Virus record (IMG/VR): IMGVR_UViG_3300010413_000015
Coordinates: 1-64,000 of that record
Source of the DNA: a virus
Length of the DNA: 64,000 nt
Strand: one strand, 5' to 3'
Positions 1 to 64,000 of the stretch are shown in pieces; position 1 is the first letter of the stretch, and every line of letters begins with the position of its first letter. The notes under the pieces are model-generated. The model worked only from the letters and a program-made list of their open reading frames with translations. It searched no databases and had not been told where the DNA came from. The translations under genes were made by a program, and so were the position numbers.

Positions 1-1
1 G

Positions 2-217
2 GGAAGCGAGAGCTCCGGGCGCAAGGAGTCGGATGACAAGCGCCTAATATTGTGGCAGCTCATCAGCTACCGTCATGGGGAAGATTTGCCGACGTTCATC
101 ACGTCAAACATTGGGCCCGATGGTTTGCGCCAGCGTTTTGAGACGCGCATTGTGGACCGCATCGAGGAGATGTCGTTTACCTCCAGGATTGCTGGTCAGA
201 ATCTGAGGGGATTGTGA
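2..217 (+). CDS. DnaC/IstB-like helicase loader ATPase, C-terminal part only
   Basis: The open frame enters from the left edge and stops at TGA 215-217, so about 71 C-terminal residues are present. They contain LPTFITSNIGPDGLRQR followed by RIVDRIEEMS and an arginine near the end. This is the sensor-1 (TSN), RxxxRI and sensor-2 arrangement of DnaC/DnaI/IstB-type AAA+ ATPases, which load the replicative helicase. The Walker A and B parts lie outside the window. The stop overlaps the GTG start of the next gene (GTGA). Family assignment is fairly secure from the tail; whether it is a helicase loader or another AAA+ protein of the same clan is inference. Confidence 0.7.
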   Translation, partial: GSESSGRKESDDKRLILWQLISYRHGEDLPTFITSNIGPDGLRQRFETRIVDRIEEMSFTSRIAGQNLRGL

Positions 218-537
218 GCAAGACGCTGAAGAACTTCAACCATTTGGAAGTGGGAAACCTCCAGGATGTCGCAGACCCGTGGGACCGGCTGTTTATTGCC
301 ATGGTTTACCGGTGTCTGCGCGACCTGGAGCCCAGGTACTATCGCGGGCAGGAAGAGTGGAACCTGATATCTATATGGCGAAAGGAGGCCATGGATTTCC
401 TTATGCTCCCTCACTGGGGCAACAAGCTCCGGCTGCGCCCCAGCACAATCAGGCGCATTCGGAAGTTGGCAAAGAAGAGGTATCGACAATGCTCCTACTA
501 CTTCCAGGAAACCCTACGGCTTTCTTACGACACATAG
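214..537 (+). CDS. Hypothetical 107-residue protein
   Basis: A GTG start overlaps the stop of the upstream ATPase fragment by four bases, with AGGGG just before it. The product is rich in Arg, Trp and Tyr, with a very basic C-terminal third (RKLAKKRYRQ). No known family is recognised. Position next to a helicase-loader-like gene suggests a replication or nucleic-acid role, but this is only context. It overlaps the following gene by about 49 bases in another frame, which is common in this tightly packed arm. Confidence 0.6.
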   Translation: MSKTLKNFNHLEVGNLQDVADPWDRLFIAMVYRCLRDLEPRYYRGQEEWNLISIWRKEAMDFLMLPHWGNKLRLRPSTIRRIRKLAKKRYRQCSYYFQETLRLSYDT

Positions 538-1124
538 GAACCTTGAGCCCGGACTACTATGGCCTACTCCTGACACCAAGGAGAACCGCCACAGTGTCCG
601 GGCTTCACGGTCTCAGATATGGGGTGGACAATGAATGCTTTACCAAGCGATTCGAGCCCGAGCGATTCCTTCGAGCGCTGGAACGAATCATTGACGTGCA
701 TGGCACGGGAGATTGCCTCTTTGTCGTTGCTCCCGATGTCGTGGGTAACGCCCAGCAGACCCTCAACTGCTTTGGAGACTGGTCTGAGAGGATTCGCGCT
801 CTCGGGTTTCCAGTTGCTCTTGCAGGACAGGATGGCATGGAGCATCTGGCTGTACCATGGGAACAAATGGATGCTCTCTTTGTGGGGGGCACAACTAAGT
901 GGAAGCTCGGGCCGCACGCGGCAAGACTTACCCTGGAAGCAAGGGAGAGAGGAAAGTGGACACACTACGGAAGAGTGAACAGCACGTACCGGGCGAGCCG
1001 GCTGAGGGCTCACCCAGACAGCGTCGATGGGACTGCATGGGCAAGGCATCCAGAGCGCTACATATTGCAATGGAGCCGCTGGGTCTCTGCTGGCAAGCCA
1101 TCGTTCGTTGGAAATTTGTTGTAA
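489..1124 (+). CDS. dpdA: DpdA-like (TGT-fold) 7-deazaguanine transglycosylase
   Basis: The 211-residue product has motifs typical of phage proteins related to tRNA-guanine transglycosylase: FVVAPDVVGNAQQTL, ALAGQDGME, PWEQMDALFVGGTTKWKLG, KWTHYGRVNS and DSVDGTA. In TGT-fold enzymes the glycine-rich strand binds the base and an aspartate in the late strand (here DSVDG) is the nucleophile. DpdA members exchange guanine for a 7-deazaguanine in DNA. The ATG at 489 is preferred over longer upstream extensions, whose reading is atypical. The next gene, a VUT-type transporter, overlaps it (TAATG) and supports a deazaguanine pathway. No queC/D/E or folE genes are seen here, so the base would have to be scavenged. 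A tRNA substrate cannot be excluded. Confidence 0.72.
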   Translation: MLLLLPGNPTAFLRHIGTLSPDYYGLLLTPRRTATVSGLHGLRYGVDNECFTKRFEPERFLRALERIIDVHGTGDCLFVVAPDVVGNAQQTLNCFGDWSERIRALGFPVALAGQDGMEHLAVPWEQMDALFVGGTTKWKLGPHAARLTLEARERGKWTHYGRVNSTYRASRLRAHPDSVDGTAWARHPERYILQWSRWVSAGKPSFVGNLL

Positions 1125-1648
1125 TGTACCTCGCTGCCATCGTTGCGGCGAACCTGGGCCTTGCCTGGTTCACCACAGTGTTTGGCACAGAGCCCAAGAC
1201 CCTGGCCATTGCCACTACCTTTAACGCCTTCGCCTGGATTGGGCTGGACCTGACATCTAGGGACAATCTGCACGAGGCATGGCAAGGCAAGCACCTGTGG
1301 TGGAAAATGCTGGTGCTTGTGTACACAGGGTCACTGCTGTCCTATCTGCTAAACCAAGACGCAGGACTGATAGCGGTTGCATCCTTTGTCGCCTTTCTCT
1401 CAGCAGGGGCTACAGACACAGTGGTATACTCTGTAGCCCGGCACTTGGGCTATACAAGATGGGGCCGGGTGCAGGCCAGTAACGCATTCGCAGCGCTAGT
1501 GGACAGCCTTGTGTTTCCCTGGCTAGCCTTCGGGACCGTCAGCCCTGTCGTGGTCCTGCCCATGTTTCTCGCCAAGGTGCTAGGAGGGTGGGCATGGGCC
1601 CTGTTGCTTGTAAGAAGGGCCGGAACGCAAGAGGAAAACCACCCTTGA
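1124..1648 (+). CDS. VUT/YhhQ-family queuosine-precursor transporter
   Basis: This 174-residue membrane protein has about five hydrophobic segments. It carries the family-like core FNAFAWIGLDLTSRDNLHE and, later, AGATDTVVYSV and a short intracellular VQASNAFAALVDSL segment. VUT/YhhQ proteins import the queuosine precursors preQ0 or preQ1. Start choice: ATG 1124 overlaps the upstream stop as TAATG; an in-frame ATG at 1072 would add 17 residues. Tight coupling to the DpdA-like gene fits supply of the base used for DNA (or tRNA) modification. A strong promoter for the next gene lies in its last codons. Confident about the family, inferred for substrate. Confidence 0.8.
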   Translation: MYLAAIVAANLGLAWFTTVFGTEPKTLAIATTFNAFAWIGLDLTSRDNLHEAWQGKHLWWKMLVLVYTGSLLSYLLNQDAGLIAVASFVAFLSAGATDTVVYSVARHLGYTRWGRVQASNAFAALVDSLVFPWLAFGTVSPVVVLPMFLAKVLGGWAWALLLVRRAGTQEENHP

Positions 1649-1673
1649 CATGCGTTCTGGTTTGTGGTAGAAT
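1645..1673 (+). promoter_or_regulatory. Sigma70-type promoter
   Basis: TTGACA at 1645-1650, 17-bp spacer, TAGAAT at 1668-1673. It overlaps the end of the transporter gene and lies 18 bp before the ATG at 1692, which has GGAGGT as ribosome site. The -10 lies in GTGGTAGAAT, a string shared with promoters at 10217-10226 (plus) and 56219-56228 (minus). Confidence 0.85.
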
Positions 1674-1691
1674 GAACCCATCGGAGGTAAC

Positions 1692-2603
1692 ATGAATCCA
1701 ATTGCACAGGCGCTCTACCTGTACGACCGCCACCTAGACCGTGGCGGGGAACCCGTGACCCTGGACAAGCATGGGCCAGACCGGGGGACCGAATGCTTGC
1801 ACCCAAGCTCTCTGCTGCTTTGCGCTCGCAAGGCAGCCTACGACTTCTGGGCAGACGGAGGAAAGCTCAAGGAAGACCTGCCACATCCCAAGGAGCTCCT
1901 GCTAGACTTTCGTGTAGGATATCTGTTTGAGTGGTTTGTGGCGGAGGCCCTTCACTTTGCCAATGCCCTTATTGACTACCAGCCCTCCTTGAAGGTGGGG
2001 GACTGGTGCGGTAGTCCAGACCTAATTGTAGATGCCAACGTCCTAACCGACCAGAAAGATTCACCATGGTTGGTTGACGTCAAGACCGTTCGGTCTGCAG
2101 ACAGCAGTTTCCTGGCCACTCGAAGCAAGTTCCCCAAGGACCACAACTGTGCTCAGGTGGAGAAGTATGCACGAATGTGGGAGGAGCTGTACGGCACCCG
2201 CCCAAGACCCGTGCTGTTCTACGTGTTGCGCGGGACCATGGCATCGGAGCTATTCACCTGGGACATGCACCCTGAGGGCGACCTGTTGCCCATGGCATGG
2301 GTAGAGAATGAGTGGTGGAGCGGGTGGGACAGCTTTTCCGTCGGAAAAGACCGGTGGAACGAGGGCTTTGACCAGCGCATGCTCGAGTATGAGGGACAGC
2401 TGGAGAAGTTCAAGCGTAGCCAGATTCTTCCCCGAAGGCCTTGGCCCACACCTGACACTCACAATTTTCTGTGTGTGAGTGTGAACAAGGACCGTAAGAG
2501 GAAGATGGCAACGCCAAGGTGCCAGTACTTTGCGCAGTGCTGGGGTGTGGATAGTTGCGAGCCGTTCCAAAGTGGAACGTGGGGAAAGGGTTGGTGGGAG
2601 TGA
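1692..2603 (+). CDS. Cas4/RecB-like PD-(D/E)XK nuclease with Fe-S-type cysteines
   Basis: The 303-residue protein has GSPDLIVD (about residue 106) and LVDVKTV (about 127), the D...(D/E)xK catalytic signature, and a later QVEKYARMW resembling motif QhxxY. Cysteines at about 35 and 44 and a C-terminal group (RCQYFAQCW...C) resemble the 4Fe-4S cluster ligands of Cas4 and AddB nucleases. Such phage enzymes act in recombination or DNA processing as 5'-3' exonucleases. It has its own promoter and an optimal ribosome site. There is no CRISPR array in the window, so a CRISPR adaptation role is unlikely. The gene contains one copy of the dispersed 13-bp palindrome, coding for FSVGK. Confidence 0.75.
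   Translation: MNPIAQALYLYDRHLDRGGEPVTLDKHGPDRGTECLHPSSLLLCARKAAYDFWADGGKLKEDLPHPKELLLDFRVGYLFEWFVAEALHFANALIDYQPSLKVGDWCGSPDLIVDANVLTDQKDSPWLVDVKTVRSADSSFLATRSKFPKDHNCAQVEKYARMWEELYGTRPRPVLFYVLRGTMASELFTWDMHPEGDLLPMAWVENEWWSGWDSFSVGKDRWNEGFDQRMLEYEGQLEKFKRSQILPRRPWPTPDTHNFLCVSVNKDRKRKMATPRCQYFAQCWGVDSCEPFQSGTWGKGWWE
2335..2347. repeat. Dispersed palindrome TTTCCGTCGGAAA, copy 1
   Basis: Perfect 13-bp inverted repeat (central T); symmetry extends to 17 bp (2333-2349). It is inside the Cas4-like gene, where it encodes FSVGK. Confidence 0.95.
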
Positions 2604-3013
2604 TGCAAGTAGAAGAGATGGTGGCTGAAGTCAATGCGTTGCGTGGGGAGATTGCCCAACGCAATGCCATGAACCCCTATGCCTACACGCAAATCACCCA
2701 TGCCCGAGACCGTAGGCGACTGGCTCTACTGTGGGCCACAATCGCACCCGTCTTTCCTAGTGGTGAGTCAGGTCGGCAAGAGCGCCTGGAAGTGTTTTCC
2801 CTTCTGTTGGGCCGAAAGTTAGACACCTTCGTGACCAAGGACGGGGACCCATGCAGGAGCAATGGCCTGACCAATGGTGAGCTGCAGGGCATCCTTAACT
2901 GGCTGAATGGAGGGCGATTTGAAGCACTAAAGGTGCTCTCCTCGCTGCGCGATGCGTCAGATGCGTGGAAGCGGTACATTCCAGAACCAAATGTTGTGGA
3001 GGTGACGTGGTGA
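2603..3013 (+). CDS. Hypothetical 136-residue protein
   Basis: ATG at 2603 overlaps the nuclease stop (TGATG) with a GGTGGGAG ribosome site. The N-terminal 20 residues (EEMVAEVNALRGEIAQRN) look helical or coiled coil. The rest is a mixed helical domain with no recognised family. Tight coupling to the Cas4-like nuclease suggests a joint DNA-metabolism operon with the next genes. Confidence 0.7.
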   Translation: MQVEEMVAEVNALRGEIAQRNAMNPYAYTQITHARDRRRLALLWATIAPVFPSGESGRQERLEVFSLLLGRKLDTFVTKDGDPCRSNGLTNGELQGILNWLNGGRFEALKVLSSLRDASDAWKRYIPEPNVVEVTW

Positions 3014-3381
3014 AGAACAAGCATGACCATAAACTGAGCGAGCGGTTGTACCACATGGCCGAGGGGGCTGGAGACACTCAGGCCACACTGCTCCTGATGG
3101 GCGCCGGAAAGCTGATTGAAGTCAGGAAAGATACTGAGTCTTCCCTGGTGCAAAATGCCACCCAGCATCTAGGGGTACTTGCCACCTTTGCATGTGCTTC
3201 TAACCCCGATTTCGTCCATGAGGTTGGTTATGAGTCTGTCTCCCTGGCCTACATGCTGTTACAGATGGACCTGGACTTTCTTAGGGGCCTACTGGGGTGC
3301 ATAGACGGCCTGCTTCTCGTAGCTGCCCTTCAGGAGGAAATGGCCAAAAACAAAGAGGCTGACGAGGACAAGGAATCATGA
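3010..3381 (+). CDS. Hypothetical 123-residue helical protein
   Basis: Starts at GTG 3010, overlapping the upstream stop (GTGA), with GGAGGTG eight bases before. It is predicted to be almost entirely helical, with a hydrophobic C-terminal half (SVSLAYMLLQMDLDFLRGLLG) but no clear membrane span, ending in an acidic-lysine tail. No family recognised. Confidence 0.7.
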   Translation: MKNKHDHKLSERLYHMAEGAGDTQATLLLMGAGKLIEVRKDTESSLVQNATQHLGVLATFACASNPDFVHEVGYESVSLAYMLLQMDLDFLRGLLGCIDGLLLVAALQEEMAKNKEADEDKES

Positions 3382-4151
3382 AAGAAGCCGCAGATGGAGC
3401 AATGTGGCTGGCGAGAACCTGCTCCTCATGCACGAAAGCGCTGTGGGGCTGGCCCGACTACCACGCGGGCGGCAAGAAGCAAATGGGCATCTGCCTGGGC
3501 ATGTGTGACGGCCTGCCGCCCCCTCGTCCGGCCGAGCCCTACCCGGTTCAGGTGACGGATGGAAAACTCTATGGCTACTTGTATCGCAGGGTGAAGCTAC
3601 CCAACAACCGGCTGTTCAGGACATTCTGGATAGGGACACACAAGACTCTCTATGACGTTGCCAAGGGTGGGGAGCTTCTTACAAAGGCACGATACATGGC
3701 CCAGCTCAGTCTAGACCTGGAGAAATCGTTCAAGTACACAGAGGAGGTCCTAAAAACTGCCTGGGAACACTCGCAGGCAGATTGGGACAAAGCCTGCCAC
3801 GAAAAGGCAGCCTGGGAAGAACGGGCAAGGGAGAAGGGATGGAGTGGCAGATTCCACTCCACCCTGCTTGAGGAATCGTCATCTGTCAAGGAGGTCCAGG
3901 AGAAGCGACTGGCAGAGTTAAACGACTTCCTTGAGAACATCGACGCCATCCGGCTTCGGGTGACAACTGAGGCCTCGGAGTTCTACGATGCCTTCAAGCT
4001 CAATTATGACTGGTGGCAGGAGAACTGGCCCAAGTGCCGGACCTGCCATAGGGTCACTACGTGCAATCTGTACGAAGAGGCCAGCCGGCGTGAGACAGTG
4101 GCAAGAAGTGTGGCCAAGGGCGGTCACAGTCTGCACAAGGACAAATCGTGA
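3378..4151 (+). CDS. Hypothetical 257-residue protein with cysteine pairs
   Basis: ATG overlaps the previous stop (ATGA). CSSC near residue 16 and CLGMC near 38 could form a zinc site, and CRTC...C near the C-terminus a second. The middle (about residues 100-210) is rich in charged heptads (LEKSFKYTEEVLKTAWEH) and probably forms coiled coil. Function unknown; the mix of zinc-type cysteines and coiled coil would suit a scaffold or nucleic-acid binding role. Confidence 0.65.
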   Translation: MKEAADGAMWLARTCSSCTKALWGWPDYHAGGKKQMGICLGMCDGLPPPRPAEPYPVQVTDGKLYGYLYRRVKLPNNRLFRTFWIGTHKTLYDVAKGGELLTKARYMAQLSLDLEKSFKYTEEVLKTAWEHSQADWDKACHEKAAWEERAREKGWSGRFHSTLLEESSSVKEVQEKRLAELNDFLENIDAIRLRVTTEASEFYDAFKLNYDWWQENWPKCRTCHRVTTCNLYEEASRRETVARSVAKGGHSLHKDKS

Positions 4152-4375
4152 TGAAGGTAATCAAAACAGAAGACCCAGAAACGTCAGGCATTAGCATCTG
4201 TGACAACTGCGGAGAACGAAAGCCAGGGCGTCCAGTAGAAGGCAAAGATACGTTTACCATGACGAGCCGGGGTTGGTGGTTCCTATGCTACGACTGCTTT
4301 GGGCCTCGTGTGTTTTGGCGTGCAAGCTGGAATAGCACCAAGGTCTATGAATCGCCTGCCAAACAATATGTCTGA
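4151..4375 (+). CDS. Small zinc-finger-like protein (74 residues)
   Basis: ATG 4151 overlaps the previous stop (TGATG); a GTG three bases upstream is an alternative. CDNC and CYDC, about 30 residues apart, form a plausible four-cysteine zinc ribbon. Tryptophan-rich between and after the pairs. No family named. Confidence 0.65.
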   Translation: MKVIKTEDPETSGISICDNCGERKPGRPVEGKDTFTMTSRGWWFLCYDCFGPRVFWRASWNSTKVYESPAKQYV

Positions 4376-4438
4376 TATCATAGGACAACGTAGACAAAGG
4401 TGGTTTTAGCTGAATGAGCATGCGGGAAAGGAGCCAGC

Positions 4439-5248
4439 ATGGGGAAAGAGACAAGGATTGAGTACTGCGATTCTACCATCAATCCAGTGGTAGGTTGTCC
4501 GGGCTGTGAGTTGTTCAGCGAGGATGCAGAGAAGAACCACTGCTACGCCGCAACTTTGGTGAGAAGGTGGGCAGGCTGGACCGGCTGGCCAGAGACGTTC
4601 CTCAAGCCTGCAATGTTTCCGGGCAGGTTGGAGAAGGCCATCGCATGGCCAGACCTCAGGGGCCAACCCCGCCCGGATAAGCCGTGGCTTGACGGGAGGA
4701 GGCGGGTCATCTTCGTCAATGACTTGGGGGACGGCTTTAGTCCAGCGTCTCCGCATCCGGATAAGTGGCTGTTGCCAGAGATGCTTGCTATGCGGGGTAC
4801 TCCCCACGTCTGGCTGTTCCTGAGTAAGTGGCCAGTCCACATGATGCGCTTCTTCGAAAAGTATCCAATGCCCCACAGGGCATGGCTTGGCACAACCATT
4901 ACCGGGCAGAACACGATAAACAGGGTATTTCCCTTGCTGATGGACATTACCTCACTCCCTAACCGGTGGTTGAGCATCGAGCCACTTCTTGGGCCAGTGA
5001 CCCTACCTAAGGAGGCCAAGGGCAAAATTGGGTGGGTCGCAGCAGGTGGAGAATCTGGACACAACGCAAGGCCCACCCATCCTGATTGGGCAAGGTCACT
5101 CCGTGACCAGTGCGCAGACATGGAGATCCCCTTCTTCTGGAAGCAATGGGGAGAATGGCACCCCACTGATGGAAAGGTGGGCCAGGCCCTGTCGGGCAAG
5201 GCCATAGATGGAAAAGAGCATACAGAAATGTTCAAGGAGGCAAAATGA
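4439..5248 (+). CDS. DUF5131 (phage Gp37/Gp68) family protein, radical-SAM-like
   Basis: The 269-residue product opens with RIEYCDSTINPVVGCPGC and a later HCYAATL, the signature of the DUF5131/Gp37-Gp68 family. That family has a radical-SAM-like TIM barrel, with cysteines here at about 9, 19, 22 and 35. Further family-like stretches are VIFVNDLGDGFSP, LFLSKWP and WVAAGGESG, followed by PFFWKQWGEW. The biochemical reaction of the family is not established. AAAGGAG precedes the ATG. The following membrane-protein gene overlaps its end by four bases. Confidence 0.75.
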   Translation: MGKETRIEYCDSTINPVVGCPGCELFSEDAEKNHCYAATLVRRWAGWTGWPETFLKPAMFPGRLEKAIAWPDLRGQPRPDKPWLDGRRRVIFVNDLGDGFSPASPHPDKWLLPEMLAMRGTPHVWLFLSKWPVHMMRFFEKYPMPHRAWLGTTITGQNTINRVFPLLMDITSLPNRWLSIEPLLGPVTLPKEAKGKIGWVAAGGESGHNARPTHPDWARSLRDQCADMEIPFFWKQWGEWHPTDGKVGQALSGKAIDGKEHTEMFKEAK

Positions 5249-5709
5249 GAGAGTGGAGCAGGACAACCGCTGGGCGCATTGTGATTCTGCTGGCAATCCT
5301 GGCCGTGATTGCCCTGGCCTTTGCAGTAGGTGCAAAGGTTGCCCAGCCCTACCATGGGAAGTACGCTGACACCATCATCTATGAGGTTGGCGGAACTCTC
5401 AAGACCGCGAAGCTATTCTGTTATCAGTCTGATTGCAAGTGGCTGATAACCTTCACGGTCAGTGATGTCGTCGTGCTTAAAGAGGGCCTGGGGATTCTGA
5501 ACGAGCCGGTGGTTGGCGCAGACTACACCGTAGATATACGGGACTCCAAGATGAACAACTACGTGGTTACTGCGTACACCGCCGTCACTGAAACCCCCAA
5601 TGTCAAGACCTACGACTACAAAATCTTGAACAAGAATATCCGGGTGGTATTGGCGGAGACCGTCGATACCTCAAGTGGATTGCCGGAGGTTGTGGGGGCA
5701 GTCCGTTAG
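5245..5709 (+). CDS. Single-pass membrane protein (154 residues)
   Basis: One strong N-terminal hydrophobic segment (residues about 12-28, IVILLAILAVIALAFAV) preceded by Arg residues predicts an N-in anchor. The remaining 120 residues are beta-rich and would be outside the membrane. ATGA overlap with the DUF5131 gene. No family recognised. Confidence 0.65.
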   Translation: MREWSRTTAGRIVILLAILAVIALAFAVGAKVAQPYHGKYADTIIYEVGGTLKTAKLFCYQSDCKWLITFTVSDVVVLKEGLGILNEPVVGADYTVDIRDSKMNNYVVTAYTAVTETPNVKTYDYKILNKNIRVVLAETVDTSSGLPEVVGAVR

Positions 5710-5722
5710 ACAGGGAGGCAAC

Positions 5723-6424
5723 ATGCTTATTACGGATGAGGTGCTAGGCAACTTTGCTGCATGTAACGAGGCCAGAACCAAGTTCAGGACACGGTACCCA
5801 CTCGGAATTGACATTGGGGACCTGTGGGGAGAGTGGGAAGTTGCCAGCAAACTGTGGAGGAAACTCCTTGAAGACACCTTCCTGCGTGCCTACATACACT
5901 GGGCTATGCAGGCCGGCCTTCTACCAATTAGAGTCCGAGCCAACCTGAATGGCCTCAGCATGGCCCACGCCGACCTTCGACGGGCCAATATGTCCGGATT
6001 AAACATGGATAAGGTTAACCTAATTGCCGCCGCTCTTGGAGGAACGCTTCTGCATGACTCAAGTCTGAGGAATGCAAAGCTCGTCTGGGCCCAACTGTCT
6101 TACGCGAGGCTTATGGCTGCCGACCTGAGTGGGGCTAGCCTGCATGGGGCCAGCCTGGTCCATGCCGACCTGAGTGGGGTCAGTTTGAAGGGGGCCAGCC
6201 TGGTCCATGCCGACCTAAGCCATGCCGAGCTGTACACGGCCAACCTGAGTGGGGCGGACCTGACCGAGGCCAGGCTGTACGGGGCCAACCTGAATTGGGC
6301 CAACCTGGAGGGGGCTAACCTGGAAGGGGCTAACCTGGTCGGTGCCAACCTGCAGGGGGCCAGGACAGAGGGGGCCAAACTGAAGGGTATCATCCTTACT
6401 GGAGCGCAATCTTATGGGAAATGA
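5723..6424 (+). CDS. Pentapeptide-repeat protein
   Basis: From about residue 75 to the end, the 233-residue protein repeats A(D/N)LxX units ([20 protein letters not shown] and similar), which form a right-handed quadrilateral beta helix. Some members (Qnr, MfpA) mimic DNA and shield gyrase; others have no known role. The first 70 residues are a separate non-repetitive domain. ATG 5723 has GGGAGG before it. A short membrane-protein gene starts inside its 3' end. Confidence 0.85.
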
Positions 6425-6581
6425 ACAAGCGGTTCTGGTCACTGAGACAGTTTGTTGGCTGGGCCTTGCGCTTGGCCAGGTCATATCCGCAGCGCTAGGG
6501 ATAAGTGTGTCACTGCCTGGCGTTCTAGTCCTCCTGGTGTGGGGGGGATTCCTTTACTACAGAAAGGAGCGAGTAAGATGA
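6414..6581 (+). CDS. Small membrane protein (55 residues)
   Basis: ATG 6414 lies 11 bases inside the end of the pentapeptide gene, in another frame, with GGAG upstream. The product has one or two hydrophobic stretches (VCWLGLALGQVISAALG and VSLPGVLVLLVWGG) and ends YYRKERVR. Its TGA overlaps the next ATG (ATGA), which supports translation. A holin-like or accessory role is possible but not shown. Confidence 0.55.
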   Translation: MGNEQAVLVTETVCWLGLALGQVISAALGISVSLPGVLVLLVWGGFLYYRKERVR

Positions 6582-6778
6582 GCAAGTCGTGTCGGTGCCC
6601 CATGTGCAACGGAAAGAAGCGCCTGAAGGTGAAGACCAGCAAGGGGACTCACTCGGTGACATGTGGCACCTGCGGGGGCACTGGCTGGCAGCCTAGCGAG
6701 ACACAGACTTCTGTAAGCCCTCGTGGAGATGACGCTCGACGCCGGCAGAAGAAGCCGACAGATGGGTACGGGAGCTAG
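6578..6778 (+). CDS. DnaJ-type cysteine-rich zinc protein (66 residues)
   Basis: CRCPMCNGKK and CGTCGGTGW are the CxxCxGxx pair of the DnaJ zinc-binding domain. The start overlaps the previous stop. The C-terminal third is basic and disordered. Such tiny phage proteins are of unknown function; they lack the J domain. Confidence 0.7.
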   Translation: MSKSCRCPMCNGKKRLKVKTSKGTHSVTCGTCGGTGWQPSETQTSVSPRGDDARRRQKKPTDGYGS

Positions 6779-6779
6779 C

Positions 6780-7115
6780 ATGGACGAGCGAGAGCGTACC
6801 ATCCTTGACTACTTCTTCGTCGGGCTGGGCATCATCATGGCCTTAGCCATAGTCGGGCTGCTGGTATCGTGTGCCGCCAGTCAGGAGGAGGTGCTGTCTG
6901 ATATGGATGGGTCTGGACTTGAGGGCGTGGCATGCAAGACCCTGAACCTGGTAGACGAGGGGGGTTACATCACGAAAGTTCTGCGATGTGTAGACCCCGT
7001 TGCTGGGACCCTCATCTACCTGTGGAACGGGTACGAGAAGGGGGGCCTTGGGGTCCTCTCACTGACAACATCGCTCCGGTGGCCTGCCCGGGACAAACTC
7101 TTGGAGGGGAAATGA
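6780..7115 (+). CDS. Membrane-anchored protein (111 residues)
   Basis: ATG 6780 gives an N-terminus DERERTILDYFFVGLGIIMALAIVGLLVSCAAS. The hydrophobic run ends in LVSCAAS, which could be read as a lipobox-like end, but the 14 residues before the hydrophobic core are acidic, so a plain anchor is more likely. The soluble part contains one further cysteine pair. Overlaps the next gene by four bases. Confidence 0.6.
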   Translation: MDERERTILDYFFVGLGIIMALAIVGLLVSCAASQEEVLSDMDGSGLEGVACKTLNLVDEGGYITKVLRCVDPVAGTLIYLWNGYEKGGLGVLSLTTSLRWPARDKLLEGK

Positions 7116-7426
7116 ATACAGGCAAGGCAAATACGAACGATATCCGCATTATCCACTACTGGCCCGGGCGAGCCTGGAAGGGGCACTGCCCTATTCCGGC
7201 GAACCTCGTGCGCGAAGCCGACCGCATGGGCAGCGAGCGACTGACCGTTGCGGTGCGCTCTGTTGTATCTCCCGGTGGCTACATGACCCTGGAGGCCGGC
7301 GCGGCGTACTGCCGGCATGGCGAGCAGAAGCGCCTCAGCGTGGACTTCGGGCGCAAGCTGGCAACAGCCCGGCTGCTGCGGGATAGCGAAGAGGTGGCAC
7401 GTCTGCTGAAATCTCTGGAGGAATAA
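7112..7426 (+). CDS. Hypothetical 104-residue protein
   Basis: ATG at 7112 overlaps the upstream stop (ATGA) after GGAGGGG. Mixed alpha-beta composition with a charged C-terminal helix (ARLLRDSEEVARLLKSLEE). No family recognised. Confidence 0.65.
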   Translation: MNTGKANTNDIRIIHYWPGRAWKGHCPIPANLVREADRMGSERLTVAVRSVVSPGGYMTLEAGAAYCRHGEQKRLSVDFGRKLATARLLRDSEEVARLLKSLEE

Positions 7427-7427
7427 C

Positions 7428-7673
7428 ATGCCATTAGATGTTCACCCGACTGAGGCAATAGACAAGCTGACCCACTTGTGCTACACAGGGCGGTCTGTTG
7501 TCGAGGCCCTGGTCAGTGCTCTTGACAATATAACACCTACCTTCTGGGAAGAGCTTCTTTCCGATGAGCTTGTGCATAGGGTGAAAGATTACCTCCACAG
7601 CGTGGGTTCCGAGCACTATGCCCTTGAAGGGTGGGGGGATGAGCCGCCAGAGCCGACAATCAACTTGGGCTGA
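7428..7673 (+). CDS. Hypothetical 81-residue acidic helical protein
   Basis: GGAGGAATAAC precedes the ATG. Mostly helical and acidic, ending in a proline-glutamate rich tail (GDEPPEPT). The following HNH gene starts within its 3' end. No family recognised. Confidence 0.65.
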   Translation: MPLDVHPTEAIDKLTHLCYTGRSVVEALVSALDNITPTFWEELLSDELVHRVKDYLHSVGSEHYALEGWGDEPPEPTINLG

Positions 7674-8016
7674 GAAGTACCGTACCAAACGAAAGCAGAA
7701 TAACCAGGGACAACGGTGTCCCGGTAAGTGTGGTAGGAAACCAACGCAATCACACCACCTATGGGCCCGGCGCCCAGACTGCCTGGAACTGCAGCACCCC
7801 ATCAACATTGTGCAGGCATGTCCTCAATGCCACATGGAGGAGGGGGAAGAGTTCCAGGTCCGGGCCGCGCTCATGAAGCTGTGGGAGTACAAGCCTGACG
7901 TAATAGAGACGTACATCCTGACACTGCCAGGCCGAGCCCAGCGAGGGCTTCCCTCCCACTACCTGCAGGCGTTGAAGCTGTACAATGAGCGAAAGCGGCC
8001 CTTTGAGGACTACTAG
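7639..8016 (+). CDS. HNH-type endonuclease-like protein (125 residues)
   Basis: ATG 7639, after a GGGGGG ribosome site, lies 35 bases inside the previous gene. The protein has CPGKCGRKPTQSHHLW, then NIVQACPQCHMEE. This is the pattern of phage HNH proteins: a zinc-binding CxxxC...CxxC frame, the HH pair and the central NIV-type asparagine. The C-terminal half is helical. Phage HNH proteins next to packaging genes assist terminase; this one is in the early arm, so a homing or nicking role is equally possible. Confidence 0.7.
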   Translation: MSRQSRQSTWAEKYRTKRKQNNQGQRCPGKCGRKPTQSHHLWARRPDCLELQHPINIVQACPQCHMEEGEEFQVRAALMKLWEYKPDVIETYILTLPGRAQRGLPSHYLQALKLYNERKRPFEDY

Positions 8017-8025
8017 GAGGCAAGC

Positions 8026-8262
8026 ATGGGGCTCATCAAGAAACTGGCAGGGGAGTTCTTTATCAAGTCCTCAGGGGACTACGTGAGTGGCCTGCTTGCA
8101 ATCCTGGCAGGTGGCGAGGACTTGGCCCTTACCCCGGCGCAGGAACGAGAGCTGGAGAAGATGGGATACAAGGTGGATAAGTGGACCTCCATAGATGGGA
8201 GGGACGGCACCATTGTGTCCAAGGTATCCGCATCGTCATCAAACCGGGGCCTGTTCGGGTAG
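8026..8262 (+). CDS. Hypothetical 78-residue protein
   Basis: AGGAGG precedes the ATG. Short N-terminal amphipathic helix (GLIKKLAGEFFIK), then LTPAQERELEKMGYKVD, a helix-turn segment, and a Ser-rich tail. Its stop codon lies at the start of the first copy of the structured repeat that precedes tRNA-Trp. Confidence 0.6.
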   Translation: MGLIKKLAGEFFIKSSGDYVSGLLAILAGGEDLALTPAQERELEKMGYKVDKWTSIDGRDGTIVSKVSASSSNRGLFG

Positions 8263-8340
8263 TACGAGGGGGAACGTGATAGGCGGACTCGCTGTGCCCA
8301 TGAGCACGACGAAAACATAATGGGTGGAAATCCCTACCCC
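8257..8340 (+). ncRNA. Structured repeat element, copy 1 (upstream of tRNA-Trp)
   Basis: Shares CGTGATAGGCG, ACTCG, CGAAA and AATGGGTG(G/-)AAxTCCCTACCCC with a second copy at 9030-9113. Between the constant parts a hairpin differs in sequence but is kept: here GTGC/GCAC, in copy 2 GGGGGA/TCCTCC. The GGGT-AAA-TCCC part forms a second hairpin. Its identity is unknown; the GGGTGAAAGTCCC hairpin recalls domain I of group II introns, but no catalytic domain V is seen. Confidence 0.5.
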
Positions 8341-8349
8341 CCACCACAC

Positions 8350-8423
8350 AGGCCAGTAGCTCAATTTGGCAGAGCAACGGTCTCCAAAACCGTAGGTTGC
8401 GGGTTCAAGTCCTGCCTGGCCTG
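8350..8423 (+). tRNA. tRNA-Trp (anticodon CCA)
   Basis: Complete cloverleaf: acceptor AGGCCAG/CTGGCCT, D-stem GCTC/GAGC, anticodon stem ACGGT/ACCGT with loop CTCCAAA (anticodon CCA at 8384-8386), T-arm GCGGG-TTCAAGT-CCTGC, discriminator G. The CCA end is not encoded. Phage tRNA-Trp may compensate for host tRNA loss or codon bias; this is inference. Confidence 0.95.
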
Positions 8424-8460
8424 CTCTACAAATTTCAAACAGAAGCGGAGGGTACTTAGG

Positions 8461-9015
8461 ATGGGTTGTTTCGACGAGACCTGTGCGCTAACACGGGTAG
8501 CGATTCATTGGGGAGACCCGGTGGTTGTGGTCCGGTGGGCAGACCATACGAATCTCCTGAGGGGACAAACGTATACGCCACCACGGAGCACATACGAGCT
8601 TCTGAGGTTGCTGCACAAGGAGCCCAAAATACAAGACTGGGACCTTCCTCTGGAACAGCGGAGGATGGTGTTCTCGGAACGGGCACGAGAGGTACTTAGT
8701 CTGATAGCAGGGGAATACAATGACTACGGCTGGGTTGAAGGAGAGAAGCATCCAGATGTCGAGCGTATCCAGTGGTTCTTCGTGCACCAAGATGTGGTAG
8801 ACACCATTTGCGGCACCATGGGCATCGACACAAGTGGGGACCCGCTTGAAGTAATTCGGGCAATTGCTGACTTCGCCTTTGTTACCAGGACCCCTTTGTT
8901 CGTGCAAGACTGGCTGCTTGGCCAGCAGCACGGAAACCAGCACGAACGGAATGCACAACGCAACCTGATAAAGATAACGCTGTCCGTTCTCCAAGCCAAA
9001 GACGAAGAAGACTAA
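8461..9015 (+). CDS. Conserved phage protein, MGCFDxTCALT N-terminus
   Basis: ATG 8461 follows GGAGGG. The 184-residue protein begins GCFDETCALTRVAIHWGDPVVVV, a start seen in many phage proteins of unknown function, in which the two cysteines and the Gly-Asp are kept. The rest is largely helical. No catalytic motif is recognised. It sits between two copies of the structured repeat, so it may travel with that cassette. Confidence 0.65.
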   Translation: MGCFDETCALTRVAIHWGDPVVVVRWADHTNLLRGQTYTPPRSTYELLRLLHKEPKIQDWDLPLEQRRMVFSERAREVLSLIAGEYNDYGWVEGEKHPDVERIQWFFVHQDVVDTICGTMGIDTSGDPLEVIRAIADFAFVTRTPLFVQDWLLGQQHGNQHERNAQRNLIKITLSVLQAKDEED

Positions 9016-9029
9016 AGTGTACACACATT

Positions 9030-9113
9030 GGGTAGGAACCGGGAGCGTGATAGGCGCAACTCGGGGGAGTGAGTCCTCCACCGAAAGTCAGAATGGGTGA
9101 AAGTCCCTACCCC
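9030..9113 (+). ncRNA. Structured repeat element, copy 2
   Basis: Second copy of the element at 8257-8340. Constant blocks: CGTGATAGGCG, ACTCG, CGAAAG, GGGTGAAAGTCCCTACCCC. The variable hairpin is GGGGGA-GTGAG-TCCTCC, different from copy 1 yet still paired, which argues for a selected RNA structure. It is followed by a tRNA-like sequence rather than an intact tRNA. Confidence 0.5.
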
Positions 9114-9122
9114 GGGCCACAT

Positions 9123-9234
9123 GCAGGTGCACAAGTTCTGTTCAAGGTCCGCTCAAGGAGATCCAAACCAGAATAGAAAGGTGTGCAGCATCCCGAGGAC
9201 GGTGTGCTAGGTGGTTCAAGTCCACCCACCTGCT
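9123..9234 (+). pseudogene. tRNA-like sequence, abnormal or interrupted
   Basis: GCAGGTG (9123-9129) pairs perfectly with CACCTGC (9227-9233), which directly follows a normal T-arm GGTGG-TTCAAGT-CCACC (9210-9226). The span is about 111 nt, too long for a usual tRNA, and no good D-arm or anticodon arm can be drawn between. Either a tRNA carrying an insertion or a decayed tRNA gene. Confidence 0.5.
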
Positions 9235-9237
9235 ACT

Positions 9238-9256
9238 ACAGGTCAGTAGCTCAATC
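9238..9256 (+). pseudogene. 5' fragment of a tRNA-Trp-like gene
   Basis: ACAGGTCAGTAGCTCAAT matches the 5' end and D-arm of the intact tRNA-Trp (ACAGGCCAGTAGCTCAAT) except for one base, then diverges. Remnant of a duplicated tRNA cassette. Confidence 0.6.
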
Positions 9257-9270
9257 GGAAGGAGTTTGAA

Positions 9271-9495
9271 GTGTACACGCACATTAACTTTAAGACTAAG
9301 AAGGCCCTCAAGGCAGCAGTGGAAGCATATCTTAACGACCATGGGCCCGGCGTCACCATATTCCAGCCCGGGCCATTTGGCGGCAACGAGCCAAAAAATG
9401 GCATTGTCTATCTAGAGGGACCTCACTACCCAAAGCCGCACCGATGGTACGCTAAGGCCTGGGTAGAAGACGGGTTTGTTGTAAGAGTGCAGTGA
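9271..9495 (+). CDS. Hypothetical 74-residue protein
   Basis: GTG start after GGAAGGAG, inside the right direct repeat. Begins MYTHINFKTKKALKAAVEAYL and is mixed alpha-beta with several Pro-Gly turns. Its stop is directly followed by a dispersed palindrome, before the ribosome site of the next gene. Confidence 0.6.
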   Translation: MYTHINFKTKKALKAAVEAYLNDHGPGVTIFQPGPFGGNEPKNGIVYLEGPHYPKPHRWYAKAWVEDGFVVRVQ

Positions 9496-9496
9496 A

Positions 9497-9509
9497 TTTC
9501 CGTCGGAAA
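9497..9509. repeat. Dispersed palindrome TTTCCGTCGGAAA, copy 2
   Basis: Perfect 13-bp inverted repeat, central T. Intergenic, starting two bases after a stop codon and abutting the GGAGAG ribosome site of the gene at 9523. Confidence 0.95.
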
Positions 9510-9522
9510 AGGAGAGATATTC

Positions 9523-9723
9523 ATGCTCAAGATGTACTACTATGAGTGGCAAGATACCCGCAGAGGGTATGGCCGGGTGCATGTGTCTTCCTGCCCGTTG
9601 AAGAGGAAGTCCTGCATCTCCAAGCCGTTCTACCGGTGCGAGCACTACAGGCATCGGAGCTTCAACCGTAACAAAATACCCGCAGAGGCAGTCGCGTGCG
9701 CGTATGAAGGAGGGCCGAGGTGA
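9523..9723 (+). CDS. Basic 66-residue protein
   Basis: ATG follows AAAGGAGAG. Highly basic, with cysteines C33, C41, C49 and C69-like spacing too loose to call a zinc finger with certainty. Tyr/Arg-rich (YRCEHYRHRSFNRNK). The stop overlaps the GTG of the next small zinc-ribbon gene. Possibly nucleic-acid binding. Confidence 0.6.
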   Translation: MLKMYYYEWQDTRRGYGRVHVSSCPLKRKSCISKPFYRCEHYRHRSFNRNKIPAEAVACAYEGGPR

Positions 9724-9854
9724 AAGTGTTTACGGCAAAGACAAAGGAGCTGGCCTGTCCCAAGTGTAAGAAGGTCACATTTTCCCCCAGAGATGTACAC
9801 CTCATCAAGACCATAGGGATGTGCCGTAGCTGCAAGATAAGACTGGGCAAGTAG
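9720..9854 (+). CDS. 44-residue zinc-ribbon protein
   Basis: GTG at 9720 overlaps the previous stop (GTGA), with AAGGAGG nine bases before. Sequence includes LACPKCKKVTF and, 24 residues later, GMCRSCKIRLG: a compact CxxC...CxxC zinc ribbon. Too short for ordinary gene finders. Probably a DNA- or RNA-binding accessory protein. Confidence 0.65.
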   Translation: MKVFTAKTKELACPKCKKVTFSPRDVHLIKTIGMCRSCKIRLGK

Positions 9855-9885
9855 GATCTACGTCTGTTGCAGAGGGAGGAAACCT

Positions 9886-10038
9886 GTGGTAGAATTAACG
9901 GAGGAGCGGAAGGAAGAGCTCCGAAAAAAGGCAGAGGAGGACTACCTGGAGATGTGTAACAACAGGCGCTCTCGGCCTCCGGCAAAGAAGCGGCCGGCCA
10001 AGAAGAAGTCGCAGCCAGCGAAGAAGAAGAGCAAGTAG
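9886..10038 (+). CDS. 50-residue lysine-rich, histone-tail-like protein
   Basis: GTG 9886 sits seven bases after GAGGGAGGA. The first half is a charged helix (ELTEERKEELRKKAEEDY) and the second half is PPAKKRPAKKKSQPAKKKSK, the AKK/PAKK pattern of histone H1 or HU-type tails; DNA binding is likely. A TTGCAG/TAGAAT pair with 17-bp spacing (9867-9895) overlaps the start; if used as a promoter it would give transcripts lacking this start. Confidence 0.55.
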   Translation: MVELTEERKEELRKKAEEDYLEMCNNRRSRPPAKKRPAKKKSQPAKKKSK

Positions 10039-10048
10039 CAACCGAACC

Positions 10049-10201
10049 ATGCAGCCAGGCAAAACGAGGATGAGAGCCGGACTGTACGCAAGGGTAAGCA
10101 ACGAGGAGCAAGCGGAAGGATACTCTAGAGGTCGTGCTACCGGTAGGCCACTGAGACCGCTTGCTGATGACACGTGGCAAAACGGGCCTATCGGCCCTTG
10201 A
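10049..10201 (+). pseudogene. Truncated serine recombinase, N-terminal stub
   Basis: The 50-codon frame contains MRAGLYARVSNEEQAEGYS, which is the start of the catalytic domain of (large) serine recombinases, including the YARVS nucleophile serine. After GYS the sequence loses all similarity and stops at 10199-10201. The normal protein has 180-600 residues and no other recombinase part is seen in the window. It is most simply the remnant of an integrase or resolvase gene, suggesting past lysogeny. ATG 10070 could also be the start. Confidence 0.7.
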
Positions 10202-10226
10202 CCGCGAACCGAATCCGTGGTAGAAT
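10198..10226 (+). promoter_or_regulatory. Sigma70-type promoter
   Basis: TTGACC (10198-10203), 17-bp spacer, TAGAAT (10221-10226) within GTGGTAGAAT. It overlaps the recombinase stub's stop and serves the gene at 10275. Confidence 0.8.
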
Positions 10227-10230
10227 CATG

Positions 10231-10250
10231 AAGGCGCCGCCAGGCGCCTT
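10231..10250 (+). promoter_or_regulatory. 5'-leader hairpin
   Basis: AAGGCGCC-gcca-GGCGCCTT forms an 8-bp perfect stem a few bases after the expected transcription start. There is no U-tract, so it is more likely a leader-stabilising or pausing hairpin than a terminator. Confidence 0.6.
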
Positions 10251-10274
10251 CGTCATCTTCCACAGGAGAGAACC

Positions 10275-10526
10275 ATGAAAGTACATGCCAACAACGAAGG
10301 GGCCCTTGTCGCCAAGTATCGTGACTGGGATGGAAACGGAGGTGAGATTACCATTAACAACATGATTCAAGAAGTCACACTAAGTGCCATCTGTCTCACA
10401 GAGGAGCAGGTGAACAGCCTAGAGAAGGCCAATGGCCAATCCAACAGGCTGATTTACGAGATGTTCCCCCATCTGCAAGAGGCAGAATGGTTCCGGAGAG
10501 GGGGTGTCATCTATGTGGACGGTTGA
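10275..10526 (+). CDS. Hypothetical 83-residue protein
   Basis: First gene behind the 10198 promoter, with AGGAGAG as ribosome site. Beta-rich N-terminus, then a helix (TEEQVNSLEKANGQSNRLIYEMF). No family recognised. The next gene starts inside its 3' end. Confidence 0.65.
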   Translation: MKVHANNEGALVAKYRDWDGNGGEITINNMIQEVTLSAICLTEEQVNSLEKANGQSNRLIYEMFPHLQEAEWFRRGGVIYVDG

Positions 10527-10767
10527 CACACACGAAACACTCCAGTCGATTGCGCGAGAGCGTGCGCTGGAGATTTGGGATGGGGCCTACCAGGTAGGAA
10601 TCATCCTCAATTTGCAGACGAGCTTTGCATTGAATCCAGCAGAGGCAAGTCTGCTATTTGACGGGACGCTCACTGTCCCCGAGCTGTTAGAAGGATTTGG
10701 ATGGTGCCGCAAGGGAATGCCCAAGAGGATTATCTTGCCACCCATACTACACGAGGAGACGTTGTAG
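10513..10767 (+). CDS. Hypothetical 84-residue protein
   Basis: ATG 10513 after a GGGGG ribosome site, overlapping the previous gene by 14 bases. Helical, with a Trp-Cys segment near the C-terminus. Its TAG overlaps the GTG of the next gene. No family recognised. Confidence 0.6.
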   Translation: MWTVDTHETLQSIARERALEIWDGAYQVGIILNLQTSFALNPAEASLLFDGTLTVPELLEGFGWCRKGMPKRIILPPILHEETL

Positions 10768-10934
10768 TGTTTGTATTTGACAGGGAGACCGAACAGAAAA
10801 GCAGGGACCTGCAGCGGGAGCTGCGGAGCTCAAAGCAATCATGGTTCATGGCCATCGATATTCGATGGCTAATCCTGGTTGCCATTAACCTGTCTGTTGG
10901 GATCGCTGTACTTCTAATGCTGGGGAACAGATAG
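10767..10934 (+). CDS. Small tail-anchored membrane protein (55 residues)
   Basis: GTG 10767 overlaps the previous stop (TAGTG) with GAGGAG before it. N-terminal half charged and helical; C-terminal hydrophobic span WLILVAINLSVGIAVLLML. Its stop overlaps the next GTG in the same TAGTG way, so the three genes are translationally coupled. Confidence 0.6.
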   Translation: MFVFDRETEQKSRDLQRELRSSKQSWFMAIDIRWLILVAINLSVGIAVLLMLGNR

Positions 10935-11596
10935 TGAAACGCACCCGTAGATTTGAGGAGAGCCTGGCTCTCCAGTCGAAACTGGAATCGCGGAAGAGGA
11001 CACCAGACTACCTAGGGAACATGTTCGTCATTTTTGGCATTGCCCTAAGTGCCGGCCTGGTCGTCCTCGTCGGCGTGCGCCTGGTCACCTGGGCCCTGAG
11101 TTGGGACGCCTGGGTGCACAAGCTCATGGCCGGCCTTGCAATTCTAGGTACCCTGGCCTGGTGGTCCTGGCGTGCATTTCGGGACAGCCTCATCTTGACT
11201 ATTGAGGAGACCTTCTATGCAGACATGAACAACGATGGTCAGATTGGGGTGTCTCATAACTATGAGGTACACACAGGGCCAACTCGCCAGGTCCGCGTGA
11301 TTGGTCCACCCCCAGAGGTTCTCTTGGAGTGGGCAGATGCCGCAGTGAACGGGGGGTCTTTGGCCTATCGCCTATGGGCGCCCAGGTTCACTACACCTGG
11401 CAGAAACGATGGCGTGGAAATGTACTCCCGGTGGCGGAGTGGCCTGGTCCGTATGGGATACGCCGAGGAAAAGGGCACACACTCTATTTCGCTAACAGAG
11501 GAAGGGATTCGGTTCTTTAGCGGTGTCCTGGAGGCGGGGATTGAAGACCCCACTCCCCTACTGGAAGGACTCGGGCGCAAAATGCTACCTGGATAG
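10934..11596 (+). CDS. Membrane protein with soluble C-terminal domain (220 residues)
   Basis: Two hydrophobic segments (about residues 29-54 and 64-80) follow a basic N-terminus. The soluble remainder has NNDGQIG, an EF-hand-like acidic loop, and a C-terminal region (GVEMYSRWRSGLVRMGYAEEKGTHSISLTEEGIRFF) with a winged-helix look. A membrane-tethered regulator or sensor is conceivable; no family is recognised. Confidence 0.6.
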   Translation: MKRTRRFEESLALQSKLESRKRTPDYLGNMFVIFGIALSAGLVVLVGVRLVTWALSWDAWVHKLMAGLAILGTLAWWSWRAFRDSLILTIEETFYADMNNDGQIGVSHNYEVHTGPTRQVRVIGPPPEVLLEWADAAVNGGSLAYRLWAPRFTTPGRNDGVEMYSRWRSGLVRMGYAEEKGTHSISLTEEGIRFFSGVLEAGIEDPTPLLEGLGRKMLPG

Positions 11597-11620
11597 CACC
11601 AACACACACCGATACACCGG

Positions 11621-11797
11621 CTACAGTGGTCGATTTAGGACAATCGAGACGGCTACCAGGCCGACTGCAATGAGGACCAGGAGGATAAGGACCCTCCTGG
11701 TTCTTATTGGTTTTGGCACGTACCCGGGCGGCATGAAGCTGGCCCACAGAACGAGAGCCAGCCCCATTGCAAGGAACGGATAGAGGCAAAGTTCCAT
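11621..11797 (-). CDS. 58-residue two-span membrane protein on the minus strand
   Basis: ATG at 11797 (complement) follows an excellent AGGAGGTG ribosome site. The product has two hydrophobic spans (LYPFLAMGLALVLWASFM and RVLILLVLIAVGLVAVSIVL) separated by PPGYVPKPIRTRR. It is below usual length cut-offs, but it has both a consensus promoter and ribosome site. It is the only minus-strand gene in the left plus-strand arm, facing away from the recombination ATPase gene. Size and topology would fit a holin, antiholin or superinfection-exclusion protein. Confidence 0.7.
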   Translation of the reverse strand: MELCLYPFLAMGLALVLWASFMPPGYVPKPIRTRRVLILLVLIAVGLVAVSIVLNRPL

Positions 11798-11815
11798 GAC
11801 GCACCTCCTGGTTGC

Positions 11816-11844
11816 AGTCTACCTCATTTTCGAACAACTGTCAA
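11816..11844 (-). promoter_or_regulatory. Minus-strand sigma70-type promoter
   Basis: On the complement: TTGACA (11844-11839), 17-bp spacer, TAGACT (11821-11816), serving the 58-residue membrane protein. Confidence 0.8.
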
Positions 11845-11876
11845 AGGGAACAGTCGCCCCCCTGTTCACTTGACAG
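11838..11876. promoter_or_regulatory. Inverted repeat joining two divergent -35 boxes (operator-like)
   Basis: CTGTCAA-AGG-GAACAG (11838-11853) is mirrored by CTGTTC-AC-TTGACAG (11862-11876). Each arm includes the -35 box of one of the two divergent promoters, so one symmetric regulator could block both. Confidence 0.6.
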
Positions 11877-11898
11877 GTAGCCTGTCCACGACTATAAT
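11870..11898 (+). promoter_or_regulatory. Consensus sigma70 promoter
   Basis: TTGACA (11870-11875), 17-bp spacer, TATAAT (11893-11898): exact consensus in both boxes. Drives the ATPase gene at 11936. Confidence 0.9.
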
Positions 11899-11935
11899 TA
11901 ACCAGACTCACATAACACACAAGGAGGACGTGAAG

Positions 11936-12910
11936 ATGAGCACGAAAGAAGAGCTGTTCCCCTATCGAATCCCGGTCACGGTTGTTACCGGGGAGATTGA
12001 GAGTGGCAAGACGCTACTCATTTTAACCACTGGCTACCCCCAGGAACGTATCCTGCTGTACGACAATGAGCAATCCTCGGCCGTGTACCAGAAGAACTTT
12101 GGCTTTACGCGAGTGGACCTGGTTCAGGAGATGACCTATCGCCAGGAGGAGAAACTTGCCAAGCTTGGGGACCGGGCCAAGGAGAGCGACAAGACCTGGA
12201 CCAACCAGGAGTTTTACTTGGCATGGTTGGGGCACATGCAGGCCATTAAGCCAGGCACCTACGATGTGATTGGCGTAGACCCCGCCGAGCGCATCGAGAG
12301 CGGCTTGGCAGACTGGGTGTGGGCCCATCCCATTAACGGGCACAACATCACCCAGTACCAGAAGATGTCGGGGATGTACTGGGGGGACGTTAAAGACCTC
12401 TGGGGGCGTCACATTTTGGAGATGACCGGCAAGGCGAAAATGGTGTTCATCACCATGCACATGCGGAACGTTTACGAGGGAAACAAACCCATTCCTGGCA
12501 AGCGAGAGCGCAAGGGCAAGGACACATTGAGCGAGCTCGCCACCCTCGAACTGGAATTGGTCCGCAAGCCCGGCATGGTCCTGCCGGCCGCGAAGGTCAT
12601 CAAGACCCGCCTGGTCTACGGTAGCGACCCCTCAAACCTGAAGCCCATGTTCGACCCGTACATCAATCCCTTCACCTGGGACCGAGTACGGGAGTACATG
12701 CTCAAGGGTGCGGACCCGGAGAACTTGGTGCTGCCCCCTGAGCCGACCGAGGAAGAGAAGCGGTTGCACGAGCTAGAGCTGAAGGCAACCATTGCAGCGG
12801 CAAAGCTAGCCGATGTGGACACATCTGGCGATAGGAACCGGTGCCCGGAGTGTGGAGCCGCTGTGCCGGCCGGGAAACCCGGGCATCGTCCTGGATGTCC
12901 CAACGGCTAG
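11936..12910 (+). CDS. Sak4-like / AAA_24 recombination ATPase with zinc-finger tail
   Basis: The 324-residue protein has a P-loop GEIESGKT at residues 20-27, a LLYDNEQSS strand and YDVIGVDPAERIESG as Walker B-like strand, then MVFITMHMRN. This is the layout of phage AAA_24/Sak4 RecA-core proteins, single-strand annealing or strand-exchange helpers. The end (CPECGAAVP...GHRPGCPNG) is a CxxC...HxxxC zinc knuckle. The ATG at 11936 has AAGGAGG and follows the consensus promoter; longer upstream readings would start before the promoter. It ends at a strong hairpin terminator. Confidence 0.7.
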   Translation: MSTKEELFPYRIPVTVVTGEIESGKTLLILTTGYPQERILLYDNEQSSAVYQKNFGFTRVDLVQEMTYRQEEKLAKLGDRAKESDKTWTNQEFYLAWLGHMQAIKPGTYDVIGVDPAERIESGLADWVWAHPINGHNITQYQKMSGMYWGDVKDLWGRHILEMTGKAKMVFITMHMRNVYEGNKPIPGKRERKGKDTLSELATLELELVRKPGMVLPAAKVIKTRLVYGSDPSNLKPMFDPYINPFTWDRVREYMLKGADPENLVLPPEPTEEEKRLHELELKATIAAAKLADVDTSGDRNRCPECGAAVPAGKPGHRPGCPNG

Positions 12911-12928
12911 TCTGTCTCCTCCAACGAA

Positions 12929-12962
12929 GGACCCCCTGGGCGGAGGCGTACCCAGGGGGTCC
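12929..12962. terminator. Strong 12-bp hairpin between convergent genes
   Basis: GGACCCCCTGGG (12929-12940), ten-base loop, CCCAGGGGGTCC (12951-12962). It lies between a plus-strand and a minus-strand gene end and can act in both directions. Neither side has a good U-tract (complement side has TTCGTT). Confidence 0.65.
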
Positions 12963-12981
12963 GGGGAGGGGTAGGAGGGGC

Positions 12982-13275
12982 CTATTTGAGGGAGGCCCCA
13001 TTCACTGCAGTAAGGAACTTCTTGAATAGGTCGTAGTACCCCGATACGGCCAGGGCACCACCCAAGCCAATGAGAGTCACCCGAATCCAGGGTAGCGCTA
13101 CCGCAGGAATCAAGCCCTCAATAATGGCCTGGGACAGGCCTACCAGGAGGAACCCCAAAAGAAGGGATTCTAGCAACAGCCAGTTGCCTGCCAGACCAAA
13201 CTTCTTGCTGGTCTCCACAAGCCCTGGCACCAGCAGGAGTATCGCATACTCCCCGAGCACACTCAGGTCAATCAT
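12982..13275 (-). CDS. Holin candidate (97 residues)
   Basis: Three hydrophobic stretches (VLGEYAILLLVPGLVE; WLLLESLLLGFLLVGLSQAII; RVTLIGLGGALAVSGYYDL) and a short basic C-terminus fit a small phage holin-like membrane protein. It is the last gene of the minus-strand late region and overlaps the phosphoesterase gene by eight bases. No lysin is recognised directly beside it, so the call rests on topology and position. Confidence 0.55.
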   Translation of the reverse strand: MIDLSVLGEYAILLLVPGLVETSKKFGLAGNWLLLESLLLGFLLVGLSQAIIEGLIPAVALPWIRVTLIGLGGALAVSGYYDLFKKFLTAVNGASLK

Positions 13276-14209
13276 CGTTTACCTCCCTGTCTCTTTTTTT
13301 TCTGAGCTGGACCTCACCGAGCCAGAAATCCCAGTCGGTGAAGTCTATGGGGAACCAGTATTTGTATCCCCTACGGATAACCGCAAATCCCCGAATCCAC
13401 TTGGGGTGAGTGGTTGTCCCATTCACCATCATGTAGTATCTTCGGGTAGGGTCCGTGCCATGGCCAATCTCGCCGGCAACGTGCTTGCCGTCTTTCGTAA
13501 ACGTCATGCTCATGTGGTGGGTATGCCCACTCAGGGTGTCCATGCCCTCGATCTCCGCCCTCTCTTGAGGCAAAGACCCTCGGACCTTGCGGTACTGTGC
13601 CGGGTGTTCTACCAACGTTTCTTTTCCGTCGGAAACTACGTGGCACCATTTGTATTCTGAGACCACCAGCTTCCCGTGCCTCCCCCATAGAAGCTGAAGC
13701 AGCCTCAGAAACTCAAGCTCTTTCTTTCGCGTGGCTCTCTGTTCGTGGTTCCCCTTGATGTAGTAGATGGTGTCAAACCACTCAAACAGGGCCGTAATCA
13801 CCGCCTCTCCACTGACCAGCTCGTCGATGAGTGATGGGTAGTCTTCCTCTCGGGGAAAGGGGCTGAAGGCATCGTTTGCCAGGAAGTCCCCCGCAATTAG
13901 CAGAGACTTGATGCCCAGCTTCATTCCCATGGCCACAGCATAGGAAACTACCTCTTCGTCATGGTATGGCACTTCTAGGTCAGCGATGACTACGACATCT
14001 CCCTCGATGACCAGATGGTCTAGGTACTGCGGTTCCGTGCTCTTGACTCTCATATTAGGCCAGTACTCCAGCTTCCCCTCCCTCCAGAGTTGGAGTCTCC
14101 ACTCTTTCACGGTTGTGTGCGACATACCATACTTCTCTGACAACTGGGGGGTCTCAAGAGTTTCTGCATCCTTGAGAAAGTCGTGCACGAGCTCGCCTGG
14201 TATCGCCAT
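13268..14209 (-). CDS. Calcineurin-like metallophosphoesterase with N-terminal HTH
   Basis: The 313-residue protein carries the phosphoesterase metal motifs in order: IADLEVPYHDE (about 75), GDFLAND (about 107), GNHEQ (about 152) and GHTHHM (about 228). The first 45 residues (LSEKYGMSHTTVKEWRLQL) look like a helix-turn-helix. The substrate is unknown; phage relatives include DNA phosphatases and nucleases. It contains palindrome copy 3, coding for SDGK. Transcribed from the promoter at 14570-14598. Confidence 0.8.
   Translation of the reverse strand: MAIPGELVHDFLKDAETLETPQLSEKYGMSHTTVKEWRLQLWREGKLEYWPNMRVKSTEPQYLDHLVIEGDVVVIADLEVPYHDEEVVSYAVAMGMKLGIKSLLIAGDFLANDAFSPFPREEDYPSLIDELVSGEAVITALFEWFDTIYYIKGNHEQRATRKKELEFLRLLQLLWGRHGKLVVSEYKWCHVVSDGKETLVEHPAQYRKVRGSLPQERAEIEGMDTLSGHTHHMSMTFTKDGKHVAGEIGHGTDPTRRYYMMVNGTTTHPKWIRGFAVIRRGYKYWFPIDFTDWDFWLGEVQLRKKRDREVNDD
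13623..13635. repeat. Dispersed palindrome TTTCCGTCGGAAA, copy 3
   Basis: Perfect 13-bp palindrome, central T, inside the phosphoesterase gene; read on the complement it gives SDGK, a different frame from copy 1. Confidence 0.95.
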
Positions 14210-14212
14210 TTT

Positions 14213-14533
14213 CTACGCCTCCACCTCGAGTTTTTCGCACAGGGCGAATACTTCCTCACGGTTGGCTACTTGCCATCCAGGGTGTTTCTCGACAAGCCCC
14301 TTCAGATAGCTCATGTCCTCTTTCGTGAGTGTGACAGTCCACGTGTTTTCGTGGGGGTCCCAGGCGTAGGTGTTACCAGACTGAAGCAGGCCAATGGACT
14401 TCCCTTCTTCCTCAGTCATCTCCAGGGTGTCAAGGACTCGAGACGCCTTCCTTAACTCCCCGACATTGCCCTGTACCCCATTCAGAATCCCCACGAGAAC
14501 CAGGCGCTGCCATGTTGAAAGTTCTACTTCCAT
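14213..14533 (-). CDS. Hypothetical 106-residue helical protein
   Basis: ATG 14533 (complement) has GAGGGAGG before it and is preferred over a longer reading that would start upstream of the promoter. Begins EVELSTWQRLVLVGIL; acidic, helical; the middle (EMTEEEGKSIGL) resembles small phage proteins of unknown function. First gene of a three-gene unit with phosphoesterase and holin candidate. Confidence 0.65.
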   Translation of the reverse strand: MEVELSTWQRLVLVGILNGVQGNVGELRKASRVLDTLEMTEEEGKSIGLLQSGNTYAWDPHENTWTVTLTKEDMSYLKGLVEKHPGWQVANREEVFALCEKLEVEA

Positions 14534-14569
14534 GGTTAACCTCCCTCTGTTATTTGGCCCGACCATGCC

Positions 14570-14598
14570 AGCATAGCACCTTGCCATAAGAACGTCAA
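14570..14598 (-). promoter_or_regulatory. Minus-strand sigma70-type promoter
   Basis: On the complement: TTGACG (14598-14593), 17-bp spacer, TATGCT (14575-14570). It separates the 14.5-13.0 kb unit from the tail genes. The palindrome GCCTATAGGC (14601-14610) lies just upstream. Confidence 0.75.
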
Positions 14599-14616
14599 GG
14601 CGCCTATAGGCCCATG

Positions 14617-17600
14617 CTACGTCACGAATATCGCCGGGCACGGTAAGCTGATTGCACCAGGGCTTCCCGTTTTCGCTACTTGAACGTACAGCATAAACTC
14701 CGACGCGGCAGTTAGCGATGTGCTGAGTCCCGTGCTCGAGTACATGTTCCAGGCATCGGCACTCATTGCAGATGTGTCGAAGCTCAACCTATTAGTTCCA
14801 GACCCATTTTTGAGGTTGATGGTCCAGTAGTTGCTAGCGTTGTTTGTTGTATCCACCCAAACGGCCTGGTGCCAAGACCGGATTGTCATATCACGCGAGA
14901 TGGTCCCGGCGTAAGGACGTCCGCCATTCGTGGTCATTTGATACGCAACGAGCGCATAGTTCCCGAAAGGGAACCAACCACTCATTCCCACATTGGACTG
15001 AACCATTCCAGCATCAGGGTCAACGTCAGTTGCGCCAGCATAGATTCCACCATTCAGGATGATGTCATTATCATACCCTGCCCCAAGTGAGCCCACACGG
15101 AGACCTGCCTGAACCAGGGCATAACCTTGAGCAGGGTCCGTTGTCCCACCCACTGTGAGTCCCCCGGCAATCGTGACGTCATTATCTGGCGGGTCATTCG
15201 TGGTGTCGCCAACTCGCAATCCGGCTCCAGCATATAGGTCGGTTGCCGTATGTATCTTTATGGTCGTTTGCTCGACCGCCAAGACGTCAGATGCGCCGAC
15301 CCAGAGTGTGATTCGGTCTGTAGTGCCAGACTCAATCTGGAGATAATTAGAAGTGGCCCCACTAACAGCCCGCAAGAATACTCTGGCATCCCCGGTGGTC
15401 AACGTGCTCTCTAGGTACAGGTCTGCGATGCTAGAGCCATATGCTGTCCAGATGCCACCATAGTAGGTAGCACCGTCGTACCACGTTACCTTGTTTGCCC
15501 TTGCGGTGCCTGTGGCAAAGGTGAGGCCCAACGCATTCAGTTCGATAGCACCAGCGCCACACACTAGAGAACCGTCTGTGTCAATGTATAGTTGAACCGT
15601 ACCAGTCCCTGCCCTAAACTTCAATTGGCCTGTAGACCCACCACCATCAGCATCCCACCACATATTTGCATGACCAGATCCTGTTTGTCCAAAGATGGCA
15701 TCACCAGTTAAGCCTTCCAGCTTTATGATATCCGTACCACCCTTGCGCAAGAGCAGGTCGCCAGGGTCTGCGTCCCAAAAGAGGTTGGCCTTGCTAGCGT
15801 TATACTCGCCAAACCTTACATCTCCATCAGCTTGAAGTACGAGAGTGGCTACGCTGTTGTTGTACAAGCTGATAGTTGTCCCGCTGAGGTCGATGTATGC
15901 ACTGGTCGTAGAGTAAATCTTTAGGCCGCTTCCATCCCACAGGAGTTTACCGGCTGAAGCATTTCCTAGAAATAGGCGGGGTGTCCCGGCGTTGTACTCT
16001 AGCCAGTAGCCCGTGCCGGAATCGTAGGCCGTCGCCCCACATTTGAGGACCGCGCCTGTGGACATCGTAAGTGTGTTGTCCACAGTCAGTGCACCCGTGC
16101 TTGCGCTTACTGCCGCCAGGTTCGTGACGTCGATTTTCTCGGCAGTTACAGCATCAGCGGTCAGTTGGTCCGTGTCTACGGTTCCAGTCTGGATATTGCC
16201 ACCGTTGATGTTCGTCACGCCTGAGCCGTCTCCGGCGATGACCAGGCCGTTTGTCGGGTCATACTTGAGATAGTCGCCACCGGAGTAGTTTCCAATGGCC
16301 ATGCCCCAGGTCTCCGTAGAGTAGGGACCCCATCCATTTAGGTCACCCAGGCGGACAAGTTCTGTCTGCTGGTTGTACGAGGTACCCTGGCGTATCATTG
16401 AGATTCGCGGTCCACCTGTCTGTGCGTCGAGCTCTACCCTGCCGTCCCCATCATAGCCAAGATTCACCCATACATGTCCCTGTGGCCAGGCATTGGCCCC
16501 GCTACCATCCAGGTTCCTGGTCACGGTGTAGATCGTGCCAGAGACAAAGGCCGTGACTTGCATGTATTCCACCTGGTTGTTGCCACGAAGCAGAATGAAA
16601 TCGTTCACGGTGAGTGAGCTACCAAAGTCGATGTCTGTCTCAGTGTCGTCTACATCCTCGGCCAGGGTACCAGATGAGTGCGGAACGATGAACCAGCCAC
16701 CCATAACAGATGCGGTATTTTCCACAAACAGGATAGCTTCCATCTCGGACAACCAGCCTTTCCGCCACAGGAGGGTTGAACTCCCTAGGTCATAGGTATC
16801 CGTTAGTAGGGGAATTAGATGCGAGTCAACTTTTCCGACGGAAAAGTTGCCGGAGACAGTGAGGTGCTGCAGAGTGAGTAGCCCGGCCGCTGTCGTAGCC
16901 AGAATGCTAGCCGTCGCACCGGGGCTGTTGCTGGAGTCGATGGCATGCACATGGGTGGCCCTAGAGAATGACGTGCCAGTGCCCTCAGTGTTAGAACTGC
17001 TCACTGAGAGGTTTGTGCTTGGCGCTGCGGTACCAATTCCGTGTGTGTGGTCCCGACGAGCGGCAACAGAGGCGCTGCCTGTAGCAGACGAAGACGTGCC
17101 GGCAGCTATCGTTGTCGGTAGCGTTGTGTCAAAGACTACGAGTGTAGCATCCGAGCGAATCATGGTCTGGGCAGAACCTTCAGCATAGGCGGTGCCCAGC
17201 GAGATTGTTGGCGCTGCAATCAGGCTATCAATCTGTGTCCAGGCCAGGTCTCCTGTATGGTCAGTGCCAGAGAGGGTGTGCTGCTGGTTATGGTGGTCAT
17301 TGGCCGAGACATCAGCAATGCTGTCATGGCTGATGTTGGCCTGGTTGATAGTGAAGGTCAGTATGTTTGTGCCTGCCACAATGCTGAGAATGTTGTTGGC
17401 ACTTGTAAGTTGTATCCTGTCATCTGCAGCCGGAGTAACTGCCGTTGCGCTTGTGTCTTCAAGGCCTACAAAGCCGGCATGATGCTGGTCAGCGCTCACA
17501 CTCCCAAGGTCAGTGTGCGACAGTTGCTGAAATGCTGCGGTGGTGGCTCCGGTGGCCCTCAGTACCTGTCCGGCCGTCAATCCACTAACAGTGTGGTAGG

Positions 17601-19563
17601 TGCCCAGACCACTAGTAGTGGCCAATACGTGGCTGCCGGTACCTGGCTGCTCATTGACCCACTTGCTGGTACCCGTGTTCCAGACGAGCGCATCCCCATT
17701 ACTAAGGCTGCCCACATTCACATCTGTGTGCACAGCGCCGTCTGTAAGGCTGTGAGTGCCCGTGCCAGCTTCCAGGTCAATGGCAGTGTCTGTGCCATGC
17801 TTGACCTTCAGATGTCCGTCTGCAGTATCTACGTAGAGCTGCGCCCAACCTGTACCAACTCCCGTGGCACTGACCCCGTCCGTCACAAGAAGGCGTTCCA
17901 GGATGGCATTTCTCCATCTGGACTCCAAGTGACCCAGGTCCGTGCTGTTGTCTGTGGTAGGTACCAGGCTAGACCGGAACTTCCCTGTAGCGTCTAGCCA
18001 CATGGTCCCATCCGCAGTCTTGATTCCCGCAATGTCGATTAGGAGCCCCTGTGGGGGACTTCCAAAGCTAGGGATGAGACCTGGTGTCCAGTCCGAGGGC
18101 CCCCATCCTTGCTCCAACATGGGCCGGTCGAAGCTGAAGTTCGTCGTTGAGGCTTGGGGAGCGCCTATGGACATGGTAATTCTCATGGCTGGGTGGTACC
18201 CGTCTGCGCCGGCAGGCGTAGTAACCTGTTGTGAGAGGCGAATCCACCCATCTCCCACGTCGTCCTCTATAACCTCGCCCACCTCCGTTGCGTAAATCTC
18301 ACTCTCGCCCGTCTTGTACCAGAAAACCTGTGGCGTGATGACGCTGTAGAGGTCTTGTCCTATGAGGGCGGGGTCCAACGATTGTAGAAAGTCCGTGCCG
18401 TAGCTAGGCTTTACGAACACAGATGCTGTAAAACGGTGCCCCTCCTTCGCTGCAAGAGTAATGGGCGCGACGTAGTCAGGCCCAAAGACGATGTCACAGG
18501 TCTGAACTTCACCCGAGGGTACCGTATCTAGATAGGGCCCAAACGTGACCTTAATGCCCTTGCCTCCCCCCAACCCAAAGTCACCGTAGCTCCAGGAGGA
18601 ATAGGGGTTGCTCTGAAACCAGTCCTCAACCCACCAAAAGTCAGGGTAGGACCCGACCTTTCGTTCCCAGTCTGCGTTGTAGGCCATCTGTACGCCCTTC
18701 TTCCGTCGGGCAAACCCTCGAATCCAGGGACTGGCTGCGAAGTCGCTCTCGTTGCCTGCCAGGTCCACACTCGTAAGGTTAAAGTACCGGGGCCGGCCGG
18801 GAGTCATTGAGATGAACACGTGAGAGCTGCTTGCCGTAGTGCTGGCCACAAAATCGTAGCCTCCAGTGGCGTATTCATCATCTGCCACGTACAGCATAAA
18901 GCTGTCGAGGTCGGGCGTCCCTGACTTTTTGGGCCCTGTCCATGCAATGCGGAGCCCGTCAGCCACACTCTCGATAGTCAAGTTCATGGGCGGGACAGGG
19001 GCCATGGTGTCTACAAGTAGCTCCGGACAGACAGACCATGGAGAGAAGTTTCCCCAGCGGTCTATCTCACGAACGCGAACCTGCAGCTTCATTGCCGGGA
19101 ATAGGCTGAGATGCTCCTTTGAGGCCTCGAGTACCGGATAGGGTCCATACCCCCAGGCATGGCCAATCCTTCTGGCATCTACCTGGTAGGTGTCCAGGTC
19201 CATACGCTCTGCTGGGGTCCCTCCAAACTCCCAGACGAAGTAAGTGCCCCGGTGCGTCTGCTTGATGGCCAGTTCTTTGGGCGTTGGTGGCTCAGGCCTC
19301 TTTGCCGTTGCAGCATCCCTGGCTCCTGACCATTCAATGATGCCTGTCACATACCACGTGCCGTGTGCGTCTACCCATGTGAGGAGCACTCGGTCGTTGC
19401 GGTGGATATCCTTTGCTGTCAGGGGGGCAGCTACAGGAACATTGCGGACCAATTGCGTCCGGCCGGTCAGAAGCACCGTGACGGTGCTTTCCCCAACGAA
19501 CATGACCCGGCCAACAGTTGTGCCTATGCTTGATGGTGTCTCAAGGAACGCTGCCTTTGCCAT
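14617..19563 (-). CDS. Large tail fibre / tail tip protein (1648 residues)
   Basis: N-terminal beta domain (residues 1-110), then fibronectin-III-like modules (for example APVPPMNLTIESVADGLRIAW near 190). A carbohydrate-binding-like module follows (about 300-490). Two fibre motifs of the DLGxxxxxWRxxxL type (TDLGHLESRWRNAIL, YDLGSSTLLWRKGWL) come next, and a long Ser/Thr/Gly-rich beta-helical region. GGNIQTGTVDTDQLTADAVTAEKI is a typical fibre stretch. It probably forms the receptor-binding fibre or central tip. It overlaps the next upstream gene by one base, and contains palindrome copy 4 (FSVGK). Confidence 0.75.
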   Translation of the reverse strand: MAKAAFLETPSSIGTTVGRVMFVGESTVTVLLTGRTQLVRNVPVAAPLTAKDIHRNDRVLLTWVDAHGTWYVTGIIEWSGARDAATAKRPEPPTPKELAIKQTHRGTYFVWEFGGTPAERMDLDTYQVDARRIGHAWGYGPYPVLEASKEHLSLFPAMKLQVRVREIDRWGNFSPWSVCPELLVDTMAPVPPMNLTIESVADGLRIAWTGPKKSGTPDLDSFMLYVADDEYATGGYDFVASTTASSSHVFISMTPGRPRYFNLTSVDLAGNESDFAASPWIRGFARRKKGVQMAYNADWERKVGSYPDFWWVEDWFQSNPYSSWSYGDFGLGGGKGIKVTFGPYLDTVPSGEVQTCDIVFGPDYVAPITLAAKEGHRFTASVFVKPSYGTDFLQSLDPALIGQDLYSVITPQVFWYKTGESEIYATEVGEVIEDDVGDGWIRLSQQVTTPAGADGYHPAMRITMSIGAPQASTTNFSFDRPMLEQGWGPSDWTPGLIPSFGSPPQGLLIDIAGIKTADGTMWLDATGKFRSSLVPTTDNSTDLGHLESRWRNAILERLLVTDGVSATGVGTGWAQLYVDTADGHLKVKHGTDTAIDLEAGTGTHSLTDGAVHTDVNVGSLSNGDALVWNTGTSKWVNEQPGTGSHVLATTSGLGTYHTVSGLTAGQVLRATGATTAAFQQLSHTDLGSVSADQHHAGFVGLEDTSATAVTPAADDRIQLTSANNILSIVAGTNILTFTINQANISHDSIADVSANDHHNQQHTLSGTDHTGDLAWTQIDSLIAAPTISLGTAYAEGSAQTMIRSDATLVVFDTTLPTTIAAGTSSSATGSASVAARRDHTHGIGTAAPSTNLSVSSSNTEGTGTSFSRATHVHAIDSSNSPGATASILATTAAGLLTLQHLTVSGNFSVGKVDSHLIPLLTDTYDLGSSTLLWRKGWLSEMEAILFVENTASVMGGWFIVPHSSGTLAEDVDDTETDIDFGSSLTVNDFILLRGNNQVEYMQVTAFVSGTIYTVTRNLDGSGANAWPQGHVWVNLGYDGDGRVELDAQTGGPRISMIRQGTSYNQQTELVRLGDLNGWGPYSTETWGMAIGNYSGGDYLKYDPTNGLVIAGDGSGVTNINGGNIQTGTVDTDQLTADAVTAEKIDVTNLAAVSASTGALTVDNTLTMSTGAVLKCGATAYDSGTGYWLEYNAGTPRLFLGNASAGKLLWDGSGLKIYSTTSAYIDLSGTTISLYNNSVATLVLQADGDVRFGEYNASKANLFWDADPGDLLLRKGGTDIIKLEGLTGDAIFGQTGSGHANMWWDADGGGSTGQLKFRAGTGTVQLYIDTDGSLVCGAGAIELNALGLTFATGTARANKVTWYDGATYYGGIWTAYGSSIADLYLESTLTTGDARVFLRAVSGATSNYLQIESGTTDRITLWVGASDVLAVEQTTIKIHTATDLYAGAGLRVGDTTNDPPDNDVTIAGGLTVGGTTDPAQGYALVQAGLRVGSLGAGYDNDIILNGGIYAGATDVDPDAGMVQSNVGMSGWFPFGNYALVAYQMTTNGGRPYAGTISRDMTIRSWHQAVWVDTTNNASNYWTINLKNGSGTNRLSFDTSAMSADAWNMYSSTGLSTSLTAASEFMLYVQVAKTGSPGAISLPCPAIFVT
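16832..16844. repeat. Dispersed palindrome TTTCCGACGGAAA, copy 4 (23-bp symmetric)
   Basis: Central A. Symmetry is perfect over 23 bp (16827-16849), the longest of all copies, inside the tail fibre gene. Confidence 0.95.
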
Positions 19564-20114
19564 TATTTCACCTTTGTCCCTATTGCCAGGAAATACAGCG
19601 ATGTAGGTACCGTGCCATTGACGATGTAGGTGAAGCTATCCTTGCTGCCGCCAATGGCATTGACGATTGCATGGGACTCGATTGAGGCCGTGTGCTGTAC
19701 CGTAAGGGTCACAGAAACCACCTCGTCGAACGCAAACCCTGGAGATGCCCCATTCTCACTGAAGTAGATGGTGCCCGAGGACCCCGGGCTGCTCTTCTTC
19801 CCACCGAGGATGACAAACTGCCTTGGACTGGACCCTCCTACATACACCGCACTGTTGTGCCCATGAACTCCACGGTCGTAGCCAGGGCTGTCGTCAAAGG
19901 CCTCCTCCGACCCATTCATGTGGGTTTCGATGTTGGAATGTGTGTGATACAGACCAGAGATAGCGCCTGTTTCCCCCAAGCTGGCGTGGTCTATCGCACC
20001 TCCCTCTCCATCGTGGTCATGGCCACCAGCTTGAGTAAGGTCGTTCCAGATAGCATTGAACTTTGCGGCAGTAATCAACTCACCTGCCACTACCGGAGAA
20101 CTTGTGATAGCCAT
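19563..20114 (-). CDS. Tail-associated protein with His-rich neck (183 residues)
   Basis: Opens with a helical adaptor (ELITAAKFNAIWNDLTQ), then a His/Asp-rich linker (GGHDHDGEGGAIDH, GLYHTHSNIETH). The C-terminal beta domain (about 85-183) has VSVTLTVQHTASIESHAIVN and resembles the H-type-lectin-like heads found on tail fibres. The His-rich part may bind metal ions and help trimerise. Sits between the two large tip proteins and overlaps both. Confidence 0.6.
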   Translation of the reverse strand: MAITSSPVVAGELITAAKFNAIWNDLTQAGGHDHDGEGGAIDHASLGETGAISGLYHTHSNIETHMNGSEEAFDDSPGYDRGVHGHNSAVYVGGSSPRQFVILGGKKSSPGSSGTIYFSENGASPGFAFDEVVSVTLTVQHTASIESHAIVNAIGGSKDSFTYIVNGTVPTSLYFLAIGTKVK

Positions 20115-23100
20115 TACGCAAACTCCTTCTCGTCAAACTTGGCACTGGCGTCGTTGAAGGTAGTAGAATCTACTGAGAAGTCCCTAAGCCGGGTGATGAC
20201 CTCGCAGTCAATGGCAGGTTTCCCCTCCTCATCGGTAGACATGGACCATACAAACGCTGCGACCGCCCGGTCTTCGCTTCGGTCTGCATCGGTCCACCAG
20301 TCCTCAAGGAGAAGTGCCGGGTCTGGTGCGTGTAGCTTGTAGGATACCTCAGACGCCTGTTGTGAAACTAGGACCAGGGCCCTTCGTGCCCCCTCCATTG
20401 CCTCCACTTTCCCGCTGACCAGTGCCGGGTTGGAAATCTGGAGCATCCGGAGCGGCTTGCCTACTGCGGCCTCCCGGTCTAGGAGGTACACCCTGTCCTC
20501 CATGACTTCCATTTCAATGATACTTGCCTTGTCCTGTAGGGACATCTTCTCATCTATGGCTGTGAGGTTGGTCGTGTAGTCCCCACTGTAGTACCCCTGG
20601 CTTCCCTCAAAGCGACTGATGCCCAGGTGCCCATTCTCGTTCTCAACCAGTTTTACCTGCTTGCCTTCAAAGAGCCTTCCCAAAGCCATAGACAGGTCCT
20701 CCCCAGAGTCCCAGGCAAAGGAGTCGAGGACCTCAGAGAACTCCGCATGGCTGCAAGAAGTAGTACTTACACCGTTGACTGCCAGGTACCCACTGGGCCA
20801 TACGTGCTCCAGCGGAAACGCACACATAAGTGACCCCGTGGAATAGGCCGCAATGAAGTCCTTATTCCCTATAACGCGAATGAGGATGTCCCGATTGTCA
20901 TTCCCCTGGTCTGGAGGCCGGAGGTATACCTGCTTCCCGAGATGGGTCTCGACGTACTCCGGACTGGGAGAAGTGTCTCCTGTAGAAGTGATCCTGTACA
21001 GGTCGGCCTGGAGCTCTGCAAGTCTCAGCCGGAATCCAGAGTAGTGAGCGGGGCCGGTGGTGTTCTTGTTTGTCAGCCAGAAGTACACGTCAAGGTAGTT
21101 AGGAGAGTTTGTGAGCTGGTCACCTATCCAGGTCATGTCAATGCTGGTGTTCACCATGACACCATTCGAGACTCCGGGAGTGATAGAAACATCCCCCTGC
21201 ACATCCTCGTCTAGCGTGATGCCGGCGAGCTCGAGGGCATTTCGGGCTATGTCCATGGCGGTCCAGACCGTAGTGTTCTCGTAGAACCAGATCCAGTCAA
21301 ACAGGCACTGGGGAGCTAGTTTGCCGGTGCCGAACTGCTTGTAGACCCCATAGGGAGTGCCGGGGACGGGAACAGAAGTGAAGTCTGGAGTGACATATAG
21401 GATTTCCCCACCATTAGTGGTGGCAACCTGTCGCTCCTGGTTGCCACAGATTAACCACTTGCCTCCTAGTGTCTTTGGGAACGTCTGCCCGGTGTCCTGA
21501 ATCCAGCCCGAGGTTGCACTGTCCACATCGCCATACTTGATGGCTCCCTCATAGTCCTCAAAGTCCTCGACCACAAGGCCGAACTGGTAGTTTGCATCTG
21601 GCCAGGTGGGGGGCACCCAGTCCTCGTCGGCAAAGTCTGTAACCTGGACCCACTCATCGTCCGTACTCTCCCGAAGAATGCGCACTTTGATGAATCCCTG
21701 GTCAGCAGCCACCGTCATTTGGTACCACTCATCTGTGTAGAAGTCAGGTCCTGTCCCCCAGGTGATCGGAGCGCTAACTACACCATCAATCACCTTGCGG
21801 AATACAATCCGCACGGGTCCGCTGTAAATGCGCGAGGCCCCGGCCATGTAGTAATTGTCTTCGTCCTTGTACCAGAAGGCCAGGTAAATGCCTTCCGCAG
21901 CAACCAGGGGCTTGAATCGAGTAGTAAAGAGAAAGCCTGGCGTTCCCAGATTGTGGGGAAACAGCGCAAGGCCGGGCTGCTTGCACCAGAGCTGATACCT
22001 GGCTGACTCAGGGGACTTGTGCGTCACCCAGTCCCCTGTCACCTGGCGTACCGTGAGACGAGGCTGACGATTCTCCATGTTGAAGTCACTGTACAGCCTA
22101 TAGGGACTCTCATACATCTTTGTGCCCAGGGGCCTGTAGCTCAGGGACCCGGTAGCCCTGGCGGTTTTGCCAAGGGCAGTGACGTTATAGGCGCTACCAA
22201 GGGAGGTCTCAGTCAACTCGGCATCCACAACATCTGCTGTGCAGAATAGCCCTGTCTCCCCACTGGCGCCTATGACGACAGACAGCTCGTTGCCGGCAAC
22301 GAGAAACGCCTCGATAGCAGCATCCTCCAACCCTGACGCGATGAACTCGGGCGCACTCCCAGGGCCTGAGTAATTGGCAGCGAATGAGGTAATAGTAGGG
22401 ATGGTGTACCTCTCGGAAGAAGGGTCGGCCCCTATGGTAATATTGGCCTTGGCACGGGCGACAGAGGCATTCCCGATAAGGTAGACGTACTCATCTCCAC
22501 TTCTGTAGAACAACTTGCCTCGCAACTCACTTGAGGTGACGAACCCCTCGTCCCGCCAATCTACCATGTTCTGGCTGGAAATGAGCCCAACGTGCCGGGC
22601 ATAGGGCTCGTCATCCATTCCAACGGCCCACCTGGTGACTGTTGCCCAGGCCCGGTCTCCAATTGTATTCACCCCACTGACCTTAGCCCTCATGTTCCCC
22701 CACTGACTAGACGGAAGAACCTCAAAGGGCGCACTGGTGGCCCAGCTCTCGTGAAACAGGATGCTGGCCGAGCTCTCCGGGCCAAGGGCTTGCAGGACCA
22801 CGCCGGCATTCCCGCCCCAGGGCCGCATGTTTGACGTAGTTGCCAGGCCTACCCCGCCCCACTGGGCATCCATGTTGTGGAAGTCAGTCACTGGATTGGC
22901 CAGGGGGTAGCACTTCGTCGTAGGCCTCCAGTAGACAGGCCAGGTATCGTTGTTGTCCACCAGAGACTCAACAGCAAGCCAGGGCCCTACATAGTAAGTG
23001 GCCACTACGACAATCTCGCCGTCTATGAGAATGGCATTCAGCGAAACCGACGATGGGTCGGCATTGAACCGCTGTGCAGACGGATAGTACCCTCCGGTTA

Positions 23101-23593
23101 CTGGGGTGTGCCAGGTGTTGGTGCTAGGGGTGAACTTGTATCTCTTTATCCCCGAATCAGAGTTGCTCCAGTAGTAGACTCTGTATACCTCTGAGGTATA
23201 GGGGTAGTCTTGGTGCACCGCAATCTTGCAGTAGGGCTTGATGGTGAACGGGGCCGTGGTCTGGGTGAAATTCCAGCTCTCGCTTTGCCCCAACTGTGTG
23301 TGCCGGTAGTACAGCTTGTTGGAAGCAGATGTCCCCCACGAAGCTGGCGAGACCATCTGAAACACCTTATAGGGACTTACTGCATTCCGGACAGAGTCTC
23401 CCCATACAGACTTTCCGGTACGGTCAAAGTAGTCATCACTGACGGCAATCCCACTGAGGGTTGCTTGCTCGACGTACAGAAGATTGCCAAAGTCAAGCCC
23501 GGTCTTGCGGATAGTCGCCATTACTGAAGGCTCAACCACTCTGTCTGCCAGGTACAGGTCGCGTAGGGTGCTGCTTATGGATGCACGACTCAT
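20114..23593 (-). CDS. Tail tip / minor tail protein (1159 residues)
   Basis: Large beta-rich protein located two genes after the tape measure, where siphoviruses encode tail tip (hub, Tal-like) proteins. A central part (about residues 535-690: DFNMENRQPRLTVRQVTGDW, then KPLVAAEGIYLAFWYKDEDNYYM) has the look of a concanavalin/laminin-G carbohydrate-binding domain. No peptidase motif seen. Function as adhesion or baseplate protein is inferred from order and fold appearance. Confidence 0.65.
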   Translation of the reverse strand: MSRASISSTLRDLYLADRVVEPSVMATIRKTGLDFGNLLYVEQATLSGIAVSDDYFDRTGKSVWGDSVRNAVSPYKVFQMVSPASWGTSASNKLYYRHTQLGQSESWNFTQTTAPFTIKPYCKIAVHQDYPYTSEVYRVYYWSNSDSGIKRYKFTPSTNTWHTPVTGGYYPSAQRFNADPSSVSLNAILIDGEIVVVATYYVGPWLAVESLVDNNDTWPVYWRPTTKCYPLANPVTDFHNMDAQWGGVGLATTSNMRPWGGNAGVVLQALGPESSASILFHESWATSAPFEVLPSSQWGNMRAKVSGVNTIGDRAWATVTRWAVGMDDEPYARHVGLISSQNMVDWRDEGFVTSSELRGKLFYRSGDEYVYLIGNASVARAKANITIGADPSSERYTIPTITSFAANYSGPGSAPEFIASGLEDAAIEAFLVAGNELSVVIGASGETGLFCTADVVDAELTETSLGSAYNVTALGKTARATGSLSYRPLGTKMYESPYRLYSDFNMENRQPRLTVRQVTGDWVTHKSPESARYQLWCKQPGLALFPHNLGTPGFLFTTRFKPLVAAEGIYLAFWYKDEDNYYMAGASRIYSGPVRIVFRKVIDGVVSAPITWGTGPDFYTDEWYQMTVAADQGFIKVRILRESTDDEWVQVTDFADEDWVPPTWPDANYQFGLVVEDFEDYEGAIKYGDVDSATSGWIQDTGQTFPKTLGGKWLICGNQERQVATTNGGEILYVTPDFTSVPVPGTPYGVYKQFGTGKLAPQCLFDWIWFYENTTVWTAMDIARNALELAGITLDEDVQGDVSITPGVSNGVMVNTSIDMTWIGDQLTNSPNYLDVYFWLTNKNTTGPAHYSGFRLRLAELQADLYRITSTGDTSPSPEYVETHLGKQVYLRPPDQGNDNRDILIRVIGNKDFIAAYSTGSLMCAFPLEHVWPSGYLAVNGVSTTSCSHAEFSEVLDSFAWDSGEDLSMALGRLFEGKQVKLVENENGHLGISRFEGSQGYYSGDYTTNLTAIDEKMSLQDKASIIEMEVMEDRVYLLDREAAVGKPLRMLQISNPALVSGKVEAMEGARRALVLVSQQASEVSYKLHAPDPALLLEDWWTDADRSEDRAVAAFVWSMSTDEEGKPAIDCEVITRLRDFSVDSTTFNDASAKFDEKEFA

Positions 23594-24039
23594 AGCGGCA
23601 ACCTCTGCACAATGCGCACTTCAGCAATAACCCATGTGCCCAAGGGGTCGTACTCAAACTGTAGATTCAGGTCCCCTCGTAGTTGGCCTGGCCAGTATCC
23701 GTCATCTCCAAATGAGAGGACCTCAAGGTCTGTGGCCAGCCATGCGTCCATAAGGTCATTGGCGTCCCCGACATAGATGTCTTCCTGGCCATCGTTCATG
23801 GTGGGATATGTCCCGTCTGGGGCCTGCACGATAAGCCTACCTGCCCATTGTTTGAAACCTCGTCTTGTGCCGACAGAACTCAGGAGGCGTCCATCATACA
23901 GGGATATGCCATAGCTAGTTGCTCCCTCGAAGATGGGCCCAGAGAAACCTTCTACCAAAACAGCGTAACACCGCTTCGAGGAGCCACTGTCCCACTTTAG
24001 GAAAAGTCCGCCCCTGCTGGTTGGAAACTCTATTGCCAC
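23590..24039 (-). CDS. Distal-tail-like protein (149 residues)
   Basis: Directly follows the tape measure gene (overlap 10 bases) and precedes the tip proteins, the usual place of distal tail (Dit) or minor tail proteins. Small, beta-rich, aromatic. No enzymatic motif. Assignment rests on order. Confidence 0.5.
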   Translation of the reverse strand: MAIEFPTSRGGLFLKWDSGSSKRCYAVLVEGFSGPIFEGATSYGISLYDGRLLSSVGTRRGFKQWAGRLIVQAPDGTYPTMNDGQEDIYVGDANDLMDAWLATDLEVLSFGDDGYWPGQLRGDLNLQFEYDPLGTWVIAEVRIVQRLPL

Positions 24040-27000
24040 AATCCCCCCCTCATTCTCTGCCTGGAGGCAGTCTTGTTCAGCTCTGCCTCAAACTTCCTCC
24101 ATATCTCGGCCGCCAGTTGTCTCTCGTCCTGCCTCCCTCCTTCAACCGAGATAGAGACGTTCATATTTCCGACGGAAAATCCGCTTGCGGTCAGCCTGCG
24201 GAGTGCCATGTTGGGGACAATGGTCCCATTCTGGTCTGGAACGAAAATCTCTGGTCCCACTTCACCCACCAGGTAACTACTCCCGGCTGTGACATCCCCC
24301 CCACCAGCCAGGCTGTTCCCGCTTCCACCTCCATCCCCTTGAGACTGGAACATACGGTTCAGGCGGTTCTCGATGCGGTCCAGAAGGTTCTGCCAGGCCT
24401 TGTCAAGGCTCGAATCCCTCTTGACGCTGCTCTCGAAGTGACCAATTAGGGTGTCCCACTTGCCCCAGAGGTCTCCGTCTTTCGAGAAATCGCTGAGCTG
24501 CTGCCTCAGGAAGGCAGCATAGGCATCTTGGGTCAGGTCCTGCAACCGCTGGTGCTCTATCTGGCCAGGGAAGACCACTTCCTCGAAGTACTTCTGTTCC
24601 TGGGTCATTTGGGCCAGGCGATACATCATATCGTCCTCAGCAATCTCTTGCTGTTTCGCGGCAATCGCCTGCTGCATCGCCGCCATAGCCTCTGCTTCTC
24701 CCATTTGCTCCTGGAGGTGCTTCATTTGCAGTGCAAACGACTCATCCATGTGCTTCTTGGAAAGGTCGAAGTTCTCCTGCATGTGTCGCTTCTGGAGCTC
24801 ATAGTTCTGCGTCATGTGCTCCTTCTGCATCTCAAACTGCTCGGTCTCTAGACGCTTGATATCTTCGTAGTGTGATTCCTGGTCTTTGAATGCCTGCGCC
24901 TGTTGGGCCCACAGCTTCTCCTGTCGCCCTTCCTCAACACCCCTACGCTTCTCAGAGACACCATAGTCCTCTTCCATACGTCCCCGCTGGCGGAGAAGCT
25001 CCTGCTTCTCGCGCCCGGAGGCGAAGCGAATGGCCCGGTTGATATCTTCCATCCCACGGGTGTACTGCACCCCAGCCTGTTGCCGGTTGAACGCCATATC
25101 TTCACGGCCCCAGCGCTGGCCCTGCATCATCTGTTGCCATTGAACACCGAACTGCCTTCTCTGGAACTCGGTGTTGACACCCCACATTCTCTGGCCTAGG
25201 GCAAAAGACGCTTGCTGTTGGGCATAGCCCTGCTCCAGGCTCTCCGTCCCTTGCTGGAAACCAAGGTTCAGCCGTTCCTGGCCCTGGCGATACTGAAGGC
25301 GAGCGCTCTCCATGGCTCGCTCAATACCGGCCCTCTGCTGTTGCGCTGCCATTGCCGCAGCCGCAGCCTGCATTCCGTACAGCTCTCGGGACTGTTCTAG
25401 CTTCAGTTCCGCTCGCTGGATTTGGCCTATCATGCCCATCTGGTAGGTTCTGCCACCATAGCTAGAGGTTGCCCACTGGCCAGTGCCCATGCGGTATGCC
25501 TGGCTCTGGCGTAGTTGGTTCCAGGACAGCGCCCTTGAAGCAAGCTGGCCTATGCCGTAGATACCACCACCAGGCCCTATCTCGTGTAAGGGCATAGCCC
25601 CCTCCACCAGGGGCATCCCCATAGCACTACGGAACCCACCTACGGCCCCCTGTGCCTCTGCGCCAAAGACCCCTTGGGCCGCACTGTATCCCAGGGCAGA
25701 GCTGGCAAAGTTGGCCATCTCCCCAAACTGGGCGTACTCGAAGGGAGTCATCTGTCCAGAGGCTAGTGCTGCCTGCAGGCCCTGCTCAAACTGCCCGGCT
25801 ACTGCCCCGGCCATGCCAAACCCTCTGGCCACAGCTCCTTGGCCCATTACAGACTGGGCCCATACCTGGCGAGCTGCAGGAGAAACGCCACGGGCTGCCA
25901 TTGCCTGAACCCGGCCCTGCAGGGCTCGGGCATTTCCGCCGAGGTACTGGTAGATTTGACCCCCAAGGCCGGCCGCAGCCTCATATTGGGCCATTCCCTG
26001 AGCGCTTTGCCATGGAGCATTGGCCATGAACCCTATGGCTTCTGGACTTCCTGCCGCAAAGCCATACTCTTGTGCCGCACCAACGCCAATGGCTGCCTGT
26101 TCCCTCCGAAGCATCTGCTCTGGGGTTACACCCGGAGGGGTATAGATGACTCGCCCGTCAGGGAGCTCAACCATTTGGCCTTCAAGTTCCTGCTGTAGCC
26201 CCTGATAGTATCGGGCCGCAGCCTCTGGACCAAGGCCGCGCATGTCTGCGAATGTGCGATACTGGCTGGCAATCTGTGCCGTGGCTCCACCAACTGCTGC
26301 GGTCTGAGGACCAAGTGTTTGCCCGATTCTCTGAGCTACTGCACTACCAGGTGTATACCCCATGGCAGAGACAATGGGCTGCATGCCATACCGGGCCTCT
26401 TGAAGAGCTGCAAGCTGGGTGGTTGTGACCCCACCAGCAAGCTGGCCCATGTACTGCTGTAGCATTTGTCCTGATACTCCAACTCCTATCTGTTGGAGTT
26501 GTCCTGCAACCCCTGAGGCCATGAGGAAGTTCTGTTGCCCGGCTGCTGTTGTTGGGATGTAGGGAGACAGGGCCCACATCCCTGCGCCCGTCCCGATCCC
26601 CAGATACTGGCTTACTTGCTTTAGGGTAGAGGCCATCCCGGGAAGCTGCCCACTAATGGCTGCTGGCCCGAGCTGCTTGGCCAGCTCATCTACTCTTCCT
26701 TCGTACACGGCCTTTGGCCCGTATCCGAGCTCGGCCAGATAGCTGAAGGTTTCGTACTTCTTTGCTGGGTCTAGACCTGGAATATCCAGGTTTTCGATGT
26801 GGAGGCTGGCCCGGTCAATCTCTATCTGGCCAGACTTCACATACTGCGCAACACCCTCGCGCAGTTGGCCTGCGTAGTCCTTGTCCAGAATCGAGCGCAA
26901 GCCCATGCCAACCCCTGTCCCAAGAGAGAGGTCGCCCTTGGTAGGCGAGCCCCCACCAGCCATGCCCTTGAGCCAGCTAAAGGCACCTCTCTGCGTCTCA

Positions 27001-30000
27001 GGCTCTGTGGCCAGACCGAGAAGCTCCCGGTAGACATTTCCGGGGGCAGCCTGTTCATAGGCCTGCCCAAGGAGAAGCCCCCCGGTCACAACGCCACCTG
27101 CCAGGGCGGCGATTGGGCCCATTCTAGAGCCTATTCCCATCATACCTCGCCCTAGAAGGCTTTCTCCCCCTAGCGTCTTTCCGAATCTGCCGAGCACTGA
27201 CGCGGCAATGCCGGCTTTCGCACCAAACTCGAGTCCCTTGAGAATAGGTCCACCAACTGCACCCAGTCTTTCACCGGCCCCATATGCGCCAGAGGGACCA
27301 CCTAGCGTTGCCAGTATCTCACTGATACCAGCTTGCCCTCGAAGTGTGCCCATACCGAAGCCCTGGGCGAAGGCCTGCTGGCCAGCCTGGGCCTGCATAA
27401 TCCTGCCCATGGGACTATCCATAATGGACTGTGCAGTACCCCCCATCTGTGTAGCAAACCCTATCTGGGCACCAGCAAGCCCCCGTGCCTGTTCCATAGC
27501 ACGGTTCACTGGTCCCCCAAAGATTCGCTCGGCCGCTGTCCAGCGGAAGTATGCACCGCCAAAGGAGAACTCCTGCAGGAGCTGGTCGAGGCCCTGGCCA
27601 AGTGTGCCACGCATGCCCTGTGGTCTCTTGGGAGCCGGCCTGCCCCTTTGTCCACCGGTAGCCTCATAAAGGTCGTACTGGAACTGCAGGGCGTCTCGTG
27701 TTTCCACAGCGCCGATAGTCTCTGTGAGGGCTGGCTCGTTCTCGATCTTCTCCAGTTTCCTGCCAAGACGTTGCATGTTTTGGGTTACTGTCGCAACCAC
27801 ATCTTGGGGGACACCTGCTGCAGTCAGACCCTGTGGACCAACTTTTGCCCATTGCTCCCTAATGTCCTGGGCCTGGCGGAAGGTCTTGGTGAAGGACTGT
27901 GCATCTTTCAGCATCTCCTTCTCGGCCCGAGTCAGGTCTCTCTGTACGGCAATGGTCTCCCTAAGCTCTGGGGTCCACTGCTTCAGATGGTCTGCCACCT
28001 CATCCAGGGTCTTCCTCATCGACCCTGACATCCACAATCCCAACTCCCAGGGCTTCCCGCTTCCGGCTGTCTGCCGGGGGTTCAGGTCACGTTGCTGTTG
28101 CCCCTGAGAGGGCGGTACAATTGGTGCGCCGGGGTCTACACCCGGAGGCACCCAGTTAGGGTCAAAGTTGGGGCCGGGCATCCCCGCCAGGGGGTCTGCC
28201 GGGTCAACTGGTGGCCTGTTGGGAGGCGGGGGAGCACCGGGAGGCGCAGCCACTGTAGGCCTGGCGGCTGCCGGCCGTCGGCCTGCCTGTTGGAGATGTC
28301 TCCTAAGCTGGCCAGGTCGCGTAACTGGGGACTGAGCCATTGCAGGTGCTGCAGTCGCAACCGGAGGCGTAGGCTGTGTGGCTGCTGGTTGAGTCACCTC
28401 AGTTGGTGGTGTAAGATTGGGTTCCGGCCCCATCTCTGGTGGCGCCACAGGGACCCTAGGTGCTCGCTCTGGGTGTGGGCTCTCTGCAACTGGAGGTTCT
28501 GCACCAGGTGTGGCTAGCCAATCTGCCATCCCAGACGCTTCCAGGGCCACTGCTTGTTCCTCAATACTGACCCCTTGTCCGGCCCCCTTCTTCAAAGCAG
28601 TAAGCCTGTCTTGCATCTCTGACTTAAACCTGAGAAGAGTGTCGGCCAAGTCCCGGCCCACGCTCCTGGCCCCAAACTCTCCGTACAGGTTGGCACCGTG
28701 CTTCTCTGCATACCGACTAACGGCTCCTGCCCACTGCCCACCGATTGCCTGTCCAGAGGCGGCCTCCCTTACCCAGTCCTCATGTGTCTGACCAGCCTTC
28801 ATCATTCGGGGAAGAATCTTGTATCGCTGCTCGGGTGCGGAGAATCGCTTGAACATCATCGCAAACTGCTGGGCCTGCTTCTGGTTAGGCCCGGAGAACA
28901 TTGCACCCGCTTCTTCGGGAGACACAACTCCCTGCTGTACAAGCTCGGCAAAAGCGCCGACACTCTCCTTGCGAAGTCCTGCAAGGTTTCGCAAGGTTCC
29001 GGTGCCTACTTTCTCCCATTCCCCGGTGCTGCGCATAAATGCCTTGCCCCAGGTAGTGGTATTCATGAGCGCATGAACACTCATGACGTCCTGGGGGGGG
29101 ATGGCGGGTCTCTGAGTATACCCATAGCTGCGGTTCCAGATAGACTGTACGGCAGACCTGGCTGTTTGGCCTACCTTCCCAGGAATCTGGAGTGCCCTAC
29201 TCATAAGCCTTCGCATGTCCTGGAATCCAGGACCTATTGCATTGTAGAGCTCCCGGTTTTCCTGAACAAGTTCCTCGACCTTGCCCTCATCCATGGTATG
29301 GTAGTCAAGGGCCTTTCTCCTGACAATCTCCATGGCCGCTTGTAGGTCTTGGTCTCCGGGAACCATCTCAGCAGGGAGGCTTCCAGCGCCCTCAGACTGC
29401 ACACGCTTGCGCCCAATCTCACGTACTCGTTCTGGAGAAAGCTCTACACCAGCGGCGTCGTAGAACTTGCTACCTTGCACCTGAGCCCCACCAGTCATCA
29501 GGGCATAGGCAATGTCTGCGTCAAAGTCGCCGCCAGCCATACCCTGTAGGTACTCTGACACTACCATCCGGTTGGGGTCATAACCTAGGCCCTCGATAAG
29601 CTCTCGGGACACAGTAATGCCCTGAGCTGCACGGTCAAAGCTGGACTCTCCCTGAGTGGGGAAGCGAATCATGAAACCTGCTTGCCCGGCCTCACGGTCT
29701 GGCAGGTACATCTCATTGATGCCCAGTGCCTTAGAGCCAAGCACCTTGTACCCCTCCAGGTACCTCCTGCCAGGTGTTACTCCCTGGGCCCGTCGGAGGC
29801 CCTGCTCGGACTCAGAAATCTTGCGTTGCTCCTCCATGACGGTCCTGCGATACTCGACAAACGGCGCCTTCTCCTGATTCAGAAGGGACCGGACCATGCC
29901 AAACTGCCCTCTAAGGTAGCGAGAGACCTCTGTTTGTTCGAGGGCACCTTCTGCTGAGAAGTACTTGCCGGAGCGGAAGGGGGCAGTAAAGAAGCCCTTG

Positions 30001-32099
30001 CCCCATTCGACAAAGTGCTTCCCGTACTTACTGCCCTTTGCCCCCATGATATCGAAGAACTTCCTGGCCACCAGCTCCTGGTCCATACCCTTCTTTGGGT
30101 CCGCTCCCGGAATGACCCTTAGGGATTCAGTAAGCCCCCTCATCCGTTGCACCCCGATGCCGGGTACGTTTGCAAGGTCTCTGATACTCTGGAAGGGCCC
30201 GTGTTGCTCCCGATAGTCAATGATAGACTGTGCCGTTTTTGGGCCAATACCTGCTGCTCTCTGTAGCGCCTTGATATCGGCACGGTTGATGTCCCCAGCC
30301 TCAACCTCGTACTCAGCCTGACCGACAGCCTCCATGAGCGCAGCCTGAAACTCGGGGTCGCTGGCACTGACAACGGGTGCCTGCAGCTCGCGCCGGGAAG
30401 GGCCAGATGCGAGAGTCGCGTTGATGACATCACGATAGGCGCTGCGGGTGCGAGCGCTAGCGCGTTCAAGCCTCCGGGCATACCTTGGATTCGTCGCTCT
30501 AAGGTTCTCCAGGTCCTCGTAGCCCAGGGTCCCAGCCTTTACGTCATACTCCTTCATGAGCTGGGTAAAGTAGTCGCCTACGAGAGCCTGCCGTCTCATA
30601 TTTAGCACGTAACGCCTGGGGTCTGCCTCTCCCGTGACCGGGTTTGTCCAGACCTGCTTCGGTCCCATGGCCGCGCCCATGATGTTGGGCCCGTACTCTG
30701 GGTCCCTGAGATAGTCTTCGTGGTAGACCTCGGGGATGACAATGTCCTGAACCAGGCCAGGAACATTTCTGGCCAGGCGCTGTAGGGGTCGGTCCCCAAG
30801 TTCCGCATAGTTCCTGGGCATGCTCAGGAGGGTGCTGTACCCAAGTTCCCTGGCAATCTGGTTCTTCCTCCGCAGGCCAGCTTGAGACCACTCTGCCTGC
30901 AACATTGAGTAGGTGGCCCCCTGCACGTCCTTCAGGGCAGAGACAAAGTCCAGGTTCATTGGCTGGCCTTGGACATCGGTGATGTTGCTGAGGTCCCTCG
31001 TGCCCATCAGCACCTTCTGGTAGGCCTGTTTTCCGGCGAAGGCTACTTCACTGGCAGGGGCAAACCGTTCCAGAACAAACTTCAGCTCTTCTTCTGTGGC
31101 CTCGCCTTCCTGGTTGGTGGCAGAGGTCCTCCGGGCCACATCCATGACACGGTAGCCCCATTCCCTATCACGAAAACCTGCAAGGCCCTCAGCAAGTTGC
31201 ACATGCTCACCCCGACCCCAGGAAGTGCCTACGGGTACAGGCTGTAGGCCCATGCCCCGCACTGTTCTTACTGTACGCTCTGTAACATTCCCAACACGGG
31301 GGTCCATCAGGCCCATGCCGGCAGGGGCGTGCTCACCACCGATAATGAGGGCGCCCCTTAGGTTCTGGCCCCGCTCCATGCCGTACTGCTCCCCTCCAGC
31401 AGCCAGGCCTGAGGTGACAACTGGCTTGCCACTGAGGAACACTTGCTGGTGGGCACCCAGCATTTGGATGCGCTTCATGAGCTTGCTCGGCTCGAAGGTA
31501 GAGATGAACCTGCCGGCGGCTCGCCCCAGCCAGCTTGACTCTAGGGTGCGCGTTGGGTAACTGAAGGCACCATCCTTGCGATAGATGTGTCCCTCTGGAA
31601 CAATGGGCTGTCCATACTCATCACGTTGTACGGGTACACCCTGAAGTCTGCGCTGCCTGAGCTGGCCAGGGTAGTGTGTCCATTGGGACTCAGACACAGG
31701 AGCATAGGAAATGCGCCGAATCTCCTGCTCGGTCTTGCCTTGCTTTCGGGCCTCTACCCTGGCCAGGTTCTCAAGTTCGGCCAGTCTTTCCTTGTACTGT
31801 GTGTAGTCTGGGGCGACAAAGCGCTCGAGCTCGAGGATTGCCTGTCTTACCCCACCAACTGTAGGTGAGCGAAGGGTAGGAACATACTTGCGAATAGCCT
31901 CCCGTGAGTAGCCATAGTTCATTGCTTGCCACAGGAAGTCTTCGTAGGAAGCAGGGTCACTTTCCCTTGTTCCCTTTGGGCCCTCTCGTCCAGGCCAGTA
32001 GGTCATTGCGTAGGGAGCTTCATCGTCATCCCACCAGTAGTCATCACTGCCGGGGTCCTCTCTGGGTACCCATGGCCCGAACTGTTCCCTATTTGGCAT
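24030..32099 (-). CDS. Tape measure protein with N-terminal RNA-polymerase-like and HhH segments (2689 residues)
   Basis: The C-terminus has the tape-measure hallmark GGGDVTAGSSYLVGEVGPE (about 2600) and, before it, long coiled-coil Gln/Met-rich helices (about 2230-2500). Hydrophobic Gly/Ala-rich stretches occur at about 1580-1680. It sits between the tail chaperones and tail tip. Unusual is the first third. Residues about 600-655 carry a tandem helix-hairpin-helix (AAGIGPKTAQSIIDY, NVPGIGVQRMRGL). About residue 812 has IRFP followed 46 residues later by AGGDFDADIAYAL (D858, D860, D862), like the RxP...DFDGD metal loop of RNA-polymerase beta-prime. A Pro-rich linker (about 1230-1360) separates this part from the tape measure. 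A virion-borne, injected polymerase or nucleic-acid protein fused to the ruler is the inference. Contains palindrome copy 5. Confidence 0.85.
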   Translation of the reverse strand: MPNREQFGPWVPREDPGSDDYWWDDDEAPYAMTYWPGREGPKGTRESDPASYEDFLWQAMNYGYSREAIRKYVPTLRSPTVGGVRQAILELERFVAPDYTQYKERLAELENLARVEARKQGKTEQEIRRISYAPVSESQWTHYPGQLRQRRLQGVPVQRDEYGQPIVPEGHIYRKDGAFSYPTRTLESSWLGRAAGRFISTFEPSKLMKRIQMLGAHQQVFLSGKPVVTSGLAAGGEQYGMERGQNLRGALIIGGEHAPAGMGLMDPRVGNVTERTVRTVRGMGLQPVPVGTSWGRGEHVQLAEGLAGFRDREWGYRVMDVARRTSATNQEGEATEEELKFVLERFAPASEVAFAGKQAYQKVLMGTRDLSNITDVQGQPMNLDFVSALKDVQGATYSMLQAEWSQAGLRRKNQIARELGYSTLLSMPRNYAELGDRPLQRLARNVPGLVQDIVIPEVYHEDYLRDPEYGPNIMGAAMGPKQVWTNPVTGEADPRRYVLNMRRQALVGDYFTQLMKEYDVKAGTLGYEDLENLRATNPRYARRLERASARTRSAYRDVINATLASGPSRRELQAPVVSASDPEFQAALMEAVGQAEYEVEAGDINRADIKALQRAAGIGPKTAQSIIDYREQHGPFQSIRDLANVPGIGVQRMRGLTESLRVIPGADPKKGMDQELVARKFFDIMGAKGSKYGKHFVEWGKGFFTAPFRSGKYFSAEGALEQTEVSRYLRGQFGMVRSLLNQEKAPFVEYRRTVMEEQRKISESEQGLRRAQGVTPGRRYLEGYKVLGSKALGINEMYLPDREAGQAGFMIRFPTQGESSFDRAAQGITVSRELIEGLGYDPNRMVVSEYLQGMAGGDFDADIAYALMTGGAQVQGSKFYDAAGVELSPERVREIGRKRVQSEGAGSLPAEMVPGDQDLQAAMEIVRRKALDYHTMDEGKVEELVQENRELYNAIGPGFQDMRRLMSRALQIPGKVGQTARSAVQSIWNRSYGYTQRPAIPPQDVMSVHALMNTTTWGKAFMRSTGEWEKVGTGTLRNLAGLRKESVGAFAELVQQGVVSPEEAGAMFSGPNQKQAQQFAMMFKRFSAPEQRYKILPRMMKAGQTHEDWVREAASGQAIGGQWAGAVSRYAEKHGANLYGEFGARSVGRDLADTLLRFKSEMQDRLTALKKGAGQGVSIEEQAVALEASGMADWLATPGAEPPVAESPHPERAPRVPVAPPEMGPEPNLTPPTEVTQPAATQPTPPVATAAPAMAQSPVTRPGQLRRHLQQAGRRPAAARPTVAAPPGAPPPPNRPPVDPADPLAGMPGPNFDPNWVPPGVDPGAPIVPPSQGQQQRDLNPRQTAGSGKPWELGLWMSGSMRKTLDEVADHLKQWTPELRETIAVQRDLTRAEKEMLKDAQSFTKTFRQAQDIREQWAKVGPQGLTAAGVPQDVVATVTQNMQRLGRKLEKIENEPALTETIGAVETRDALQFQYDLYEATGGQRGRPAPKRPQGMRGTLGQGLDQLLQEFSFGGAYFRWTAAERIFGGPVNRAMEQARGLAGAQIGFATQMGGTAQSIMDSPMGRIMQAQAGQQAFAQGFGMGTLRGQAGISEILATLGGPSGAYGAGERLGAVGGPILKGLEFGAKAGIAASVLGRFGKTLGGESLLGRGMMGIGSRMGPIAALAGGVVTGGLLLGQAYEQAAPGNVYRELLGLATEPETQRGAFSWLKGMAGGGSPTKGDLSLGTGVGMGLRSILDKDYAGQLREGVAQYVKSGQIEIDRASLHIENLDIPGLDPAKKYETFSYLAELGYGPKAVYEGRVDELAKQLGPAAISGQLPGMASTLKQVSQYLGIGTGAGMWALSPYIPTTAAGQQNFLMASGVAGQLQQIGVGVSGQMLQQYMGQLAGGVTTTQLAALQEARYGMQPIVSAMGYTPGSAVAQRIGQTLGPQTAAVGGATAQIASQYRTFADMRGLGPEAAARYYQGLQQELEGQMVELPDGRVIYTPPGVTPEQMLRREQAAIGVGAAQEYGFAAGSPEAIGFMANAPWQSAQGMAQYEAAAGLGGQIYQYLGGNARALQGRVQAMAARGVSPAARQVWAQSVMGQGAVARGFGMAGAVAGQFEQGLQAALASGQMTPFEYAQFGEMANFASSALGYSAAQGVFGAEAQGAVGGFRSAMGMPLVEGAMPLHEIGPGGGIYGIGQLASRALSWNQLRQSQAYRMGTGQWATSSYGGRTYQMGMIGQIQRAELKLEQSRELYGMQAAAAAMAAQQQRAGIERAMESARLQYRQGQERLNLGFQQGTESLEQGYAQQQASFALGQRMWGVNTEFQRRQFGVQWQQMMQGQRWGREDMAFNRQQAGVQYTRGMEDINRAIRFASGREKQELLRQRGRMEEDYGVSEKRRGVEEGRQEKLWAQQAQAFKDQESHYEDIKRLETEQFEMQKEHMTQNYELQKRHMQENFDLSKKHMDESFALQMKHLQEQMGEAEAMAAMQQAIAAKQQEIAEDDMMYRLAQMTQEQKYFEEVVFPGQIEHQRLQDLTQDAYAAFLRQQLSDFSKDGDLWGKWDTLIGHFESSVKRDSSLDKAWQNLLDRIENRLNRMFQSQGDGGGSGNSLAGGGDVTAGSSYLVGEVGPEIFVPDQNGTIVPNMALRRLTASGFSVGNMNVSISVEGGRQDERQLAAEIWRKFEAELNKTASRQRMRGGLWQ
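24166..24178. repeat. Dispersed palindrome TTTCCGACGGAAA, copy 5
   Basis: Perfect 13-bp palindrome, central A, near the 3' end of the tape measure gene (encodes FSVGN). Confidence 0.95.
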
Positions 32100-32406
32100 C
32101 TTGCTCTCCAGTTAGAGTGTCAAGCTTTCGCTGGTTCTCATCTAGGATGGCATCGTACAGCCTGCCAGCCAAGTCTACCATGTCCCAGGCCCACTCGGGC
32201 TGGTCCAGCAGCCCACCCGCCACCAAGAGGTGACCTTCCCAACGCTGAAGCTCAAACCATAGTGCCAGCCACTGTGGGGGGGAAGGGGCAACCGGGCGCT
32301 TCTGCAACCCGCCAAACCGCCTCCACGTGACCAGGTCTGCTGCGTACTCCTTGCTCTGTTCAACATAGGAGCGCACCTCTTGTTCAAGCTTCAGCTTTAA
32401 TCTTCC
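32089..32406 (-). CDS. Tail assembly chaperone extension (GT-type), likely made by -1 frameshift
   Basis: An open frame lacking a good ATG starts inside the end of the upstream gene, in the -1 frame relative to it, and ends just inside the tape measure start. The roughly 100 residues (VRSYVEQSKEYAADLVTWRR...) are helical. Gene pairs just before the tape measure usually encode tail chaperones G and GT, with T made only as a -1 fusion. A GTG at 32376 could start it independently but has a poor ribosome site. The frame relation and position favour the fusion. Confidence 0.6.
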   Translation of the reverse strand, partial: GRLKLKLEQEVRSYVEQSKEYAADLVTWRRFGGLQKRPVAPSPPQWLALWFELQRWEGHLLVAGGLLDQPEWAWDMVDLAGRLYDAILDENQRKLDTLTGEQDAK

Positions 32407-32984
32407 CCCTCGGCGGGGTTCCTCCAGTCGAAAGGCGGATGCCACGCAATGAGCTTCTCGACAATCTCCTCTGCCAGCTCTTCCGGAAAGTCTGGACGGT
32501 ACCAGACCCCATAGAAGCCGGTGCGAACCCTGTCGTTGAAGGGCCCATTTAACTTGCGGCACGTCTTGCCCGGAACGAACACTGGGGTCTCGTTGTCGGG
32601 CTCTGTGATGTTGCACTCGATGAGGGTCATGGCCACCATTTCTGACTCCAACACAGTAAGAGGAACACGTTCCCTCTGTGTCACACGGCCCCGTTCCTCA
32701 GTGCTCCACACCAATTCACTACGGGCCTGCATAGTAGCCAGATTCTCTCCCTCAAGCCGAGAGGGCCGTTGAAACTTGACGTAGGTGCCCCCCGTTTCAT
32801 CCCACCTGGTAAGCGGGATGGCCTCACTTGTAACTACTCCCTCCAATGGCCTTGCCATTTCTGCTACCTCCCATGTGCGTCTGATTGATTCCCACAGGGG
32901 GGCTTCGTCAAGGACAGTGCCAGGCCTCTGCCCCCCTGTGTGGCTGATAGTTTTTTCCGACGGAAACCGGACTACGTTGGCCAA
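32397..32984 (-). CDS. Tail assembly chaperone (G-like, 195 residues)
   Basis: Lies between the tail tube gene (13-base overlap) and the frameshift partner and tape measure, the invariant place of the G protein. Mixed fold, acidic C-terminus (HPPFDWRNPAEGED). Begins ANVVRFPSEKTIS, where RFPSEK comes from palindrome copy 6. Assignment is by order and by the overlapping -1 frame. Confidence 0.65.
   Translation of the reverse strand: MANVVRFPSEKTISHTGGQRPGTVLDEAPLWESIRRTWEVAEMARPLEGVVTSEAIPLTRWDETGGTYVKFQRPSRLEGENLATMQARSELVWSTEERGRVTQRERVPLTVLESEMVAMTLIECNITEPDNETPVFVPGKTCRKLNGPFNDRVRTGFYGVWYRPDFPEELAEEIVEKLIAWHPPFDWRNPAEGED
32403..32409 (-). promoter_or_regulatory. Candidate -1 frameshift (slippery) site
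   Basis: On the complement GGGGGAA, read as GAG GGG GAA just four codons before the stop of the G-like gene. Slipping back one base enters the downstream chaperone frame. The P-site tRNA-Gly re-pairs perfectly; the A-site pairing after slippage would be imperfect, so efficiency is uncertain. Confidence 0.45.
32954..32966. repeat. Dispersed palindrome TTTCCGACGGAAA, copy 6
   Basis: Perfect palindrome, central A, in the first codons of the G-like chaperone gene (encodes FPSEK, a third reading frame). Confidence 0.95.
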
Positions 32985-34003
32985 TCGTACCCGCTCGTCC
33001 CATTTTGCAGGCGCAGATACCAGTCGGCCCCAGCATCAGCATCCGAGACCGTGCCAGTCATCCGCATCTGGACCAGGCTCGCGCCACGAAGGCCAACGGG
33101 CTCGCAAGTCCAGTCGATGGACCCAGCATAGAACCGGAGCTCATAGGGGGTCGTTCCCGTGACGTTGGTTGCAGACTGCACTGCCACGTCGATACTGGAG
33201 TTGTACACTACCGGACTCCAAGCTGCGGCATTGTAGTGCATGCTTTGGTATAGGTCGGGCTCGTCCCACAGGGCCTGGAACTGCATGGTAATCTGGCGGC
33301 CAAGGACCGGGAAGTCATACGGATAGTAAGACCCACCGACCAGGACCTCCCGCAGGTCTGGCATGATGTTGGTCATATCCAGAACGATGGCGGTTGAGAC
33401 TTCGTTGGGTGTTCCATCTGGAAGCTCGAACACACCCTTGCACGAGATGGGAACTGAGTCCTCATTCTTGGCAGAGAAACTCCACCCTGACCCATCGGGG
33501 TTGGTGGGAACTCGGCCCAAGAAGTCGGCACGTAGGCTGGTAAACTCGCCAGGGGCAAGGTTGAACTGCAGCCTTGCGACCTTGAGGTCTTGGAACTGCT
33601 CGTACAGATGGGTGGTCGTGCCAGGGACCTTCCGGCGGCCAGACAGATACTTCTGCGGAGCTGTCTCATCAAGGCCACCGGACGGGAACACGTGCTGATA
33701 AACGGAAGCGACCGGCACGTCGCTTACGCTAGAAACTGAACCGGCAAAGGCGTACAGCAACCACCCCAGTTGGTCGTCCAGGGGCGGAGGTAGCACCAGG
33801 CCACCCTCAACCCACGCAGCGGTCTTGATTTGACCACCGGGCAGCAACGTCCCACCAACCAGGTTTCCAACACCACGATACATCTGACCTGGTGACAGGT
33901 CAACCACGTTGGCCTTGAACCCATGGAAGGTAGTCGCTGCCGTCCCGCGTGCAGTCTGGGGGCCTAGCCAGAACCGGCCGAGTGAACCGGACTGAAGGCT
34001 CAT
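32972..34003 (-). CDS. Major tail (tube) protein
   Basis: The 343-residue product starts at ATG 34003 (complement) after AGGAGGAAAAG. It is beta-rich with a long central loop region, in the position directly before the chaperone pair and tape measure. Segments such as QFQDLKVARLQFNLAPGEFTSLRADFLG and its mirror near the C-terminus (SLVQMRMTGTVSD) resemble the repeated strands of tail tube folds. An upstream extension is rejected because the ribosome site clearly marks 34003. Confidence 0.7.
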   Translation of the reverse strand: MSLQSGSLGRFWLGPQTARGTAATTFHGFKANVVDLSPGQMYRGVGNLVGGTLLPGGQIKTAAWVEGGLVLPPPLDDQLGWLLYAFAGSVSSVSDVPVASVYQHVFPSGGLDETAPQKYLSGRRKVPGTTTHLYEQFQDLKVARLQFNLAPGEFTSLRADFLGRVPTNPDGSGWSFSAKNEDSVPISCKGVFELPDGTPNEVSTAIVLDMTNIMPDLREVLVGGSYYPYDFPVLGRQITMQFQALWDEPDLYQSMHYNAAAWSPVVYNSSIDVAVQSATNVTGTTPYELRFYAGSIDWTCEPVGLRGASLVQMRMTGTVSDADAGADWYLRLQNGTSGYDWPT

Positions 34004-35190
34004 CTTTTCCTCCTGTTGTGAATTTCCCTGTAAGCGTTCCACCAGAGGGACCAGGTCTGGTCTATGGACCGATTGGTCCTTACCCAACTCTGTCCCTTCC
34101 TTAGCAAGCGCTCACGATAGGGCTTGTCTGTGACCAGTTTGGCGATTGCGTCGCACCACGCGCCCACCTCGTAGTGGGGGACGGTCAGCCCCCGCTTGTT
34201 CTTCCCTGTAACCCGGTTGTAGTAGAAGATATCTGAAGTGACAGGCACTCCACCTGCCGCAAGGCCCTCAATGGCCTTGATGGCAGACTTTCCCAGGTTG
34301 AAGTTGTCATCTGGTCGAACCGGGCAAAGGATGATGTCACCTTGCGCTACAACCTCAGCGTACTGATGGTAAGGTACTGGCTCGTTGTAGTGAACCCTGT
34401 CTGGGAACTGGTCCCTGAGAGGGCTCAGATACTCGGGTTCGTAGGCCCCAATGAGAAGGTGTACTTCCTTATGGTTCTGGAGCACCTTTGGCAGTACACT
34501 TTCCATGATTCTCCAGTCCGTCTCATGAGTTGGGCTTCCCGTTAGGGCCACGACTACCGCATCCTGTGGCCAGATGTCCCACCGACTGTGCCCTTGCCAC
34601 TCGTCCCAATTGACTACATTGGGCAGGATGTACACAGGCACGCCAGGAGCAAACTTCTGGTACAGGCTCCGTAGATATTCAGTGGTCACTGTAACCGCGC
34701 TTACCTTGGCCATCAGCTTGTGAAGAAGGTCGTATTGGTCGTACTTCAGGTCTCTAGAGTTGCTGAAGTAGTCATCGTCATACTCGAGTACAACAGATTG
34801 CTTGGTTCTAAGGATATCCACCAGGTCGATCAGGTGAGACTCCCTGGCCAGTTTGATTCCCAGGGACTGTTCCACCTGGTCAAGCATAGGCTCCAGCTCT
34901 TCCAGGGAAGGTGTCTGGTCTCCTGTTTCGTTCTCGGTTGCGCCATAGGGAATAGGCCGGTGTCTTGGCAGCAGCAACATGTCGTACCTTGTTGGCTTGG
35001 CTCGCACGTTGGGGTCTACCGCCGCTTCCCTGGCCTTGTCTATGGGCATCCAATCCAGAAAGGTGCCCGGCACCCTCCTCCGGATCTCCTCGAAGGGAAT
35101 CCGGAAGCGGTAGTGCTCGCAGCCACCCATGCGCATGTCTGTGCGCAGGTGCATAGCTAGAACTGTTGGATGTTCTACGTTACCAGGCAT
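34000..35190 (-). CDS. GT-B (GT4-like) glycosyltransferase
   Basis: The 396-residue protein has a GT-B layout: an N-terminal Rossmann half, then VVALTGSPTHETDW and HLLIGAYEPEY. The donor-site stretch is FNLGKSAIKAIEGLAAGGVPVTSD, with the ExxxxGxP-type pattern of family 4, and a C-terminal WVRTNRSIDQTW. It overlaps the tail tube start (ATGA) and is set among head-tail connector genes. This suggests modification of the virion itself rather than a random cargo. Acceptor and sugar unknown. Confidence 0.8.
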   Translation of the reverse strand: MPGNVEHPTVLAMHLRTDMRMGGCEHYRFRIPFEEIRRRVPGTFLDWMPIDKAREAAVDPNVRAKPTRYDMLLLPRHRPIPYGATENETGDQTPSLEELEPMLDQVEQSLGIKLARESHLIDLVDILRTKQSVVLEYDDDYFSNSRDLKYDQYDLLHKLMAKVSAVTVTTEYLRSLYQKFAPGVPVYILPNVVNWDEWQGHSRWDIWPQDAVVVALTGSPTHETDWRIMESVLPKVLQNHKEVHLLIGAYEPEYLSPLRDQFPDRVHYNEPVPYHQYAEVVAQGDIILCPVRPDDNFNLGKSAIKAIEGLAAGGVPVTSDIFYYNRVTGKNKRGLTVPHYEVGAWCDAIAKLVTDKPYRERLLRKGQSWVRTNRSIDQTWSLWWNAYREIHNRRKR

Positions 35191-35743
35191 TTGTGCTCCA
35201 GTTGACGAACGTCTTGTAGCGAATCCGGATGAACTTGCGCACGATTAGGGACTCGCTTTCCTCTGCATCCGCCCAGCTATCTCCAAGAACCGGCCCGTAG
35301 ATGACCGTTTCATTGAAGTCGCCTTGCACGGCCCGACCGGTCCCAATGTTGGGACCAGCGGCGTGGAGGACCGAGATAACCCGGCCCTCCACCACCGATG
35401 CAATTCTGCGAACGGCTTCTCGGTCTGCATCGACATTGGTCATGTACCGCCCAAAGACCTCGACCATGATGGTGAAGGAGCGAAGGTACTCTTTCCCTCC
35501 TCCTATCAACTCGCTGCTCGATGGGCCCGGTACATGAGGCCAGTCCTTGGGAACGTCAGGGTCATTCTCGTGAATGGTCACGGTAATGGCCTCGGGCGCA
35601 GCCTGTCTAGGGCCTGCCTTGATGACTTCCACGTAGGCTGGGTCCCCTGTTCCAATCTCAGTATTGAGTTCTGTGGTAAGAAGCTCAACCATAGCTTCCA
35701 GGATGAGCTCGACCACACCCCTCTCATGCAGACCTTCTACCAT
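35180..35743 (-). CDS. Head-tail connector / tail terminator-like protein (187 residues)
   Basis: Located after the capsid and adaptor genes and before the tube. It has an N-terminal helix (VELILEAMVELLTTELN), then beta strands (AITVTIHENDPDVP; SFTIMVEVFGRYM). This resembles tail-completion or terminator proteins (minor capsid class). Called by order and fold appearance. Confidence 0.55.
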   Translation of the reverse strand: MVEGLHERGVVELILEAMVELLTTELNTEIGTGDPAYVEVIKAGPRQAAPEAITVTIHENDPDVPKDWPHVPGPSSSELIGGGKEYLRSFTIMVEVFGRYMTNVDADREAVRRIASVVEGRVISVLHAAGPNIGTGRAVQGDFNETVIYGPVLGDSWADAEESESLIVRKFIRIRYKTFVNWSTNAW

Positions 35744-35745
35744 GA

Positions 35746-36438
35746 CTACTTCCTCTCCTGCCTGATGAACTCCCAGGTGATAGGGCTCTCCTCGTGCTCA
35801 GATAGAAGGTTGCGGTACAACCGTAGCCACCGCGCAGCTTCTTCCTCAAGAGGATTGCCTACGTTCTGGTCTGTTCTGCGGTTCCACTGCTCAAGCTGTG
35901 CGCGTCTAGAAGCAGGTGGATTGAAGGCAAGGTGGGCAGCGTAGTACAACACTGCCTGCTCCCCCCAGCGATTGCGACCCAGGTTGAACGTATCCTGGTC
36001 CTCGTCCAGCCAGTCTGCGTGGAACGCCGTGTAGTACAAGGTGAACGTGCTGCTCAACGGCTCTCTGGGAAGGTAAAACTGTCCCTCCTGGGGCCAGTCT
36101 ACGATGAATCCCAGAGGCTCGTTATTTGAGGTCCAGGCACCAGGACGTGGGTAGATTCTCTCTACCGTTTCCAGGACTGCCGTGGTCGTGAAGTTCCCTC
36201 GTACCCACACAGGTGCGACCATGTCTTCCGGAAGCAGATAGGTCCTGCTGTCTGCCTGCTGGTCTGTCTCCACGGTATACACCAGGCCCGTTGGCGAGGG
36301 TACATCCGTTGAGAACTTGATGATCGCATGGTTGAGGAACAGGTTCAGCTCCTCGTCGTTCTGCCACAGCTTCTTGTTGCTGTCACTTAGATAGATACGC
36401 AACCTGGTTCGCAAGTCACTGAGAGTTATTGTCGCCAT
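35746..36438 (-). CDS. Head-tail adaptor-like protein (230 residues)
   Basis: Starts ATITLSDLRTRLRIYLSD, with a helical N-terminal part (DEELNLFLNHAIIKFS), then a beta domain and a C-terminal helix bundle (WGEQAVLYYAAHLAF). Such proteins follow the capsid gene and bind the portal ring. The start is adjacent to the capsid stop. Specific ring position not determined. Confidence 0.6.
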   Translation of the reverse strand: MATITLSDLRTRLRIYLSDSNKKLWQNDEELNLFLNHAIIKFSTDVPSPTGLVYTVETDQQADSRTYLLPEDMVAPVWVRGNFTTTAVLETVERIYPRPGAWTSNNEPLGFIVDWPQEGQFYLPREPLSSTFTLYYTAFHADWLDEDQDTFNLGRNRWGEQAVLYYAAHLAFNPPASRRAQLEQWNRRTDQNVGNPLEEEAARWLRLYRNLLSEHEESPITWEFIRQERK

Positions 36439-37847
36439 TACAGGTCATTCCCCCTGGACTTCTTGGCGCCGAACGAGGCATAGCCAGCGCTGAAGATGAC
36501 ACAGGCCGCTTCCGTGCGGAAGAGGTCGTAGTCATAGTATCCATCCCAGGACAGACGCCAGACGCTTTCCAGGTCGTCAATCATGGGCGGGGTGTGAAGC
36601 TGCGGAACCTGGCCAAAGCCACCGACCACAGCACCAGGTGCGGCCGCCACCACGGCCATGTGAACGTGCTGGCCCTTGGTGATGAACGCATACTCGCCAG
36701 CGCTACAGTCATTGGCAGCCTCGGTCACATATTCGCGCAGGATGGGCTTGTGGAGCGTGAGCCGACCATTGCCACTGTCCACGCTTACCACCTGCCGCCA
36801 GGTGAAGGTGTCATCGGTCGGGAGGGGAGCGCCCACAACGTCGAACGGAGCCGTAGCCCCATCGCTCTTGCGGGTGTGAATGGTGATGATGTCACCAGGC
36901 TTGATGCTGGCGATAGAGCCCGTGGTGAAGCTGCCCAACTGGATGTAGTGAGTCTGACTCCCGGCCGCCTGGCCAACCTCGTAGCTACCGAACACCTTGG
37001 TGTTTCCCGGGTCGGGAGCGCCGTCACCAGCGGTGATAGCCGCCGAGACTGGTGCCTGAGCCACGATGTTGCCGCAGTTCCACAGGGTGTTGATGGGGTG
37101 ATTCAAGTATCGGATGCCCTTGTATGCGCCCATCTCGTACCGCATGATCTGGCGCATCCCTTCACCCGAGTACTTAATCTTGTCGATGAAGTTGGAGTCC
37201 TTCTGGGCCGCGTTGATAATGCCCGGCGAGGCATACGCCACAGCCGTCAACCCACCCGGCGCGTTCGGGTCTACAACCTCATGGTAGGCAAAGTTGAGCT
37301 GCAGGTCCATGGCAATCTCGGGGTCCCATAGGTCCGAATCGCCCAGGCCACTGAAGCCCGTGCTGCCATCAACGAAGTACCGCATGGGGAGGGAGATGAA
37401 CTTGTTGCGGATCTGGTACTCCATAGTGTCCACAATGGCATTGCCCAAGAGCTCACGTGCAAGGCCGACAAAGCCGCTAGCACCACGTCCCCCGGTCGTG
37501 AAGAAAGTGACCATGGGGTCATACTTGTGGAAAGCGAGCTTGTCGCCATAGTGGCTCATGGTAATGCGCATGCGCCAGCCATCGGTGTAGTTGCTATTCA
37601 GCCAGATGTCGCGTAGGCCGATAGAACCGATAGCAGGTTCCAAGTCATAGAGACCGGTCCAGATGATGGTGCCGGTATCCACAGCGTTGAAGTCCACCTT
37701 GACTGGAACCATCTGGCCATAGTTGGACTTCGTGCGGTACGCACGCTGCAACAGCGGAACGTACCACGGTCGTTGGTTTAGGTCCCAGGCACTCCACGGC
37801 TCATCGCCGTAATAGGTGTCAAGACCAGTTGTCGCTGACCTAGCCAT
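36438..37847 (-). CDS. Major capsid protein (HK97-fold)
   Basis: The 469-residue protein directly follows the scaffold gene. It has an N-arm (YVPLLQRAYRTKSNYGQMVPVKVDFNAV), a long helix region (GFVGLARELLGNAIVDTMEYQIRNKF), RYEMGAYKGIRYLNHP typical of the P/A domain, and an inserted beta domain. The insert (about 290-400, IQLGSFTTGSIASIKPGDIITI) looks like an added surface domain. Codon pattern and the strong ribosome site fit high expression. Identification by order plus motif similarity. Confidence 0.8.
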   Translation of the reverse strand: MARSATTGLDTYYGDEPWSAWDLNQRPWYVPLLQRAYRTKSNYGQMVPVKVDFNAVDTGTIIWTGLYDLEPAIGSIGLRDIWLNSNYTDGWRMRITMSHYGDKLAFHKYDPMVTFFTTGGRGASGFVGLARELLGNAIVDTMEYQIRNKFISLPMRYFVDGSTGFSGLGDSDLWDPEIAMDLQLNFAYHEVVDPNAPGGLTAVAYASPGIINAAQKDSNFIDKIKYSGEGMRQIMRYEMGAYKGIRYLNHPINTLWNCGNIVAQAPVSAAITAGDGAPDPGNTKVFGSYEVGQAAGSQTHYIQLGSFTTGSIASIKPGDIITIHTRKSDGATAPFDVVGAPLPTDDTFTWRQVVSVDSGNGRLTLHKPILREYVTEAANDCSAGEYAFITKGQHVHMAVVAAAPGAVVGGFGQVPQLHTPPMIDDLESVWRLSWDGYYDYDLFRTEAACVIFSAGYASFGAKKSRGNDL

Positions 37848-37871
37848 TGTTTCCTCCTAGTGTTAGTTTGG

Positions 37872-38828
37872 CTAGCCCATTGTCGCTGGCATCTTAAAGT
37901 TGTCCATGCGTCGTGTGAGCTCTCGGATCTGGTCGTACATGTCGTTCACACTCGGCGTGGGCTGGAGCTGGCCTCCATGCTGTCGCTGGACATCTGGGTC
38001 GTTCAGGAGCCGGAAATACGTAGCCTCGATTTCCGTTTGCTCGTTCAGGGGAAGCTCGTCAAAGGCCTTAGACCCCATAGCCTCCATTGCTTTCAGGAAC
38101 TCCTGATACACACCTTGCGCACCTCCTGGTGCACCGGGTGGCAAAGCACTCCCTGGACCTGTACCTTCCAGCAGGCGCGTTTGCGCCTCATCCTGGGCCT
38201 GCCCCTTCAGCGTGGCAAGCTTCTCGATGACTGCCTCTATCTCTGCCCGTTGGGCCTGGTCGTTCACGGTATTGTCGGGGTTGATGGATGGCTTGATGAC
38301 CTTGATACGGTCAGCAAATAGGTTAAGGGGCAACCCGTGTCCCTTGGCCCCGGGCTTTGTGTACTCCTCAAGAAGCATGTCTCGATACTGCTCTGCTCGC
38401 TTCTGTTCAAGTGCCACTGTCAAAGGGTCTAGCGATTGTCCTTGTGCATTTCCGTCGGAAACTGGGGCCGGGGCCGGGGCCTGCGGAGTTTTTCCTCCCC
38501 CCTCCGGGGCCGGGGCCTGCGGTGCGGCAAGCTTGCTAAGAATCTCGCCTACTTGCTGTTTGAGCGTAGCGAACTCGCCATCCAGCACCTGTCGGGCCTG
38601 CGTCATTTCGTTGACCTTCCGGTCAAGACCCTGGCGCCGAGCCTCAGATTGCTCGTACAGGGCCTTGTAGTCCGGCTGTCCGGGCCCACTGCCTATGGCT
38701 TCGCCAAGGGTGGGCAACGTCCTAGTGTCCGGACCATGCGGTTGGGCCGAGGTCGCCTGCGGGGCCTGTTGTGGCACCCCGGAGCTATCCCCGGAACCTG
38801 CTGGCTGCGGAACTGTGTCTGGCATCAT
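37872..38828 (-). CDS. Capsid scaffolding protein (318 residues)
   Basis: Gln/Pro/Ala-rich and low-complexity N-terminus, a coiled-coil centre (LDRKVNEMTQARQVLDGEFATLKQQV), a second Pro-rich linker (APAPEGG), and a helical C-terminus (DMYDQIRELTRRMDNFKM). This composition and the place immediately before the capsid gene are characteristic of scaffolds. No protease gene is seen nearby. Palindrome copy 7 lies in the linker (VSDGN). Confidence 0.75.
   Translation of the reverse strand: MMPDTVPQPAGSGDSSGVPQQAPQATSAQPHGPDTRTLPTLGEAIGSGPGQPDYKALYEQSEARRQGLDRKVNEMTQARQVLDGEFATLKQQVGEILSKLAAPQAPAPEGGGKTPQAPAPAPVSDGNAQGQSLDPLTVALEQKRAEQYRDMLLEEYTKPGAKGHGLPLNLFADRIKVIKPSINPDNTVNDQAQRAEIEAVIEKLATLKGQAQDEAQTRLLEGTGPGSALPPGAPGGAQGVYQEFLKAMEAMGSKAFDELPLNEQTEIEATYFRLLNDPDVQRQHGGQLQPTPSVNDMYDQIRELTRRMDNFKMPATMG
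38449..38461. repeat. Dispersed palindrome TTTCCGTCGGAAA, copy 7
   Basis: Perfect palindrome, central T, inside the scaffold gene (encodes VSDGN). Confidence 0.95.
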
Positions 38829-38837
38829 ATCCTCCCG

Positions 38838-39113
38838 TTATCTGTCTTGTACAACAATCAAAAAGCTTCGGACCCCGGTTCGAGAACCGTTGGTTGTGAC
38901 AGTGTCCTCGATTCTGTAGGTGCTGCCGGCTGTGCCACCCGAGAGCCAGACTGTGGTTGTCGTGTCTGTTTTAGAGTCGGCACCCTTGGTAATGCCGGCT
39001 TCTGCAGTCCAGGTGCTGGTCGAGATGGTCTCGCCGTCTCCCAACCAGTCTGACCAGTCGATGCGATAGTCCAGGGTTTCCCCGGGGTCCTTCTTGAAAC
39101 TCGTGGTGGCCAT
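38838..39113 (-). CDS. Small virion structural protein (91 residues)
   Basis: Pattern KDPGETLDYRIDWSDWLGDG...TTTVWLSGGTAG...TNGSRTGVRSFLIVV is that of a widespread small phage structural protein with an Ig-like beta sandwich. It is encoded near capsid genes and probably decorates head or fibre. Precise location on the virion unknown. Confidence 0.65.
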   Translation of the reverse strand: MATTSFKKDPGETLDYRIDWSDWLGDGETISTSTWTAEAGITKGADSKTDTTTTVWLSGGTAGSTYRIEDTVTTNGSRTGVRSFLIVVQDR

Positions 39114-39123
39114 GCTACACTCC

Positions 39124-39498
39124 TTAGTCCAGGGTCACATCCAGGTCCCCAAGGGGAATCCTGAACGTGTCGCCAGAGTTGACCGACTTGGCTCCACCGG
39201 TAACTGCCCCACTCCAGAGACAGTTGCCACTTGACTCGGCATCCCAGCAGCACACGTAACTCACAGAGCATGCAGGCATGTTTGTGAAGTCAATGTTGCT
39301 CTCGTTGGACACGGCCCCGCCAGAGGAAGTAGTGAAAGTGTCAGTCTTCCGGATGTAGGACCCGCCGCTAATCTCGGCTGCCCCAGTTTCGCCCGGGTCC
39401 CCACTGTGCAGGGAGACGTAGACCGTGGCTACAGAGTACGACGTGGCGTTGAAGACCGCATCAAGCAACTTGTCCTCACAGTAGTTACTAATTGACAT
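39124..39498 (-). CDS. Virion structural protein, LHSGDPG family (124 residues)
   Basis: Contains VYVSLHSGDPGETGAAEISGGSYIRK and ANMPA-like CSVSYVCCWDAESSGNCLW, the pattern of a common phage structural protein family in which a beta domain is probably displayed on fibre or capsid. Six cysteines are notable for so short a protein. Sits in the decoration cluster. Confidence 0.65.
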   Translation of the reverse strand: MSISNYCEDKLLDAVFNATSYSVATVYVSLHSGDPGETGAAEISGGSYIRKTDTFTTSSGGAVSNESNIDFTNMPACSVSYVCCWDAESSGNCLWSGAVTGGAKSVNSGDTFRIPLGDLDVTLD

Positions 39499-39506
39499 GG
39501 TTCCTC

Positions 39507-41324
39507 CTATATAGTTCTGTCTTCATAGAGGACCTCATGTTTGCGGTCCTCGTCGATGATGGGAGTAACCCGCTGCTCTGGAATCACCAGGTATATCCTG
39601 ATTGCCGGCGTCTCAGAAAGCATGATGGTTAGTCCCGCTGCAGACAATCCACCCTGACCGGACAGAGTGGCGGAAACGGGGACAATGAGGCTGGCGGCAG
39701 CATCCAACCCGCCCAGTCCTGCCAACTGGGCATCCCCTAAGATGATAAGCAAGGTGTCGCTGGCAAGGCTTCCCGTCCCGGTCATTGCGGATTGCCCTAG
39801 AACGAATCTCGTCAGGTCTGCGGTCAGGTCCCCAGACCCCGCCAGCTCAGCCTGCCCTATTACGTACACAGTGGCGAGTGCATCGAGCGCTCCAGCGCCT
39901 GACAGGATGGCTCCACCAGTTACCATCCCACTGACATCCCCCGCCGCAGTGAGTGTGCCTAGGCCTGAGAGAATTGCCTGGGCGGAAATGGTCAGCATTG
40001 CGCCACTGACAAGGTTCCCGCTACCCGCCATAGATATCTGTGCGGGTATTTGCAGGTACCCACTTGTGGTGAGAGCGCCAAGGCCCGACATTGCGACCTG
40101 GGCCGAGACCATTCCTGCTACCCCACCATCTGCGACAAGTGCACCTAGACCCTGCATTAGGACCTGGGAGGGAATAGTCAGGTATGCTAAGGCCGTAAGG
40201 CCCCCGGCACCAGTCATCAGCACAGGTCCCAGGACAATGCCATGACCGTCAGATGTTAAGGTTCCTAGCCCACCCATCTCCACCTGAAGCGGGACGATTC
40301 TGTAGGTGCTTGCCGTGAGGTCTCCGGCCCCAACCATGCTCGAGGTCAGGATAACCACATTGACCCCTGCTGCATCGAGGGTGCCCGTCCCCGACATATC
40401 CACTTGGGCCGGGATAGTCAGGAAGGCACTGGCGGCAATATCCCCTGTTCCATCCATGGCCACTGCACCAGTGACCGTCGCCAGGGCTGCTCCATCTACT
40501 GTTAAGGTTCCAAGTCCCTCAAGAAGAGATTGGGCCAGGACAAAGAGGTTTGCGTCTGCTGTTAAGTCCCCTGCCCCAGATAGGTCTACTTGGCCCATGA
40601 CAAGGGAGTATCCAACAGCATCTAGTGTCCCTGTCCCTGACATCTCGACCTGCGCAGGGACTAAGACCAGGGTCGTTGCATCGAGAGCGCCAGTTCCTGA
40701 TAGCTCCGCTGCCAGGAGGGCCATTTGGTAGCCTAGTGCATCTAGGCTGCCCGTCCCGCTCATGGCGCTTTGGCCAAGAACGAAAAGGTTTGCGGACCCC
40801 GTAAGCGTGCCTGTTCCCGACATGGCCACAGCGCCGGTTACTGTTTGGGTCCCACTTGGGACCTCAAACTCCGCCCACGAGACCTGAGCCTGGTTGTTAC
40901 CCCCGGCGTTCACCGTGACATTAAATCTTAGGCGGAGGGCCGAGTAGTCGGAAATACTATTGGCCTGACTCTCAGAGAGCGTCTGTGCAGCAAGAGTAAA
41001 TGTCGTTGATGGATTCGCGTGCGTCCATGCGGCGATCTCCGTATCGGCTCCTTGCCGCAGGCTGACTATCAGGGTAAGGTCCTTGTTGCTTACCGTCCTT
41101 CTGTAGGTGTACCGAACTACATGCCCCGTGCTGCTAAGTGGGTCGGCAACGGATGATAAAGCGATCTCACCTTGCCCCGTCATGTTAGACTGGGAGTAGA
41201 TGTAATCGCTATCACTTCGGGTCAGCTCGTCAATGGCAGTGTAGATGTTTGTCTGGCTGCTACCTGCACTCTCCCACCAGATTCCTACACTGATATCGCT
41301 CGAGGGCCTGGCATAGTTCGGCAT
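39507..41324 (-). CDS. Repeat protein A: 20-residue SGxGxL repeats (605 residues)
   Basis: After a roughly 155-residue beta-rich N-terminal domain, the protein is a chain of about twenty repeats of roughly 20 residues, (M/L)SGxGxLxAxxxLxVxxQ. It ends in a short charged tail (YLVIPEQRVTPIIDEDRKHE). Regular Gly and aliphatic spacing predicts a beta-solenoid rod. Partner of the paralogue directly upstream, with which it shares the repeat and a one-base overlap. Likely a head fibre or surface spike. Confidence 0.7.
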   Translation of the reverse strand: MPNYARPSSDISVGIWWESAGSSQTNIYTAIDELTRSDSDYIYSQSNMTGQGEIALSSVADPLSSTGHVVRYTYRRTVSNKDLTLIVSLRQGADTEIAAWTHANPSTTFTLAAQTLSESQANSISDYSALRLRFNVTVNAGGNNQAQVSWAEFEVPSGTQTVTGAVAMSGTGTLTGSANLFVLGQSAMSGTGSLDALGYQMALLAAELSGTGALDATTLVLVPAQVEMSGTGTLDAVGYSLVMGQVDLSGAGDLTADANLFVLAQSLLEGLGTLTVDGAALATVTGAVAMDGTGDIAASAFLTIPAQVDMSGTGTLDAAGVNVVILTSSMVGAGDLTASTYRIVPLQVEMGGLGTLTSDGHGIVLGPVLMTGAGGLTALAYLTIPSQVLMQGLGALVADGGVAGMVSAQVAMSGLGALTTSGYLQIPAQISMAGSGNLVSGAMLTISAQAILSGLGTLTAAGDVSGMVTGGAILSGAGALDALATVYVIGQAELAGSGDLTADLTRFVLGQSAMTGTGSLASDTLLIILGDAQLAGLGGLDAAASLIVPVSATLSGQGGLSAAGLTIMLSETPAIRIYLVIPEQRVTPIIDEDRKHEVLYEDRTI

Positions 41325-43060
41325 TAGTCCACCTGCCCATTCTGAGGGGCAAAAAGCCTTGTTTCCGGCTGAATGGCCCTCATGCGCTGCTCCACCATAA
41401 TCATGACCTGTCTCAGGTCCTCTCTTTCCTCCGGGCCCCTGTCCTCTAGGGCAACCTGCAGTTCTTTCAGGTCAAACCGCACGGCTACGATTCTCTCTGG
41501 TGGGGTAACTGACCCCGGAGGTGGAACCACATACCCGCCAGGGGTCATTGTTCCCAGACCAGAGAGGGCTGCCTGTGCTAGAATGGTAAGGACCGCATCT
41601 GCCGTCAGGGCACCTGTCCCGCTCATGGCCACCTGAGCTGTGACGGCCCCTATGACATCCCCGCCAGAGACTAGGGACCCTGTCCCCGACAGGGTTGACT
41701 GAGCCAAGATTGTCAGCAGGGCGTCTGCCGACAAGGCTCCGGCCCCAGTCATGGCCACAGACCCAGAGACAATGCCTAGGACGTCTGCCGACACGGTCAT
41801 GACACCAGCGCCAGAGAGAGGGGCCGAGGCCAGGACATACACCATTGTGTCTGAGGACAGAGAACCTGTTCCTGATAGCGGTGCGACCGCGTACACATAG
41901 ACCAAGCTACTTGCTGTAAGTGCCCCCGATCCGGTCATTGTGGTGGACCCAGATACAATGGGGACGAGTTTGTCTCCGGCGGCGGTCAGGGCCCCCTGCC
42001 CACTTAGGGCCGCAGGGCCAAGCACATAGAGGAAGGCGTTTGCAGTCAGGCTCCCGGTCCCGGACATCGGCACCACACCTACACGGAACAGGTGTGACCC
42101 AGAGGTAAGAGCCCCTGCTCCAGACATGGCACTCTGCCCAAGGGCAACCATGTAGGCATCTGCATCCAGCGTCCCTGCGCCAGACATTGGCACGGCGCCT
42201 GTCACGTAGTTGACCAGTGTGTCGCCTGCGGCAGTGAGTGCGCCTACTCCCGACATGGCAGACTGGGCAAGGACAAACAGGTTGGCGCTTGCTGTCAGGG
42301 CGCCTGTCCCTGACATAGCTGTGGCCCCGGTGACTGTACCACTGCCAGCCCCCTTGAACGTCGCAACACACGCAGCCCAGTCGCGGTCGGTGATGCCTGT
42401 TTTCGCGGCAGTCTGCGCCGTGGTCGCGCTGACAATCTCCGCAGCACTGCTAATGCAGACATTCGCCGTTGCACCATTCGCGTTAGTGCCAGCCCATAGC
42501 TCGTTGCCTGAAACGTATCCGGCCCCCGTCGTCCAGGTGCCTTGCGTATCGTCGTTTGGCCCCTCTGTGCCAATCGCGCCAATGGCTAGCTCGTCAGCTT
42601 GGCTTAGCGTGTCCGTTGCACCGGAGGAAGGGCTGGTGCCGCTGCCCGTACTGCCGGCAGCCTTGTCTAGTGGGCTAGAATCAAGACCTTTGGCGTGGTA
42701 AAAGCTGACCGCCGTGGCATAGGACGATGCGCAGGAGATTCTTATGTAGAGGTCTGAGCCGCTAGCAGTTGCTTCCGCTGCGTCATATATAGCTTGCGTG
42801 ATGACAAGATAGCGGATCACCGCTGTGACATTGCCTGAACTGGATGCGGAAGCCCCCAGGGTGGCGGCCTGGGCCTGTGTCCAACTGGAACCATCGCGGG
42901 AGAAGTAAATACTATCAGGAGCCCCGCTGTCTCCAGCATAGGATGAGATTGCTACATCGCCCACCTCAAAGGTTGACCAGGGGATCGGCGTGTCGGAGTC
43001 CATATAGGCTTGGGCCTTATACTGTGCTCCTTTGCCCCAAGAGGCTACAGAGATCGCCAC
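41324..43060 (-). CDS. Repeat protein B: paralogue with 20-residue repeats (578 residues)
   Basis: N-terminal domain (about 1-235) differs from repeat protein A and resembles a carbohydrate-binding sandwich (SIYFSRDGSSWTQA, DLYIRISCASSYATAV). The rest repeats MSGTGALTAxxxLxVLAQ about a dozen times. A charged C-terminal tail (IVAVRFDLKELQVALEDRG) may anchor it. The shared rod and swapped heads suggest duplication with receptor-domain change. Confidence 0.7.
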   Translation of the reverse strand: MAISVASWGKGAQYKAQAYMDSDTPIPWSTFEVGDVAISSYAGDSGAPDSIYFSRDGSSWTQAQAATLGASASSSGNVTAVIRYLVITQAIYDAAEATASGSDLYIRISCASSYATAVSFYHAKGLDSSPLDKAAGSTGSGTSPSSGATDTLSQADELAIGAIGTEGPNDDTQGTWTTGAGYVSGNELWAGTNANGATANVCISSAAEIVSATTAQTAAKTGITDRDWAACVATFKGAGSGTVTGATAMSGTGALTASANLFVLAQSAMSGVGALTAAGDTLVNYVTGAVPMSGAGTLDADAYMVALGQSAMSGAGALTSGSHLFRVGVVPMSGTGSLTANAFLYVLGPAALSGQGALTAAGDKLVPIVSGSTTMTGSGALTASSLVYVYAVAPLSGTGSLSSDTMVYVLASAPLSGAGVMTVSADVLGIVSGSVAMTGAGALSADALLTILAQSTLSGTGSLVSGGDVIGAVTAQVAMSGTGALTADAVLTILAQAALSGLGTMTPGGYVVPPPGSVTPPERIVAVRFDLKELQVALEDRGPEEREDLRQVMIMVEQRMRAIQPETRLFAPQNGQVD

Positions 43061-43062
43061 GG

Positions 43063-43386
43063 CTACACCTCACCTGGCCACTGAGCAGAGAACTCGTAGG
43101 TACCCATCTCGATGCCGCTCGGTTCCCACTGTTGCGTCAGGTCGTTCCAGTAATCAGGTTGCCAGCCAAGCTGTATGCCAGATACTGGCCATTCTGTGGT
43201 CTCCCCTGCAGGGCCTACGGCCGTGAAGACAAGCTCGCCGTTGTCGTATATACGCCCCACGGCATCGTGGAGACTATTGTTAATGCACCGTATGCGTGAG
43301 ACTCGCCAGTTGGCGTTGCTCACGTCGTACTCCACCGTCACTGCGCCGTCGCCAAGTGTTGCGTACTGAAAAGTGACAGTTGCCAT
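43063..43386 (-). CDS. Hypothetical virion-region protein (107 residues)
   Basis: Beta-rich, aromatic (TEWPVSGIQLGWQPDYWNDL). Lies two bases before repeat protein B in transcription order. No family recognised; may be a chaperone or cap of the repeat rods. Confidence 0.6.
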   Translation of the reverse strand: MATVTFQYATLGDGAVTVEYDVSNANWRVSRIRCINNSLHDAVGRIYDNGELVFTAVGPAGETTEWPVSGIQLGWQPDYWNDLTQQWEPSGIEMGTYEFSAQWPGEV

Positions 43387-43464
43387 GCTGTCTCCCTATG
43401 AGTTCAGGCGCATCAGCCGCAATCAAGGCAAACATGACGCCGACTTATTTAAGAGCCAGAGAGG

Positions 43465-43734
43465 TCACACTGGACTGACAGCAAGCCAGGTCAGCTTGTC
43501 TCCACTGGTAGCAGCGTCTACATACAATTCAGACAGTCTGCCAATGTAGTCAGTGGGGCCGTCACTCTTAGACAGCACTAGGGCCGTAGACATGGTCACG
43601 CCCTTCTTCCCGATGCCCACATGGCCCGTGTTGTCCGGGTGTGCCCTTACTACATAGTGCTTGACAGCCGTGTCTGTGCCTGCTAGTACGGCAGTACCAG
43701 CAGAGGCTACTGTTACCTGTCCACTATCAACCAT
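43465..43734 (-). CDS. Small beta-rich structural protein (89 residues)
   Basis: Sequence SGQVTVASAGTAVLAGTDTAVKHYVVRAHPDNTGHVGIG resembles phage proteins with a jelly-roll or Ig-like domain that decorate capsids. Position in the decoration cluster supports this. About 78 bases without a gene precede the next one. Confidence 0.6.
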   Translation of the reverse strand: MVDSGQVTVASAGTAVLAGTDTAVKHYVVRAHPDNTGHVGIGKKGVTMSTALVLSKSDGPTDYIGRLSELYVDAATSGDKLTWLAVSPV

Positions 43735-44143
43735 TTCGTTCCTCCAGCTTCCGCTCTAGCCTCTCAGTAGATTTGCACTGGTCGGCAACCATTGTGACTA
43801 AGCCACGTAGCACCTCAGTTTGCGTATTGATGTTCTCTGCCAGGCGGTCAATTGCTTTAGTTAACGCACTGGGTACGTACCACACAAAGACACCATCCGC
43901 GTTCTTTTGGTTGTGCCAGTCGTATAGGTCGCTGACTTGCCTGGCTACAGGTTTCATTTCTTCCGTCGCCCTCTGCAGCTCCAGAAGGAGCTGCTCTCCA
44001 ATGGACCGCTCCTGATGCTTCCCGTTTCCCGTGAACTTCTCTACGAGTGGCTTTAGCCACTCGAGAATTATCCGGACTAGCAAGATTGCAAAAATGCCCC
44101 CCACCCCCACTTGTAGAAGAAGATTGGTGTCAACGCCTTCCAT
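43727..44143 (-). CDS. Membrane-anchored coiled-coil protein, holin-like (138 residues)
   Basis: A single N-terminal span (LLLQVGVGGIFAILLVRIIL, about 8-28) is followed by an amphipathic coiled-coil (about 50-138) ending in LERKLEERNG. The arrangement resembles single-span (type III) holins or spanin-like proteins. It is oddly placed directly after portal, so a structural or ejection function is also possible. Confidence 0.55.
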   Translation of the reverse strand: MEGVDTNLLLQVGVGGIFAILLVRIILEWLKPLVEKFTGNGKHQERSIGEQLLLELQRATEEMKPVARQVSDLYDWHNQKNADGVFVWYVPSALTKAIDRLAENINTQTEVLRGLVTMVADQCKSTERLERKLEERNG

Positions 44144-45904
44144 TTAGCTGCTCCTTGTAGTAGATGTAGTAGGCTTTGCAGGGGCCATCCCCTGAGGCTG
44201 CTTAGCCGGTTGAGTAGGGCCCGGTTCCATAGTCTGTCCGCTGATCTGGGGCAGCGCCAGCTTCGCATTCTTCGGGTTCTCCGTCTTTGTGACCTTAATG
44301 GCACGTCCTGCTACGGCTGCCTCTGATTCTGCTTTCCATGCAAGGTATTCAAAGAGCTGTTCCAGCTCCTCGTCGATGTCCTCAATGTCTCCCAGCCGGC
44401 CGAGCCACTCCTTAGGACTAATGGCATCTGCCGTGACCAGCCGGGTAACTTCGTCGATAATCTCTATGCGGTCCCTTGGAACCACCGGCCGGAACTCCAT
44501 GTTCTGCCTGAGGTGAAACATGGAATCGGAAATGGCCGGGACAAAGTTGGTGCCCCGTTTGCGCCACCAGATGACCAGGGCCATCTCATTCAGGCCGCCC
44601 CTTCCTGCAATGGACTGCGACCAGTGACTGCGCTCCCAGTCAACCAGATTGGTGGTGGGAAGCATCTCAAGGGCAATGGCCAAGCCCGATTTGGCCCCTT
44701 CAGACAGACCTCGCGCAGCAGGGGTAAGGCCGGCAACGCTCTCAGAGAGGGCCAGAAGCCGGTCGGAAAACTCGCCAGTCTGCTCAGGGACCTTTGGAAG
44801 AGGGAACTCGTGGACTTTCGGTGGGTTTACGCTGCGCGTTAGGCCCATGTTCAAGGCGCCATGGCGGGGGATGGGAATGGTTCCCGACTTCGAGCCGGGA
44901 CCTGTATAGTCTGATATGCCGAAGGGAGGATGTGCTCCCCTGGTAAGGGCATCCCCATAGTCGGCAAGGGTCTTGTTCAGCTCATTCTGCAGGCCTTCCA
45001 GGTGATAGGCCAGGCTGTCTCCCATGAACCGCCCAACCCGGATTCTGGGAATGTACTGAAAGGGAATAATCCCGCGCCCGGTGATGGGGTGTTTCCATGG
45101 GTTGTCACCCTCCAAGGCAACCCCGTCCGAGGGGCGTCGGGCAACAATCCCGTTCTTGTTGTTCCGTCCAGCGAAGACACGGATGGAATACCTCTCGGCA
45201 TCCCAGTATTCGACGACAGGGACTTCATCGTGGTCACGGTAGTCTCGCAGGTCTGTCTCGGTCATGCCATACTTGGTAATGGCCACTGCCTTAGGCACGC
45301 CGAACTTGAGCTTTACGGCCAGCAGGTCTTCATACCTGGTGGGGTCCCAGATGGGGTAGAAATACTCAGGCTGGATGGTCTCAAGCTGGATACCATACAC
45401 CGCACTCGGAGACCAGGGGTTCCATGACATCTTAACAATGGTACCACCGGCCCATTGCTGAATGGATGCGAGAGGGCGGAGTAAGTGGGATTGGTAGAAC
45501 CAAAAGTACTGCATGATGTCCTGCAGCTTACTGGCAGCCTCTTTGGCATCTGGACCAGGGCGACCAGGAACGCCAGGGTCTACATGAATGGTAAACAGGT
45601 CGTTTGGGTTTGAGGAGGTCTGTCCCCGCCCCCACAACATGCCGGCGTGCAGGTTGCAATACGCAGCCACAAGATTGTAGCGGACTGGCCACCTGTAATT
45701 CTTCTCTTCGTCACTTGAGGGGTCTGTACTAGAAGAGACCGTTTCCTCAAGCCTGGACCCCTCGAACAATCCCCTCCACTCAGGGTACCGTTCCATGTAC
45801 CAGTCGAGCTCGGGCTGTCTTGCCAGGTCGGGGTCCTTGTCTCCAACGGCCCGGACATCAGCGTAACCTGAGAGGGGAATGCTTAAACCTGGTATGTAGG
45901 GCAT
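44144..45904 (-). CDS. Portal protein (586 residues)
   Basis: ATG 45904 (complement) follows TTGGAG and lies right after an intrinsic terminator; the 18 extra upstream codons would cross that hairpin. Contains portal-like features: an N-terminal alpha-beta part, YGIQLETIQPEYFYPIWDP, HLEGLQNELNKTLADYGDALTRGAHPPFG, the long stem helix, and a C-terminal Pro/Gln-rich crown tail. Its place, between terminase side and scaffold/capsid, agrees. Confidence 0.8.
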   Translation of the reverse strand: MPYIPGLSIPLSGYADVRAVGDKDPDLARQPELDWYMERYPEWRGLFEGSRLEETVSSSTDPSSDEEKNYRWPVRYNLVAAYCNLHAGMLWGRGQTSSNPNDLFTIHVDPGVPGRPGPDAKEAASKLQDIMQYFWFYQSHLLRPLASIQQWAGGTIVKMSWNPWSPSAVYGIQLETIQPEYFYPIWDPTRYEDLLAVKLKFGVPKAVAITKYGMTETDLRDYRDHDEVPVVEYWDAERYSIRVFAGRNNKNGIVARRPSDGVALEGDNPWKHPITGRGIIPFQYIPRIRVGRFMGDSLAYHLEGLQNELNKTLADYGDALTRGAHPPFGISDYTGPGSKSGTIPIPRHGALNMGLTRSVNPPKVHEFPLPKVPEQTGEFSDRLLALSESVAGLTPAARGLSEGAKSGLAIALEMLPTTNLVDWERSHWSQSIAGRGGLNEMALVIWWRKRGTNFVPAISDSMFHLRQNMEFRPVVPRDRIEIIDEVTRLVTADAISPKEWLGRLGDIEDIDEELEQLFEYLAWKAESEAAVAGRAIKVTKTENPKNAKLALPQISGQTMEPGPTQPAKQPQGMAPAKPTTSTTRSS

Positions 45905-45912
45905 ATTCACTC

Positions 45913-45950
45913 CAAAAACAAAAAGAGCTGGAGCACATGGCTCCAGCTCT
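45913..45950 (-). terminator. Intrinsic terminator just upstream of portal
   Basis: On the complement AGAGCTGGAGC-catgt-GCTCCAGCTCT (11-bp stem, 45950-45924) is followed by TTTTTGTTTTT. This is a textbook Rho-independent terminator. The portal ribosome site begins immediately after the U-tract, so portal must be read through, processed, or antiterminated. Confidence 0.85.
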
Positions 45951-45969
45951 AGCTGCAAACTCCTTAAAC

Positions 45970-46200
45970 TTATTGTAAGGACTTGGCTTTACGCTCTGCC
46001 TTTTTCTGGTCGGCTTCTCTCATGACACATATCAGGTCATCGAGAGAGATAGGCCATTCTAGCTTGTCCCACCCCCACCAAACGTGGAGGGTAAACCCCT
46101 CTGGCCTGCCAATGATTTCCTTCTGCTTCCCCCTGCGGAGGAGGATGAAGCCCGAGACCTCGTCGTACTCGAGCTGTGGAACTTCCTTGTCTGTGGCCAA
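45970..46200 (-). CDS. Hypothetical 76-residue protein
   Basis: Acidic N-terminus, then WWGWDKLEWPISLDDLICVM and a basic helical C-terminus. The best start is TTG 46200, but it overlaps the -10 box of the promoter at 46200-46229. Either the gene is translated from longer transcripts, or a start further in is used. Followed by the intrinsic terminator. Confidence 0.55.
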   Translation of the reverse strand: MATDKEVPQLEYDEVSGFILLRRGKQKEIIGRPEGFTLHVWWGWDKLEWPISLDDLICVMREADQKKAERKAKSLQ

Positions 46201-46229
46201 TTATACCATACCCTTGTCCGCAATGTCAA
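46200..46229 (-). promoter_or_regulatory. Minus-strand consensus promoter
   Basis: On the complement TTGACA (46229-46224), 18-bp spacer, TATAAT (46205-46200). Both boxes are consensus. Transcripts would cross the terminator at 45950-45913 before portal. Confidence 0.85.
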
Positions 46230-46260
46230 ATAGGCATTCACAAAGACGGTAGATGCGCAA

Positions 46261-46527
46261 CTAGCGATTATCACGGACTTCACGTGGGCCCCTTTCCTCT
46301 CTAGCGGCTTCTTGCACTGGCAGAATCCCGTCGTAGAAGAGCACTTTCACCGTACTCATCCCTAAATCTGAGTGCCCCAGCTCAATAAGCCGCATTTTGA
46401 CCAACAGCCACCAGTGTTGGTCCCAGTATTCCATGACTTCCGGTCCCAGGTGTTTCCCTGACCACCGATAGATGGCCAGCCAGAATTTCCGACGGAAACG
46501 GACCCAGGTTTCACGCATCCTTTCCAT
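46261..46527 (-). CDS. Hypothetical basic 88-residue protein
   Basis: Trp/Arg-rich N-terminus (VRFRRKFWLAIYRW), helical, charged C-terminus (REERGPREVRDNR). Contains palindrome copy 8, which encodes FRRK. No family recognised. Last gene before the promoter that precedes portal. Confidence 0.6.
   Translation of the reverse strand: MERMRETWVRFRRKFWLAIYRWSGKHLGPEVMEYWDQHWWLLVKMRLIELGHSDLGMSTVKVLFYDGILPVQEAAREERGPREVRDNR
46486..46498. repeat. Dispersed palindrome TTTCCGACGGAAA, copy 8
   Basis: Perfect palindrome, central A, in the 88-residue gene; codes for FRRK in that frame. Confidence 0.95.
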
Positions 46528-46538
46528 TGCAAAGCTCC

Positions 46539-47633
46539 CTATGTGAAGAGAAGCGCCCAGTTGACAATGCCGGCAGCATAAGCTGCCAGGATTTTGTCAA
46601 ACTCGCCTGGTACAAAGCTGTCACTGCCATCTAGGATATTCAGCATGGCTCGTCCTAGCCGGTGGGCCTGGTCGGCCACAGTGCCAGGACCGACCTCCCC
46701 CTTGGCCTCATCAACGAGTCTAACCAAGTAGGGCTGGACTAGGTTGGTGAGATGCTCAGAAAGCATCTCCTTGTGCATGTCGCCTTCCTTGACGTGGTGT
46801 ACAAGGGGGGCACCTACCGTAGCAACCATGCCCCTTATGTCCATGATGGTCTTGAGGATGTACATGCTCCACACATCATCATGCCGGCGGACACGGAACC
46901 CGGAAGGGGTGAAGTAGTCGGGGGGCTGCCAGAATGCTGGAACCAGGGAGGCAACCATTTGCACGTTCATGATGGACAGCGGCAACTTCTGTCCATAGGC
47001 CAATGCCACGTACTCTTGGGAAAGCTTTCGGTCGGCGGTAGCCTCGTCTCCGTTTAACTTGTCGATGCCATTGATGTCGGCTGTGCCAGTCCACAGCCCC
47101 TCGTTGAATGAGGGGGCTACAATCTTCTGAAGGCCCTTGTAGGCCTCCTCGCCACGGTACTCATAGGGATACCCTCGTGCCCACATCCTCTTCTCACCGA
47201 GCTGTCCCAGTGGGTTGTACCAGCCGGACAGTGTGTAAAACGTGTCAGCTGCTACTTCCCTGCCTATGGGGATTTTGTCTATGAAGTCGGGGGTGACTCG
47301 AGTATCGCAATCATCGTCCAAGAGGATGATGATATCATGCTTCTCCTTGGCTGCGTAGTACAAGCCGAATGCCTTACACGAGGGGTTGCGTCGTGCAATC
47401 CACATGCCTGCATTTGGCAAGTATGCCTCCTGGTCGCTATGGGTGAATAGCTTCATGTTCTTTGGCATGGGCCCCCTCTCCGCCATGCCATTCGAGTCAT
47501 CCACCACAATGATTTCAGCGACTCTGTCCAGCAATGGGTCAAGATACTCAACCGGAAATGCCCTCACGCTGGGAATCACCACACAGTACGTAGGGTCCCT
47601 CATTGTCTCGCGCATCCTTCCCTCCTTGTCCAT
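46539..47633 (-). CDS. GT75-like protein (reversibly glycosylated polypeptide family)
   Basis: The 364-residue protein begins with YCVVIPSVRAFPVEYL, IIVVDDSNG, and has a DDDCDTRV motif at about residue 106. This is like the DxD-type metal site of GT75 proteins, which act as UDP-arabinopyranose mutase or self-glycosylating proteins. Further on, NGIDKLNGDEATADRKL and HHVKEGDMHKE fit the family. Neighbours are a sulfotransferase and methyltransferases, so nucleotide-sugar supply for a surface glycan is plausible. Start codon at 47633; internal Mets at codon 7 and 11 are alternatives. Confidence 0.65.
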   Translation of the reverse strand: MDKEGRMRETMRDPTYCVVIPSVRAFPVEYLDPLLDRVAEIIVVDDSNGMAERGPMPKNMKLFTHSDQEAYLPNAGMWIARRNPSCKAFGLYYAAKEKHDIIILLDDDCDTRVTPDFIDKIPIGREVAADTFYTLSGWYNPLGQLGEKRMWARGYPYEYRGEEAYKGLQKIVAPSFNEGLWTGTADINGIDKLNGDEATADRKLSQEYVALAYGQKLPLSIMNVQMVASLVPAFWQPPDYFTPSGFRVRRHDDVWSMYILKTIMDIRGMVATVGAPLVHHVKEGDMHKEMLSEHLTNLVQPYLVRLVDEAKGEVGPGTVADQAHRLGRAMLNILDGSDSFVPGEFDKILAAYAAGIVNWALLFT

Positions 47634-48298
47634 AGTGGGGCCTTAAACTGGACTTCGTAGTAAAGCTCCATGTCTGCCTCGTTCAATGCCAGAATCCTCT
47701 TCTGGAGGTCCCGGTTCCCAACAAGCTCTCGCAGCCTGTCCGTGTATGTTGGTGATGGTGAAAGGTTGGTCCTGGGTAGTACGAAGGTCGGCCAGTGCAG
47801 CTTGTTTGCCAGCATGCAGATCCCCTGCTCCAGGAACTCGTAGGAGATTGCAGCGTCTACATCTTCTAGGTTGCCCACCATCTCTGTCTGGATGTTCTGC
47901 CTGGGTCTCTGCTCAATGAAGTCATCGACTGTCTCAAAGTTCACCATGTAGGGATGCGACTTCTCCCAGAGGTACCACGAGAAGATGAGAGACATTGGGT
48001 GCCTGACAATAGTCACTACAGGCATGTTGTCAACCAGGTTCTTTGGATAGAGAAATAGTGGGGTGTGCCCGTGGTAAGCAGGCATGGGCACGAACTCTTC
48101 CAAGAGACGGGCCCTGTGCCAGGCGGCCAGAAACGCCGGCCGGTCAGTCCAATACCTGGAGTCCTGGTCACGGACGTAGATTCCCATAAGACTCTTTTCG
48201 GGGCCAGGAAAGTACCCAATGTTCTCTGCCCCGTACACCTGGTTCATGACTTGTTTAAGGGTAGTCCCCCCAGTTCTAGGAATGTGAATGTGAATCAT
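47600..48298 (-). CDS. PAPS-dependent sulfotransferase
   Basis: The 232-residue product has HIPRTGGTTLK at residues 5-14 (the 5'-phosphosulfate loop, usually PKTGTT or PRTGT) and TIVRHPMSLIFSWY at about 95 (the 3'-phosphate site with Arg and Ser). It has no signal peptide, so it acts in the cytoplasm. It would transfer sulfate from PAPS to a carbohydrate. Sulfotransferases are known in some phages but are uncommon. Both neighbours overlap it, so it belongs to the glycan cluster. Confidence 0.85.
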   Translation of the reverse strand: MIHIHIPRTGGTTLKQVMNQVYGAENIGYFPGPEKSLMGIYVRDQDSRYWTDRPAFLAAWHRARLLEEFVPMPAYHGHTPLFLYPKNLVDNMPVVTIVRHPMSLIFSWYLWEKSHPYMVNFETVDDFIEQRPRQNIQTEMVGNLEDVDAAISYEFLEQGICMLANKLHWPTFVLPRTNLSPSPTYTDRLRELVGNRDLQKRILALNEADMELYYEVQFKAPLWTRREGCARQ

Positions 48299-48764
48299 TC
48301 TTCTGCCTCACACACAGGAACGCCAGTGTTTCCTGGTTATGTGTCCATGGCCTGTCGAACTGTATGCAGGTGAGCCGAGACTTGGACAGGTAATTTGCCA
48401 TGATTGGTATATTGAATCCCGTCTTGTGGAACTCGCCCTCGTGCTCCTGATTGCCGAAAATGATGTCCAGCCACCAGTCGCTGCTTCCCATTTCTAGCCA
48501 CCTGGTGACACACCATTCCAGACTCGGGACACGGATATCTGCGAAGCCGTCCGGATGAAGAACTCGGGCAATCTCCTTGAGGGCCGGAACCACGCAGGCC
48601 TTAGGAAGATGTTCCAAGACATGTGAGCAGTATAGGTCTTCCACAGACCCGCTGAGGAGGGGAAGCCGCAGCAAGTCTGCGCGGACGTCCCCTCCTACAA
48701 AGCGGTCTATCCCGAAGTAGCCTTGTAGCTTGTTCCTGCCGCACCCAAGGTCAACTTTTATCAC
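48276..48764 (-). CDS. SAM-dependent methyltransferase (162 residues)
   Basis: Start GTG 48764 (complement) has GGAGGG six bases before. IKVDLGCGRNKLQGYFGIDR holds the SAM-binding motif I (DLGCG) and acidic motif II; SHVLEHLPKA and LKEIARVLHPDGFADI are the type 11 methyltransferase landmarks. Overlaps the sulfotransferase. Likely methylates a sugar or related small acceptor in the same pathway. Confidence 0.8.
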   Translation of the reverse strand: MIKVDLGCGRNKLQGYFGIDRFVGGDVRADLLRLPLLSGSVEDLYCSHVLEHLPKACVVPALKEIARVLHPDGFADIRVPSLEWCVTRWLEMGSSDWWLDIIFGNQEHEGEFHKTGFNIPIMANYLSKSRLTCIQFDRPWTHNQETLAFLCVRQKNDSHSHS

Positions 48765-48960
48765 TGGCACCCTCCACAGGCAACATGCTATCCGGGCTCC
48801 AGGCGCTAGAATCCATTGGCACCCAAGAATCATCCCCACCAATGGTTATTGTGTACCCTGGCTTCGCTATGTACCTTGGGACCGATTCTTCTAGCAATCG
48901 GTTCAGCTTCTTGAGCTCCCGCAGAATGTCTTCCAGAATCTGGTGTTCTAGTCTAGCCAT
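48751..48960 (-). CDS. Small coiled-coil protein (69 residues)
   Basis: N-terminal heptads (EHQILEDILRELKKLNRLLEE) and a beta-like C-terminus (YTITIGGDDSW). Overlaps both flanking genes (ATG within the fusion gene end). Could be an oligomerisation partner of the neighbouring enzymes or a structural subunit. Confidence 0.6.
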   Translation of the reverse strand: MARLEHQILEDILRELKKLNRLLEESVPRYIAKPGYTITIGGDDSWVPMDSSAWSPDSMLPVEGASDKS

Positions 48961-50401
48961 CTTTTACCACCGTCCCTCCCAGAATCATGATCTGGGCATC
49001 TGCCGGGGGTGGCCCCGCTTCTACCGGGCTTGACCCATAGCTCATCTGGTAGAACCAGTCTAGGTTTGTCCACCGGTCCCCCATGAACAGTTGGTCAAGT
49101 TCCTCCAGGGTCAGCATGTACAGGTCCCACGCAGTCCCGGGGGTGGCCTCTTTCTGTGGGGTGGAGAAGACAAAGTTTCCGCCAGGCTTGAGTACCCGGT
49201 ACACCTCGTTTAGGAACGCTTCCTTGTCTTTGATGTGCTCCAGGACCTCGAAACACAGCACTTGGTCAACGGTGTTGTCCCCCACAATCAGCATCTTGGT
49301 TGCATCGCTGGTTGCGAAGGTAACATTCGATGCCTCGTAGAACTTCTTGGCATGCTCGATGCTTTCCTCATCGATGTCTACACCAATGTACTCCTTGGCG
49401 TTGACCACAACGGCAGCACCATACCCGGTGCCACAGCCAATGTCCAGAACGACATCGTCATGGGTAAAGTTGGCGGCCCACTCGTATCGCTGAACGTGGT
49501 CACGGAGGATTCCACCGGTCCCACCACCCTCTGCACGCTCCCGAGGGCCATGGTTGTAGATAGGATACAGGCCCCCATGCTGGCGCATGGCCTGCACGCT
49601 GGAGTAGTCACGGCCGGCTATCGCCTTCATAGCCTCTTCCATATTTCTGGGGCTCTCTCCGTGCCATTGATGGTACACCATTAGGTTTCCAGAGGGGGCC
49701 GGGCTTATAGGGCTCTTGACGATGATGGTCGAGATCCCCCCAATGCGCCTGCGGTCCAGGAAGTCCATGTCCACACTGCCCCACACGTCAAACTCTCGAA
49801 AACCACCCAGCCAGCGCCACTTGTCCATCTTCATGGCCCAGAAGACCTCGGAGTCCCAAGTGTTGCGCTTCTCCTGGTTGTTGTTGGTGTAGTCGATTCC
49901 CTTCACCACACCATCAGCCCAGTTCTCCATGTAGAAGCCATCCATGGTCCTCAGATTGTGCAGGTCCCTCTTCCAGGCCGGCATGGGCCCCTGAGGCAGC
50001 CAGTAGGGGATAGCGGTGGCCCAGGAGCCCGGGTTGGCCATGATGGTCTCGTACATAAGCTCCAGCGCATCAGGGGGAACCATAATCTCCGGGTGGGTGG
50101 CTACCAGAACCTGGCCGGTGGCATGGGTTGAGACCGCGTTGCGCACCTTGCACCCATCCCTCCACTTGCCCGGTTCCTTCGGAAGGTTCAGGTCCTCAGG
50201 GGCAGAGAAGTACCGCAGGGGCAACCCCGCCTCCTGCCACTTCTCTACAACCTCTCGGGTATTATCCTGGCTGGCATCGTCGGCAATCAGGTACTCCCAT
50301 TCATCAAAGGGGAGCGTCTGTTTTGAGTACGTGTACAGGGCATTGTCTAGCATCTCGGCCCTGTTAAACGTTGCGGAAATCACGGAAATCTTCATCATCA
50401 A
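48953..50401 (-). CDS. GT2 glycosyltransferase fused to SAM methyltransferase (482 residues)
   Basis: Residues 1-280 form a GT-A glycosyltransferase: ISVISATFNRAEML, then YLIADDASQDNT with the DD nucleotide-sugar motif, and WGSVDMDFLDRR as the ED/DxD-type acceptor site. Residues about 300-482 form a class I methyltransferase: VVLDIGCGTGYGAAV, YIGVDIDEESIEHA, VLCFEVLEHIKD, VYRVLKPGGNFVFS. The fusion suggests a sugar is transferred and then methylated (or the reverse) on one acceptor. Start has MMM; ATG 50401 is used. Confidence 0.85.
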   Translation of the reverse strand: MMMKISVISATFNRAEMLDNALYTYSKQTLPFDEWEYLIADDASQDNTREVVEKWQEAGLPLRYFSAPEDLNLPKEPGKWRDGCKVRNAVSTHATGQVLVATHPEIMVPPDALELMYETIMANPGSWATAIPYWLPQGPMPAWKRDLHNLRTMDGFYMENWADGVVKGIDYTNNNQEKRNTWDSEVFWAMKMDKWRWLGGFREFDVWGSVDMDFLDRRRIGGISTIIVKSPISPAPSGNLMVYHQWHGESPRNMEEAMKAIAGRDYSSVQAMRQHGGLYPIYNHGPRERAEGGGTGGILRDHVQRYEWAANFTHDDVVLDIGCGTGYGAAVVVNAKEYIGVDIDEESIEHAKKFYEASNVTFATSDATKMLIVGDNTVDQVLCFEVLEHIKDKEAFLNEVYRVLKPGGNFVFSTPQKEATPGTAWDLYMLTLEELDQLFMGDRWTNLDWFYQMSYGSSPVEAGPPPADAQIMILGGTVVKDG

Positions 50402-50410
50402 CCTCCAAGA

Positions 50411-50779
50411 TTATGGGATGAACAACTTGTCCATCCATGTGGGTTCTGAATCGGGAGTAACCTGCCAGGACCGTGGTTCCAGTGGGTGAATCCGGATGTA
50501 AAAGTCCCCGGGCCCTACATGAACAACCTGGCCCGCATGGACAGTCTTTGCTCCATCAGGCAAGAGGGCAATATATAGAGGGTCTGTGGTCTCCTGAGTC
50601 TCGTACACTGCCATGCCGTCAATCATGGCATCCTGCTCAAAAAGGAATGAGACCGGGTTCAGGTTCGTAAGTCCTCCCTCTACAAACTTGATGACCAATG
50701 GCTGGGACCGTACCTCCGGAAGGGCACAGCCCTCGAACTGGAGGCGTACCCATCCTGCACATCCATAACCCTCTGGCAT
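50411..50779 (-). CDS. Hypothetical 122-residue protein
   Basis: Beta-rich with few helices (RSQPLVIKFVEGG; VVHVGPGDFYIRI). The central part (LLPDGAKTVHAGQVVHVGPG) has a cupin- or carbohydrate-module look. Starts directly after the FmdB-like gene. No family assigned with confidence. Confidence 0.6.
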   Translation of the reverse strand: MPEGYGCAGWVRLQFEGCALPEVRSQPLVIKFVEGGLTNLNPVSFLFEQDAMIDGMAVYETQETTDPLYIALLPDGAKTVHAGQVVHVGPGDFYIRIHPLEPRSWQVTPDSEPTWMDKLFIP

Positions 50780-50995
50780 CTAGCCATCCCTCCCCGGCTT
50801 GCCGGCATCATGGTCCATCATCCTGGCATGCCACTGTGGTCCCCTCTGGAAGACACCAGGTACAGATACCCGGAATATCGCTGGCTGGCCACATAACGGA
50901 CATGTGGCCCCCTCCTTCCGGGCAGCCATCCTCCGAATCAGGGAGAAGTTGTACTGGCATTCTTCTGAGGTGCACTGGTAGGTATAAACTGGCAT
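50780..50995 (-). CDS. FmdB-type zinc-ribbon protein (71 residues)
   Basis: ATG 50995 (complement) after GGAGGG. Starts PVYTYQCTSEECQYNFSLIRRM, with a second pair CPLCGQPAIFRV: the FmdB/CxxC-CxxC regulatory protein pattern. Such proteins are common in phages next to terminase, where their role is unknown. Confidence 0.75.
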   Translation of the reverse strand: MPVYTYQCTSEECQYNFSLIRRMAARKEGATCPLCGQPAIFRVSVPGVFQRGPQWHARMMDHDAGKPGRDG

Positions 50996-51003
50996 GGTCC
51001 CTC

Positions 51004-51216
51004 CTAGTACCGAATGTTGAAAGAGGTTGGGTGCCCACGGACACACACACCCTTAATGGCTTCTGCCCCTCTACTGACCTTCAACCGGGCAACTTGGGTT
51101 GGGTGCACGGGTAGCAGAACAGGATACGTCTCCCTGATGACCTTGGCCTTCTCCAACAACTTACACACCGGGCAGGGGATGGCATTCACCCCACTGCGTA
51201 CCGGAAATCCCTCCAT
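51004..51216 (-). CDS. Hypothetical 70-residue protein with CPVC motif
   Basis: One CPVC near residue 15 and one further Cys near 58 (VCVRGH) might bind zinc. The start follows GAGGGG and abuts the terminase stop. No family recognised. Confidence 0.6.
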   Translation of the reverse strand: MEGFPVRSGVNAIPCPVCKLLEKAKVIRETYPVLLPVHPTQVARLKVSRGAEAIKGVCVRGHPTSFNIRY

Positions 51217-51224
51217 TTCCCCTC

Positions 51225-53102
51225 CTAGCGATAGCGCACTTCCCTTCGAGAGTCCCGAGACTCGCGGAAGAACTCGAAGGTTTTGATTATGTCGTCATCA
51301 TCCTCAACTGGAGCTGGTTTCTCAAACTCACTTGCAACCCACCGGTAGGTCCGGTTGGCTAGGCACAACATGGCCATTACCACGTCCTGGGGCCGGTCTT
51401 TGGGCAGCTTCAGCTTGAACTCCGCCATCTCCAGTTCCATCATGGCAATCCCTGGCGCATGGAACATGCACCCATAGCGGTTACTACCACGTAGCATCCT
51501 CTGTAGCTTCATGACCTCCGTTGCCACATCAGATCCCATGTTCAGGGGAAACACGAACAGGTCGTCGGGCCAGACTACTGTATGTACGTGTTTCTGCGTT
51601 CCACCAGACTCTACAGCGAAATCGCCTTCCAGCATAGGGTACTTCGACAGAGCATCTTTCGCGGCCGCAATCCAGGGGTCAATGGACCCATGCTGTCCCG
51701 GAATGTTCCCCGTGCGGAAGTACACGATTTCAAAGGGAGGGCCTAGGTCAATTCGCGCCCCAACAATCACCCACTTGTTGCGGTCGGGAATTTTCCCTGC
51801 CCCCGGGTCAGACCCAAAAGCGTAGACCCCGCCAGGCTCGGCCGGTTTTTCGTAGTGCCACAGACCCCAATCCGGGTGCGTTTCGTATACGAAACCTGGC
51901 TCTTCGTTTTCTACCGCCTCTACAGCCAGCTCATCAAGCTGGCCAACAAACAGGTCTTCCAGATAGGGGAATACGTCTCCGGAGGCTGCAGGCTTGACCG
52001 CCTCCAACTCCACGGCCAGGGCGTTCGGGTCGGTAAACTGTTGGGACCAGAAGGCGATCTGGCCAGAGGTCAGGTATAGGTTCATGGTGCTGGTCCACCG
52101 TGCCGACCACCGCAGGGTGGGGTCTGCCTTACCCTTTTCCCACCGGTTCCACCAGGCCAGATGGTAAGGAGCATTCCCAATCATGGTCAACTCCGTCCGC
52201 TTGGCCAGGTTCTCTCCTTCTACCCAGCGCTCGAGCTTCTCCTGCATCATCTTGCGTTTGAAGGGGTTCATTTCCCATTCAATGTCACGGACACGACGGG
52301 CATACTCCTCCTTCAGTTCAGGATGCGAGTTGAGGATGTACTCATTCACGCCTCGGGCCGTTCCCGTTAGCACGCCCACGTACCAATCTGTGACAAAGAG
52401 CCGGAATCCTTCATCTACACTGACCAGGCCCACCCGCTCCCCACGAACACGCTCAAGGTTCTCGCCAATGGTTCGGAACAGCCAGCGAGTACCCGGGTCG
52501 TGCTCATTCCAGGAGTGAAGAAAGACTTCAGGCAGGGGGTTGGTATGGTAGTCTTTGACAAACAGGTCCCAAAACTTCCCTACACGAGCCTGCTTCAGGA
52601 GGAAATAGTACACGAGCTTGGCCTGGTCCAGAGTGGGTCCTACGTGCAACCAATCATGACCAGGCCACAGCACGCTTCTTAGCGCCTTGGAGACCCCAAC
52701 GGTCTCTGACTTTCCACAACCACGTCCCCCCATGACCATCTGGTCTCGAATTGGGCAGTAGTGCAGTTCTGCCTGATACCGCTGGAACTCCCAGCCAAAC
52801 AACCAGCGCGAGACCAGGTTCACATGCAGGATACTGTCAATGTGCTTCACCTGCACGTCGCAGTCTGGACAGATGGGCACTAGACCTACGCCGGCTGGGT
52901 CATACTCAGCCGAGTACATCTGCCCACAGCTTCGACACTCATATCGCTCAATGCGCGGCAGGTGGTTGGGCCAGTCTTCCCTGTATTTCTTCCATCCATA
53001 CAGAAGAAACTGCTCTCCCCGTGCCGCAATCTTGATGAGCTCGATTTCGTCCTCGGTCAGGCGGTCATCCACATATGCCTGGACCGGCTCTCGTTTGGCC
53101 AC
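51225..53102 (-). CDS. terL: Terminase large subunit (TerL)
   Basis: The 625-residue packaging motor has a zinc ribbon at 54-82 (CRSC...CPDC), Walker A GGRGCGKSE at about 123, Walker B LVSVDEG at about 226, and motif TMIGNAPYH as coupling motif region. The nuclease carboxylates are FGSDPGAGK (about 432), DFAVESGGT (about 497) and PQDVVMAM near the C-terminus. It cleaves concatemers and translocates DNA into the prohead. The small subunit gene is about 5 kb away, on the same strand but separated by GH-like and plus-strand genes. The stop overlaps the next gene's neighbours by 1 base. Confidence 0.9.
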   Translation of the reverse strand: MAKREPVQAYVDDRLTEDEIELIKIAARGEQFLLYGWKKYREDWPNHLPRIERYECRSCGQMYSAEYDPAGVGLVPICPDCDVQVKHIDSILHVNLVSRWLFGWEFQRYQAELHYCPIRDQMVMGGRGCGKSETVGVSKALRSVLWPGHDWLHVGPTLDQAKLVYYFLLKQARVGKFWDLFVKDYHTNPLPEVFLHSWNEHDPGTRWLFRTIGENLERVRGERVGLVSVDEGFRLFVTDWYVGVLTGTARGVNEYILNSHPELKEEYARRVRDIEWEMNPFKRKMMQEKLERWVEGENLAKRTELTMIGNAPYHLAWWNRWEKGKADPTLRWSARWTSTMNLYLTSGQIAFWSQQFTDPNALAVELEAVKPAASGDVFPYLEDLFVGQLDELAVEAVENEEPGFVYETHPDWGLWHYEKPAEPGGVYAFGSDPGAGKIPDRNKWVIVGARIDLGPPFEIVYFRTGNIPGQHGSIDPWIAAAKDALSKYPMLEGDFAVESGGTQKHVHTVVWPDDLFVFPLNMGSDVATEVMKLQRMLRGSNRYGCMFHAPGIAMMELEMAEFKLKLPKDRPQDVVMAMLCLANRTYRWVASEFEKPAPVEDDDDIIKTFEFFRESRDSRREVRYR

Positions 53103-53359
53103 TACTTCTTCCTTTTCCCTGCTGTGCGAGGGGCCCAGCGTGTGTCCAGCCCCTCCTTCCAGGTCTCTTCGTCCATCCAGTGAGGTTGAAACAGCGGCTC
53201 ACTCTCTGACCAGGTGCAGGAAAGGCAGGCACCTGCCCAGGTGCCGGACTCACTCCCGCAGTTAGGGCAGGTGACAAACCCCTGGTCGTTGGTGAAGAAC
53301 TTAGGCTTGGCTCTCTTTTTTTCCGACGGAAACCCTAGAGTCATACAGAAACGCTCCAC
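53102..53359 (-). CDS. Zinc-ribbon protein next to TerL (85 residues)
   Basis: CPNCGSESGTWAGACLSC forms a four-cysteine ribbon at about 31-48. Basic C-terminal tail. Begins ERFCMTLGFPSEKKR, with FPSEK from palindrome copy 9; ATG 53344 is an alternative start. One-base overlap with terL suggests a packaging accessory. Confidence 0.65.
   Translation of the reverse strand: MERFCMTLGFPSEKKRAKPKFFTNDQGFVTCPNCGSESGTWAGACLSCTWSESEPLFQPHWMDEETWKEGLDTRWAPRTAGKRKK
53320..53332. repeat. Dispersed palindrome TTTCCGACGGAAA, copy 9
   Basis: Perfect palindrome, central A, in the first codons of the zinc-ribbon gene (FPSEK). Confidence 0.95.
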
Positions 53360-53419
53360 TCATATCGTCTGCCCACACTACCGCCTTCTGTCATTCCCCC
53401 GCCCTCCCTGAACGATATG

Positions 53420-54628
53420 CTACCGCACAATCCTGCGGAGCTGCTTCACTTGTGTCTTTACCCCGCCCCACAGCATGCTCGTTTGACTCGGGGCAGGCTC
53501 ATCGGGTGGGGGGTTATTCTGCAGAATACGAATCACAGGCATTTCCAGCCAGTAGCTAGGCCCCCCGTGCCGCCAGGAGCCTGTTGCCCAGGAGTCCCCA
53601 TCCCAGGCACCGGACCCCCCACCACAACTATCCAGGCCTAGCCAGAATCCATACCACCGTACCGGGGTGGAGATGCGATTCACTACATGCTCTGTCCATA
53701 CAGCCACTGTGTCCGGCGTGGGCCTAAGAAACCGCAAATCACGATTTTCGCCAGACCCCGCAACGGCACCAGGGGTCCAGCCCCCCTCTGTCATACAGAG
53801 GTACAGCACCTTCCCGAAGTGCCTCTGCATGTAGAATGCCACTCGCTCCCAACCCCGCCAGCAGGTATCGTCTACAATGGCTGTCAGGCCCGGCTGCTTC
53901 CCGGCCTTGCGTGCTGCATTCACCATTTCAAGGGGAACATCATTGAGCCCCCGGTCACTGAGGAAGGGACCAAACCATTGCTCGATATCCTTCTCAGTCA
54001 GAAGGGGACTTCCTAGCTGTGTTACTGAATCATAGGGGAAATCAGGGGGGCGGTTCAGGCCGTACCAGTGACCGGCAAAGCCCATCCAGCCGGCCTCCCA
54101 GTGATGCCACACGGGCTCGATGCTCGGGAAGAAGTCATAGGGCCAGCTTGGCCCATCGGCAAACAACGCAACCCCGCCTTCGGATACCACGCCCGACCCA
54201 TGCTTCATGTAGTAATCTAGGTACCGGAGGTCCCAGTCCTTAGGAGTACCGTCTCCTGCCCATTCCCGGCCGTCACCGGGCTCATTCCCGATTAGGACCA
54301 GGGGGGTCAGACCATAGGCGGCGAACTGGCGGACCAGCTCTCTCACATGGTCCATTACGGGCCAGCCGCGATTGAGGAGTACCTTGAACCGCACTACGGG
54401 GACAATACCATTGTCCAAGAACAACTGCACCACACTCCGGCCCCCAAGAGCATCCATGGGCCGGGTGACAGAATCTCCCTCTGCCAGGAGAATCACGTAC
54501 CCGATTCGCATGTTCTTCAGGAGCTCAATCCAGTACTCCCACTTCTCTACCCATACGTCATGGTACCCAAAGGGCAGCCAGTGCAGCCCCCTGTTTGTGG
54601 TGTGGTCAAACGAGGTCTTTGGCTCCAT
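53420..54628 (-). CDS. Clan GH-A-like glycoside hydrolase, member 1 (402 residues)
   Basis: ATG 54628 overlaps the stop of the second hydrolase (TAATG). TIM-barrel features: LLAEGDS near the start, PLVLIGNEPG at about 114 (NEP, acid/base), and CMTEGGW at about 280 (candidate nucleophile). The paired NEP and TEGG motifs at the ends of strands 4 and 7 are the clan GH-A pattern. No signal peptide, so export via holin or presence in the virion is needed. Substrate unknown; could cut capsule or cell-wall glycan. Confidence 0.65.
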   Translation of the reverse strand: MEPKTSFDHTTNRGLHWLPFGYHDVWVEKWEYWIELLKNMRIGYVILLAEGDSVTRPMDALGGRSVVQLFLDNGIVPVVRFKVLLNRGWPVMDHVRELVRQFAAYGLTPLVLIGNEPGDGREWAGDGTPKDWDLRYLDYYMKHGSGVVSEGGVALFADGPSWPYDFFPSIEPVWHHWEAGWMGFAGHWYGLNRPPDFPYDSVTQLGSPLLTEKDIEQWFGPFLSDRGLNDVPLEMVNAARKAGKQPGLTAIVDDTCWRGWERVAFYMQRHFGKVLYLCMTEGGWTPGAVAGSGENRDLRFLRPTPDTVAVWTEHVVNRISTPVRWYGFWLGLDSCGGGSGAWDGDSWATGSWRHGGPSYWLEMPVIRILQNNPPPDEPAPSQTSMLWGGVKTQVKQLRRIVR

Positions 54629-55536
54629 TAGGGCACCGTCCCCGTGCGGATGGCATACGCATAGACCTCCGCATCTGCCTCGTAGATGCCATAGGTGTCC
54701 CACTCCCAACCAGGGGAAGCTGTGTACAAGTAGATGGCTTCCACCGATGGAGATTTCTGGCATTCCCATTGGTAGCCCAGGAGCTGGCGGACATACTGCT
54801 TGGGGTCCTTATCAACTACACGCCAGCCTCCCCGAGGGCCCACGAGTAACCGGTCAATCCCGGCCTCTGTGATGTGCAGCCGTGGTAGCTCGTACTCTGG
54901 CCATGCAGGTGCCAATGCCCTGATAATCCTCCGGTGGCGCAACGTCAGATGGGTTTCCAGACGCACAGCCCCTATCGCCGGGTCTAGCTTCGTCGTGAGA
55001 ACTGTGGGCCAGTTGTACTCGTGCATCGACCAGATGCCCTTGTACTTCAGGAGCGCTGCAATCCCCTGGCCGAAGAGCTCTGGAACATGCTCCGGCTCTG
55101 GATGGCCTACCCCAAAGCAGTACCCACAGGACCGGATGCCAAACTCCTCGTACAGGAGGCGCGTATACTCTGCCGTGAAGTAGTCCAGGGCCTGGCGCCC
55201 AGCCCGGTCCTTCAGGATGAGCGCATTCGAGGGCTCGTTCATGTGCTCCACATAGAACCTGGGCTTGGACAACCATGGGCGCTTCTGTAGCTCTCCACGA
55301 ACCCGGTCCAGGCGAGGCTTGGCCCCCGCCTTCCCCATGAGCACTTCCCGCTTTGCCGTCCCCTCGTCCTCAAAGAACCGGACAATCCAATTGAGACTGG
55401 GGAAGTCGTAGGCAAATGGCTCCTGGTCCCCAGGGTCCATGCACTTCATCCACCGCACGCCCGAAAGTGCAATGAATGCCTTGATCCAATGAGGCATCCC
55501 CAACTGAATGTGCAACGTCAGGAGCGAGTCCGTCAT
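54628..55536 (-). CDS. Clan GH-A-like glycoside hydrolase, member 2 (302 residues)
   Basis: Has FYVEHMNEPSN at about 98 (NEP) and RLHITEAGID at about 222 (E as nucleophile), the same GH-A arrangement as the downstream gene, with little sequence identity between the two. The C-terminus (YLYTASPGWEWDTYGIYEAD) is typical of barrel closing strands. Coupled to its neighbours by 4-base and 1-base overlaps. Confidence 0.65.
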   Translation of the reverse strand: MTDSLLTLHIQLGMPHWIKAFIALSGVRWMKCMDPGDQEPFAYDFPSLNWIVRFFEDEGTAKREVLMGKAGAKPRLDRVRGELQKRPWLSKPRFYVEHMNEPSNALILKDRAGRQALDYFTAEYTRLLYEEFGIRSCGYCFGVGHPEPEHVPELFGQGIAALLKYKGIWSMHEYNWPTVLTTKLDPAIGAVRLETHLTLRHRRIIRALAPAWPEYELPRLHITEAGIDRLLVGPRGGWRVVDKDPKQYVRQLLGYQWECQKSPSVEAIYLYTASPGWEWDTYGIYEADAEVYAYAIRTGTVP

Positions 55537-56189
55537 GCTGTATTCTCCTCGATAGCCGTGAGGAGCGCGATAATCTTGTTCAGCTTCCTCAACACCTTGA
55601 GCTGGAAGTCTGGGTCCGGGACAGGGTCCGTCTCTTCAGCCAGCGCTTCAACTTCCTCAAACTCTACGTCGAAATGGTCGTGGTTCGTCCCTACTATCAT
55701 GCCTAACCCCCGTATCACGTCAGAATGTGTTTCGTGCCCGTAGGCCCACATGCCGTGAGGCCCTCTCTCACCTTTTGCAGGGTCGTAGTACGCACCCCGC
55801 CCCATGTCGCCCGTGACAGTGCCATCATTCTTGGTTACGAGCTCTACCGCCCGACCTGGCACCATGCCTGTGACAAGCCCATCCGCAGGCCCTGCCCAAA
55901 TGTCAATCGGTGCATCTGGCCAGTACCAGGCCACTCTCGTCAACGGCCGGTTGCCATACTTGTCCGACATCGTCACCTGAATACTGGAATTGGTGTCCAC
56001 CCTCTCCACCAAACGCACAATCCGCCAGACCTTCGTCCCCTCAGGTACAACCGGCCGGTATATCTGGTACGGCCCGTACTTGGCTAGCAAGTATACCTCA
56101 TCCCTCGTATTCCCATTCGCATCCACAACCTCAATGGTCATAGTGCTGCCATCTCCTTTCTTGAAGCCGTACGGCACCCTCGTCTCCAC
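55533..56189 (-). CDS. Beta-rich accessory of the GH-like pair (218 residues)
   Basis: GTG 56189 (complement) has GGAGGTG before it and is the first gene after the 56219-56247 promoter. Segments RVAWYWPDAPI, GMGRGAYYDPAKGERGPHGMWAYG and GLGMIVGTNHDHFDVEF are like modules found beside glycoside hydrolases. A C-terminal coiled coil (LKVLRKLNKIIALLTAIEEN) may trimerise. Likely carbohydrate binding; inferred from context. Confidence 0.6.
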   Translation of the reverse strand: METRVPYGFKKGDGSTMTIEVVDANGNTRDEVYLLAKYGPYQIYRPVVPEGTKVWRIVRLVERVDTNSSIQVTMSDKYGNRPLTRVAWYWPDAPIDIWAGPADGLVTGMVPGRAVELVTKNDGTVTGDMGRGAYYDPAKGERGPHGMWAYGHETHSDVIRGLGMIVGTNHDHFDVEFEEVEALAEETDPVPDPDFQLKVLRKLNKIIALLTAIEENTA

Positions 56190-56218
56190 TTACACCTCCA
56201 AGATTCCCAGATGGGGTC

Positions 56219-56247
56219 ATTCTACCACGATTGGGGTTATTCGTCAA
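56219..56247 (-). promoter_or_regulatory. Minus-strand promoter of the late operon
   Basis: On the complement TTGACG (56247-56242), 17-bp spacer, TAGAAT (56224-56219) inside GTGGTAGAAT. It heads the whole minus-strand series towards TerL and the structural genes. Confidence 0.85.
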
Positions 56248-56313
56248 TGCAACCATAGATGCGTAGACGTAGACAATGCCTGTGCCTGCCTGCAGTTGCG
56301 GGAGTGCGCATCG

Positions 56314-56356
56314 CTTGACACTCCATCATAGGGGGAGTACTTGATGGAGTGTCAAG
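56314..56356. repeat. 15-bp perfect inverted repeat
   Basis: CTTGACACTCCATCA (56314-56328) and TGATGGAGTGTCAAG (56342-56356), 13-base spacer. Each arm carries a TTGACA box pointing inward. It may be a regulator site for the divergent region or paired promoters. Confidence 0.75.
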
Positions 56357-56506
56357 TTATGCGCTCGCACATTGAGAGGGGGGTCACACTTTGGAAAGCC
56401 GTATTAGTAGTATAGGGTGAGTCCGGGACTGTTGCTTGGGGGGGGATACCCCCCCCTCCGCACCCCTATCCCGGGCTTAAATCTTTCCCTATACCAGGAG
56501 GCAGCG

Positions 56507-56851
56507 ATGGCCAGAATCGAGGGCCATGCGCGGGGCAAGCTCGCAGAGCTGCAGCTCCGACGGTGCGTCTCCCCACAGGTTGCCAGTGACCTGGAGAAAT
56601 ACCTCCACCGACTGGTGACCCACAGTGATACAGCCATTGTCGTGCAGTTGGACGAGGCTGTATCAGATCAGACTAGGGACGCCTGGTCCGAGCAAGACCT
56701 CTTGGTTGCAGTGGTACGCCGGGGCACGGTGTATACCGTGTTCTTGAGCCGCTGTGACTATGGGGACCCCACCAGGGCGTGGGCCATTGGCAAGTTCAGG
56801 GTGGCACGCGCCATAATTCTTGGAAAGGAGGTGCTCGATGGATTGTCCTAA
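56507..56851 (+). CDS. Hypothetical 114-residue protein
   Basis: CAGGAGG precedes the ATG. Alpha-beta protein (QLRRCVSPQVASDLEKYLHRL; VVAVVRRGTVYTVFLSR). First gene of the right plus-strand arm. No family recognised. Overlaps the next gene by 14 bases. Confidence 0.65.
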   Translation: MARIEGHARGKLAELQLRRCVSPQVASDLEKYLHRLVTHSDTAIVVQLDEAVSDQTRDAWSEQDLLVAVVRRGTVYTVFLSRCDYGDPTRAWAIGKFRVARAIILGKEVLDGLS

Positions 56852-57161
56852 CCTTGAGCACAGACTTGGGTACTGGGTGAACAACCCGGCCACCCTCGCA
56901 GTACAGGTCCTGCCTGACAGCAGGGCCACCTTCCCTATGGTGCAGGTCCTCTTCCGTACAGAGCCATGGCCTGGCTTCACGGAAGAGCGCCTGACCAAGG
57001 TGCACGACAGTGTGGTGGAAGCACGCGCCACACTGCAGGCCCTTGGATGGGCCGTGGCCAGGGTAGGCGTGTATGATGTCTATACACCCACCGAGCCCAC
57101 ACCCTCCTGGCTGAAGGGCATGGAGGATGCCTACGAGAACAGGGAGCATCCCTGGTTCTAG
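56838..57161 (+). CDS. Hypothetical 107-residue protein
   Basis: ATG 56838 has AGGAGG before it. Mixed fold with a conserved-looking LQALGWAVARVGVYDVY strand. No family recognised. Followed by the first copy of the 13-base motif at 57171. Confidence 0.65.
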   Translation: MDCPNLEHRLGYWVNNPATLAVQVLPDSRATFPMVQVLFRTEPWPGFTEERLTKVHDSVVEARATLQALGWAVARVGVYDVYTPTEPTPSWLKGMEDAYENREHPWF

Positions 57162-57170
57162 CATCCTCCC

Positions 57171-57183
57171 TACAACTGAATAC
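57171..57183 (+). repeat. Right-arm motif TACAACTGAATAC, copy 1
   Basis: Ten bases after a stop codon; followed by a stem (CACGCATG/CATGCGTG, 57199-57225) whose loop holds CCTTAATTGC. Confidence 0.6.
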
Positions 57184-57302
57184 CTCGCAGAGGGCACGCA
57201 TGCGCCTTAATTGCCATGCGTGTAATGCGCCAGCGCCAGTCCCAAGCCTGGGCACAGTACCCTTCAGAGGACAAGAGCCTCAGGGGTGCGGAAAGGGCCA
57301 CC

Positions 57303-57698
57303 ATGAACAAGACAGTTCATGCGGACCTGAAGAATCTGAACGCCGGCAAGATCATTGAGGCATACCGCACGGTGTGCAAGAATGACTCTTTCACAGACCA
57401 TGCTGTGGTGTGGTCTGTGGCGGCCAGCCTTGTGCGGTACGCAAAGGCCGGCAGCCCCGACATCAGCCTCTACTACCAGTCGGTTGCTCAGTACAGGGCA
57501 GCAGAGGGTAGGAACCAGGCAGAGGTTGCAGTGGCAGTGCGTTGGTCCCAGTGGCTTACTCAGCACATGGACAGGAATGACTGCCCTCGCACTATCCAAG
57601 CCCAAGAGATTCTAGTCTCTAGAGTTTGGATGGGCCTACAAGTACAGCGCAATCCTGAGCTGTACCAAGAAGCCCTAGACCGCATCTACCCAATGTAG
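57303..57698 (+). CDS. Hypothetical 131-residue protein
   Basis: ATG 57303 after AAAGGG. Helical (ADLKNLNAGKIIEAYRTVCK; WSQWLTQHMDRND). No family recognised. Last plus-strand gene before the convergent small terminase. Confidence 0.65.
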   Translation: MNKTVHADLKNLNAGKIIEAYRTVCKNDSFTDHAVVWSVAASLVRYAKAGSPDISLYYQSVAQYRAAEGRNQAEVAVAVRWSQWLTQHMDRNDCPRTIQAQEILVSRVWMGLQVQRNPELYQEALDRIYPM

Positions 57699-57706
57699 TA
57701 GATGCG

Positions 57707-57719
57707 TACAACTGAATAA
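57707..57719 (+). repeat. Right-arm motif TACAACTGAATAA, copy 2
   Basis: Nine bases after a stop codon, followed by ACTG-tgccctaattgc-CAGT, whose loop matches that of copy 1 while the stem differs. Confidence 0.6.
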
Positions 57720-58033
57720 TTCCCTACTGTGCCCTAATTGCCAGTGGGGTGAAACCAGCGTATAACACACCCAGAGTCAAGTCCCGAGGGGTGGGCCCAG
57801 TACTGGGCAGGGCTGGAGGGCAGGCCGGCAGCAGCAGACAGGTGGCTGCCGGCGATCTTGGGAATCCCCGAATGGGGTAATATTTCCAACCCAAATCCTG
57901 TTCCCAAGCTATGGGCTATGGCCTAACCGGTAACAAGTGAGGCCCCGGGCACGCAGCTTACCTTACCCCTGAACTATGTGCCCGGGGGTACCGCTGTTTC
58001 TATGCTGGCGAGGCTTCCAGGAGTAGGCAAGAT

Positions 58034-58046
58034 TTTCCGACGGAAA
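58034..58046. repeat. Dispersed palindrome TTTCCGACGGAAA, copy 10
   Basis: Perfect palindrome, central A, intergenic, about 20 bases beyond the small terminase stop. Confidence 0.95.
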
Positions 58047-58066
58047 CCTTCTGGAGAGTGGGGGGA

Positions 58067-58594
58067 TTACTGGACATTGACGACAATCTCCCCATCCTCT
58101 ACCTCTATCTCCTGAGTGACTTGGCGCAACTTCAGGCGTTTCCCCTGATGCCCCATGACCGCATCAATAATCCGACGAGCATCAGAACTCCCCCCCACCC
58201 CGCTAGACTGACTATCTCGTTCTAGGTCCATCTTCACATCACGGAGAAACCTCGCCGCCTGAACCGCTTCCTTACTATCGCCAGACGTGGCGATATTCGA
58301 CATGTTCACAAGGACCCGTACCCACCAGGTAGATAGGACCTCCGATGCTATCGCATCAAGGCCACGCATTTCGGAAAGAATTGCCTCCTGGATAAGAGGG
58401 TTCTTGATGCTGTCATAGAACACCTGGCGAGAGACATTCGCCTTCTCGCAGGCTGCCTTGATGTTCGTTGCCCCCTCCTGAAAGGCAGCACGCACCGCTA
58501 AGACACGGTCCCAGTCACGTTGGTCCTTTGGAGTGAGCAGGACGGTCTCCTTCTCTACTGCCTCTGCTGGGATGATTTCCACACTCTTGTTCAT
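58067..58594 (-). CDS. terS: Terminase small subunit-like protein (175 residues)
   Basis: N-terminal helix-turn-helix (LAVRAAFQEGATNIKAACEKANVSRQVFYDSIKNP, about 28-65) followed by helices and an acidic beta tail (EIEVEDGEIVVNV). This is the DNA-binding plus oligomerisation plan of small terminases, which recognise pac/cos and recruit TerL. It has its own promoter with an operator-like palindrome. It stands apart from terL and convergent to the plus-strand genes. A transcription regulator is the main alternative. Confidence 0.6.
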   Translation of the reverse strand: MNKSVEIIPAEAVEKETVLLTPKDQRDWDRVLAVRAAFQEGATNIKAACEKANVSRQVFYDSIKNPLIQEAILSEMRGLDAIASEVLSTWWVRVLVNMSNIATSGDSKEAVQAARFLRDVKMDLERDSQSSGVGGSSDARRIIDAVMGHQGKRLKLRQVTQEIEVEDGEIVVNVQ

Positions 58595-58612
58595 AGTTCA
58601 GCCCTTTGTCAG

Positions 58613-58633
58613 TTAGTGTCACCGTGACGCTAA
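58613..58633. promoter_or_regulatory. Operator-like inverted repeat at the terS promoter
   Basis: TTAGTGTCAC-C-GTGACGCTAA: 9 of 10 positions symmetric. It touches the -10 box and covers the expected transcription start, the place of a repressor site. Confidence 0.7.
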
Positions 58634-58661
58634 GTATAGCACAGGGGGCGAGCCAGGGCAA
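58633..58661 (-). promoter_or_regulatory. Minus-strand promoter of the small terminase gene
   Basis: On the complement TTGCCC (58661-58656), 17-bp spacer, TATACT (58638-58633). Confidence 0.75.
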
Positions 58662-58685
58662 GTTGCCCTAGAAAGGAAATATCCA

Positions 58686-58979
58686 ATGTCTGACGCCATT
58701 GAGCGCAATATCATCATGAGGGCTCGTGGTCTCATCCCGATGATAGCCGTCACCCTGAGCGGCATGGTGGGATATTCGGCATCCTCCTATCGGCCTGACC
58801 GGTTGCGCTATGACTCTTACGAAAGTGTGGTTTGGGGCAACCTCTACGCGCAGAGCGTGTACATTTGCCAGATGACCATTAGCCCCGATTCCATCAAGCT
58901 GTTTGACTTCCGTAAAAGCCTGGGGATTGACTCTCCTATCGTCATCCCCATAAAGGAGTCGTGCAATGGAATGGAATAG
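58686..58979 (+). CDS. Hypothetical 97-residue protein
   Basis: AAAGGAAA precedes the ATG by about seven bases. Diverges from the small terminase gene; no clear plus-strand promoter. Alpha-beta composition (VVWGNLYAQSVYICQM). Overlaps the next gene by 14 bases. No family recognised. Confidence 0.65.
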   Translation: MSDAIERNIIMRARGLIPMIAVTLSGMVGYSASSYRPDRLRYDSYESVVWGNLYAQSVYICQMTISPDSIKLFDFRKSLGIDSPIVIPIKESCNGME

Positions 58980-59211
58980 TGGTCGGGAGTGTTGGGAGTC
59001 CAAGACCCATCCGCCCTACATATCGGTGTACTTGAGCATAGGGGGGTGGAAGCCTCAGTTGCTTGTGTGGGTCAGCTACAGCAACTCAAGCCTGGAGACG
59101 CCCGGCCACTATGAGCCCTGGCAGACGGGCTGGGGCTGCAACACGAGGGAGTCCGCCATTTCCCAGGGCAAGGATTGGGCAGAGGCAGAGGAACTCGAGT
59201 TCCGCGAGTAG
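58966..59211 (+). CDS. Hypothetical Trp-rich 81-residue protein
   Basis: AAAGGAG precedes the ATG. Seven tryptophans and an acidic helical end (DWAEAEELEFRE). No family recognised. Followed by palindrome copy 11. Confidence 0.65.
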   Translation: MEWNSGRECWESKTHPPYISVYLSIGGWKPQLLVWVSYSNSSLETPGHYEPWQTGWGCNTRESAISQGKDWAEAEELEFRE

Positions 59212-59236
59212 TCCCTGCCATCTCGCCGTAGAGGAA

Positions 59237-59249
59237 TTTCCGACGGAAA
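59237..59249. repeat. Dispersed palindrome TTTCCGACGGAAA, copy 11
   Basis: Perfect palindrome, central A, intergenic between two plus-strand genes, about 25 bases before the ribosome site of the next. Confidence 0.95.
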
Positions 59250-59280
59250 CTGAGAGGGGTCATTCCCCCAAGGAGGGAAG

Positions 59281-59472
59281 ATGAAGCTGGGACGGAAAGT
59301 GATTACCACGCAGGTTGACGCGCCCGGCAAGACGTTGGAGGACATTGGGGTCCAGAAGCAGGCCATAAGGAAATGCGGGAGCCGGTGCAGCTCCTGCAAC
59401 AGGGTCTGCAACTTCCGGGACCCCAGCCAGCCCCTGCCCAAGGGGGGCACAGGGTTCGGCTTCCGGCTCTAG
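59281..59472 (+). CDS. Small cysteine-motif protein (63 residues)
   Basis: AAGGAGGG precedes the ATG. KCGSRCSSCNRVC groups four cysteines within 12 residues, a possible small zinc or Fe-S site. Basic. No family recognised. Confidence 0.6.
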   Translation: MKLGRKVITTQVDAPGKTLEDIGVQKQAIRKCGSRCSSCNRVCNFRDPSQPLPKGGTGFGFRL

Positions 59473-59493
59473 TCGAACCCCGCAGTACAGAAA

Positions 59494-59506
59494 TACAACC
59501 GAATAC
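59494..59506 (+). repeat. Right-arm motif TACAACCGAATAC, copy 3
   Basis: About 20 bases after a stop codon; followed by CCAGC-cttcatt-GCTG nested in CCCCC/GGGGG, with loop resembling those of copies 1 and 2. Confidence 0.55.
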
Positions 59507-59588
59507 AGCCCCCCGGCCAGCCTTCATTGCTGACCACCAGGGGGTGATCGGGTAGAGGACGAAAGGGCCTCGCCCATTGGAGGGCTTG

Positions 59589-59855
59589 ATGCTACACTTC
59601 CACTACTCGCTTCATGCAGTGCTGTGGGACGCAGAAGGATATCACGTGGATACCCGTGACTTCCTGAACTTCCATGAAGCCATGAAGGCTCACAGGCGCA
59701 ACGTCCAGCGCCAGGCCTGTGTGCTTTCTAGGCTAGAGACGCCAAAATCGACATGGCTTGCCGAGCGGATGGGGGACGGCAACTGGTCCTTCCATGTCAC
59801 TCCCGTCCCAGCCTGGAAGAAGGACTGGGTCCAGAATGCGTTCTCTAACGACTAG
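59589..59855 (+). CDS. Hypothetical 88-residue protein
   Basis: ATG 59589 follows GGAGGG; a TTG at 59577 is an alternative. Contains HFHYSLHAVLWDAEGYHVDT and a C-terminal Trp/Lys segment. No family recognised. Its stop abuts the repeat GGGCCTATCGGCC. Confidence 0.6.
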   Translation: MLHFHYSLHAVLWDAEGYHVDTRDFLNFHEAMKAHRRNVQRQACVLSRLETPKSTWLAERMGDGNWSFHVTPVPAWKKDWVQNAFSND

Positions 59856-59867
59856 GGCCTATCGGCC
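59855..59867. repeat. GGGCCTATCGGCC, shared with 10184-10196
   Basis: Exact 13-base match to 10184-10196, with similarity continuing (GACCGxGAAxC). It forms a GGCC-tatc-GGCC hairpin just behind a stop codon in both places. Confidence 0.7.
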
Positions 59868-59903
59868 TAGACCGTGAATCTTGACTCTTGAAAGGAGAGT
59901 ACA

Positions 59904-60140
59904 ATGGCAGCGACAAAGGTGTATTTCGACGGAACGTCCACAAAGGTCCAGCCAGAGGACCGGTTGGTTCTGGTGGTCGAGAACGGGAAAGGGCGCAAGC
60001 CCAAGGAGGCCATGACCTGGGCCGAGTTCAAGTCCCTGCAGGAGCAGGGCATCACCCTGTCCGAGAAGAAAAGTCGGCGCCGGGTGAATCGGCGCTATCG
60101 GCATGGCTACGAGGTGGTAGTTGAGGTCCCTGTGGCCTAA
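59904..60140 (+). CDS. Hypothetical 78-residue basic protein
   Basis: AAAGGAGAG precedes the ATG. Contains DRLVLVVENGKGRKPKEAMTW, then a helical stretch and a basic KKSRRRVNRRYRHG segment suggesting nucleic-acid contact. No family recognised. Confidence 0.65.
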   Translation: MAATKVYFDGTSTKVQPEDRLVLVVENGKGRKPKEAMTWAEFKSLQEQGITLSEKKSRRRVNRRYRHGYEVVVEVPVA

Positions 60141-60159
60141 TCACTGCCTGTCGGCGCCT

Positions 60160-60172
60160 TACAGCTAAATAC
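60160..60172 (+). repeat. Right-arm motif TACAGCTAAATAC, copy 4
   Basis: Divergent copy, 20 bases after a stop codon, followed by a GGCCCC/GGGGCC hairpin (60175-60192). Confidence 0.45.
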
Positions 60173-60241
60173 ATGGCCCCCCGCCCAGGGGCCAGATCGG
60201 GGTGAGACCACAATAGGGGGTCCCCCAATTCGGAGGCTGGT

Positions 60242-60724
60242 ATGAACGGCTCAATAAGGCTAGTTTTCGAGATTGAGGGCACGCCACCTGACAATCAAGG
60301 TGGCATCTGCTACATTGACAATGATGTCAGCGATTGGGCCTCGGTAGATGAGGCCCTGTTCGAGCTCGAACTCGAGCCCGGGGTTGTGGAAGCCGGCGCC
60401 CAAATCATGTGTGGGGTACATGGTTGGGCCCCAGCCCCGTTCGAGGTGTGTGAGTACTGCCGTAGCGAGGAAGCCGAGAGGCGGATGGAGTATATACATA
60501 CCCTATCTGCTGATGCCCTTGCTCAGGCACATGCGGAAGAGGAAGCCCGGTACTGGGGCTACAGCCTGTATACAACCCGTGAGCAGGAACAAGCCTGGGA
60601 CGCCCAGGCCCGTTATGAGGCCGAGGCACAAGCTGAAGAAGCCGCTAACTGGCGGCTCCAGACCGAGGAAGAAATCTCCGCTATCGCGGAAGACCACGAG
60701 CGGTTCGCCGCTCGTTTCTTGTAA
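60242..60724 (+). CDS. Acidic protein with long helical tail (160 residues)
   Basis: GGAGGCTGGT precedes the ATG. N-terminal beta part (SIRLVFEIEGTPP), a CEYC/Cys site near residue 71 (VCEYCRSEEAERR), and an Ala/Glu-rich helical C-terminal half (EAQAEEAANWRLQTEEEISAIAE). Strong negative charge; possible DNA mimic or adaptor. No family recognised. Confidence 0.6.
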   Translation: MNGSIRLVFEIEGTPPDNQGGICYIDNDVSDWASVDEALFELELEPGVVEAGAQIMCGVHGWAPAPFEVCEYCRSEEAERRMEYIHTLSADALAQAHAEEEARYWGYSLYTTREQEQAWDAQARYEAEAQAEEAANWRLQTEEEISAIAEDHERFAARFL

Positions 60725-61175
60725 GCCTCACCACGAACAGAGTGGTGTAGCCGCTCCACAGGAGCGCAAGGGGGAGGCCTGCCTGGTTCCTTCCCCTGTT
60801 TCTGAAAATCCAGGAGAGGGTAGGACGTTGAAAACGGCTGGGGCACAGGGCCGTGAGTAGACGTATGTGTGCTGTGCCCAAGGTAATGGAGGGTCCCCTT
60901 GTCGCAAATTGGCCCTGTGTAGGCAGCATGCCGCCTAACCAAGCATGCCGAGCCAGGGACTGGTATCCCCTTGGTCGTGTACGAGTATGATACCACGCAG
61001 ATGACCTAGACTGCTCGTGTACCCCAGCACTGAGCAGATGAACACAGGGGAGGTAACACCCGCCACCTGTAGTGAGTGCGGGACATGGGTACCCAGGGGG
61101 AGGCAGGCCACCTCCCCCGATCTTATCTTATTTCTAAGGGCTAGGCCCACGGCGTGGGCAGAAAGGTGGTGTATC
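60725..61175. other. Noncoding region with successive hairpins
   Basis: No convincing gene. Stems directly after the stop: CACCAC/GTGGTG (60729-60747), CGCTCC/GGAGCG (60752-60766), then GGGCACAG/CTGTGCCC with a long loop (about 60842-60881). An in-frame ATG at 61038 would extend the RNase HI gene with a CSEC-containing leader but lacks a ribosome site. Confidence 0.5.
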
Positions 61176-61589
61176 GTGGCAGACTACCTCATCAGGTTTG
61201 ACGGTGGTTCTAGGGGAAACGGAACCGACAACGCTGAGGGCTATGGCTCCTACAGCATCGAGGCGGCTGATGGCCGCAAGGTCCTGCAACGCCTTGATTT
61301 CGGGACCGGCGTGACCAACAACGAGGCCGAGTACCGGGCGCTCCAGGCAGCCGTGGTAGACCTCCACGGCCGCATCAGCAAGGTGTCTAGCCCGGCCAAC
61401 TTCTCCCTGGTTATTCAGGGAGACTCGAGCCTGGTCATCAACCAGCTTCAGGTGACCAAGCCGTGGAAGTGCAAGGCCCCAAACCTCATCCAGTACCGCA
61501 ATTTCGTGCGGGACCTTCTGGCCACCTTTGGCAGCGTCTCCCTTCAGCATGTGGGAAGGGACGCAATGGTTGCAGAGTTCGGTCATTAG
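61176..61589 (+). CDS. rnhA: Ribonuclease HI-like protein
   Basis: The 137-residue product has RNase H motifs in order: IRFDGGSRGNGT (D, first strand), VTNNEAEYRALQAA (E), IQGDSSLVINQL (D), and VGRDAMVAE near the end (terminal acidic residue). It removes RNA from RNA-DNA hybrids or primers. GTG 61176 with AAAGGTGG is chosen. Followed by an intrinsic terminator and then the RNA polymerase-like gene; both may act in phage transcription-replication. Confidence 0.85.
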   Translation: MADYLIRFDGGSRGNGTDNAEGYGSYSIEAADGRKVLQRLDFGTGVTNNEAEYRALQAAVVDLHGRISKVSSPANFSLVIQGDSSLVINQLQVTKPWKCKAPNLIQYRNFVRDLLATFGSVSLQHVGRDAMVAEFGH

Positions 61590-61613
61590 AGAGGGCTGTG
61601 GCTCTCTCTTTTT
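61588..61613 (+). terminator. Intrinsic terminator
   Basis: AGAGAG (61588-61593), eight-base loop, CTCTCT (61602-61607), then CTTTTT. It overlaps the RNase HI stop codon. Confidence 0.75.
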
Positions 61614-61615
61614 CT

Positions 61616-61700
61616 GTCCCCCCTGTAGGGGGACGATCCTTACCGGGTACCTCCATACCCGGGCGCGACAGGACGCCTTCCTGTCAGAGAACTAAGCTTC
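61616..61700 (+). promoter_or_regulatory. Three-hairpin leader before the polymerase gene
   Basis: CCCCC-tgta-GGGGG (about 61618-61632), CCGGGTA/TACCCGG (about 61643-61663) and GACAGGA/TCCTGTC (about 61668-61687) follow the terminator and precede the ribosome site GGAGGG. No clear sigma70 promoter is seen here, so the leader may control read-through or translation. Confidence 0.5.
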
Positions 61701-61718
61701 AAATGGAAGGAGGGCCAG

Positions 61719-63917
61719 ATGAAGCTCGCCGTTCTCGCAATTCTCACCCTGGTGTGGGAGGGGACCGTGCCGTACCTCCACACACTCTACGAGGCTCTCG
61801 TGGGAGAGCCTCTGGCAGTAGTCCAGGTCAGCACCAAGCCCAAGCACCGCCAGTGGATGACACGCCTGCTGGTAGGGCTTCAGGACAAGGGGTGGCACCT
61901 GGACTTTGCCACAAGTGCCAGAAAGAGCGGACAGGCCATCATTTCCCAGACTGGGAAAGTGTCCTCGCTCTTCTGGCGCACGGCTGAGGAGGCCATTGCC
62001 TATGGCAGTATCCTTCTCACGCCGTGCTGGGGTGCGTACCCCCAGTCCATGACCCTGAAGGTTCGGGTGGTGGAGGATGGGGAGTACGACACCGGGGATT
62101 GCCACGGCAAGGCGAGCCGGGCAGTCTATGCCGCCCTTGGTGGTGTTGTGCAACAGGCCGCACAGTTCCGCCTAGGGGTCCTGGCCGGTGGCTTGCTGGC
62201 CAAGGGCACATTCTGCATCCCAGATGTGTCCCTCGCCTGGCCAGACGGGGTAGACCTGATTCTGCCCCGGAGCTGCTTCAAGAGCAGCAACAAGCCTGGC
62301 CCTGGCACGTATACCTGGGACCTGGTCCTGGGTGTCGTGAACTGGAGCAAGCCCACCCCGACCAAGATGGGCTGGCAGATGCTCCAGTGGTTCAGTTGGG
62401 CAGCGGTAGAGGCCGACATCCTTCCCAGGGTCAAGGAGGGAGCAGCCCAACTGGTTGCCGCCCTGGCAGATGTCAGGGCACTTGCCGAGCTTCTCCGGCT
62501 ATACTCTGTGCCCAGCATCGACACAGAGGACGGGGAAGATGACCAGGCCGAGGTCTTGCTCATCGACGTTCTCCGAGCAGACCACAGTGGCTACCTGTCC
62601 CGGCACCCACACGTAGTTCGGCGGGTGAGCGACATGCTGCGCCGACGGTGGCAGCACCTCGCAACCGGTGGTGGGCAGTTCCTGACCGGCCTTATGGGGC
62701 TACCGGATGACACCCTGCCATTCGGGGTGGTGGCCACCAGCGACATCCCTGTCGGAGATGTCCTTGTGACCCGGTATCCCATCAGGTTCTGGGGTGACGT
62801 TCGGAAATGGGTCAACGTCGCGCCCGTCCAGAGCCTCAAGGGCACCATCTGGATGTCCCATGAGACCGCTGCCGTGCTGGGTGGCGATTTCGACGGGGAC
62901 TACTTCCAGGTGGTTCCGTCAGCCACCTATCCCGCCCTGTCCCAGGACATGGAGAACTGGGCCGACCGCCCCACTGTGAATGTGGTCAAGGTCAAGGATA
63001 GGAGGGCCACCCCCCTGAGTGCCCAGGGGCTGGCCGAGGTCTTTATGAGCAATGTGGACAACATGGTGGGTAATGTGGCCCTGCTCATTGCCCGTGCTGG
63101 CGCTGCCGGCAACCATAACGCAGTTGTCCAACTTGCCCAGGAGTTGCAGGTCGCCGTTGACAAGTTCAAGTTCAACGTAGACAACGACACCGACTTCATT
63201 GATGCCTGCAACACGTCCATTCCAGACCTCACATGGGCATGGGACCGTGAACACCGCGATGCCTACCATGCCCGGCCGATGAAAGTGCACGAGCGGGATA
63301 TGGACACCATATCCTGCCTCATCCGGGAGGTCAATGCCCTGTGGGTTCCTTACCAGGGTATGGCCCTTCCCCTATGGCACTTCACCGGCCTGTTCTCCAA
63401 GCCCGACCAGCACATGGATGCAGCTCGTGGGCTGGCAGTGAGGTATGCTGCCAATGTGCGCACGGCTCTCCGTGCCGGGGACAAGAAGGCCATCTCTAAG
63501 CTCTTCAAATCCCTGGAGGCGTGGTCGCGGCAGGTGGAGAATCCGACCGAGTGGGCTGCTGCCATCTGGCATGCGGTTCACGCGGAGAATGCCAAGGGCA
63601 CCGGCTCGCTGGCCTTTGCTGCGTTTCCGACGGAAATTGCAGAGAGGGTGGCCAGCCTGCCGTCCACCCCCGAGGCACCGCGCAATGCCACCATTGTTGG
63701 CCTGGAGAAGAACGAGTGGGCCAACAACGCGAACGACCTGGTAGGTGAGCAGCAGGTGATGTTCGATATCACCACGTTGCATGGCCAGGTCCGGTTCTCC
63801 GCCGTGGTAGACGGGCGGGTGGTCGGCATTGTCTCCAAAGAGACCCCTGTCCCCCAGGGGACATTCACCATGGGTCTCACGGTAAAGGGCGCTTGCGTGT
63901 ACGCGAGTGCCTCCTAG
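61719..63917 (+). CDS. YonO-like single-chain RNA polymerase (732 residues)
   Basis: Carries RNA-polymerase catalytic hallmarks. VLVTRYP at about 352 is followed, 38 residues on, by GGDFDGDYF (D390, D392, D394), matching the RxP...NADFDGD spacing of the beta-prime double-psi beta barrel. An upstream barrel-like part has GDCHGKAS (about 127) and QFRLGVLAGGLLAKGTF (about 150-163), which recalls the first barrel with its catalytic lysine in QDE-1/YonO proteins. The part after the loop (VDNMVGNVALLIARAG) may be the bridge helix. Two barrels in one chain and no zinc domains point to the YonO-like phage polymerases. The C-terminal part holds palindrome copy 12 (FPTEI). Likely transcribes middle or late phage genes. 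Confidence 0.75.
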   Translation: MKLAVLAILTLVWEGTVPYLHTLYEALVGEPLAVVQVSTKPKHRQWMTRLLVGLQDKGWHLDFATSARKSGQAIISQTGKVSSLFWRTAEEAIAYGSILLTPCWGAYPQSMTLKVRVVEDGEYDTGDCHGKASRAVYAALGGVVQQAAQFRLGVLAGGLLAKGTFCIPDVSLAWPDGVDLILPRSCFKSSNKPGPGTYTWDLVLGVVNWSKPTPTKMGWQMLQWFSWAAVEADILPRVKEGAAQLVAALADVRALAELLRLYSVPSIDTEDGEDDQAEVLLIDVLRADHSGYLSRHPHVVRRVSDMLRRRWQHLATGGGQFLTGLMGLPDDTLPFGVVATSDIPVGDVLVTRYPIRFWGDVRKWVNVAPVQSLKGTIWMSHETAAVLGGDFDGDYFQVVPSATYPALSQDMENWADRPTVNVVKVKDRRATPLSAQGLAEVFMSNVDNMVGNVALLIARAGAAGNHNAVVQLAQELQVAVDKFKFNVDNDTDFIDACNTSIPDLTWAWDREHRDAYHARPMKVHERDMDTISCLIREVNALWVPYQGMALPLWHFTGLFSKPDQHMDAARGLAVRYAANVRTALRAGDKKAISKLFKSLEAWSRQVENPTEWAAAIWHAVHAENAKGTGSLAFAAFPTEIAERVASLPSTPEAPRNATIVGLEKNEWANNANDLVGEQQVMFDITTLHGQVRFSAVVDGRVVGIVSKETPVPQGTFTMGLTVKGACVYASAS
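63624..63636. repeat. Dispersed palindrome TTTCCGACGGAAA, copy 12
   Basis: Perfect palindrome, central A, inside the polymerase gene (FPTEI). Confidence 0.95.
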
Positions 63918-63926
63918 CTGTGTCCG

Positions 63927-63959
63927 GGTCTCCCCTGATATCCCCTATCGGGGGAGACC
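63927..63959 (+). promoter_or_regulatory. Hairpin covering the ribosome site of the next gene
   Basis: GGTCTCCCC (63927-63935) pairs with GGGGAGACC (63951-63959), one base before ATG 63960. The only ribosome site of that gene (GGGGGAG) is inside the stem, so translation should depend on opening it. It may also end polymerase transcripts. Confidence 0.6.
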
Positions 63960-64000
63960 ATGAGTACACAGTTCTTGCTTGGCAAACTCCAGAGTCTGTC
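63960..64000 (+). CDS. Start of a further gene, cut by the window end
   Basis: ATG at 63960 opens STQFLLGKLQSL and continues past the end. Only 13 codons are visible, so no function can be given. Confidence 0.5.
   Translation, partial: MSTQFLLGKLQSL

Follow-up and report, generated by a model that had tools for sequence, protein, structure and literature searches.

The first ~1170 residues of the tape measure protein (TMP) of this phage stand, in our estimate, an even chance of being a highly divergent two-barrel RNA polymerase (RNAP) module of the type carried by gp96 of Thermus phage P23-45. The proposition that the N-terminal module has an RNAP-derived fold is likewise about evenly balanced; that it is an active polymerase is put lower, at roughly one chance in three. 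The case for a fused RNAP is built on the match to the gp96 architecture, on the score of the residues flanking the candidate metal loop, on the restriction of DFD[AG]D to the TMP and a second RNAP-like protein (P0002), and on a comparable protein in another phage. Positions refer to the window, the whole 64,000-nucleotide stretch that was analysed, or, where stated, to the 74,951-base record that contains it.

The first-pass annotation had located the TMP open reading frame correctly, leaving its strand (minus) unstated, and had called the C-terminal part a tape measure. This identity was borne out by PHROG profile searches, in which residues 2598-2666 matched phrog_30701 (E 4e-6) and residues 2599-2687 matched phrog_5062, ‘tail length tape measure protein’ (E 0.006), as well as by the position of the gene after a phrog_290 tail gene and by the proline-rich linker that separates off the N-terminal third. 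The linker sets the N-terminal module cleanly apart from the tape. The gene lies within a siphovirus-like late block, of a phage of bacteria, together with a terminase (P0004, Walker A GGRGCGKS, as read from sequence) and a portal gene (phrog_64 match). The structural block also contains a glycosyltransferase-like gene (34000-35190, minus strand; phrog_7162, E 2.5e-22).

Table 1. Positions in the window of the tape measure gene, its parts and associated features.
Feature	Position	Strand	Basis
Tape measure protein gene, 2689 aa	24030..32099	-	single ORF, 2689 codons
Tape measure C-terminal domain, aa 2598-2689	24033..24308	-	phrog_30701, phrog_5062
Tape region, aa 1351-2597, Gly/Ala-rich then highly charged	24309..28049	-	composition, sequence reading
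Proline-rich linker, aa 1201-1350, 25-31% Pro	28050..28499	-	composition
N-terminal module, aa 1-1170, candidate virion RNAP-like region	28590..32099	-	ends before proline-rich linker
Candidate DPBB-A (metal-loop barrel) segment, aa 804-870	29490..29690	-	PSSM and natural-decoy test; weakly predicted strands/helix
GGDFDAD, aa 856-862, candidate Mg loop, Ala replacing Gly	29514..29534	-	sequence
RFP, aa 812-814, counterpart of conserved RxP	29658..29666	-	sequence, alignment
Tandem helix-hairpin-helix (HHH_3), aa 603-653	30141..30293	-	PF12836 E 5.2e-16
Tail tube / minor tail protein, upstream of TMP	32972..34087	-	phrog_290 E 4.5e-6
TACARMYRAATA site 1, candidate phage-specific transcription element	57171..57182	+	motif search
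P0002, 732 aa, two-barrel RNAP-like, candidate non-virion RNAP	61719..63917	+	PF05183 E 9.5e-10, aa 145-490

The sole confident domain in the N-terminal module is the tandem helix-hairpin-helix (HhH), already recognized on first reading and placed here by PF12836; it is ComEA/Tex-like, with matches to ComE proteins and Tex. The same reading had likened RFP...GGDFDAD to the metal loop of the beta-prime type, pointing to its spacing and to an alanine in place of glycine, and both features hold. The R-to-D distance is 46 residues in the TMP (R812-D858) and 38 in P0002 (R352-D390), as compared to 36-42 in the genuine set. The TMP retains the RxP and each of the three aspartates, and the alanine of DFDAD was seen in no member of the genuine RNAP set used here. 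The R, P, G and DFD.D columns line up across nine proteins. DNA encoding DFD[AG]D occurs in exactly two places in the record, the TMP and P0002 genes, and the read-backwards control gave 0.

GGDFDAD alone is not diagnostic. Searches with the DNA patterns for GGDFDAD, GDFDADxxY and GGDFDGDxx[YF] returned mostly unrelated proteins and some genuine RNAP-like ones. GGDFDAD was carried by 77 IMG/VR stretches and, as such or as a near variant, was encoded in many GTDB stretches; most of the proteins in both collections are unrelated, and the motif by itself is therefore weak evidence. Nine DPBB-A segments that are genuine or well supported (gp64, gp96, TSP4, P0002 and five IMG/VR proteins) were used to build a PSSM without the DxDxD and GG columns, such that only the flanking blocks were scored, and 60 natural proteins with the same motif served as decoys. 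With a training set that includes P0002 of the same phage and block limits picked by the analyst, the TMP flanks scored 9.2 and ranked 1/61 (best decoy 7.9, decoy mean -13.7, sd 7.3; shuffle p 0.001), which falls within the scores of genuine RNAPs when held out (-4.0 to 18.6). At the sequence level, it is the flanks, rather than the motif, that raise the TMP GGDFDAD above chance.

Profile searches, of the kind proposed by the first-pass annotation, gave no significant match for the TMP. HMMER with the full profile of genuine segments did not list the TMP in the set of 5029 ORFs, and with a subset profile the TMP reached E 0.23, level with chance decoys. Homology of the TMP to gp96 was negative by hhalign and tblastn, with no hhalign match to the gp96 family at DFDAD. 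In anchored pairwise alignments of the TMP, the L024 protein described below, P0002 and gp96, the best TMP-gp96 downstream value was p 0.017 before correction and was given no weight. As on first reading, no catalytic lysine or DPBB-B was recognized in the TMP; in a low-power test, its best lysine block was no better than shuffles (p 0.63). Two candidate lysines that are attractive by eye, K481 (GPKQVWTNP) and K701 (WGKGFFTAP), were rejected for scoring no better than chance. The lysine-barrel test also gives low ranks to the sites of gp64 and P0002, whether true or candidate (59 for the P0002 site), and gp96, a proven virion RNAP, is likewise missed by PF05183 and PF00623. Because accepted and candidate members are missed or barely found as well, the failed profile and lysine searches on the TMP say little either way.

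Close relatives of the N-terminal module were absent from IMG/VR; INPHARED and plasmids gave HhH matches only, and the terminase search gave only a weak fragment. With close relatives found for neither the module nor the terminase, the phage counts as an orphan, and sequences for a deep alignment were lacking. A Rhizobium phage match (H20) was dropped as a relative because it is antisense to annotated genes. The structure prediction proposed earlier was run on AlphaFold2 and gave low confidence: pLDDT was 38 without relatives, and 49 (pTM 0.32, no PDB match) when nine presumed homologues were supplied for the loop segment. The second, low-confidence model places strands at 807-811, 845-848 and 863-866 and a helix at 849-855; this weakly predicted order, strand-RxP followed by strand-helix-loop-strand, is that expected of DPBB-A. 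As its alignment consisted of presumed homologues, this run would have been partly circular even had it been good. Of the original polymerase-like reading, the metal loop thus gained from the flank test and from the second RNAP-like gene in the genome; a complete polymerase is not supported, given that no catalytic-lysine barrel was recognized, sequence searches were non-significant and structure prediction was uninformative.

P0002 exceeds the curated PF05183 cut-off (38.2 bits as compared to 23.8) with a match that includes the metal loop, and carries a candidate catalytic lysine, K162 in AKGTFCIP, RYP at 352 and DFDGD at 390-394. The 12-base TACARMYRAATA occurs at exactly five sites around P0002 (57171, 57707, 59494, 60160 and 64958, the last outside the window), all intergenic and on the plus strand, and the next best match is far weaker. 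These five copies compare to 0.15 expected for a motif picked after inspection. The element may be a promoter or 3’-end element of one phage polymerase. Perfect or near-perfect sigma-70 promoters are present at 11870 (plus strand, 12/12), 1645, 64384 and 65657, from which host RNAP probably serves some phage genes, as in P23-45. An ORF resembling HTH-type repressors (record 65160-65915, minus strand; L003:5161-5916) overlaps a 12/12 sigma-70 promoter and may indicate a temperate lifestyle. An odd palindrome, TTTCCGWCGGAAA, has 14 dispersed copies, about one every 5 kb (record positions 2335, 9497, 13623, 16832, 24166, 32954, 38449, 46486, 53320, 58034, 59237, 63624, 68409 and 72736), some of them within genes, including those of the TMP and P0002; the copies look like stoperator- or parS-like sites.

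A second orphan phage, an 81.7-kb IMG/VR contig (L024/L081), encodes a 1631-aa protein with IHRQP...GGDFDADQVY (L024:7023-11915, minus strand; L081:8001-12896). Small tail genes, then a 1253-aa protein, come before it and a baseplate block comes after, gene roles here being a reading of the sequence; it apparently occupies the tape-measure slot of a contractile-tail-like module. The protein reached E 0.0015 by HMM in the set of 5029 ORFs and a PSSM score of 2.9 (shuffle p 0.007); the TMP as query found nothing in the L024 record. One such case among the 77 could be due to chance, since much of what phages encode is tape measure. Other phages (L131, L136 and L137) have open frames of >3,800 aa with RxP...GGDFDGD and sub-threshold PF05183 matches, possibly giant virion polymerases.

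These data can be read in more than one way. RFP and DFDAD may be coincidental and the N-terminal region an unrelated domain fused to the tape measure, for example an HhH DNA-binding or assembly domain holding the leading DNA end. The presence of GGDFDAD in many unrelated phage proteins, the non-significant searches and the HhH as the only confident domain agree with coincidence, whereas a flank score above all 60 decoys, a second RNAP-like gene in the genome and the exact architectural precedent in P23-45 argue against it; we regard it as a real possibility, short of an even chance. Loss of catalysis from an RNAP-derived module, which would now serve the ruler structurally or by binding DNA, appears unlikely. 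It would account for DFDAD where DFDGD is expected and for the lack of a recognizable catalytic-lysine barrel, and DNA binding could come from the HhH. However, the three aspartates and the RxP are all kept, and lysine-barrel detection fails even on P0002.

A gp96-type module remains the preferred reading, and working as in gp96 is, by analogy, the best-supported mechanism; with it we infer a barrel fold, catalysis, ejection and promoter use. Against it weigh the non-significant searches, the unrecognized lysine barrel, the alanine of DFDAD, the wide R-to-D spacing, the low-confidence models and the near-perfect sigma-70 promoters, which show that host RNAP is able to start some genes. The RNAP module, forming the head of the ruler, would be packed within the tail tube and would exit together with the ruler at injection. 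The proline-rich linker would keep it tethered near the DNA entry channel, where it could transcribe the first-entering genes, probably including P0002, with genes behind sigma-70 promoters left to host RNAP. More tentatively, tape-measure-fused virion RNAPs may have arisen or spread well beyond Thermus phages, the TMP being an active one with a DFDAD loop, its own HhH and a cascade from virion to non-virion RNAP. If true, having the tail ruler deliver a polymerase as its head would be a general strategy rather than a Thermus-phage oddity, and would explain transcription of the second-polymerase gene in phages that carry one. It would also raise the questions of how a polymerase passes via the tail tube and works tethered at the entry channel, and of what variation the universal DFDGD loop tolerates.

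To date, a virion RNAP fused to a tape measure has been proven in just a few Thermus phages, and gp96-module relatives among INPHARED phages were likewise found in Thermus phages only; the systems compared were P23-45 (PMC10770324), P74-26, G20c, TSP4 and stolb1-3. In crAss-like phage gp66 and N4-type virion RNAPs the polymerase is also carried in the virion within a large protein (PMC10770324). The candidate polymerase of the TMP would share this trait, but gp66 and the N4-type enzymes are not reported to be fused to a tape measure. The N4 virion RNAP has a different, T7-like fold. P23-45 also encodes a separate non-virion RNAP, gp64 (PMC10770324), to which P0002 would be the candidate counterpart. 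P0002 shares with gp64 and other QDE-1-like proteins (PF05183) the relative order of RxP, D[FY]DGD and a KG block, whereas its pairwise match to gp64 is weak (BLASTP E 0.16). PHROGs labels the family of gp64 (phrog_25317), a proven non-virion RNAP, ‘head protein’. The TMP differs from gp96 in having no detectable sequence similarity to it, DFDAD instead of DFDGD, an R-to-D distance of 46 instead of 38, an HhH domain, 2689 instead of 5002 residues and no identified lysine barrel. Because the homology tests were negative, it is not filed in the gp96 sequence family. In P23-45 the virion RNAP forms the N-terminal part of gp96, the tape measure (active core 327-1124, DFDGD at 779-783), and was itself spotted via DxDxD in a virion protein whose remainder lacked detectable RNAP similarity (PMC10770324). 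The first-pass annotation had called P23-45 similar in idea; the precedent stands and was understated, since the architecture is the same. As in gp96, an RNAP-like module lies N-terminal to the tape measure in one ORF, with RxP...DxDxD, ~310-345 residues from metal loop to module end and a proline-rich linker further along the chain.
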